From a virus: a DNA stretch of 30,294 bases. Made by a program: the position numbers and the translations under genes. Position 1 is the first letter of the stretch. Every line of letters begins with the position of its first letter. Of the stretch, positions 1 through 30,294 are shown one piece after another. Location: IMG/VR virus record IMGVR_UViG_3300035698_008821, positions 1-30,294 of that record; one strand, given 5' to 3'. The notes under the pieces are model-generated. The model was not told the DNA's origin. It saw only the letters and a program-made list of their open reading frames with translations, and did not search any database.

Positions 1-1
1 A

Positions 2-685
2 ATTGGTACTCATCAACTTAAGGGAGGAACCATAGTACAGCATATTCGTACTAAAGGATACCCACCATCCTTCACAGTAGTGCCAAGTACACTCAGTCCT
101 CTGCCCACGGTGAATATAAAAGTGTCTAAGCCTGTGCGCCATGGTCGTCACAGTCACAAGAGCCGGGTGGAAGTATACACATTCAATCCAAATGGGGGGT
201 ATACCCGCTACCACTTCCATGTCAAGCATGACTTGCAACAGGCTGATTTGGATCGTGTTTGGAGGGAGGCAGAGGAAGAGGGTAAGGTTGCAGCCTTGTG
301 CATGGCAGGTGCAGTTGGGTGGAGGCATGTGGATAGGACTGGATGGATGATAAATATAGGATTAGGACCAACTACAATACACATAGCGTATATTCAATAT
401 GTGTTGGATGCATTTAAGAACGCCCGTGCTAAAGCCTGTGCAAAAACCGATCCAAAGACAGATGGACAATCTGTACCTATTCCCACTCCTCATGACAATC
501 CTGGAGACAAGGTATGGTGGGATGGTGTATCAGGCTGTCATGAGAGTCACTACAGGGATAAGGATGCCCAGTGGGTTACACTATATCAAAGATATGAAGG
601 ATATTATGAAGTATGGGATATCAAAACAGATACGGGCTTAGTAATATCTGTCAAGCCTAAGCACTTATTCCGTCCACTATTATAA
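2..685 (+). CDS. Hypothetical phage protein, 5' end outside the window
   Basis: The reading frame is open from the left edge (first full codon at position 2) to TAA at 683-685. A GTG at 80 could serve as a start, but it has no ribosome binding site, and the codons before it read as ordinary protein (Gly-Gly-Thr-Ile-Val-Gln, then Lys-Gly-Tyr-Pro-Pro). The gene therefore most likely begins upstream and is partial here. The visible 227 residues have a basic, His-rich stretch, several Trp and Tyr residues, and a C-terminal part rich in aromatic residues. I do not recognise the family. It is the last gene before a gene-free region of about 770 bases, so it may end an upstream operon. Confidence 0.6.
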   Translation: MGTHQLKGGTIVQHIRTKGYPPSFTVVPSTLSPLPTVNIKVSKPVRHGRHSHKSRVEVYTFNPNGGYTRYHFHVKHDLQQADLDRVWREAEEEGKVAALCMAGAVGWRHVDRTGWMINIGLGPTTIHIAYIQYVLDAFKNARAKACAKTDPKTDGQSVPIPTPHDNPGDKVWWDGVSGCHESHYRDKDAQWVTLYQRYEGYYEVWDIKTDTGLVISVKPKHLFRPLL

Positions 686-751
686 GCAAACTTTACTGCA
701 CAAGAGTTAATGGAAACATATATACCACTATATGCGGTTCATGTACTTACC

Positions 752-1238
752 ATTTGTCCTGATTTGTCCAAACAGGGTGTTTATATAGCAATGACACTAT
801 TTATAGTCTATTCATATTACACATTAGTCATGTTATATATTGTGGTAATGTGGTGCTTTTTCTGTTGTAAGTTGCAAAATGATCATGACCTAAGTAGGGG
901 AGACGTAGGCATACTTACACGAATCTGGACAAATGGTAATCAGTTTATTATGAATATTACGATATGTGCTATCTACATCTGGACAAATGGTATAAGTACA
1001 GGGGGCGTACCCTCACTTAGGCTATGTAGTGGAATGTAGATACAAGAGTTGGTTGTAAACATTAACACTGTGTTTTATAGTAAGCATACTATGTTTTGGA
1101 CAAATCAGGACAAATCAGTTTCGCCGTAGCACATTGCAGGACAATGAATAACTATACTTTCGCTCTTTTCTTGTAATAAGTTAAAGGTAAAAAAATATAT
1201 ATAATAGTAACTAAGGGAAAAAGGTGTTTGATTTGTCC
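752..1238. repeat. Seven copies of the octamer ATTTGTCC (GGACAAAT)
   Basis: The octamer ATTTGTCC occurs at 752-759, 762-769 and 1231-1238. Its reverse complement GGACAAAT occurs at 927-934, 981-988, 1098-1105 and 1108-1115. The copies at 752/762 and 1098/1108 are doubled with a 10-base period. They form a roughly 20-base inverted pair, each reading TTTGGACAAATCAGGACAAA in one orientation. One helical turn between neighbouring sites suggests cooperative binding of one protein. The function is unknown. Confidence 0.75.
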
Positions 1239-1338
1239 AGATGTATGAATATGAGCTAAGTTGAGGGGCGTACCTTAACTTGACATTATGTGAATATATA
1301 TGTTTCGGTGTAAGTATGGGGGCGTACCCTCACTTAGG
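891..1338. repeat. Four imperfect palindromes with TAAGT...ACTTA ends
   Basis: Copies lie at 891-917, 993-1021, 1257-1281 and 1311-1338. Those at 1001-1021 and 1318-1338 share 21 identical bases beginning GGGGGCGTACCC. The copy near 1257 keeps GGGGCGTACC between AAGTTGAG and TTAACTT. The copy at 891 is the most diverged. Each begins TAAGT, and each ends ACTTA or, in the 1257 copy, AACTT, with G-run and C-run arms, so each could form a short hairpin or bind a dimeric protein. They alternate with the octamer repeats. Confidence 0.7.
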
Positions 1339-1368
1339 TTAATTTTCCACTTTTTATTAAAATAGTGC

Positions 1369-1398
1369 TTGACAAGAACTTAATCAGGGTGTTATCAT
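1369..1398 (+). promoter_or_regulatory. Sigma70-type promoter for the early/replication genes
   Basis: TTGACA at 1369-1374 and TATCAT at 1393-1398 are separated by 18 bases. This predicts a start near 1405 and a leader of about 55 bases before the gene at 1460. It is the only good promoter I find before the long run of genes that follows. Confidence 0.6.
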
Positions 1399-1408
1399 GT
1401 AGTTATCA
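1391..1408 (+). promoter_or_regulatory. Candidate operator: GTTATCA direct repeat over the -10 and start site
   Basis: GTTATCA occurs at 1391-1397 and 1402-1408, one helical turn apart, covering the -10 element and the predicted start of transcription. A related TTAATCAG lies at 1379-1386. Tandem half-sites over a promoter suit repression, perhaps by the small DNA-binding-like protein encoded just downstream. That link is inference. Confidence 0.4.
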
Positions 1409-1459
1409 GCCGGAAAACAGACAACCGATATAGCCCACACAAAATGGAAGGAGCAGAAT

Positions 1460-1696
1460 ATGACTGATGAAGATGCTAGAGCAGGTCGAGGCCCAGGCAG
1501 ACCATCACTGGGTAAGGTATGGGTGAGTAACAACAGGAGAATGGAGGTGAGCACAGATGCCGACATCAGGCTGATTGTGAATGCAATGCCTGAGACGTAC
1601 AAGAGCTACAACAAGTTCATTGAGATTGCAATTCAGAATCTGATTGACAAGGAAAAGCATGAAATGGAGTCGAGGGAGTCCTTGCCTCCAAGATAG
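1460..1696 (+). CDS. Small DNA-binding-like protein, possible ribbon-helix-helix
   Basis: This 78-residue protein has a Gly/Arg/Pro-rich N-terminus with an AT-hook-like GRP (RGPGRPSLGK). A short strand-like segment (RMEVSTDADIRLIV) and two predicted helices follow, a layout that resembles CopG/Arc-type ribbon-helix-helix repressors. The start has a GGAAGGAG ribosome binding site 7 bases upstream. It is the first gene after the promoter at 1369, so autoregulation through the GTTATCA repeats is plausible. Fold assignment is from pattern only; a different small DNA-binding fold cannot be excluded. Confidence 0.6.
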   Translation: MTDEDARAGRGPGRPSLGKVWVSNNRRMEVSTDADIRLIVNAMPETYKSYNKFIEIAIQNLIDKEKHEMESRESLPPR

Positions 1697-1734
1697 TTGT
1701 AACATTAACATACACCAGGAAGGAAACATTACAG

Positions 1735-2451
1735 ATGGGTAACGTAAGTTTTAAGCCGGAAACATTTCTCGAGGGTGGGGGATTGCTGGATGATGCTATC
1801 CTGATCATTAAGAGAGCGCGATTCGAGATTGGGAATTATGATGGGCAATCTGCTGAAGCCGTCACACTCCTGCGAGTACTACTTGCTGATGAAGAAGGTG
1901 CTGAGCATATCCAGTTCTACTCAGTGGGTGGTGGACAATCCCTATTCACTCCGGACGATACAGGTAAGGGGTTGAATAAGATTGGCAGTAAGGTGGCATT
2001 GACAAAGACAAGTAACTTGTCACGATTCTTCACCGGCCTGGTGGAGAGTGGGTATGATGAGAATAAAATTGATGACAATGATATCTCATTCCTCGAGGGA
2101 ATCCGGGCGCACTTTATAAATGTCCCTACCGGCCAGAAAACGTCCAAAGGTAAAGCGGGTGTTGTGCTTGTGATTGATAAGTTGCTGGAAGAGAAAAAAG
2201 CGGCGAAAGGTAAGGGGAAGAAGGCTGCTGTTGATACTGAAGCCATCCAAGACGAAGTGAAGGGTATACTGATCGGGGTGCTTTCTGAACTGGATGCGCC
2301 ACTACCTAAGAAGGGTATATTGGCCAAGATATTGGGAAGCATAAAGAATAATCCAGCCAAGAAAGCGATAATTGCACTTGCTACTGATGATACATTCCTC
2401 AGTGGGCAGGATGAATGGACGTTTGCTGATGGGATACTGACATTGGCGTAA
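1735..2451 (+). CDS. Probable phage single-stranded DNA-binding protein
   Basis: The protein has 238 residues. Residues 1-130 form a beta-rich segment with Gly-rich turns, resembling phage proteins found beside recombination nucleases and thought to bind ssDNA. A Lys-rich linker lies near residues 145-165. The C-terminal ~70 residues look like a small helical, winged-helix-like domain ending in DEWTFADGILTL. It starts with an AGGAAGG-type site upstream of ATG. It precedes a RecB-like nuclease and a Sak4-like ATPase, and ssDNA-binding protein, exonuclease and ATPase together are a common phage recombination set. The function is inferred mainly from context and overall character; no diagnostic motif was seen. 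Confidence 0.5.
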   Translation: MGNVSFKPETFLEGGGLLDDAILIIKRARFEIGNYDGQSAEAVTLLRVLLADEEGAEHIQFYSVGGGQSLFTPDDTGKGLNKIGSKVALTKTSNLSRFFTGLVESGYDENKIDDNDISFLEGIRAHFINVPTGQKTSKGKAGVVLVIDKLLEEKKAAKGKGKKAAVDTEAIQDEVKGILIGVLSELDAPLPKKGILAKILGSIKNNPAKKAIIALATDDTFLSGQDEWTFADGILTLA

Positions 2452-2540
2452 GTGAAGCATAACGGATTAGAGTAAGTAGGTGGCTGACGGATTGGTTAAG
2501 TCACGCCCACCTACTTTAAATAAATAGAAAGGACACATAC

Positions 2541-2951
2541 ATGAACCAAGATATAGAACCAAAATTCCCCAACATAAGAGTACACATAAATAACCAGGAA
2601 GAACTCGATGACCCTGAGCTACTCCGCAGCATGGTGTTTAATGCTATGTCAGATAGGGGACGCAATGTACATGAACCCTCTACAGGGCAAGATCGCAAAA
2701 ACCTCCTCATAGCTCTCAACAGAGAGAGTGATCCAACAAAGTGGATTGATGTCCTGCATACCTTTGTCACAATAATCCTGCCACAATACATGATCGCTGT
2801 ACCTGTGGAGCCAGAGCCGGAGCCTAAAGTTGATGGATGGGCAAAGGCGCGAGAAGCATTGGCGAAGAAGAGGGCGGATAAGAAGGAGGCGGATAGGTTG
2901 GCAAAGGCATTGGCAGACTTGAATGAAGGAGATGATGCTGAATGCAAATAA
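2541..2951 (+). CDS. Hypothetical protein with charged helical tail
   Basis: This 136-residue protein has an acidic N-terminal half and a Pro/Glu linker (VPVEPEPEPKVD) near residue 90. The last 40 residues are Ala/Lys/Glu/Asp-rich and probably form one long helix. A GAAAGGA site precedes the ATG. Its end overlaps the start of the nuclease gene by 10 bases, which suggests coupled translation. I do not recognise the family. The position between ssDNA-binding protein and nuclease suggests a DNA metabolism accessory role. Confidence 0.7.
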   Translation: MNQDIEPKFPNIRVHINNQEELDDPELLRSMVFNAMSDRGRNVHEPSTGQDRKNLLIALNRESDPTKWIDVLHTFVTIILPQYMIAVPVEPEPEPKVDGWAKAREALAKKRADKKEADRLAKALADLNEGDDAECK

Positions 2952-3499
2952 AAACCCTTGATGAAACATTCCCTTTCACCCCCCCTATTGACAGATCCGA
3001 AGGACTACATTTATCAGATATCATTACCAGCATCGGAGAGGAGTTATTTGGCCTCAAGGGTGTTGGGGATAGCATACCGTCTATGGAGACACGTCTGCAA
3101 TGGGAAAAGGGATTCATGTGGGAAGAGGCATTGAGTCATGGGTTTGGGGATAGGCTTGCGGATAGGCCAGGCGAGGTAGTATGCGATGGTGTGGCGTGTA
3201 GTCCTGATGGTGTGGGGATAGATGCTGAGGGCGAGTTGGTGGTGGAGGAGTATAAGTGTACGGCCATGTCTAGTAACAAGACACCAGATATGGTGTGGAG
3301 GTGGAGGACACAAGCTGCAGCATACTGTCATGTGCTCGGGGCTACAAGGTGTGTGTTTAGGGTGTTCTATGTGACAGGGGATTATAGAGGGTCAGGGCCA
3401 ACGTATGCAGTGTACCAGTTGGACTGGAGTGAACAGGAATTAGAGGACAATTGGCAAATGCTTATTGCACATGCAAAACAGAAAGGGTGGCTGACATAA
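2942..3499 (+). CDS. RecB/Cas4-like PD-(D/E)XK exonuclease
   Basis: This 185-residue protein has the motifs of the PD-(D/E)XK nuclease superfamily. A conserved acidic position lies near E61/E62, SPDG at residues 87-90 supplies the catalytic Asp (D89), and VEEYKCT at 101-107 supplies the E-x-K pair. The downstream helix QAAAYCHV (124-131) matches the QxxxY motif seen in RecB, YqaJ and Cas4 relatives. Such proteins resect DNA ends for phage recombination. The gene overlaps its upstream neighbour and is followed after one base by the RecA-like ATPase gene, so the two probably act together. No Cys cluster like that of Cas4 is visible. Confidence 0.8.
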   Translation: MQIKTLDETFPFTPPIDRSEGLHLSDIITSIGEELFGLKGVGDSIPSMETRLQWEKGFMWEEALSHGFGDRLADRPGEVVCDGVACSPDGVGIDAEGELVVEEYKCTAMSSNKTPDMVWRWRTQAAAYCHVLGATRCVFRVFYVTGDYRGSGPTYAVYQLDWSEQELEDNWQMLIAHAKQKGWLT

Positions 3500-3500
3500 T

Positions 3501-4268
3501 ATGGAAATACTACCAGGATTTGCTCCAGCAACACTGAATGCAAAGCGTAGGCTCATCATGTGTACCGAGGGTCAGGAGAAGATGGGGAAGACAAACTTTG
3601 GACTTACGATGCCAGGGCCTATTGCCGTGTTCGACATGGACAGAGGACTTGAGGATGTGGTGGATAAGTTCCTTGAGGAGAAGTCCATACAGATCGTGGA
3701 CTACCGCAAGATGATGATAGAGGTGGCTACGGACATCCTACCGTCCATGTTCAAACTGAGATGGGATAAGTTCAATAAGGATTACCTGAATGCTCTGGAA
3801 GCACCACTGGACGTGGTGAGGAGTATACTCATTGACACAGGCACTGAGCTATGGGAATACGCGAGACTTGGTGTGTTGGGGAAATTGACACAGGTGCCAC
3901 CATTGTTTTATCCTACAGTAAATGCTCAGTTCCGGAAGATTGTGGATTTGGCATTGGACAGCGAGAAGAACCTTACCATCACACATAAGATGAAGAAGGA
4001 GTATAAGAATAGTGGTGGTGATGATAAGGGACAGTGGACGGGGAAGTATGAGAGGACAGGGTTTGGAGAGATAGGGAATTTGGCACAGGTTATACTCAGG
4101 CATGGGCAGAGGTGTGAGGATGGAGTATGGGGTGACTTCTTTGTGGAAGTGGTTGAGTGTAGGAAAAATCCAAAGATCAAAGGGGATGAGTATGAGGGGG
4201 AGATGTGTTCGTTTCCATTTGTGGCGTATGAGGCCTCACCTGGTACGGATATAGAGGAGTGGATGTAA
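3501..4268 (+). CDS. RecA-like P-loop ATPase, Sak4/AAA_24-like recombinase
   Basis: This 255-residue protein has a Walker A at residues 24-31 (GQEKMGKT) and a Walker B-like strand at 107-113 (VRSILID) followed by TGTELWE. The size and motif placement match phage RecA-core ATPases of the Sak4 type (often labelled AAA_24), which act as single-strand annealing or strand-exchange proteins with an ssDNA-binding partner. The gene starts one base after the nuclease stop codon. Together with the nuclease and the probable ssDNA-binding protein it completes a recombination module. Sequence alone cannot separate annealing from other ATPase roles. Confidence 0.78.
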   Translation: MEILPGFAPATLNAKRRLIMCTEGQEKMGKTNFGLTMPGPIAVFDMDRGLEDVVDKFLEEKSIQIVDYRKMMIEVATDILPSMFKLRWDKFNKDYLNALEAPLDVVRSILIDTGTELWEYARLGVLGKLTQVPPLFYPTVNAQFRKIVDLALDSEKNLTITHKMKKEYKNSGGDDKGQWTGKYERTGFGEIGNLAQVILRHGQRCEDGVWGDFFVEVVECRKNPKIKGDEYEGEMCSFPFVAYEASPGTDIEEWM

Positions 4269-4289
4269 CTGAGGAGGAGGAGAAAGCAA

Positions 4290-4469
4290 ATGATAGAATA
4301 CAGCTCAAGAGAAGATGCTGAAAATGATCCTAATTTGAATTTAAAAATCATATGGAAATGCTCAAAATGTGGCAATGAAAGAGAAGATTATCCGAGATGG
4401 AATGTAGGTGGCATATGTCCTTGTGGTGGGGAGTGGATAGAAATAGGGGAATCATATAATAGTTTATAG
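4290..4469 (+). CDS. Small zinc-ribbon-like protein (59 aa)
   Basis: This short ORF starts at ATG 4290 after a strong GAGGAGGAGGAG site and ends at TAG 4467-4469. It encodes 59 residues with a CSKC pair (residues 24-27) and a CPC pair (43-45), spaced as in a one-domain zinc ribbon, with an acidic N-terminus. It is one of three tiny Cys-pair proteins between the ATPase and the ERCC4-type nuclease genes. The function is unknown; a role in binding nucleic acid or host RNA polymerase is possible. Confidence 0.65.
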   Translation: MIEYSSREDAENDPNLNLKIIWKCSKCGNEREDYPRWNVGGICPCGGEWIEIGESYNSL

Positions 4470-4499
4470 TCAAGGAAGTATTAACTGAGGAGGAAGGCA

Positions 4500-4769
4500 A
4501 TGACTGATGAATATAAATTGTATTTACTTAAGCGTATTAATGAAGGTAAAGAAAAGCATAAAAAATCTATATATAGTGCTGAATTCATAGAAGAAATATT
4601 GAAACTCGCTGTACAATATGAAGCAGATAACAAGCTAGTATTACCTGCTTTGGTCAAAGCCAATAAGGGTGACGTAGAAAGGACTATGTTGTTATTAACA
4701 GATTGCCCAGTTAAGCGTGAAATATTTATGCTATGTAATCGTGAATATCCTGGTGATATTCTTTGGTAA
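4500..4769 (+). CDS. Hypothetical small helical protein (89 aa)
   Basis: This 89-residue protein is mostly helical and charged in its first half (KLYLLKRINEGKEKHKKS) with a more hydrophobic centre. A GAGGAGG site lies in a leader, GTATTAACTGAGGAGG, that is nearly repeated before the gene at 4877. The stop codon lies inside a TTTGGTAACCAAA palindrome. No family is recognised. Confidence 0.65.
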   Translation: MTDEYKLYLLKRINEGKEKHKKSIYSAEFIEEILKLAVQYEADNKLVLPALVKANKGDVERTMLLLTDCPVKREIFMLCNREYPGDILW

Positions 4770-4876
4770 CCAAAAAAATGAACAAAAGAAGTACATTTGC
4801 CAGCATACACGGACTGGCATGAGGGAGTATTGAAGCCAGTACACAACCAGGGCAGTATTAACTAAGGAGGCAGAAA

Positions 4877-5023
4877 ATGAAAGAATGTCCAGTTTGTGGT
4901 GAGATGATTAGGACTGGAGTAATACACACTTGTGATAAATTAAATGTCCGCTTGTATAAAATTGAACAACTACTTATGGAAATATTATCTTTCATGGAAG
5001 ATGTTCATTATGGGAGGAAGTAA
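4877..5023 (+). CDS. Small Cys-pair protein (48 aa)
   Basis: ATG at 4877 follows a TAAGGAGG site, and translation gives 48 residues ending at TAA 5021-5023. The N-terminus has a CPVCG zinc knuckle (residues 4-8) and a lone HTC at 17-19, followed by an amphipathic helix (LYKIEQLLMEILSFME). It may be a half zinc ribbon or need a partner for its metal site. Its stop codon overlaps the next ATG in TAATG, so the two small genes are translationally coupled. Confidence 0.6.
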   Translation: MKECPVCGEMIRTGVIHTCDKLNVRLYKIEQLLMEILSFMEDVHYGRK

Positions 5024-5157
5024 TGGAAGATGATGGCAGATGTCCTGTATGTAAATCTCCTTTAATATGTCCACGAGGTTATTTTCTTTATTGTGATGCA
5101 TGTGGGTATCCTAATAAGGCTTATGATGATAAACCAGAAGGGGAAGGGAAAAAGTAA
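5023..5157 (+). CDS. Small double-CxxC zinc-ribbon protein (44 aa)
   Basis: ATG at 5023 overlaps the stop of the previous gene. The 44-residue product has CPVC (7-10) and CDAC (24-27), the two knuckles of a compact zinc ribbon, then a charged tail. It is followed by TAATAATG into the nuclease gene. It may be an accessory zinc-binding domain for a neighbouring DNA enzyme, but its specific function is unknown. Confidence 0.65.
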   Translation: MEDDGRCPVCKSPLICPRGYFLYCDACGYPNKAYDDKPEGEGKK

Positions 5158-5159
5158 TA

Positions 5160-5921
5160 ATGGTGATGCTTGACAGTAGGATTGGGTCAAAAGAACTACT
5201 ACCACTATTTGCTTCTGGTAATGCAAGACTGTGTAGATTAGAATATGGGGATGCATGTTTCACAGGCAATGGGGGGGATGGAATACCTTATGTCATTGGG
5301 ATTGAGAGGAAGCGCGTCACGGATCTACTCAATTGCATCATGTCCGGAAGATTATCAGGCCATCAGTTAATAGGATTACTTAATTCATATAATGTGGTGT
5401 ACCTTGTAGTGGAGGGGCTGTATAGGTCAGATGCATCCACAGGGTTGCTGCAATTGTGGAAGAAGCCTGTGGACAGATATGGGTACTCTTCCCGCAAAGG
5501 GCATTGGGAAATAGTGACACTGGGTACAAGGCAGTTCATGGCACGGGACATGTGGGCATTTCTGAATACACTGGAAATAGTAGCTGGGATACACATCTGG
5601 TACACAACATCCGTAGAGGAGACAGCGCAATGGATACAGGCCCTGCATTACTGGTGGACGAATAAGGAGTATGAGGATCATCGGGGGCATTTACAGGCAC
5701 ATACGCAGAATCAGGTGGTGTTGACAAAGCATACATTGGCGCGGAGGACTGCAGCACAGCTTAAGGGGGTAGGATGGGAGAAGGCGCAGGTGCTTGCGAA
5801 GAAGTTTGTGTCTGTGGATAATATGGTGCATGCAAGTGAGGAGGACTGGAAGAGTGTTGAGGGGATAGGGATTAAGTTGAGTAGGAGTATACATGCTGAG
5901 TTGAGAGGGAGGAAAGTATAA
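5160..5921 (+). CDS. ERCC4/XPF-type structure-specific nuclease with C-terminal HhH
   Basis: This 253-residue protein has the ERCC4 nuclease pattern: an early Asp (D5), GD at residues 30-31, and GIERKRVTDLL (48-57) carrying the ERK...D signature, followed by SGRLSGHQ, the usual helix of XPF/Mus81-like nucleases. Residues ~200-250 (KGVGWEKAQVLAKKF, then VEGIGIKLSRSI) form a tandem helix-hairpin-helix DNA-binding domain. Such enzymes cut branched DNA such as flaps, forks or recombination intermediates. Phage forms are short and lack the helicase domain, as here. It would act after the recombination module at 2942-4268. An ATG two codons downstream is an alternative start. Confidence 0.85.
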   Translation: MVMLDSRIGSKELLPLFASGNARLCRLEYGDACFTGNGGDGIPYVIGIERKRVTDLLNCIMSGRLSGHQLIGLLNSYNVVYLVVEGLYRSDASTGLLQLWKKPVDRYGYSSRKGHWEIVTLGTRQFMARDMWAFLNTLEIVAGIHIWYTTSVEETAQWIQALHYWWTNKEYEDHRGHLQAHTQNQVVLTKHTLARRTAAQLKGVGWEKAQVLAKKFVSVDNMVHASEEDWKSVEGIGIKLSRSIHAELRGRKV

Positions 5922-6640
5922 TGGATAATAAACTTGAAGTAATTGTAAAAGCATCAGGGTTAGAAGGTACAAAAGCACAAATCATACTATCTAAATTCCA
6001 AGGGTACTTTGAAATAGCTGCAGAATGGGAAGCCAAAGCAGCCACCATACAAGTAGCAGACGCATCTCAGAAGGCTGATATAGCAATGGCGAGAGTGGGT
6101 AGATTATTCCTACGAGATAAGATAAATGATGTTGAGAAAGAACGTAAGAAGTTGAAGGAGCAGTCATTACGTGAAGGGCAGTGCATTGATGGTATAGCAA
6201 AGACACTCAAAGGACTTCTTATACCTATACGAACACATATGGATGAGCAGGAACACTTTGTGGAGTTGAAAGCAGCAAGAGAGGCTGCGGATAAGCAACG
6301 TGCTATAGATAAGGTGTTGGAAGCTGAGCGGTTAGAGAAGGAGAAAGAGGAAAGGGAAGAGCAGGAGAGAATTAGAATGGAGAATATGCAATTGAGAAGA
6401 GAAGCAGTAGAAAAAGAGAAGCTGGTAGAACAGGAACGAAAAGATGCACAAAGGGAAATACAGAAGGCAGAGGATGCTGCTGCTAAAGCAATTGCGGATG
6501 CCATGGAGTCTATGGATGTTGTTACGGAAGTTGCAATGGAAGGTCAGTTGGAATTGGAAGTAACTTGTCCAGATTGTGGAAGAGTATTCATACCTTGTAA
6601 AGAAAAACCTATAATGAAGTTGAGAGGGGGAAAGGTATAA
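5921..6640 (+). CDS. Coiled-coil phage protein with C-terminal zinc knuckle
   Basis: The 239 residues begin with a helical domain. A middle section (RKKLKEQSLREGQCIDGIAK, then LLIPIRTHMDEQEHFVE) resembles phage proteins of the DUF1351 type. Residues ~120-190 are a long Glu/Lys/Arg-rich coiled coil. Residues ~205-235 contain CPDCGRVFIPC, a CxxC...C zinc-binding motif. It starts within TAATG of the nuclease gene. DUF1351-like proteins are common in phage recombination regions, but their biochemical role is not established. The family match is by pattern and moderate. Confidence 0.6.
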   Translation: MDNKLEVIVKASGLEGTKAQIILSKFQGYFEIAAEWEAKAATIQVADASQKADIAMARVGRLFLRDKINDVEKERKKLKEQSLREGQCIDGIAKTLKGLLIPIRTHMDEQEHFVELKAAREAADKQRAIDKVLEAERLEKEKEEREEQERIRMENMQLRREAVEKEKLVEQERKDAQREIQKAEDAAAKAIADAMESMDVVTEVAMEGQLELEVTCPDCGRVFIPCKEKPIMKLRGGKV

Positions 6641-6837
6641 TGCTAGATGTAGAATATATAAAAAATCATGCTTGTGACATAGCCCATGATTGGACATGCG
6701 AGGAAGAAATAATTAATGCTATTAATGCATGTAGTACACAAGAGGATTTATATAAAGTATCTAAACAGGTATATTGTATTAGTAGTTATCATGTTACAGA
6801 TTTTATCGCACGGGAGTTGAGAAGGGGAAAAGTATAA
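6640..6837 (+). CDS. Hypothetical protein (65 aa)
   Basis: This 65-residue acidic protein has three Cys residues and no recognisable domain. It begins and ends in the repeated junction element (TAATG overlaps on both sides), with the C-terminus Leu-Arg-Arg-Gly-Lys-Val. It looks like a small insert gene between the coiled-coil protein and the next hypothetical gene. Confidence 0.65.
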   Translation: MLDVEYIKNHACDIAHDWTCEEEIINAINACSTQEDLYKVSKQVYCISSYHVTDFIARELRRGKV

Positions 6838-7235
6838 TGTCGATCATTAATGTGTATGAGACGGGAAGAAATGGAAAGTCAATATCGGGCATGGCAGATG
6901 TTGAGCAGGTGTACTACAGGCTGTGGAAGAAGTATGGTATGAGGCTATGGGGGAAAGTATACTATGACAAACAAGGAGTTGTATTCGGACGGTGTAAAGG
7001 AGAAGTGGAAAGTGATGAGATCATGGAGCTTTGCATGAATCATTATATTGCATCCATTGATGCTGTTAAGTCAGGCATGGAAGTTAATCAAGCCATGATA
7101 GACTTGTTGCTACTGGATGGTGATGATGTACTGACTACTCCTATGCAAGCTGTCAAATTAGTGATATTGAAATTAGCAGCCAGGAAGAAGGGGATGAGTG
7201 TGGAGGAATTGGTAGGAGAATTATGTGATGCCTAA
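6837..7235 (+). CDS. Hypothetical protein (132 aa)
   Basis: The 132-residue product is mixed alpha/beta. It starts in the third junction element and its end overlaps the glycosylase gene start by about 10 bases. The segment VYYRLWKKYGMRLWGKVYYDKQG is aromatic and basic, and the C-terminal 60 residues are probably helical. I do not recognise it. Its place between repair genes suggests a DNA metabolism role, but nothing in the sequence proves it. Confidence 0.65.
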   Translation: MSIINVYETGRNGKSISGMADVEQVYYRLWKKYGMRLWGKVYYDKQGVVFGRCKGEVESDEIMELCMNHYIASIDAVKSGMEVNQAMIDLLLLDGDDVLTTPMQAVKLVILKLAARKKGMSVEELVGELCDA

Positions 7236-7830
7236 GCGCACATGCATATGGGCAGAATTATGCGGTCTATGTAATAAGCCCGTGTGGGGGTGTGGACCTA
7301 CGGATTCCATAATAATGATAGTAGGCGAGGGTCCAGGATATCATGAGGACAAGCGTGGCCTACCATTCATTGGGAAGTCCGGGAAGGAATTGGATGTATA
7401 TTGCAAGAGATTTGCGAATATCGACAGGTATGCATGCTACATAACAAATGTTATATGCTGTAGGACAAATGATGACGACCGAGACCCTACACAGACTGAG
7501 ATCGAGATATGCAGCAGCCAGTATCTGGTGCCAACTCTACAGACAGTCAAGCCGCGATTCATAATAGCAGCAGGGGCAGTATCAGCCAGATGGTTTCTCG
7601 GGGATGCTGTGGATATGCATAAGGTACATGGGTTTGCATACTCATGGCAGGATCATGATGTGAGGGCAACAGTTATACCAGTGTATCATCCAAGTTATGG
7701 GCTGCATGCTACGAGGAATATGAAGTATGTGCAGGAGGACTTTGAGGCAGTGGGGAGGATAGTGAGAGGAAGACAGGGGATAAAGCAGGGGGATAAGATA
7801 AAGGGGGAGTATAAGTTATGGATAAAATAA
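7225..7830 (+). CDS. Family 4-like uracil-DNA glycosylase with Fe-S cluster
   Basis: This 201-residue protein has GEGPGYHED at residues 34-42, the water-activating motif of family 4/5 uracil-DNA glycosylases, followed by GLPFIGKSGKELD (45-57). YHPSYGL (154-160) is the second catalytic motif with His155. Four Cys residues fit a 4Fe-4S site: CGLC (13-16), C79 in ICCR, and C96 in EICSSQYL, the usual spacing for family 4. The enzyme removes uracil from DNA. In a phage this may guard against cytosine deamination or dUTP incorporation by the nearby polymerase. Start may be either ATG in ATGATG; both overlap the upstream gene. Confidence 0.88.
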   Translation: MMPKRTCIWAELCGLCNKPVWGCGPTDSIIMIVGEGPGYHEDKRGLPFIGKSGKELDVYCKRFANIDRYACYITNVICCRTNDDDRDPTQTEIEICSSQYLVPTLQTVKPRFIIAAGAVSARWFLGDAVDMHKVHGFAYSWQDHDVRATVIPVYHPSYGLHATRNMKYVQEDFEAVGRIVRGRQGIKQGDKIKGEYKLWIK

Positions 7831-8090
7831 ACATGATTGGAGATGATAGAGTAGATGTGTATGAGGATAACGGAAATCAACTTCTATTTATTTTTGTTAC
7901 CTGTGGTCAGGTGGTCTGTCTTCCACGTAGTGTTGGAACTAAATTGTGTGTAGATTATGGATTGCATATTAACACATTTGCTGCAAATAAGGAGAGAACA
8001 AGGTTGGCACATGAAGCGCATCTCGCACGGGAAGCTGAATTGGAAGCACTAAGAAAAGATCCAAGTTTGAAAGAAATGTATTCATTATGA
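7818..8090 (+). CDS. Hypothetical protein (90 aa)
   Basis: This 90-residue protein has an N-terminal beta-rich part (DDRVDVYEDNGNQLLFIFVT) and a helical C-terminus rich in Ala, Arg and Glu. It overlaps the glycosylase gene at its start and the polymerase gene by four bases (ATGA) at its end. No family is recognised. The tight coupling suggests it is made together with the polymerase N-terminal half. Confidence 0.65.
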   Translation: MDKINMIGDDRVDVYEDNGNQLLFIFVTCGQVVCLPRSVGTKLCVDYGLHINTFAANKERTRLAHEAHLAREAELEALRKDPSLKEMYSL

Positions 8091-9145
8091 ATCTTATCGC
8101 CATAGACTGTGAATGGGAAGCACATCATGCGCCCTGGAGTATACAATGGTCAGAGCATGTTGGAGAAGGCTGGGTATGGCTGGCAGACTCAGGTATACCA
8201 TTTCCTATGAAGGATGTGTTGGAGCATCCAGACACTCTCACGATATTCCATAACTCATTAGCGGACTTGCCCATACTCCACAAGCTTGGCATATATCCAT
8301 CCCACTTCACAGACACCATGATCATGGCGTACCTGTTGGGAATAGGACGCATAGGGCTTAAGGTGCTGGCATATAGATTTGCAGGTATGAATATGCGGAG
8401 TTATCTGGATGTTGTCCGGCCAGCTACAGAACGCAAGACAGCAGCGTATGTGGGGAGGATGATGGATATGGACTGGCCTGATCCGGATCCGGTAATAACG
8501 ATTAAGCCTACGGGAGAGCAGCATGTAGTATGGGGGCAGAATATAAAGAAGAGGGTAGGGGCATATATGAAGAAGTTGGCTAAGGGTACAGCCAAGATGA
8601 CTCCGCATGAGTACTGGATGGATAAGAAGCGGGAAGCTGATCGGGATATGGTGGAGCCTGTGCTTGGGGAATTGGAAGAAGGCTACCTGAGTGAAGTGCC
8701 ATTGGATGAGGCTGTGGAGTATGCAGGGCAGGATCCAGATGCCACACTGCGCATATACTCCATGCTTGATGCAATGGTGCAGGAACTGGGAGTGCAGGAG
8801 GCGTTGGAACGGGATTTGGATTGTGTTGAGATGGTGGTGGATATGATGGATAATGGGATGTTGCTGGATGTGGAGTACTTTAAGGAGTTGGAAATTGAGT
8901 TCCTGCTCAAGAAGGAACGGCTATTGGGCGAGGTGGAGGAGTTGGCCGGGCAGTATGTGAATCCAAATAGTCATTTGCAGGTGAGGGCTGCGTTGAATAA
9001 GCAGGGTGTTGTGGTGAAGGATACAAGCTCAGACACGCTGGATAGATTACGGGATGTGCCGTTGGTCATGGCGATACAAAACTACAGGGCTACGGATAAA
9101 CTACTGGGAACGTATGTTAAGAAGATGCCGAGGATGGTGTATTGA
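8087..9145 (+). CDS. polA: DNA polymerase I family A, N-terminal half (3'-5' exonuclease and thumb)
   Basis: This 352-residue protein is the first part of a family A polymerase. Exo I is IDCEWE with D7 and E9. Exo II is FHNSLADLPIL with D60. Exo III is EYAGQDPDAT with Y212 and D216. This is a complete DEDDy proofreading set. Residues ~230-350 form the thumb, ending NYRATDKLLGTYVKKMPRMVY. In intact polymerases the next residues lead straight into the TGR...NLQNIP motif; here a stop codon intervenes and the motif appears in the gene at 10036. It lacks a 5' nuclease domain, which is common in phage. The product needs the C-terminal half for synthesis but might proofread alone. Confidence 0.92.
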   Translation: MNLIAIDCEWEAHHAPWSIQWSEHVGEGWVWLADSGIPFPMKDVLEHPDTLTIFHNSLADLPILHKLGIYPSHFTDTMIMAYLLGIGRIGLKVLAYRFAGMNMRSYLDVVRPATERKTAAYVGRMMDMDWPDPDPVITIKPTGEQHVVWGQNIKKRVGAYMKKLAKGTAKMTPHEYWMDKKREADRDMVEPVLGELEEGYLSEVPLDEAVEYAGQDPDATLRIYSMLDAMVQELGVQEALERDLDCVEMVVDMMDNGMLLDVEYFKELEIEFLLKKERLLGEVEELAGQYVNPNSHLQVRAALNKQGVVVKDTSSDTLDRLRDVPLVMAIQNYRATDKLLGTYVKKMPRMVY

Positions 9146-10039
9146 TGAAAGAATATATTAATAAAGTAATATGTGGAGATTGCCTTGAAGTGATGAAGGA
9201 GATACCAGACAAGTCAATACCAGTTTTGTTCCCTATGTTCCGCATGGCGTGGTGAGCTTGGACAAGAACCCATATACCAATTTTATATTTCACACCTGAT
9301 GATGGTAATGGAAGAGTGTCGCAGGGTGCTGAAAAAGACAGGAACGCTGTGGGTTAATATAGGAGATAGTTATAGTGGAAGTGGTCGTGGGCCTACTGGC
9401 AAAAATGGAATAGGCAATCAAACAAAAAGACAAGGATTTGATACGCCCAAAATCACTCCACAATCTGCTCTTGCCAAATCCCTTGTTGCCATCCCTGCAC
9501 GGTTCCAGATTGCTATGATTGACAGTGGATGGGTATGCCGTAATGAGATAGTGTGGTACAAGCGGAACTGTATGCCTTCATCGGCAAAGGATAGATTCAC
9601 GGTGGACTTTGAGCCTATTTACTTCTTCACAAAGCAGGGGAAGTATTGGTTTGAACAGCAGAAAGAAAATACTACTGCTCCGGCAGGTAAACCTCGACCA
9701 TTTTCTAAAAAGGGAAATGTAGACAGAAACGATGTCGGTAGGATATATGAACCAAATGATAGCGGAGAGCGTAATTGCCGTACAGTCTGGGACATTACAA
9801 CCAAGCCATTCAAGGGAGCACACTTCGCAACCTTCCCGCCTAAACTTGCCGAGCGCATGATACTTGCCGGATGTCCTGAAGGCGGAACAGTACTTGACCC
9901 ATTCGGTGGTTCTGGTACTGTGGGTATGGTAGCAAAGAAACATAACAGGAATTATATACTCTTGGATGTTAATCCTGAGTATTGTGAAATGGCGCAGAAG
10001 CGTATAGATAACACACCAATACTAAGGTTATCAGAATGA
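9145..10039 (+). pseudogene. Beta-class DNA methyltransferase inserted in polA, frameshifted and missing its SPPY motif
   Basis: The gene begins at ATG 9145, overlapping the polymerase stop, with a typical start (NKVICGDCLEVMKEIPDKSI), then stops at TGA 9253-9255. A second frame continues from about 9245 (WRGELGQEP...ISHLMMVMEECRRVL) to 10039, with TLWVNIGDSY, RNEIVWYKRN, TTKPFKGAHFATFPPKL and the SAM-binding DPFGGSGTVGM near its end. This order fits N6-adenine/N4-cytosine methyltransferases of the N6_N4_Mtase family. The catalytic (D/S/N)PP(Y/W) expected between IPDKSI and GELGQEP is not found in any frame: only about 34 bases remain where roughly 60-70 are expected. An internal deletion with frameshift is likely. 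The open part from ATG 9299 (246 aa) could be translated but lacks the catalytic motif. Assembly error is an alternative. Confidence 0.75.
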
Positions 10040-10923
10040 ATAGACTCCACACATACCTATCCATGACACGCACAGGTACTGGACGACTGGCTTCCAGTTC
10101 GCCGAATCTTCAAAATATTCCAACTAGGTCTAAGGATGGTCAGAAGATACGTAAAGGGTTTACTGCATCCCCAGGCTGTAGCCTGCTCAGTATCGACTAT
10201 GGTGGTATTGAGATGCGGGTTACAGCCCATATGTCCCAAGACCCATACATGATGCAGATATTCTGGGAAGATGAGGATATCCACACCATGACAGCTCGTA
10301 GGATGTTCCAGAAGCCTGAGCCAATGCCAATCGACCCTAAGAAGGAGCGGTATCCGGCTAAGCGCACAGGATTTGGCGTACTCTACGGGATTACACCTGC
10401 AGGACTGGTGGATGTGTTCTACCATGATGGTGTGACGACATTTACTGAAGGCGACTGCGAGATGTTCATTCAGGACTGGTTCGATACATTCCCGGGAGTA
10501 GTTAAGTGGATAGTGTCAGTACATGCTGAGGCACGGCGTACTGGCATGGTACGGGATATGTTTGGACGGGTGCGACATACTCCGGAAGTGTATTCAGCAT
10601 TACAATATGTACGTGAAGCTGGATTGCGCCAGGCTGTGAATGCTCCTATTCAGTCAACTGCCCAAGGTATATTGAAGGAAGCGATGAAGCAACTGGTTGA
10701 ACCTTATAGAGCATGGAAGGCTGGAGGATTTCATGTGTTACCGTTGATGCAGATTCATGATGAGTTGATCTTCGAGGTTGAGGATGGGATATTAGAATAT
10801 GTTATCCCACAGTTTACACAGATCATGGTGGAAGCTGTTGAGTTGAGTGTGCCCATGAAAGTAGATGCTGAGGTGGGTAAAAATTGGGGTGACTTGAAGG
10901 AATGGGAGGGAGAATATGCCTGA
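10036..10923 (+). CDS. polA: DNA polymerase I family A, C-terminal half (palm and fingers)
   Basis: This 295-residue protein carries the polymerase active site. TGTGRLASSSPNLQNIP lies at residues 13-29. Motif A is SIDYGGIEMRV with D54. Motif B is the O-helix R105...K109...F113...Y117 with exact canonical spacing. Motif C is QIHDELIFEV with H241, D242 and E243. All catalytic residues are present, so the protein is not degraded. It starts at ATG 10036 inside the methyltransferase stop (ATGA), so it is translated by coupling. The first residues (NRLHTYLSMTRTG) match the strand that normally follows the thumb, so almost nothing was lost at the break. It would pair with the product of 8087-9145 as a two-subunit polymerase. 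Confidence 0.92.
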   Translation: MNRLHTYLSMTRTGTGRLASSSPNLQNIPTRSKDGQKIRKGFTASPGCSLLSIDYGGIEMRVTAHMSQDPYMMQIFWEDEDIHTMTARRMFQKPEPMPIDPKKERYPAKRTGFGVLYGITPAGLVDVFYHDGVTTFTEGDCEMFIQDWFDTFPGVVKWIVSVHAEARRTGMVRDMFGRVRHTPEVYSALQYVREAGLRQAVNAPIQSTAQGILKEAMKQLVEPYRAWKAGGFHVLPLMQIHDELIFEVEDGILEYVIPQFTQIMVEAVELSVPMKVDAEVGKNWGDLKEWEGEYA

Positions 10924-11077
10924 AGAAACTGCAATAGAAAAGGTGCAAAGAGTACGTACTTGGCTATATGGCATTAAATATGCAGAAGGGTGTCCTGAAT
11001 TTCACAATATGATATGTGCTCTTGATGATGTTGAAATAACACTTGAAAAACTTAGTAGTTGGTATGGTGATCACTAA
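10916..11077 (+). CDS. Hypothetical small protein (53 aa)
   Basis: ATG at 10916 follows GGGAGGGAGAAT and overlaps the end of the polymerase gene. The 53 residues are mostly helical (ETAIEKVQRVRTWLYGIKYA and MICALDDVEITLEKLSSW) and probably form a helical hairpin. No family is recognised. Confidence 0.6.
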   Translation: MPEETAIEKVQRVRTWLYGIKYAEGCPEFHNMICALDDVEITLEKLSSWYGDH

Positions 11078-11099
11078 AAAAGAATGGGAGGAATGAGTT

Positions 11100-11306
11100 A
11101 TGCCGAAGTTAGCTGAAGTAGAAGTTGCATTAATGGAATCTGCCAGATTTTGTAGAAGAGCAACAACATGGATAAAGGAATATAAAGAATATGATGAGTT
11201 GGGATTATCAAAGCCTATGGGGCAGCACAGTTCCAGCAGATTAATCCGGTCCAGTATGGACACATCAGAAGCACTCATCACAATGAGACATGGGAGGAAT
11301 AAATGA
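11100..11306 (+). CDS. Hypothetical small protein (68 aa)
   Basis: This 68-residue protein has a helical N-terminal half (AEVEVALMESARFCRRATTW) and a Ser/Arg-rich C-terminus. A GGGAGGAATGAGTT leader precedes the ATG and a similar GGGAGGAATAA precedes the next gene. It overlaps the next gene by 4 bases. The function is unknown. Confidence 0.6.
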   Translation: MPKLAEVEVALMESARFCRRATTWIKEYKEYDELGLSKPMGQHSSSRLIRSSMDTSEALITMRHGRNK

Positions 11307-11653
11307 AGTTAGAAGACGTTACAATGGTACAGGCAACAATGTTAGAAGCTGGTATGAAAATGCGCCAGGAAGCCAAGGAGATGGAGGATAAGGCCAAGGC
11401 ATTGAAGAAGGATGCAGATGAGATTATGCTCCCTATACTGGCGACATTGTATGATATGAAGATAGCAGATGATGTGTTGGGGAGTGTGTCTGTGGTTACA
11501 TCCAATAGAACATCATTCTCGCAGAATGCAGCTAAGGAAACACTATTGAATGCTGGTGTTTCTTCTGGCATTATAGCTTCAGCTTGGACAGAAGCACTAT
11601 CTATAAAATCTTCCACATCTGTCCGCTATACTAAGCCAAAGGAGCAGAAGTGA
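11303..11653 (+). CDS. Hypothetical coiled-coil protein, Gp157-like layout
   Basis: The 116 residues begin with a long charged helix (KMRQEAKEMEDKAKALKKDA). A beta-rich part (LGSVSVVTSNRTSF) and a C-terminal segment with a terminal strand (SVRYTKPKE) follow. The layout of coiled coil plus short beta region resembles phage Gp157-type proteins, but similarity is loose. It ends on the GTG start of the small terminase gene. The function is not known. Confidence 0.6.
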   Translation: MKLEDVTMVQATMLEAGMKMRQEAKEMEDKAKALKKDADEIMLPILATLYDMKIADDVLGSVSVVTSNRTSFSQNAAKETLLNAGVSSGIIASAWTEALSIKSSTSVRYTKPKEQK

Positions 11654-12291
11654 GTAATGTGAATTACAAGGAGATGGCACCAGGTACAAAGGAAACCATT
11701 GCTCAACGTGATGCCTTTACCCATTGGGTAAACATGGGTAAGGGCAGAACTCTGATTGGAGTACGTAAGCAGTTTGGTATGTCCAGTGCCACCATAAAAA
11801 AGTGGCACCATTTCTTCAAGTGGGATGAGAGGCTGCATGCAATGGAGTCTGAGGGGGAAGAAGTTATCCTGTTCAAGCCACCACAGTCTGCTAGGGACAC
11901 ACAGGACCTGGTGGAGTTGCGGGAACTCATAGCACGACTGAAGCGCATGGTGGATAGTGCATTCACTATCAATCCAGATACAGGCGAAGAAGAAGCATCA
12001 TTTGCCATAACTGATGTGAACAACTTTGTAAAGGTCACAAAGGAATATCGGGACTGTGTGGAGACATATGCTCGGCTACAGTCAAATCCAGCAGGAAAGA
12101 AGAAGGGTAAGGAAACCAATAAGATCGCGGATGTGGTAAACATGTTCATCGGGGGAGCAACTCAGGGGGAGCGACTTGAATTTATCGAGAGTACAGCAGA
12201 TAAAGGCATCACTGACTCAGGAGGAAATGGAAAACCTGAGCCAACAAGTGCGGAAGCAGATTATAAGGACATACCTGACAAAAGGGTGTAA
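11650..12291 (+). CDS. terS: Terminase small subunit
   Basis: This 213-residue protein begins at GTG 11650, overlapping the previous stop. Residues ~15-60 contain a helix-turn-helix (WVNMGKGRTLIGVRKQFGMS, then ATIKKWHHFFKWDERLHAME) that would recognise packaging sites. Helical oligomerisation segments follow (DLVELRELIARLKRMV). The C-terminus is polar and overlaps the large-subunit gene by up to 116 bases. Small terminase subunits bind phage DNA and hand it to the motor. The call rests on the HTH, size and position directly before TerL. Confidence 0.8.
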   Translation: MSNVNYKEMAPGTKETIAQRDAFTHWVNMGKGRTLIGVRKQFGMSSATIKKWHHFFKWDERLHAMESEGEEVILFKPPQSARDTQDLVELRELIARLKRMVDSAFTINPDTGEEEASFAITDVNNFVKVTKEYRDCVETYARLQSNPAGKKKGKETNKIADVVNMFIGGATQGERLEFIESTADKGITDSGGNGKPEPTSAEADYKDIPDKRV

Positions 12292-13696
12292 GACTGCTGG
12301 GGATGTGAAGGAGTTCCTCGCGGCATTACAGGAGCCAAAGGTGGGTACGAAGGTGAACTGTGGTAGGGCAGATCATGTATCACCCTTCAGCGCACTTAGT
12401 GATATCCTATTGGATAAGGTGTTATACTATATTATATGGGCATGTAGGGCAGGTAGCAAGACGTTCCTGTATGGTGGATTGGATACGTGGTATAAGTCAT
12501 GTGTGAATCCAAGGTTGGAGACGAAGATCTTGGGAGGAAGTGAAGGGCAGTCACAGTTATCGTACGAGGCTATTGCTACATTCTGGCTGCTTACGGATAT
12601 GGAGAAAGAGTTCCTGGTGCGTCCTATGCTCAAGCAATCTGCCCAGTGGAAGAATGGGAGTAAGGTGAGTATATTGACCGCATCCAGTAAGAGTGTGCGG
12701 GGGCCACATCCTCAGATATTGAAACTGGATGAGGTGGATGAGATTGATGAGACAATATACAATGATGCGTTGTCACAGCCTCAAGCCAAGTACGGTTATC
12801 CAAGTTCCCTTGGACAGTTCTCGACCAATCACAATATAGATGGTCAGATGGATCGGGCTATTGAGAAGGCAATTACTGTTGGCACTCCTGTGTATAAGTA
12901 CTGCGTATGGGAAATATTGGAGTCCTGTCGGGACTACTCCTGCTCCACTTGCAAACTAGCAGCTATTTGCCCGGGCACACACATGAAGGAAGCTGATGGG
13001 TACTATACTATTGAAGATTTCATTAGCAAAATGAACACACTGTCATGGGATGCTATCCAGAGGGATTGGCTGTGTGTTAAGCTCGGGCGCGGGGATCTGG
13101 TATATCAGGAGGAGTATAATGAGGATGTGAACTTGGTGAACAGGCCACTGAAGTTGGATGAGCCTGTTGGATTAAGTCTTGACTGGGGAGGTACGGATCC
13201 ATTCTCAGCAGGTGTATGGCAGAAGATGGATGTAGATGCATGGCTGAGAGTGACAGAGGTGTTCCTGCCATCTGTGGGAATGTCTGCGACTAATCCTAAG
13301 TTCATAGCACAATGTAAGAGTAAACCGTGGTGGAAACTTGTGAAATGGATTGTATATGATAACTCCAGACCGGATCTTATAAATGAGTGGAAAGGAGAAT
13401 TTGCAGGTAGGAGTATACAGTTCATACCAGCAGATAGGACGGATATTGATGCTGGCATAGAATGTGTGAAGAATGCAATGTGTCCTGCATTAGGTGCACC
13501 ATTGCTGTTTGTGAATAGGTCATGTGCCAATTGGAGAAGGGAGATCAGACAGTATTCAGTGAATCCTAAGACGGGGAAGATCATTGATAAGCACAACCAT
13601 ACGATGGATGAGACACGCTATTTTATTCAGAAGATGATTAAGAGGGTGGATACAGGATACTTTTCGATGCTTGAACAGGACGTGAGTCCAGAATAA
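12176..13696 (+). CDS. terL: Terminase large subunit (packaging ATPase and nuclease)
   Basis: This 506-residue protein has a Walker A at 89-96 (ACRAGSKT), Walker B at 181-189 (ILKLDEVDE) with the coupling Glu, and a C-terminal RNase H-like nuclease with D336 (LSLDWGGTD), D395 (IVYDNSRPD) and D478 (HTMDETRYF). It drives DNA into the prohead and cuts it. Between ATPase and nuclease lies a Cys cluster, C251, C256, C259 and C265, that may bind zinc or iron-sulfur. The start is uncertain: TTG 12176 has a GGGGGAG site but overlaps TerS by 116 bases; ATG 12227 removes 17 residues. Confidence 0.92.
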   Translation: MNLSRVQQIKASLTQEEMENLSQQVRKQIIRTYLTKGCKTAGDVKEFLAALQEPKVGTKVNCGRADHVSPFSALSDILLDKVLYYIIWACRAGSKTFLYGGLDTWYKSCVNPRLETKILGGSEGQSQLSYEAIATFWLLTDMEKEFLVRPMLKQSAQWKNGSKVSILTASSKSVRGPHPQILKLDEVDEIDETIYNDALSQPQAKYGYPSSLGQFSTNHNIDGQMDRAIEKAITVGTPVYKYCVWEILESCRDYSCSTCKLAAICPGTHMKEADGYYTIEDFISKMNTLSWDAIQRDWLCVKLGRGDLVYQEEYNEDVNLVNRPLKLDEPVGLSLDWGGTDPFSAGVWQKMDVDAWLRVTEVFLPSVGMSATNPKFIAQCKSKPWWKLVKWIVYDNSRPDLINEWKGEFAGRSIQFIPADRTDIDAGIECVKNAMCPALGAPLLFVNRSCANWRREIRQYSVNPKTGKIIDKHNHTMDETRYFIQKMIKRVDTGYFSMLEQDVSPE

Positions 13697-13713
13697 AATG
13701 GAGGGCATAAATC

Positions 13714-13875
13714 ATGAATAACTGGCAATTTATCACGATCGTTATGTGGCTGATAGTAATAGCAAATACAGTAGTACCTAATCCCACAGGGTTTAATGCA
13801 ACAGCAATTATACTTTGCACTGTTATTAGTTTTTTTAGTCTTATAAAAGCATTGCACGACTCTTTTCAGAAATAG
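13714..13875 (+). CDS. Small membrane protein with two hydrophobic segments (53 aa)
   Basis: ATG at 13714 follows a GGAGGG site with a slightly long spacer. The 53 residues contain two hydrophobic segments, FITIVMWLIVIANTVV and AIILCTVISFFSLI, with a short PNPTG turn between. A hairpin-like membrane protein is expected. Size would allow a holin or a superinfection-type protein, but there is no lysis gene nearby and the call is open. Similar short sequences flank it (TGAGTCCAGAATA before, TGAGTCCGGAGTA after), as if the gene had been inserted after terL. Confidence 0.55.
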   Translation: MNNWQFITIVMWLIVIANTVVPNPTGFNATAIILCTVISFFSLIKALHDSFQK

Positions 13876-13959
13876 CATGAGTCCGGAGTAGAATAGTGGT
13901 GATTCCCAGCAATGGGTCATGTGTTGTGTGGCAGTAGGATGTATAGTAAAATATTTCCC

Positions 13960-13988
13960 TTGACATAATCTACATCACTGCATAATTT
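13960..13988 (+). promoter_or_regulatory. Sigma70-type promoter for the head genes
   Basis: TTGACA at 13960-13965 and TAATTT at 13983-13988 have a 17-base spacer, giving a start near 13995 and a leader of about 40 bases before the portal GTG. This gap of roughly 160 bases is one of few in the window, which supports a real promoter for late head genes. Confidence 0.5.
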
Positions 13989-14033
13989 GTACAATATAAA
14001 GTACTATTAGTAAATACCATAGGAGAAGTAGAC

Positions 14034-15467
14034 GTGAACATAGTGGATAAGGTGTTTAAGTTTGTGGATAACGGCCGGGAAATATCTCGTCTGCGTGAGA
14101 ATAATGACCTGCTTAACAAGTCTCTGCAAGCAGCATCTAATATAATAACAGCACAGACTGACTCCGATACCACAGCAGCCTACAGAGGAAACCCCTATAC
14201 AACCTTCACTGCACAGGTTAATGAGTTATCCAAGAAGTACAGCAATCTATCCAAATGGGGTTGCTTGATGGCTAAGAATATTGTGGATGTCCGGGCAGCA
14301 TTCCTGATAGGATCGGGTATATCTGTGGTGAAAAGGGATAGCTTTAAGGGGGATGCTACCCGGGAGTTGCAATTCCTGCGGGAGTTTGTGGAATTCAATA
14401 AGCTTGATTCCAGCTATCCTAATGAGTTAGCAAAGGAAGGTGAGATAGAAGGAAGAGTGTTGTTGCGCATAGTTCCAGATACAGACACAGGGATGATAAG
14501 GGTAATACATACACCATGGAGAATAGTACCATACCAGGTACTACCAGATGCACCTAATTTCTATAGGTATATTAAAGTTAAGTACCAAGGATCTGAAGTA
14601 AATAAAGGATCGTCTGCATTATTCCCAGGTGAAACATACAATAATAGTTTGGATTTAACCGAGGATGAGTTTGTGTATATACGGCTCGGTGGGAATATAT
14701 ATGAGCCTAATATCACCCCATCCAAGACAGCATTTGTACTTGGTCCTGTTGAATACCTGGATAAAGACCTATGGGATTGGCGCAAGATAAACCATATGTA
14801 TGCTGCTCCTACTCCGGTATTTGAGTTTGATAAAGAGTCAGTGGATGAGGCAAGACGTACTGAGGCGTATGTAAAGAAGAAGGACTGGCGCATAGGCAAG
14901 GCGATTGTTATTGCAGGTGGTAAGTTCAACTTGGTAGTACATAAGGGTGAAGGCTTCACCACAATAGAGAAGTCCATCCAGACAGACATACAGATCATAT
15001 CAGGGGCTACAGGAGTTCCTGTGCACTTTCTTGGATTCCCTAACCTGTTGTCCAATAGGGCTACTGCTGAGAACTTACTGGAGCTAATCCAGCTTAGTAC
15101 GGATAAGGAGCGTGATGCGTGGACAGGTGGGTATACTGAGTTAATGTATAAAGCAATACTAATGTATAATGAGGTTAATAATCAAAATCTCAACCCGGAT
15201 GCATGCAAAGTCACAATACCTTTTACATCTAGTGCAACACTGTCATACATTAGCGAGGTGTATTTGCCTATGTATATAGCAGGTGCTATGTCACTGGATC
15301 AGCTATTATCATACATCACAAATGTAGATCCTGAAAAGGAAATAGTACGCATAAAGGCTGAGAAAAAGGAACGAGAAGCAGAAGATATGGCAAAAGAAAA
15401 AGAACTATCAAAGGTGGTAAAAAATGCAGCAGACAATAAGAGCCGAACTTCAGGCGATGGCGAGTAA
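14034..15467 (+). CDS. Portal protein (SPP1 gp6-like)
   Basis: This 477-residue protein starts at GTG 14034 behind AGGAGAAG. The N-terminal region (NLSKWGCLMAKNIVDVRAAF, then LIGSGISVV), the stem and clip region with DTDTGMIRVI and WRIVPYQVLP, and the C-terminal TGVPVHFLGF...NRATAENLLELI pattern are typical of SPP1-type portals, which form the dodecameric DNA gate at one capsid vertex. The last 35 residues are a highly charged helix. The position after terL is as expected. It overlaps the next gene by 44 bases. Confidence 0.88.
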   Translation: MNIVDKVFKFVDNGREISRLRENNDLLNKSLQAASNIITAQTDSDTTAAYRGNPYTTFTAQVNELSKKYSNLSKWGCLMAKNIVDVRAAFLIGSGISVVKRDSFKGDATRELQFLREFVEFNKLDSSYPNELAKEGEIEGRVLLRIVPDTDTGMIRVIHTPWRIVPYQVLPDAPNFYRYIKVKYQGSEVNKGSSALFPGETYNNSLDLTEDEFVYIRLGGNIYEPNITPSKTAFVLGPVEYLDKDLWDWRKINHMYAAPTPVFEFDKESVDEARRTEAYVKKKDWRIGKAIVIAGGKFNLVVHKGEGFTTIEKSIQTDIQIISGATGVPVHFLGFPNLLSNRATAENLLELIQLSTDKERDAWTGGYTELMYKAILMYNEVNNQNLNPDACKVTIPFTSSATLSYISEVYLPMYIAGAMSLDQLLSYITNVDPEKEIVRIKAEKKEREAEDMAKEKELSKVVKNAADNKSRTSGDGE

Positions 15468-16605
15468 TGAGCTTCAGGAAATGATAAGTCCTCATATCCT
15501 GGCAGGTATTAAGGCGCATGATCCTAATCCATTGTTTAATGCATACGTGATTGGTCATGAGGGTATATCTGATGTATCAGTGGGGGGTATGCGTACACCT
15601 GTGACATGGATCCGCAAGGCCATTGAATGGATAAATGAAAAGGTGCAGTTATTCATCCCAGCCTATCTTGGGCATGGAGCACCAGGGGATAATAGTGACC
15701 AGGGCAGACAATCAGTAGGGGAGATAGTGGGAAAGAAATTGACAGAGGTAGCCAATAAAGCCTCCACTGTGCTGGCTGTGTATATATTTCCAGAATATCG
15801 TGATAATGTGTTAGATGTAGCAAGTATAGAAGCAGATGTATCGTTTGAGCGCAGTGGGGATGAAGTGTACCCTACTGCCGTAAATCGTGTTACGGGAATA
15901 GCATTGGGAGATAGCAGATCAAGTCGCCCAGGCTTTCCCGGGGCAACACTAATTGGGGCCGTTCAGGCCTTTGTAGAAGGGAGCAATGGAATTATGCAGA
16001 CAGCAGCAGAGGTTAAAGCAGCGGCGGCAGTCTTAGGACTTAAGCCTTCAGATGTATTCCCAGTTGAGGATATTATGCAGGACGTGAAAGTGGCAACAAA
16101 AGTACAGGATGATAGGCGTGATATATACCAGAAGAATCTCAGACTACAGAAAGAAGTAGATGAGTCTGAGGGTAAGATTACAACGGCTGCAGAGAAGCAT
16201 GTGGCTGAGCTCAAGGTATTGCGCACAGCAGCTGTATCGGCCAAATCCAGCACTATTGCTTCCACTATCATGCAGGAGCGTAAGTTGAGTGACAAGGCGC
16301 AGATATACGCGACAAAGCAGCTTAAACGGTTCAATTCAGAGGCTACTGATGAGGATGCGTTGAAGGTCGAACTGAATAAGTTCCTCGATGAATCACAAGC
16401 GGAGTACAAAGAGTTCCTGAAGGATCAAGGATTGCCAGAGGATAAACCTAAAGAGGATCCTAAAGGTGATGGTAAACCAGGCACTGTTGATGGTAAACAT
16501 AGTGGCAAACTACCAGAGGCTGATGATGATGGTTCTGTTCCACAGCCTTTCGCTAAATATGCTGATCCAGAAAAAAACCCTCTACTGTCTGGAAAAGAAG
16601 AGTAG
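15424..16605 (+). CDS. Probable head maturation protease fused to scaffold
   Basis: In this 393-residue protein, residues ~35-190 form a beta-rich domain with GHGAPGDNSDQGRQSVGEIV and a long VASIEADVSF strand, resembling the protease half of phage prohead protease/scaffold proteins. The rest contains a long Lys/Glu/Ala coiled coil (~residues 215-330) and a Pro/Gly/Asp/Lys-rich tail, typical of scaffolds removed during maturation. Position between portal and capsid genes supports this. A catalytic His/Ser pair is not certain by eye: H49 and H78 are candidates. A minor head protein is the alternative. The start at 15424 overlaps the portal gene; ATG 15457 is possible. Confidence 0.6.
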   Translation: MQQTIRAELQAMASNELQEMISPHILAGIKAHDPNPLFNAYVIGHEGISDVSVGGMRTPVTWIRKAIEWINEKVQLFIPAYLGHGAPGDNSDQGRQSVGEIVGKKLTEVANKASTVLAVYIFPEYRDNVLDVASIEADVSFERSGDEVYPTAVNRVTGIALGDSRSSRPGFPGATLIGAVQAFVEGSNGIMQTAAEVKAAAAVLGLKPSDVFPVEDIMQDVKVATKVQDDRRDIYQKNLRLQKEVDESEGKITTAAEKHVAELKVLRTAAVSAKSSTIASTIMQERKLSDKAQIYATKQLKRFNSEATDEDALKVELNKFLDESQAEYKEFLKDQGLPEDKPKEDPKGDGKPGTVDGKHSGKLPEADDDGSVPQPFAKYADPEKNPLLSGKEE

Positions 16606-16655
16606 ACCATTGCAAGTATCAGGTTATTAACATATAATAATAAGGAGTATTTGAG

Positions 16656-17051
16656 ATGTCTAAGTATGGAGATTTAGATGGGAACCTGTTGAAACTGCGC
16701 TGTAAACTGGCAGACTGTGATTCCTTTTATGTAACAGCACCTGTTGCGGGTTATACTGCAGGAGATTTGCTGTTGGTAGAGGATACAGTCGGTGTGGTGT
16801 ATATGGATGCAGATGAAGACGATGAAGTAACGATCATATACCAAGCTCCGAGAATTATAGTACCCTGTGCTATTGTAACCTCCGGAGCATACCTTGTGGG
16901 TAGCAGGGTGTTTTATGACGTTGGTGATTCAGAGGTGAATGAGACTGCTTCTGGTAATCACCTGTGTGGTATTGTCACGGATCTTCCGGCTACTGGTGCG
17001 GAAGAGGTTGAGATCCACCTCATGGGTGCGTTAGGTATACTGACCACCTAA
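16656..17051 (+). CDS. DUF2190-like capsid cement protein
   Basis: This 131-residue, beta-rich protein has the repeated Gly turns of the DUF2190 family: YTAGDLLLVEDTVGVVYMDA, a central IIVPCAIVTSGAYLVGSRVFYD, and a final GIVTDLPATGAEEVEIHLMG. Members of this family decorate and stabilise capsids (some databases label them RecA/RadA recombinase by error). An AAGGAG site lies 8 bases before ATG. It precedes the major capsid gene, as is usual. Confidence 0.8.
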   Translation: MSKYGDLDGNLLKLRCKLADCDSFYVTAPVAGYTAGDLLLVEDTVGVVYMDADEDDEVTIIYQAPRIIVPCAIVTSGAYLVGSRVFYDVGDSEVNETASGNHLCGIVTDLPATGAEEVEIHLMGALGILTT

Positions 17052-17065
17052 GTGAGCATGAGTAT

Positions 17066-17101
17066 GATATTGATATTGATATTGATATAAACACAAACAC
17101 A
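17066..17101 (+). repeat. Hexamer microsatellite in the capsid gene leader
   Basis: GATATT is repeated three times with a fourth copy GATATA (17066-17089), followed by AACACA twice (17090-17101), right before the AAGGAG of the major capsid gene. Replication slippage here would change the leader length only. A TTG/AT-rich unstructured leader may also raise translation. Confidence 0.6.
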
Positions 17102-17115
17102 AGGAGTAATATATC

Positions 17116-18171
17116 ATGGGTTTTAAAGGTAGTGTAATACCTGACTGGACACGGTTTCAACGTGCTGGAGGGATTGGAAATAAGAAAGCACATACTATGC
17201 TAATGGGGGCTGTACAGGCATTTATTGAGGCTCCAGTGAAGTATAAGGGTGCTTTTGATGCGGGTGCGAGAGTACTTGCTGAGACTGGTGATGGTGGTAA
17301 GGCTTTGCAAGCGTTTGCTACCTTCGGAGATTTTCCAGACAGTGTGTTGGACGTTATAGCAAAGTACCAACAGACGGATTACTTCGATACCGGGTTTGAG
17401 CAGATATTCAACATGCTTGACTTCAGGTCTATTCCTCGTAATGGATTTCAGATTATGGACGTGACAGATGGTCTTGCTTTCCGAAAAGTACCAGAAGGTG
17501 ATAAGGCCAGAGTGTACAAATTCACGGGTGAAAAGACTGAGGTCACATTTGATATGTATGGTGGAGGACTGGGTTGGCACCGTAGGCTATTTGATGATAA
17601 GGAGTACTGGACGCTGGAGAATAACGCCATAGCCTTTAGGAATAAGGCTGTGTCCAGCAAAGCTCAAGACTTCTATGATCTGATTGATGCAGTGGCAGCT
17701 ACCTATGATTTGGCGTGGCAAGCCATTACCCCGGCAGGAGTTCCCAATACCAATGAGAACTATAATGCTCGGCGTGATATCAATACTATCAATAAAGCCT
17801 GTGAGAATATACTTATTCGTGTAAAGGACCTCGGATATGGTGTGACTCCGGCTACACCGTTTAAGATTCTTGCACCTGTACAGCTACGCGGTAGGTTGTC
17901 TCAGGCACTGGCTCTGGTACAACAGCCATTCGCAAGCTCTACATCATTGACAAACTACTCTGTGTCCGTGGTGTATACGCTTATGCTGGCGAGTTCCACG
18001 AAGTACTATGTTACGTTGCCTAAGAAGAAAATCATGGGCGCTACACGTATGGACTTGACTGTGTATTCCCAGTTCGATCCGGAATCCTACTCTGACCTCG
18101 CAGTTGGGTGGCAGAGGTATGGTGGAGCTATTGGAGATATCAAACAGATTGTGAGATGTTCAACTTCATAA
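17116..18171 (+). CDS. Major capsid protein (HK97/Mu-like fold)
   Basis: This 351-residue protein starts behind AAGGAG. The pattern fits phage major head proteins: an N-terminal helical arm, a strand and loop region with FTGEKTEVTFDMYGGGLGWH, helix-rich segments with NINTINKACENILI-like character (DINTINKACENILIRVKDLG), and a C-terminal strand region (KIMGATRMDLTVYSQFDPES, then DLAVGWQRYGGA). This resembles Mu-like or HK97-fold capsid subunits in length and order. It is preceded by the cement protein gene and followed by two hairpins and the glycosyltransferase fusion. As the main shell subunit it would be the most abundant target for the cassette downstream, if that modifies the virion. Confidence 0.85.
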   Translation: MGFKGSVIPDWTRFQRAGGIGNKKAHTMLMGAVQAFIEAPVKYKGAFDAGARVLAETGDGGKALQAFATFGDFPDSVLDVIAKYQQTDYFDTGFEQIFNMLDFRSIPRNGFQIMDVTDGLAFRKVPEGDKARVYKFTGEKTEVTFDMYGGGLGWHRRLFDDKEYWTLENNAIAFRNKAVSSKAQDFYDLIDAVAATYDLAWQAITPAGVPNTNENYNARRDINTINKACENILIRVKDLGYGVTPATPFKILAPVQLRGRLSQALALVQQPFASSTSLTNYSVSVVYTLMLASSTKYYVTLPKKKIMGATRMDLTVYSQFDPESYSDLAVGWQRYGGAIGDIKQIVRCSTS

Positions 18172-18178
18172 TCACCCC

Positions 18179-18246
18179 CGGAAGACGATGACTCTTCCGT
18201 CCCACAGGGCAGGGATGTGCTACCCGGCATAGTATGTTCCTGCCCT
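18179..18246 (+). promoter_or_regulatory. Two hairpins between the capsid gene and the glycosyltransferase fusion
   Basis: The first hairpin pairs CGGAAGA (18179-18185) with TCTTCCG (18193-18199) around a 7-base loop. The second pairs AGGGCAGG (18206-18213) with CCTGCCCT (18239-18246) around a 25-base loop. Neither is followed by a T run, so they are not classic intrinsic terminators. They may attenuate transcription, protect capsid mRNA 3' ends, or mark RNA processing, so that the downstream gene is made at a lower level. The next ribosome binding site (AAGGAGG, 18254-18260) begins just 8 bases after. Confidence 0.55.
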
Positions 18247-18267
18247 CCCCAATAAGGAGGTTTGCAG

Positions 18268-21132
18268 ATGATGACAATGCGTGATGTAGCCAAACAAAGA
18301 CGTATTGTTGTGCCTGTAGAAAAACCACCCAAGCAAGTACCTCTTACACTCAAAAGCATAAATCACAAACCAAAAATCATATTACCGAAAGATGATGTTG
18401 TAGTTATCACTATGGCTGATATGCCAAAGAGGGCGCGGATCATGCAAGTGGTGGCAAAGGAGCAGATAAAGGTACAGCATGGGGCTGTTAATGCTGCTGC
18501 TCACTCTGTGCGTAGGCTTAGGTATGGTAGGACTGCGCCCACACCATTCTCAACGGCAATGCATAATGGAGCATGGGCAGGTAAGAGGGCGTTTATAGTA
18601 GGTGGAGGACAGTCGCTTAAGGACTTTGATTGGGACTTGCTAAAGGGAGAGCTTGTCATAGGGGTTAATAGGGCATTTGAGAAGTGTCCATGTAATATCA
18701 TGTTTAGCATGGACTTAAAGCTGTGGTCATATTATGAAAGGGGGGAGCTTGGTGAAGTGGCAAAGGAGTCGTTCCGGACATTTGCGGGGTATAAGGTGTG
18801 GTCGGTACTACCGGGATTTATACTACCGGAGGAAGCGTACTATATACTCAGGCCGAATAGGGCAACAGCGTATCAGACATGGACGGTGGAGGAACTGGAT
18901 ACGATCAATAACAGTGGATATGGAGCTATGCAACTAGCTATTGCACTTGGAGCAAACCCGATCTACTTACTCGGATTCGACATGGCTGGATCTGGAACCG
19001 GTAAGCAGACTTGGTGGCATGACGGATATCCAGTAGTACAAGGTGATGGAATATATTCAAGTATGATAACACACTTCAATGCCTTTGCAAAGCGTCAAGT
19101 GGGGAGTGGATTGAATATAATTAATCTTAATCTGGACAGTGCATTGAATTGCTTTCCTAAGCAGAAACCAAAAACCATATTTAGGCATAAGGTACAACGG
19201 CCACTACTGGTTAGCTTTAATGTACCAACGGAGAATAGCGCACCATACCTGAAGGAGAATATTACAGGATATGGACTGGAATCAGATATATGTAGGATAA
19301 ATGATCAGGGTGGTTGGGCAGATAACATACAGTACAAGGTGAAGTTTATACTGGATAAGTTGCTGGAGCATAAACGGGCAATATTGTGGATGGATCCGGA
19401 CATGGTTATGAATACTTATCCAGAAGTGTTTGATGACTTCGAGGGGGATATAGGGTATACTACGGCTATTGCAGATCATAATAAGATTGAATTGGTTGGG
19501 TCGTTGCTATATGCGGCATATAATGAGCGTGTTATATCATTGCTGCGGAGCTGGTCAAACATATTGGAGTCAGAGAATAGTGTGGTGGGTAAGCCATCAA
19601 TACAACAAGCTATAGAGTTATGGGGTAGCCAGTATGATGTGAAGAGTATGCTGGTTGACAGGAGTGTATGTGTGCATGGAGTAGCAACGGATAAGGTTAC
19701 GCTGATTACACCTACTGGGGACAGACCTTTTGCATTCAGCTTGTGCCAAAGATGGATAGCGAACCAGACACGGAAGTATGACCAATGGATTGTGGTGGAT
19801 GATGGTAAAGTACCAATGAAGCCCCCCACAGGTGTTACGTATGTGAGGAGGGAGCCACATGCTACAGATCCACCACATACGCTTAATGCTAATTTGAAGG
19901 TTGCTATACCATATATACTGGGTAACAAGATTATAATTATTGAGGATGATGAATATTATGCCCCAAGATATGTGGAGGTGATGGCTGATAAGATGGTGGA
20001 CTATCAGGTAGTAGGGATTATGTTGAGTAAGTATTATCATGTGGGTAATTGTGGACATGCGCGACATGCTAATACTATCCATGCATCCCTAGCACAAACT
20101 GGGTTTACTTCCAAGTTCCTGCATACATTCGAGGCGTTGCTTGGTCTGGACCTTAATACATATCTGGATCTGCACATATGGCGCACAGCGAGGAATAATG
20201 GAATATCCAAGTTATATGAGGATAAGGACAGGTCATTGTATGTTGGGATAAAGGGGTTGCCTGGAAGACCAGGTATAGGCGTTGGCCATCAGATGAGTAT
20301 GTATAATAAGCGTGTGGACACCAGTAAGGCTATATTGCGTAACTGGATACCCAAAGAGGATGACTGTAAAGTATATGGGGACATCATAAGTGGTAAATTA
20401 AATAATAGTAATTATGCTACATACTTCCCCTCCATTACTGGGATCACGGTGTGCCAGAATACTATGGACTTAATGCGCAGAGCGTATGAGTCTGTGCGCA
20501 AGTTCCATCCGGATATGCCCATAGTAATTGTGGATGGGTCCACACCAGGCGATCCTTGTGATGTATATGTGAGGAGTATTGCATCGAACTTGACCACGGT
20601 ATTGTCATTGGGGTACAATGTTGGTCATGGGCGAGGCATGTGTATGGGGATTGATGCAGCCTCCACACCATATGCATTGATATTTGATTCAGACATAGAG
20701 ATGCTGAAATCCCCGGTAAATGCCATGTATCATATGATGGAGGCTGATACATTTGGAGTAGGGTATACTGAGAAGACTGATGCGCAAGGATATGAGTGGG
20801 GTGCACGGGCGGGAGCAGGAGTGCATGATAAGGGTGAGTCTATGAGAATGCTGCATCCGTATTTCCATCTTATAAATATCAATAACTACAATAAGTTCCA
20901 TCCGTACGTCCATCATGGAGCACCATGCTATCTTACAGCATTGGATATACATAAGCAAGGGTTGTCGGATAAGATTATAAAGGAGTTCCCGGGACTTGGA
21001 CACTCTTCTGGTAAGGGTTGGTGCTGGACAGGTAAGCCGAGGGAATACATCAGACATGATCCCGCTGGTACACGTAAAGTTAGAAAGAATAGTGGACTGG
21101 GCGAGATAGAAGGGGATTGGGATACAAAATGA
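18268..21132 (+). CDS. Four-domain glycosyltransferase fusion: DUF115-like plus three GT-A-like domains
   Basis: This protein has 954 residues from ATG 18268, 7 bases after AAGGAGG; TTG 18262 is also open. Residues 1-105 are a basic linker-like region. About 106-295 is a DUF115/MptE-like domain (GGGQSL 112-117, GYGAMQLAIALG, YLLGFDM). About 311-470 is a GT-A-like domain with WMDPDM (374-379) as a metal-binding DxD. About 476-690 is a family 2-like glycosyltransferase with TPTGDRPF, VVDDG and IIEDDEYY. About 724-940 is a further family 2-like domain with VIVDGS and IFDSDIEM. Each GT domain could add a different sugar, so one protein might build an oligosaccharide. DUF115 proteins act in flagellin and surface glycan pathways (such as Maf). 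Acceptors are unknown. Confidence 0.82.
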   Translation: MMTMRDVAKQRRIVVPVEKPPKQVPLTLKSINHKPKIILPKDDVVVITMADMPKRARIMQVVAKEQIKVQHGAVNAAAHSVRRLRYGRTAPTPFSTAMHNGAWAGKRAFIVGGGQSLKDFDWDLLKGELVIGVNRAFEKCPCNIMFSMDLKLWSYYERGELGEVAKESFRTFAGYKVWSVLPGFILPEEAYYILRPNRATAYQTWTVEELDTINNSGYGAMQLAIALGANPIYLLGFDMAGSGTGKQTWWHDGYPVVQGDGIYSSMITHFNAFAKRQVGSGLNIINLNLDSALNCFPKQKPKTIFRHKVQRPLLVSFNVPTENSAPYLKENITGYGLESDICRINDQGGWADNIQYKVKFILDKLLEHKRAILWMDPDMVMNTYPEVFDDFEGDIGYTTAIADHNKIELVGSLLYAAYNERVISLLRSWSNILESENSVVGKPSIQQAIELWGSQYDVKSMLVDRSVCVHGVATDKVTLITPTGDRPFAFSLCQRWIANQTRKYDQWIVVDDGKVPMKPPTGVTYVRREPHATDPPHTLNANLKVAIPYILGNKIIIIEDDEYYAPRYVEVMADKMVDYQVVGIMLSKYYHVGNCGHARHANTIHASLAQTGFTSKFLHTFEALLGLDLNTYLDLHIWRTARNNGISKLYEDKDRSLYVGIKGLPGRPGIGVGHQMSMYNKRVDTSKAILRNWIPKEDDCKVYGDIISGKLNNSNYATYFPSITGITVCQNTMDLMRRAYESVRKFHPDMPIVIVDGSTPGDPCDVYVRSIASNLTTVLSLGYNVGHGRGMCMGIDAASTPYALIFDSDIEMLKSPVNAMYHMMEADTFGVGYTEKTDAQGYEWGARAGAGVHDKGESMRMLHPYFHLININNYNKFHPYVHHGAPCYLTALDIHKQGLSDKIIKEFPGLGHSSGKGWCWTGKPREYIRHDPAGTRKVRKNSGLGEIEGDWDTK

Positions 21133-21791
21133 TAAACTTGTACAGATTTAGGGGGAATAACTTCGGGGATAATCTGAGTACGTATCTTACGGAGAAGATA
21201 AGTGGTGAGAAGGTTGGAGCTACTGATGGACAAGTGTATGGAGTGATAGGGAGTGTGCTGGAGTGGATACCACGCAATACTGAGGTATGGGGACTGGGAT
21301 TCATGCGGGATACATCAATACCTCCACATAAGAAGTTTAAGGTGCATGCTGTAAGGGGACGGTTTACCAGGAATATATTGCTTAACAATGGTGTGGAGTG
21401 TCCGGAAGTATATGGTGATCCTGCGTTACTGCTGCCACATTACTATACTCCTAAGCCAATGAGAAGGTATGCTTTAGGAGTTGTACCACATTATATGGAT
21501 GCTACAATGCCTGCAATTGATCGGTATAAAAATAACCCTAATGTACTGATAATAAATGTATGGGATGATGTGGAGAAGATAGTGGATGAGATATATAGTT
21601 GTAAGTCAATATTATCCAGTTCCCTGCATGGCTTGATAGTAGCAGACGCTTATAGTATTCCTGCAGAGTGGAGGGAATGGTCTGATAAAGTTGTTGGCGA
21701 TGGTTTTAAGTTCAGGGATTACAAATCTGTAAGATATCAGGTTGACCTCGATAAACTCATGAGTGTATGCCCATTTAGAAAGGATGCATGA
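21129..21791 (+). CDS. Polysaccharide pyruvyl transferase-like protein
   Basis: The best start is ATG 21129, overlapping the previous stop (ATGA); a TTG at 21117 is in frame. The ~220-residue product has the family pattern: NFGDNLSTYL near the N-terminus, VYGDPALLLP in the middle and SSSLHGLIVADAYSIP near the C-terminus. This family (PF04230) transfers pyruvate ketals or, in several members, sugars to glycans. It is shorter than cellular members (usually over 300 residues) but keeps the landmark motifs. Its overlap with flanking genes places it in the glycan cassette. The donor cannot be read from sequence. Confidence 0.82.
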   Translation: MINLYRFRGNNFGDNLSTYLTEKISGEKVGATDGQVYGVIGSVLEWIPRNTEVWGLGFMRDTSIPPHKKFKVHAVRGRFTRNILLNNGVECPEVYGDPALLLPHYYTPKPMRRYALGVVPHYMDATMPAIDRYKNNPNVLIINVWDDVEKIVDEIYSCKSILSSSLHGLIVADAYSIPAEWREWSDKVVGDGFKFRDYKSVRYQVDLDKLMSVCPFRKDA

Positions 21792-23080
21792 TGCGAATAG
21801 CCTTCGTAGAAACACCGAGTCCGTGGCTGGTAAATAAGAGCGGGAGTATATCGCTTGGGCTATTATACTTGGCCACAGTAGCAGAACTTGCAGGGCATGA
21901 GACAAGACTGTATAGGCCAAAGACTGTAGAAGAGTTTGCAATATTTGAATATATGGATATTATATGCCTTGGTGGAACTACGTTGGAATATCCAATGAAT
22001 GTAAAATGTGCACAATGGGTACGTGACCACTTCCCTAATATAAAGATATTCCTCGGCGGAACGCATGCCACTGCACTTCCACATGATGTAATGGCTTGTG
22101 AGCTATTTGATAAGATATGTGTTGGTGAGGGTGAGAATACTATATTGGAGATGATAAGTGATGTTAGGACGGGTAATGATAAAAAGTTATATCTTAATCA
22201 AGGGCTTATCAAAGACCTTGACACCATCCCATTTCCGGATCGTACACTGGTGGATGGTGAGTATGGGAAGAATATATTTGCACATGGGAAGCAGCATCAT
22301 GGTGATAGAAGTGAGAACATTATAACTTCTCGCGGATGTCCTAACAACTGTGCCTTCTGTGCATCCCGTAGCATGTGGTGTGGGAAGGTGAGGTTCAGGT
22401 CAGTGGAGAATGTCGTTGCCGAGATGATACAGATAATGGAGTCCACAGGGATAAGGCAATTTGGCATATGGGACGATACATTGACCTTAAGCAAGAAGAG
22501 GTGTCTGAAGCTGTATGACATGCTCAAGGACATGAATATTGCATGGAGGTGTCTGGCTCGGGCTGACTCGTTGGATGCTGAGTTATGCAAGGCCTTAGCA
22601 GATGCAGGATGCAAAGAGGTGTGCCTTGGTATAGAAAGCGGCGATCAGAGAGTGTTGGACTTTTTGGATAAGAATACCAGCAAGGAGAGCATGCTGCAGG
22701 GATGTAAGCATGCTAATGACGCAGGATTGAATATACGTGGGCTGTTCATGACGGGTACACCTGGGGAGAGGAAAGGCACACCTGAATTGACCATAGATTA
22801 CATGAGGGAACTTGGACTTAACGCCATCAGCTTATCCACATTCACACCGCTTCCAGGAAGTCCTATATGGAATGACCCGGATAAATATAATTGTGAAATA
22901 CTAAGTACTGATTTTGAAATGTACAATGAGTATTCATATATTATGAAAGATGGTGAGAAAGTGCAGAATGAATATGAACCACTAATCCACAACAGGTTTC
23001 TCACAATAGACCAGATGAAGGATAATGTCCGGCGCATGCGTAAGTATGTGGATGATACAAACCTATTTAATAAGGGGTAA
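21788..23080 (+). CDS. B12-binding radical SAM enzyme
   Basis: This 430-residue protein has an N-terminal Rossmann-like B12-binding domain (~1-130; MDIICLGGTTLEYP, KIFLGGTHATALP, CVGEGENTI) and a radical SAM core with CPNNCAFC (C184, C188, C191) coordinating the 4Fe-4S cluster. IWDDTL and CLGIESGDQRVL continue the barrel, and a C-terminal region follows. Such enzymes (BchE/class B methylthiotransferase-like, hopanoid and natural-product methylases) methylate unactivated carbons or rearrange substrates. In a sugar cassette it might C-methylate a sugar or lipid. It is coupled on both sides (ATGATG overlap upstream). Either ATG at 21788 or 21791 may be used. Confidence 0.88.
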   Translation: MMRIAFVETPSPWLVNKSGSISLGLLYLATVAELAGHETRLYRPKTVEEFAIFEYMDIICLGGTTLEYPMNVKCAQWVRDHFPNIKIFLGGTHATALPHDVMACELFDKICVGEGENTILEMISDVRTGNDKKLYLNQGLIKDLDTIPFPDRTLVDGEYGKNIFAHGKQHHGDRSENIITSRGCPNNCAFCASRSMWCGKVRFRSVENVVAEMIQIMESTGIRQFGIWDDTLTLSKKRCLKLYDMLKDMNIAWRCLARADSLDAELCKALADAGCKEVCLGIESGDQRVLDFLDKNTSKESMLQGCKHANDAGLNIRGLFMTGTPGERKGTPELTIDYMRELGLNAISLSTFTPLPGSPIWNDPDKYNCEILSTDFEMYNEYSYIMKDGEKVQNEYEPLIHNRFLTIDQMKDNVRRMRKYVDDTNLFNKG

Positions 23081-23083
23081 GGG

Positions 23084-23983
23084 ATGAGGATATTATTTTT
23101 TGCAGATAGGTATGGGTATGAGTTTATGTCCATCAAGCGTGTAATGCAGGAAGAATTGGAGAGTAGAGGAGTTGAGGTACTGTATCAGGATAAATCCAAG
23201 ATACGGGGTGTATTTACGCTTACTAACGAATTACATCCAGATCAGGTGTGGCTTGTGGACTCAGGTCTTGTCCTACCATGTGATAGGTCCTGGATTAAAG
23301 CCCATGTGATAGGTTTTGGATTCAGCGATCCCCATTACTTCTCCCCTGGACGCTTGAGTAGTTATGATGGTTATGTAACATCGCATTATAGTACTTATGT
23401 CAAATACAGGCATATTATGCCAGTACTCTTTAGTCCAGACCCGTATAGCCCTAAATACTTCAAAAGTATGGGCATAGATAGAAATATGGACGCTACGTGT
23501 ATTGGTAGGGCTGTACATCCGAGATTTATAAATGTAAATGAACGGATTGACTACGTGGACAGGCTTAGAAGGGATACCCATGTAGATATTCATGCTTATG
23601 GTCGTGGGTGGCCTGAACATGTCGATAATCATAGTCAGATAGTAGGGGATGAGTTGCTTAAGGTAATCAACAGGAGCAAAGTTGGTTTGGATATACAGGG
23701 GTGTCTGTGTAGCATATCAGAACGAGTATTCCATTATAGTGGATGTGGCATACCTGTGATTACTCGGGCAGGACAGGAAGTGGAGAAGGTGTTTGTTCCA
23801 GGAGAAGAAATTATCACATATGAAGGATATGCTGAGCTAAGAGATAAACTAAAGTATTATATGGGTACTCCAGCATTATTAGTGAAAATTGGTAAAGCAG
23901 CACAAGCAAGATGCTTGGCTGAACACACAGTAGCGCACAGAATTGACAACATACTTGAGTTTGTAGAAGGGAAGGTAGCATGA
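23084..23983 (+). CDS. CgeB-like GT-B glycosyltransferase
   Basis: This 299-residue protein has an N-terminal half with MRILFFADRYGYEF and repeated aromatic strands. The C-terminal half carries SERVFHYSGCGIPVITRAGQ, then VEKVFVPGEEIITYEGYAEL and a C-terminal helix, the donor-binding signature of CgeB-type GT-B glycosyltransferases found in phage and in surface-polysaccharide loci. It starts three bases after the radical SAM stop, with GGGGTAAGGG as ribosome binding site, and overlaps the next gene (ATGA). The donor sugar cannot be assigned. Confidence 0.8.
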   Translation: MRILFFADRYGYEFMSIKRVMQEELESRGVEVLYQDKSKIRGVFTLTNELHPDQVWLVDSGLVLPCDRSWIKAHVIGFGFSDPHYFSPGRLSSYDGYVTSHYSTYVKYRHIMPVLFSPDPYSPKYFKSMGIDRNMDATCIGRAVHPRFINVNERIDYVDRLRRDTHVDIHAYGRGWPEHVDNHSQIVGDELLKVINRSKVGLDIQGCLCSISERVFHYSGCGIPVITRAGQEVEKVFVPGEEIITYEGYAELRDKLKYYMGTPALLVKIGKAAQARCLAEHTVAHRIDNILEFVEGKVA

Positions 23984-24603
23984 AGGTAATTGTTATGACC
24001 TGTGATAAGTATAGATGGCTTGTTCCAATATTTGCTCACTTCTACCAAAAGCAGTGGCCAGTACGAGAATACTCTACAGCGTATGTTACCGAAACAGCCC
24101 CTGTTGGACGTACTAATACATATTATGCTGGCGTACTTTCATGGGTAGACAGGATACATAAATACCTTAACACAATAAAGGATGAATCCTTCATGCTTTT
24201 GGTGGAGGACTATATATTTCGCAAGCCCATCAATACTTCCATAATAGAAAGGGCAGTGGATTTATGCAAAGGCGATATAGGTTGTGTACGGCTACAGCCA
24301 CATGACCATCAAAGTATACATCTTATTGATTCAGGCATCCCTGGCTTTAAGCAATACCCTCTGGATGCGCCATACTCCATATCACTCCAGGCATCCATTT
24401 GGCAAAAGGAGTTCTTCTTCGAATTCACTCGGCAAGGGGAGAATGTATGGCAAACAGAGATTGAAGGATCAAAGCGGGTACGGGCATCCAAGAAGCACGT
24501 ACTATGGACCGACACACCTGCAATGGACTATGTTCCGCATGGATATATGCAAAAGGGTATAGTGGACAAGTCTGTTGAGAAATGGGTAAAGGAGAACTGG
24601 TGA
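23980..24603 (+). CDS. Glycosyltransferase-like protein (207 aa)
   Basis: This 207-residue protein has an N-terminal MKVIVMTCDKYRWLVPIFAH strand-helix, a central FMLLVEDYIFRKPI that could supply an acidic metal-binding pair, and YSISLQASIWQKEFF and FEFTRQGENVWQTEIEGS further on. These match a set of phage and capsule-locus proteins that look like GT-A glycosyltransferases. There is no firm DxD. Its overlaps with CgeB-like and methyltransferase genes place it in the cassette. It may be a true glycosyltransferase or a related inactive fold. Confidence 0.6.
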   Translation: MKVIVMTCDKYRWLVPIFAHFYQKQWPVREYSTAYVTETAPVGRTNTYYAGVLSWVDRIHKYLNTIKDESFMLLVEDYIFRKPINTSIIERAVDLCKGDIGCVRLQPHDHQSIHLIDSGIPGFKQYPLDAPYSISLQASIWQKEFFFEFTRQGENVWQTEIEGSKRVRASKKHVLWTDTPAMDYVPHGYMQKGIVDKSVEKWVKENW

Positions 24604-25208
24604 TGAAAACTATTACGAAACTTTGGGAGAAGTTCTACTCCACATTAGGCGATGTTAATGTACGTAAGCCTATGACCAATACTGTAATCAGTAAGGCTAT
24701 GCGTGAGAATGAATACCCTGCCAGAGCCAAAACCATTGCAGCCATGCTTCAGGAAGGCGACAATGTATTGGAAATTGGATGCGGATATGGTGGACTGGCA
24801 CAGGAGATCATGAAGATAAAGTTTGTCAACTATACTGTTGTGGACAATCCTGCTATGTTGAAACAGGCTAAGAAAAACCTGAGTGTGTATGCAGACTATG
24901 TGAAGGCAGAGGACATTGCCACGTTGAAGGGCAAGAAGTTCACAATGTTCATATCACATTCATGCTTATCCGAGACACCGGAGGAGTATCAGTTATACAT
25001 CCTTAAGAATATCATACGGAATTGCAAGAAGATATCAGTACGTGACTTTCGGGATGCATACGTGCTTACACCGCGTCAGAAGGCCGTGGGACTTGAAGCT
25101 GCTCCCCGTGTTATTGAGAAATACATAGATAAATACTTCACAGTAACAAAGACTGCTCTACCTGGAGCATTTGGACGTTCCAGCTTCGTGGGGGTGCGCA
25201 CAAAATGA
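24603..25208 (+). CDS. Class I SAM-dependent methyltransferase, probably sugar O-methyltransferase
   Basis: The best start is ATG 24603, overlapping the preceding stop (TGATG); ATG 24582 is also in frame. The ~200-residue product has motif I VLEIGCGYGGLA near residues 57-68, a downstream acidic strand (YTVVDNPAMLKQA) binding the SAM ribose, and FISHSCLSETPEEYQ before the core helix. This resembles putative sugar O-methyltransferases of polysaccharide loci rather than DNA or protein methyltransferases. The context in a glycan cassette supports O-methylation of a sugar. The acceptor is unknown. Confidence 0.75.
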   Translation: MKTITKLWEKFYSTLGDVNVRKPMTNTVISKAMRENEYPARAKTIAAMLQEGDNVLEIGCGYGGLAQEIMKIKFVNYTVVDNPAMLKQAKKNLSVYADYVKAEDIATLKGKKFTMFISHSCLSETPEEYQLYILKNIIRNCKKISVRDFRDAYVLTPRQKAVGLEAAPRVIEKYIDKYFTVTKTALPGAFGRSSFVGVRTK

Positions 25209-25927
25209 CGACTCCTATCTTCATAATAACATGTGATAGGTTGTCAAGTACCAAGTCAGTTGTGCAGTCATATAAGAACTGTATCAAGACACCTTATGAG
25301 TTGGTATTTGTAGACTTAGGATCCACTTACGAATCTATGGTGGAATACTTAGGTAAAATGGCTCATAGGGGGATGAAAGTGTACATGGGTAAGTCTATCA
25401 CACAAGTAAATCATCTTAATAAGGTATCTGATTATATTGATGATTACTTCCAGTCACATGACCAATGTGATTATGTGGTGACAGATTGTGATATTGCGTT
25501 GGATAAAACTTCAGGAGATGTGTTGCGGGTGTATAGCCATTTCCTAGAGATACTCCCCACTATAAATGTGGCTGGTCCCATGCTAAGGATAGATGACATA
25601 CCAGACCATTATCCATATAAGAAGCAGCTACTGGATGGTACGATGGGGCAGCATAAGCGATTCCACTCTATGCCAGTAAAGGAGATTGAGCATTTTGGCA
25701 AGAAGATACGGTATATACATTCTCAGATTGATACCACATTTGGGATGTATAGGGCAAAATCCAAGTGGGCAAGGATGAGTAGTGGTATACGGGTATTAGC
25801 TCCGTACGCTGCCAGACATCTGGATTGGTATATTGATCCAGCCAAGATGTTACCTGATCAGACCCACTATATGAAACATGCATCTAAGCAGATAGCCCAC
25901 TGGGGATTAGTAAATGATGATACATAA
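25205..25927 (+). CDS. GT-A-like glycosyltransferase
   Basis: The 240-residue product opens with TPIFIITCDRLSSTKSVVQS, a family 2 N-terminal strand-helix. FVDLGSTYESMVEYL follows, then VVTDCDIAL near residues 92-100 as the DxD metal motif. The C-terminal region has GMYRAKSKWARMSSGIRVL and AARHLDWYIDP, characteristic of acceptor-side helices. The start overlaps the methyltransferase stop (ATGA) and the end overlaps the LicD-like gene by 14 bases. The donor is not known. Confidence 0.75.
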   Translation: MTTPIFIITCDRLSSTKSVVQSYKNCIKTPYELVFVDLGSTYESMVEYLGKMAHRGMKVYMGKSITQVNHLNKVSDYIDDYFQSHDQCDYVVTDCDIALDKTSGDVLRVYSHFLEILPTINVAGPMLRIDDIPDHYPYKKQLLDGTMGQHKRFHSMPVKEIEHFGKKIRYIHSQIDTTFGMYRAKSKWARMSSGIRVLAPYAARHLDWYIDPAKMLPDQTHYMKHASKQIAHWGLVNDDT

Positions 25928-26396
25928 GACATTTCCATATGGCATAGTTGAACCGTGCCTAATACCTTATATTGCTGACAATGCACTTAAGGATTACTTC
26001 AGGATTGCGCACATGTTGCATATACCAACATGCTTGGCATATGGGCTTTGCTTAGGATTTGTACGGGACGGAGGATATATTCCCGGAGATAATGACCTTG
26101 ATGTAGTGGCTATCACACCATCCAATACTATTACAGTGGAACTGGTGGATGCCCTTACGGAATACGGATTTGTCCGTGGCCAATCATATCCTCCTCCCAT
26201 GAATAATGTACATTTTCACCGTGATAGGATATTGCTGGACATATTCTTTCGCAAACCAGCAGCATATACTGAGTTTGATGCTGTGATGTATAAGGGTGTG
26301 ACATATGCTGTTCCGCATCCTGTAGGTGAGTACCTGAGTAAGTGCTACTCAGACTGGCGTACAAAAATGGATGAAGAAGGAAAGAACGGAGTATGA
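25914..26396 (+). CDS. LicD-like phosphotransferase/nucleotidyltransferase-fold protein
   Basis: In this 160-residue protein, CLAYGLCLGFVRDGGYIPGD runs into NDLDVVA and matches the LicD/nucleotidyltransferase-fold core, where G-x(n)-D-x-D residues bind metal and nucleotide. ILLDIFF supplies the third acidic strand. LicD proteins move phosphocholine (or another phospho-alcohol) from a CDP-linked donor onto glycans. It is shorter than LicD of bacteria, so it may be a minimal form. It directly precedes a cytidylyltransferase gene, a natural donor-maker and user pair. Either ATG at 25914 or 25917 is possible. Confidence 0.75.
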   Translation: MMIHKTFPYGIVEPCLIPYIADNALKDYFRIAHMLHIPTCLAYGLCLGFVRDGGYIPGDNDLDVVAITPSNTITVELVDALTEYGFVRGQSYPPPMNNVHFHRDRILLDIFFRKPAAYTEFDAVMYKGVTYAVPHPVGEYLSKCYSDWRTKMDEEGKNGV

Positions 26397-26397
26397 T

Positions 26398-26811
26398 ATG
26401 GTGGTAGGGTATGTTGCAGGATTGTATGATTTGTTCCATGTTGGACATCTCAGGCAGTTGAAAGTGTGTAAGGCTATGTGCGATAGGTTGATAGTGGGGG
26501 TTATTACGGATGAATTGGCCCAGGAGTATAAGGGTGCACTACCTATTACAATATTCCACCATAGATTGGAACTTATCAGTGCATTGGACTGTGTGGATGC
26601 TGTTGTGGAATGCAGGACGCGGGACTTCTACAAGCAATGGCTGAGTATGAAGTTTGATGTGGCATTTAGTGGGGAAGGATGGGACAAGGACCCGCTATAC
26701 AGTAAATGGGCAAAAGCGTTGCTAAGGCAGAATGTGAAGCTAAAGTTCATCCCACGAACAGATGGGATATCCACATCAGATCTTATAACATTGATTAAGG
26801 AGGAGAGATGA
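26398..26811 (+). CDS. TagD-like cytidylyltransferase
   Basis: Start is set at ATG 26398, just after the LicD-like stop, because cytidylyltransferases begin close to the HxGH motif; an in-frame ATG at 26371 adds nine residues. The 137-residue product has GLYDLFHVGHL with the HVGH nucleotide-binding motif near the N-terminus and ISTSDLI near the C-terminus (the ISTS motif of the family). It would make CDP-glycerol, CDP-choline or CDP-ethanolamine from CTP and the phospho-alcohol. Pairing with LicD supports transfer of such a group to the glycan. Its substrate cannot be fixed by sequence. Confidence 0.85.
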   Translation: MVVGYVAGLYDLFHVGHLRQLKVCKAMCDRLIVGVITDELAQEYKGALPITIFHHRLELISALDCVDAVVECRTRDFYKQWLSMKFDVAFSGEGWDKDPLYSKWAKALLRQNVKLKFIPRTDGISTSDLITLIKEER

Positions 26812-26911
26812 ATATACTTGTGACAGGGGGAAATCTCTCATGCCATTCAGCGGGGGAATAACAAACACAATTAATTGGTATAAGGAGAATGAGGCATGTT
26901 GGAAAAAGTAG
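26808..26911 (+). pseudogene. Remnant of an RmlB-like NDP-sugar dehydratase/epimerase
   Basis: ATG 26808 overlaps the cytidylyltransferase stop, and MNILVTGG matches the start of extended short-chain dehydrogenases with a Rossmann fold. The frame closes at TAA 26859. In another frame, 26840-26911 reads PFSGGITNTINWYKENEACW, matching the C-terminal (K/N)TI-(D/N)WY-x-EN signature of dTDP-glucose 4,6-dehydratases and related epimerases. The central part is missing, as though a single internal deletion of most of a gene of about 900-1000 bases had fused the ends. The next gene, rmlD-like, starts at 26896 inside this end. Confidence 0.7.
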
Positions 26912-27687
26912 TTGTATTGGGGAAAGGATTCTTGGGGAAGAAGTTCGAGCAGAGAGGATTTGAGGTATGGGGTAAGGATGTGCTGAATGTGGAAGGGCTT
27001 ACGGACTTATCTGTGCTGGATCCATATAATATTATTATTAACTGCATTGGCAAGAGCAACACCCGTTGGTGTGAGAATAGGGATAACTTTGCAGGGGCAT
27101 TATGGAGCAATGGACTTGTGCCGGGGATATTGAGTAAGTATTGTGCAGCAGAAGGTAAGAGGTTCGTGCATGTGTCTACCGGATGCTTGTATGATGATGG
27201 ATTGGTAGCACAGGATGAGAGTAGTCTGCTCGCTGCACACTGCAATTATACCGTGACTAAGTGGGTAGGGGAGCAACGATGCAGGGACAATGACCTTATA
27301 CTTCGCCCCCGGCTATTCTTCGGGGATACAGTGGACAGGAATAATCTCTTATGTAAGCTTCCAAAGTTCAAGAAATTCATCACAGTGTGCAACAGCTATA
27401 CCAGTACTGATGTGATTGTGAATGCTACAATTGCATTAATATTGAATAAATGCACTGGTGTGTTTAATGTAGCATGTGATGGGTTCGCAACAGTATCTCG
27501 ACTTGCTACACTTATAGGTGTTATCACAAATTCACATAGAAATGTATGCATAACACCACGAGAGTTGTGTGCAGCTGAGCATCTTCACTTGGTTAATAAT
27601 TGCATGAATATCCATAAGTTGAAGGAGTTTTATCAGCCACCATTACTGAAGGACGAGATTATGCGTTGCTGGAGGGCTATACAATGA
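26896..27687 (+). CDS. RmlD-like NDP-sugar reductase (extended SDR)
   Basis: In this 263-residue protein, VVVLGKGFLGKKF is the N-terminal dinucleotide-binding GxGxxG. VHVSTGCLYDD holds the catalytic Ser/Thr strand. YTVTKWVGEQ gives the YxxxK catalytic pair. RPRLFFGDTVDR and the C-terminal helices match RmlD-type dTDP-4-dehydrorhamnose reductases. It would finish synthesis of a deoxysugar donor. Its start lies inside the RmlB remnant. Because that partner seems lost, it might use a host-supplied 4-keto sugar. Its exact sugar is not known. Confidence 0.82.
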   Translation: MLEKVVVLGKGFLGKKFEQRGFEVWGKDVLNVEGLTDLSVLDPYNIIINCIGKSNTRWCENRDNFAGALWSNGLVPGILSKYCAAEGKRFVHVSTGCLYDDGLVAQDESSLLAAHCNYTVTKWVGEQRCRDNDLILRPRLFFGDTVDRNNLLCKLPKFKKFITVCNSYTSTDVIVNATIALILNKCTGVFNVACDGFATVSRLATLIGVITNSHRNVCITPRELCAAEHLHLVNNCMNIHKLKEFYQPPLLKDEIMRCWRAIQ

Positions 27688-27740
27688 AAATAACTTGTGT
27701 TGAATGCAGAAAAATCAGGAATATAAGAAAATTAAATAAC

Positions 27741-27769
27741 TTGACAGGAACGGGATATATCTATATAAT
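27741..27769 (+). promoter_or_regulatory. Consensus sigma70 promoter for the virion genes after the cassette
   Basis: TTGACA (27741-27746), a 17-base spacer and TATAAT (27764-27769) form a perfect consensus promoter. Predicted start is near 27776, giving a leader of about 45 bases with a CAGGAGGAATTGTT site before ATG 27821. It lies in a 133-base gap that ends the glycan cassette. Confidence 0.75.
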
Positions 27770-27820
27770 ATACTAAATTAGAGTATGCATACAACATGTT
27801 GATTTACAGGAGGAATTGTT

Positions 27821-28183
27821 ATGATTATCCTTAGTGAATATGGTGGTAGACCTTACACAGAGGTTTTCCCAATAACATTACCCATTACAGATGGTGTAAC
27901 TGAAGTAATATTCTGTCCATTTTGTAGAGACATGCTGTTGCAAGTGGATGTTGATGGCGCGTCTAGTGGAACAATAATAAACACCACAGTCAAAGGTGGT
28001 CTGGATGGAGTTGGGTTTGATAATCTTGATGTGAATGATGTAGTAACTACAATAACAGAGGATGGAACAACTATAATTAAGTCCAGTGGTGCTACTCTTC
28101 CTTTTGTTATAGTATGTGTTGAGCAAATTGCTGGAGATCCTATTACACCTGTAATTAAGGCATTCTTTGCTGTGCAATCATAG
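27821..28183 (+). CDS. Hypothetical virion protein (120 aa)
   Basis: This 120-residue, beta-rich protein is rich in Thr, Val, Gly and Asp, with CPFC near residue 32-35 and no helix-rich region. Such composition fits small phage structural or head-completion proteins. It starts behind CAGGAGG under the consensus promoter and is followed by a repeat-containing virion-type gene. The family is not recognised. Confidence 0.65.
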   Translation: MIILSEYGGRPYTEVFPITLPITDGVTEVIFCPFCRDMLLQVDVDGASSGTIINTTVKGGLDGVGFDNLDVNDVVTTITEDGTTIIKSSGATLPFVIVCVEQIAGDPITPVIKAFFAVQS

Positions 28184-28195
28184 GGAGGTAACAAA

Positions 28196-29257
28196 GTGAA
28201 AAACTTGGACTTACAAATATCTGTAACACCTGCACAATTAGTAGCACAATTAGGATCGCTCAATGACGTATCGGCTGCACAAGTAGGGGTAGAGGCAGAT
28301 GCAAGCCTGGTGGGTTATGATGCTGCTACAGGGGCTGATGTTACAGTGGTTGGGGCACAAGTTACTAATGTGGCAGCGCAGAATACAGCTATAGCAGCAC
28401 AAGCCACAGTGATAGATGGGTTGCATGATGTACCTGCTGCAAATGCAATCACAGATGTGCATATGAGAGATGTGGCTGGTAAAAAGAATGATACTGCTCA
28501 GACCACTGTGGGAACTACACGATCCATTATTGCTTACGTGAAGGGGTTGCTGACACTTCATATTGTGCCAACTAAAGATGCCACTACTGATGCACACATG
28601 AGGGATGTAAGTGGCAAGAAAGATGATACTGCTGTCACCACGGTTGCTACTACCAAGTCGATTATTGCTTATGTTAAAGGGCTTCTTGGTCTGCACATTG
28701 TTCCCACTAAGGATGCTACCACAGATACTTTTATGCGTGATGCAGTGGGTAAGAAAGATGATACCGGAGTAGTAGTGGTTGGTACTACCAAAACCATTAT
28801 GGCTTATGTAAAAGGGGTACTCAGTAGAACGCTGCTGATTCAACCGGATACTACCAAGAATTTGTCTACTATTGAAGCGGAGTTGGATGCAGTGCTTGAT
28901 CTTGCTCGGGCTGGAGACAGTGGAACCACAACTCTTGATGCTTCAGAACAGACATTATATGAGGAGACTGATGCCACAGCATTTATGCTCAATGACTTCT
29001 GCATTGATTTGAGTAATCAGGCTGGTGGGGATACGGTTATTATACGTGTTTACAAGAAGATCAAGTCGGGTGGAAGTTACATCCAGATTACTGATGACGC
29101 TGTATATGTGTTTGCGGGAGTGCAAGACCCTGAAGGAATAAATGTTATAGGCCCATTTGCCAGTACTTATGGTGTTAAGGTTACTATTGAGCACACTGTG
29201 GTTGCTGGGGCTTTTGATGTTGATGCAGAGTTTAATGACAGTAAGGCCGGAGGTTAA
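28196..29257 (+). CDS. Virion-type protein with three 45-residue tandem repeats
   Basis: This 353-residue protein starts at GTG 28196 after GGGAGG. An Ala/Val/Gly-rich N-terminus (~1-78) precedes three tandem repeats at residues 79-123, 124-168 and 169-213 (about 28430-28834), each with a core like MRDVSGKKDDTAVTTVATTK, then a SIIAYVKGLL-type segment. The C-terminal part (~220-353) is a beta-rich domain with FMLNDFCIDLSN and GDTVIIRVYKKI. Repeats like VGNKtD...TTKSI.AYVKG occur widely in uncultured phage structural proteins and may oligomerise or attach fibres to the capsid. The role is inferred from context and composition. Confidence 0.75.
   Translation: MKNLDLQISVTPAQLVAQLGSLNDVSAAQVGVEADASLVGYDAATGADVTVVGAQVTNVAAQNTAIAAQATVIDGLHDVPAANAITDVHMRDVAGKKNDTAQTTVGTTRSIIAYVKGLLTLHIVPTKDATTDAHMRDVSGKKDDTAVTTVATTKSIIAYVKGLLGLHIVPTKDATTDTFMRDAVGKKDDTGVVVVGTTKTIMAYVKGVLSRTLLIQPDTTKNLSTIEAELDAVLDLARAGDSGTTTLDASEQTLYEETDATAFMLNDFCIDLSNQAGGDTVIIRVYKKIKSGGSYIQITDDAVYVFAGVQDPEGINVIGPFASTYGVKVTIEHTVVAGAFDVDAEFNDSKAGG
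28430..28834 (+). repeat. Three 135-base tandem repeats in the virion gene
   Basis: The units lie at 28430-28564, 28565-28699 and 28700-28834 and match the 45-residue protein repeats. They are similar in protein but diverged in DNA, so they look like old duplications rather than recent slippage. The first unit is the most different at its start (VPAANAITDV instead of VPTKDATTD). Confidence 0.75.
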
Positions 29258-29259
29258 TC

Positions 29260-29553
29260 ATGTTGGATACTGCTGATCAGATTATGGCTGCTGCTTCCAA
29301 ACCATTTAGAATACTTGGTATGCAGGTTGAAGCTAATGCTACTGAGAAGTTCCGTGTAAGACTTACTGATGGGACTACTTATTTCAGGGATACATTACTT
29401 GAAGGTAATACTAACGCTGTAAAGCGGGAGTCCTCTAATAAACCTTCTGGTACAGAATTTGTATTTAATACAGGTACAATTATATCAGCCGAATCGAAAT
29501 CCGAGTCTGGCAGTAACACAGCAACAGTCTGGTTAGAAATACAGGAGATATGA
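29260..29553 (+). CDS. Hypothetical virion protein (97 aa)
   Basis: This 97-residue beta-rich protein starts behind CGGAGG and two bases after the repeat-protein stop. Strand-like segments such as EKFRVRLTDGTTYF, TLLEGNT and ATVWLEIQEI suggest a small beta-sandwich similar to phage head-tail or decoration proteins. No family is recognised; context suggests a particle component. Confidence 0.6.
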   Translation: MLDTADQIMAAASKPFRILGMQVEANATEKFRVRLTDGTTYFRDTLLEGNTNAVKRESSNKPSGTEFVFNTGTIISAESKSESGSNTATVWLEIQEI

Positions 29554-29554
29554 C

Positions 29555-29755
29555 ATGGCTATTACAGAGGCAACTAAGATTGCAGTAGAGACGTACAAGA
29601 ATCTGCTCAAAGCAAGTTGGATTAGTAAGGGAAAAGAACTGGTACGAATACAGGCATCAGGGGATGCTATTATAGCTGAGCGTGCTGCGTTGAAGGTGCA
29701 GTACGATGCACTTGAAGCTGATATAGAAGAGCCTACCCCCAATGAGGAGCCATAA
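29555..29755 (+). CDS. Hypothetical small helical protein (66 aa)
   Basis: The 66 residues are mostly helical, with a heptad-like segment (DAIIAERAALKVQYDALEAD) and an acidic, Pro-rich tail. It has an AGGAGATATGAC start region and ends in TAATG with the LamG-fold gene. It may be a small chaperone or a coiled-coil linker for the next virion protein. The function is unknown. Confidence 0.6.
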   Translation: MAITEATKIAVETYKNLLKASWISKGKELVRIQASGDAIIAERAALKVQYDALEADIEEPTPNEEP

Positions 29756-30294
29756 TGCTAAAGAGTACAGGGGTGGCATTGCACTGCCCTATGAATGATA
29801 ATGCTGCAAGTGCTGTGGTTATTGATACTAGTAGGAACGGATTGAATGGCACGTTCAGCGATGCTACAGGTAACCCTAATACTTCTGCTCACTCGGTTGC
29901 AGGGCAGAATGGTGTGGCGAATACTGCACTGAGTTTTGATGGGGTGAATGATTATATAGAAGTATCAAATTATTCACCCTGTAATCTTGGTTTAGGCAAT
30001 GCCTCAATGTCTGCATGGGCTAAATTCAGCTCACATTCCTCCCCCTACACATGTATCGTGACAAATGGTACACTTGCCGCTGAAGTAACGGGGCATGGAT
30101 TATATGTAACTAGTGGAGACAACCGTGTTGTATATAGTGTGCGTGACAGAACAGTGCTTGTCTCCAGCGCATCATCTGATACAGGGATTAGTGATGGGGC
30201 ATGGCATCATTATGTTGGAGTGCTTGACAGGTCAAGTGCAACGGGAATCAAACTTTATGTTGATAGTGTGGCGCAAACTGATACTGAAGATGGA
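29755..30294 (+). CDS. LamG/concanavalin A-fold virion protein, 3' end outside the window
   Basis: ATG 29755 overlaps the preceding stop (TAATG), and 180 residues are open to the right edge. The N-terminus LHCPMNDNAASAVVIDTSRN, LSFDGVNDYIEVS, ASMSAWAKFSS and GAWHHYVGVLDRSS...IKLYVDSV form the classic LamG-3/concanavalin A-like jelly-roll pattern. Such domains bind sugars and are common in phage tail fibres and head decorations. It probably contacts glycans of the host surface or of the particle itself, which is notable beside the glycan cassette. The full length is not known. Confidence 0.85.
   Translation, partial: MLKSTGVALHCPMNDNAASAVVIDTSRNGLNGTFSDATGNPNTSAHSVAGQNGVANTALSFDGVNDYIEVSNYSPCNLGLGNASMSAWAKFSSHSSPYTCIVTNGTLAAEVTGHGLYVTSGDNRVVYSVRDRTVLVSSASSDTGISDGAWHHYVGVLDRSSATGIKLYVDSVAQTDTEDG

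What the first reader, a model, noticed from the sequence alone, without database searches (positions are those of the whole stretch)
8087..10923. Family A DNA polymerase split in two by an inserted DNA methyltransferase
The 3'-5' exonuclease and thumb (8087-9145) and the palm and fingers (10036-10923) are separate genes with every catalytic motif intact. A methyltransferase gene sits exactly between thumb and the TGR...NLQNIP motif. Both junctions are overlapping start/stop signals (TGATG and ATGA), so the three genes are coupled, and there is no space for a self-splicing intron and no intein splice motif. Split phage polymerases and free-standing homing endonuclease insertions that split essential genes are known (for example in T4-like phages), but I do not know of a methyltransferase as the insert in polA. 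The halves may reassemble as a two-subunit enzyme.
Basis: partly seen in the sequence, partly recalled or inferred. Interest (0 to 1): 0.85.

Follow-up and report, generated by a model that had tools for sequence, protein, structure and literature searches.

The report
Phage DNA polymerase split by insertion
A virus of microbes carries its DNA-copying enzyme as two separate genes with a (now broken) DNA-methylation gene wedged between them, and related viruses are split at a second place by other small genes, so this enzyme seems to be cut repeatedly at tolerated loops and to work as two pieces.

Summary
One correction: the methyltransferase is broken. About 60 residues, including the catalytic SPPY motif, are missing and the frame is shifted, so it is not an intact third gene. 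The nearest relative (L259) has an unsplit polymerase and fixes the insertion: FPNMV-DGEG-RIHT versus MPRMV-Y*...M-N-RLHT. Gene order around it is conserved, both halves fall in one clade, and no second polA is present. In a model of an unsplit relative the cut lies in a short thumb-palm loop. No intron, intein or homing endonuclease was found. Beyond the finding, seven related contigs have the same polymerase split at a second loop, just before motif A, by one to three other small genes, with both halves under purifying selection. Best reading: repeated insertional fission giving a two-subunit polymerase, like Aeh1 NrdA or phage 25 gp43 but in family A and with non-nuclease inserts. The window's own split rests on one contig; assembly and activity are untested.

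The parts
8087..9145 (+). family A DNA polymerase, N-terminal part: 3'-5' exonuclease and thumb (352 aa)
   Evidence: Pfam/PHROG matches; aligns to residues 1-352 of unsplit L026 polA and to unsplit L259
9143..9147 (+). TGATG overlap: stop of exonuclease/thumb ORF and start of methyltransferase
9145..9255 (+). methyltransferase, 5' fragment (36 aa then stop); matches the start of N6_N4 methyltransferases up to just before the SPPY motif
9215..9235 (+). approximate deletion/frameshift point in the methyltransferase; about 64 residues including SPPY missing relative to L266
9299..10039 (+). methyltransferase, 3' part in another frame, with DPFGGSGT SAM-binding motif (the open frame starts a little upstream, homologous from FCSLCSAWRG)
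   Evidence: Pfam N6_N4_Mtase 1.4e-44
10036..10039 (+). ATGA overlap: start of palm ORF and stop of methyltransferase
10036..10923 (+). family A DNA polymerase, C-terminal part: TGR motif, palm and fingers, motifs A, B, C (295 aa)
   Evidence: Pfam DNA_pol_A 3e-80; aligns to Taq/Klenow, to L026 from residue 356 and to L259 at 60%
5160..5921 (+). ERCC4/HHH nuclease, conserved syntenic neighbour upstream
7225..7830 (+). uracil-DNA glycosylase superfamily gene, conserved syntenic neighbour upstream
11650..12291 (+). terminase small subunit-like, conserved syntenic neighbour downstream
12176..13696 (+). terminase large subunit-like, conserved syntenic neighbour downstream (65% to L259, 47-56% to others)

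Best explanation
The virus carries one Klenow-type family A replicative polymerase whose gene was cut in two by insertion of a gene of the kind found elsewhere in the same replication region of its relatives, a site-specific DNA methyltransferase, into the codons of the loop that joins thumb to palm. Shown from sequence: contiguous gene in the nearest relatives, exact site, no intron or intein, both halves with their catalytic residues, no second copy in the contig, conserved gene order around it. Inferred: each half is translated as its own polypeptide from overlapping start/stop signals, and the two chains fold together non-covalently as a two-subunit polymerase, because the cut falls in a short loop. 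The methyltransferase has since lost its catalytic motif and is now dead spacer (or the contig has a local error there). In sister viruses a second loop, just before motif A, has been opened in the same way and filled with other small genes, so this polymerase tolerates and repeatedly receives insertional fission.
For: Two halves match consecutive parts of one Pfam model with a gap of about four columns. Unsplit L259 (palm 60%, TerL 65% identity), L026, L028, L030 and others fix the site. ERCC4-UDG-polA-TerS-TerL order conserved. Both half-trees put the window in one supported clade (palm 99/88, exo 100/98). No second polA in the window or in split relatives. Model of L026 (pLDDT 94.2): the window cut is at residues 352-356, between helix 347-351 and the next strand; the motif-A cut is at 398-401 between two strands; fold is Klenow. 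No intron in Rfam. Seven contigs from five metagenome datasets with a split before motif A and one to three small ORFs between; there dN is 0.08-0.30 while 62-83% of synonymous sites differ. Start/stop overlaps at the ends of the inserts wherever readable. Methyltransferase homologues lie elsewhere in the same gene block in L266 and L028 and beside ERCC4 in Drs3. Precedent: split Aeh1 NrdA is active and phage 25 43A/43B co-purify with polymerase activity (PMC2988022).
Against: The thumb/palm split is seen in one contig only; no relative in IMG/VR shares it. The methyltransferase is damaged just after the split, which shows that something recent, biological or an assembly error, happened there. 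Palm and methyltransferase have weak ribosome sites compared with the strong GGAGG-like sites of most genes in the window. Motif A is DYGGIE rather than DYSQIE. Association of the halves and activity were not tested.
Confidence: 0.7

Rival explanations
1. Assembly artefact: the methyltransferase was joined into the polymerase by the assembler, and the true genome has an uninterrupted polA.
For: Single contig; the insert itself has a frame-shifting deletion; no other contig shows this split.
Against: Both insert ends are exact gene boundaries with overlapping stop/start codons; the four loop codons of the unsplit gene are replaced by a stop and a start, which a chimeric join would hardly produce. 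The same polymerase is split at another site in seven contigs.
Confidence: 0.12
2. The gene is interrupted by a self-splicing intron or split intein and the polymerase is made as one chain after splicing.
For: Introns and inteins are common in phage DNA polymerases; relatives L058, L091, L273, L290, L296 and L317 have long in-frame insertions in polA, and those read through in L058 and L091 have intein-like ends.
Against: No Rfam intron at gathering or relaxed threshold; the methyltransferase sequence fills the whole insert; no extra residues at the end of the first half or the start of the second, so no intein halves; the inner ends carry a stop and a start codon.
Confidence: 0.04
3. The polymerase is dead or dying in this virus: the insertion inactivated polA, and the halves are a pseudogene.
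For: The insert is itself decayed; motif A has lost the usual SQ; the contig may be incomplete, so another polymerase could lie outside it.
Against: Both halves are full length, without internal stops, with catalytic residues kept; in sister viruses both split halves are under purifying selection. A dead gene would not be expected to keep two clean ORFs with start and stop at a loop.
Confidence: 0.12

Closest known systems
Aeh1 nrdA split by mobE ('genes-in-pieces' ribonucleotide reductase) and T4 gene 60 split by mobA
   Same: An essential phage gene is cut by a free-standing inserted gene; the encoded polypeptides together form the enzyme (PMC2988022).
   Different: There the insert is a homing endonuclease; here it is a (broken) N6_N4 methyltransferase, and in relatives small HTH or unknown ORFs. 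The gene is a family A polymerase.
T4-like phages 25 and 44RR gene 43A/43B
   Same: A phage DNA polymerase encoded in two parts with DNA between; the parts of phage 25 co-purify and have polymerase activity (PMC2988022).
   Different: Family B polymerase; the spacer is a seg endonuclease or an untranslated sequence.
Fractured genes with split inteins (Dassa et al. 2009, known from memory and from reference lists; text not held)
   Same: Gene halves separated by an unrelated ORF, in phage-like metagenome DNA.
   Different: Those halves carry split-intein pieces for trans-splicing; none are present here.
Intron- or intein-bearing phage DNA polymerases (SPO1, Bastille and other Herelleviridae introns: PMC11878797)
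   Same: The same gene family is a favourite target of inserted elements; polA relatives L058, L091 and others carry in-frame insertions.
   Different: Those are removed by splicing; the present insert cannot be.
Klenow-type family A DNA polymerase
   Same: Both halves together cover exonuclease, thumb, palm and fingers; the best structural matches of the unsplit relative are Klenow fragments.
   Different: Two genes instead of one.

Membership tests
Family A (PolI-like) DNA polymerase with 3'-5' exonuclease | Exonuclease DxE/Y..D residues, TGR motif, motifs A (D..E), B (K...F..Y), C (HDE) | tested here: met
   motif A reads DYGGIEMR
Insertional gene fission by a free-standing homing endonuclease (Aeh1 nrdA/mobE type) | Contiguous homologue in close relatives, interrupted at one point here | tested here: met
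   L259, L026, L028, L030 unsplit
Insertional gene fission by a free-standing homing endonuclease (Aeh1 nrdA/mobE type) | The insert encodes a homing endonuclease | tested here: not met
   window insert is N6_N4_Mtase; inserts in relatives are HTH or unknown, although the HTH ORFs of L004 and L006 resemble the C-terminal part of a PHROG labelled HNH endonuclease
Insertional gene fission by a free-standing homing endonuclease (Aeh1 nrdA/mobE type) | The two polypeptides assemble into an active enzyme | not testable with these tools
   only single-chain prediction was available; the site is in a loop of the unsplit model
Fractured gene with split intein | N- and C-intein segments at the inner ends of the halves | tested here: not met
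   no residues beyond the polymerase at either inner end
Group I / group II intron | Ribozyme core inside the insert | tested here: not met
   Rfam search, gathering and E-value modes
Active N6/N4 DNA methyltransferase (N6_N4_Mtase, PF01555) | Catalytic motif IV (S/D/N)PP(Y/F/W) and SAM motif in one frame | tested here: not met
   DPFGGSGT present; SPPY absent in every frame and a frameshift between the 5' and 3' parts

The most novel reading that the evidence does not exclude
In this lineage of uncultivated viruses the replicative family A polymerase is an obligate multi-piece enzyme whose gene has two independently opened insertion sites (thumb/palm loop and pre-motif-A loop). These act as landing places for ordinary phage genes, not homing endonucleases, set in at start/stop overlaps so that translation stays coupled; the polymerase gene has become a hot spot of gene acquisition.
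Probability: 0.45. Interest if true: 0.78.

Novelty: new variant of a known kind. Interest (0 to 1): 0.62.

Why it matters
Naturally split DNA polymerases show where a Klenow-type enzyme can be cut without losing function, and here nature appears to have tried at least two places, one of them immediately next to a catalytic aspartate. It also suggests that phage genes in pieces need not come from selfish nucleases: a methyltransferase and small unknown genes do the same. If the halves are active together, the motif-A split would be a striking example of an active site built from two chains and a ready-made split polymerase. The seven motif-A contigs make the idea directly testable.

Tried and rejected
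Self-splicing intron (Rfam, two thresholds, nothing) and split intein (no intein residues) rejected. A three-gene coupled operon with active methyltransferase rejected because the catalytic motif is missing. Search for another contig with the same split: palm, palm-alignment and exo-alignment scans of IMG/VR found none; the single-sequence exo scan found nothing at all. The window's terminase as query found only three distant loci, although tblastn of loci already held showed terminase relatives at 47-65%, so that scan was simply insensitive. Single-sequence structure prediction was useless (pLDDT 34); with an alignment it was good (pLDDT 94). Gene-family scans of the motif-A inserts gave only HTH hits of note. 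The literature search found no family A polymerase split by a non-nuclease gene, but the library is partial and the Dassa 2009 paper was not held.

Full report
What is there. The window is a 30,294-base IMG/VR virus record. ORF 8087-9145 is a 3'-5' exonuclease plus thumb and ORF 10036-10923 is the TGR motif, palm and fingers of a family A DNA polymerase; they cover Pfam DNA_pol_A columns 2-100 and 105-381, that is, consecutive parts with almost nothing missing. Conserved residues are present in both, with one oddity: motif A reads DYGGIEMR where most relatives have DYSQIE(L/M)R. Only these two polA pieces are in the contig.

The insert. 9145-10039 belongs to the N6_N4 methyltransferase family (closest named virus relative Methanobacterium virus Drs3 at 47%; closest contigs L178 and L266 at 50%). 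It is not intact. The frame opened at 9145 gives MKEYINKVICGDCLEVMKEIPDKSI, matching the start of the family, then runs out of register to a stop at 9253-9255. The rest of the protein is in another frame from about FCSLCSAWRGELGQEP. Against L266 (...DCCITSPPYYGLRSY...GQFCSLCGAWRGSLGLEP) about 64 residues are absent, including the catalytic SPPY motif. The 3' part, with its DPFGGSGT motif, has no further damage, so the lesion is recent or is a local assembly error. As it stands the gene cannot make an active methyltransferase, and translation started at 9145 does not run through to the palm gene.

Unsplit relatives. The palm half retrieved 21 loci, and an alignment of palms 80. Mapping both halves by profile HMM shows that most have one continuous gene. 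The closest relative, found with the exonuclease-half alignment, is L259 (IMGVR_UViG_3300013136_000862): palm 60%, exonuclease half 41%, large terminase 65%. It is unsplit and reads FPNMV-DGEG-RIHTKLSMTRTDTGRLASSSPNLQNIP against the window's MPRMV-Y-stop ... M-N-RLHTYLSMTRTGTGRLASSSPNLQNIP. The insertion has therefore replaced about four loop codons and nothing else. The order ERCC4 nuclease, UDG, polA, small and large terminase is conserved between the window and these relatives, and trees of the exonuclease half and of the palm half both put the window in the same supported clade (100/98 and 99/88), so the two halves are not parts of unrelated genomes.

Where the cut falls. An AlphaFold2 model of the unsplit polymerase of L026, made on an alignment of 49 sequences, has mean pLDDT 94.2 and matches Klenow fragment best in the PDB. 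The window's first half aligns to L026 up to residue 352 and the second from residue 356. In the model, residues 352-356 are a loop between helix 347-351 and the next strand, that is, the thumb-to-palm connection. A cut there is structurally mild.

A second, separate split in sister viruses. Seven contigs from five metagenome datasets (L003, L004, L006, L008, L009, L010, L025) have the polymerase interrupted at another point, just before motif A: the first gene ends ...RIRQAFVSERSE-stop (or a close variant) and the second starts MVDCSLLALDYSQIE or similar. For L009 only the second gene and for L010 only the tail of the first are on the contig. L025 has an extra base near the palm start, so its exact start is unclear. 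Between the genes lie one to three small ORFs that differ from contig to contig. Some are shared (L003/L010; L004/L006, an HTH protein; L009/L025), and one has its homologue outside polA in L008. Pfam finds mainly HTH domains; the HTH ORFs also resemble the C-terminal part of a PHROG labelled HNH endonuclease, a weak hint of a homing-endonuclease past. In L004 a stub MINCSLLALDYSQIERRE-stop repeats the palm start, a footprint of repeated insertion. At the insert ends, start and stop codons overlap wherever they can be read. In the model this site, residues 398-401, is also a loop, between two strands. Among these contigs dN is 0.08-0.30 while 62-83% of synonymous sites differ, for both halves, so both separated halves are under purifying selection, although the synonymous distances are near saturation. 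L025's sister L026 and also L030 are unsplit, so this split arose more than once or was undone.

Wider pattern. In other relatives the exonuclease is a separate gene from the polymerase (L066, L067, L071, L083, L319), and several carry long in-frame insertions in polA (L058, L091 with three, L273, L290, L296, L317); those of L058 and L091 were read through and have intein-like ends. The window insert is neither intron nor intein.

Origin of the methyltransferase. The same methyltransferase family sits between ERCC4 and UDG in L266 and between UDG and the exonuclease in L028, and next to ERCC4 in Drs3. It is thus a usual member of this replication block that seems to have moved into polA; this is inference from positions.

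How it most likely works. Shown: contiguous relatives, exact site, catalytic residues kept, no splicing element, no second copy. Inferred: the two polypeptides are translated separately and assemble non-covalently. Precedents exist in other enzymes: split Aeh1 NrdA is fully functional, and phage 25 43A and 43B co-purify and have polymerase activity (PMC2988022). I put 0.7 on a genuine two-piece polymerase here, 0.12 on an assembly artefact, 0.12 on a dead polymerase and 0.04 on splicing.

Novelty. Insertional fission of phage genes is a known kind. Family A polymerase, two cut sites in one clade and non-nuclease inserts make this a new variant; I found no report of it, in a partial library. 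The window's own split stands on a single contig, which limits the score; the motif-A group is the stronger evidence.

Noticed in passing
L003, L004, L006, L008, L009, L010, L025 (polA): polA split just before motif A by one to three variable small ORFs, with overlapping start/stop codons; both halves under purifying selection.
   Followed up: yes
L004:1790-1850: Truncated duplicate of the palm gene start (MINCSLLALDYSQIERRE-stop) upstream of the real one, a footprint of repeated insertion.
   Followed up: partly
L091:2383-7701 (same contig as L281), L058, L273, L290, L296, L317: Long in-frame insertions in polA, three in one gene in L091; L058 and L091 have intein-like ends, at TGRL, inside motif A (DY/SQIE) and in the palm.
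   Followed up: partly
L066, L067, L071, L083, L319: Exonuclease and polymerase domains encoded as separate genes, up to about 4.4 kb apart.
   Followed up: no
window 5897-5929, 6616-6648, 6813-6845: Near-identical leader (AGTTGAGAGGGRGGAAAGTATAATG) before three consecutive genes (5921, 6640, 6837), suggesting duplicated gene-start cassettes.
   Followed up: no
window 18262-21132 and 21788-23080: Glycosyltransferase family 2 domain (the protein also matches a sialyltransferase PHROG) and a B12-binding radical SAM protein in the virus's late region.
   Followed up: no
L025:5960-5990: Single extra base near the palm start, probably a sequencing or assembly error, which blurs where the palm gene begins.
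   Followed up: partly
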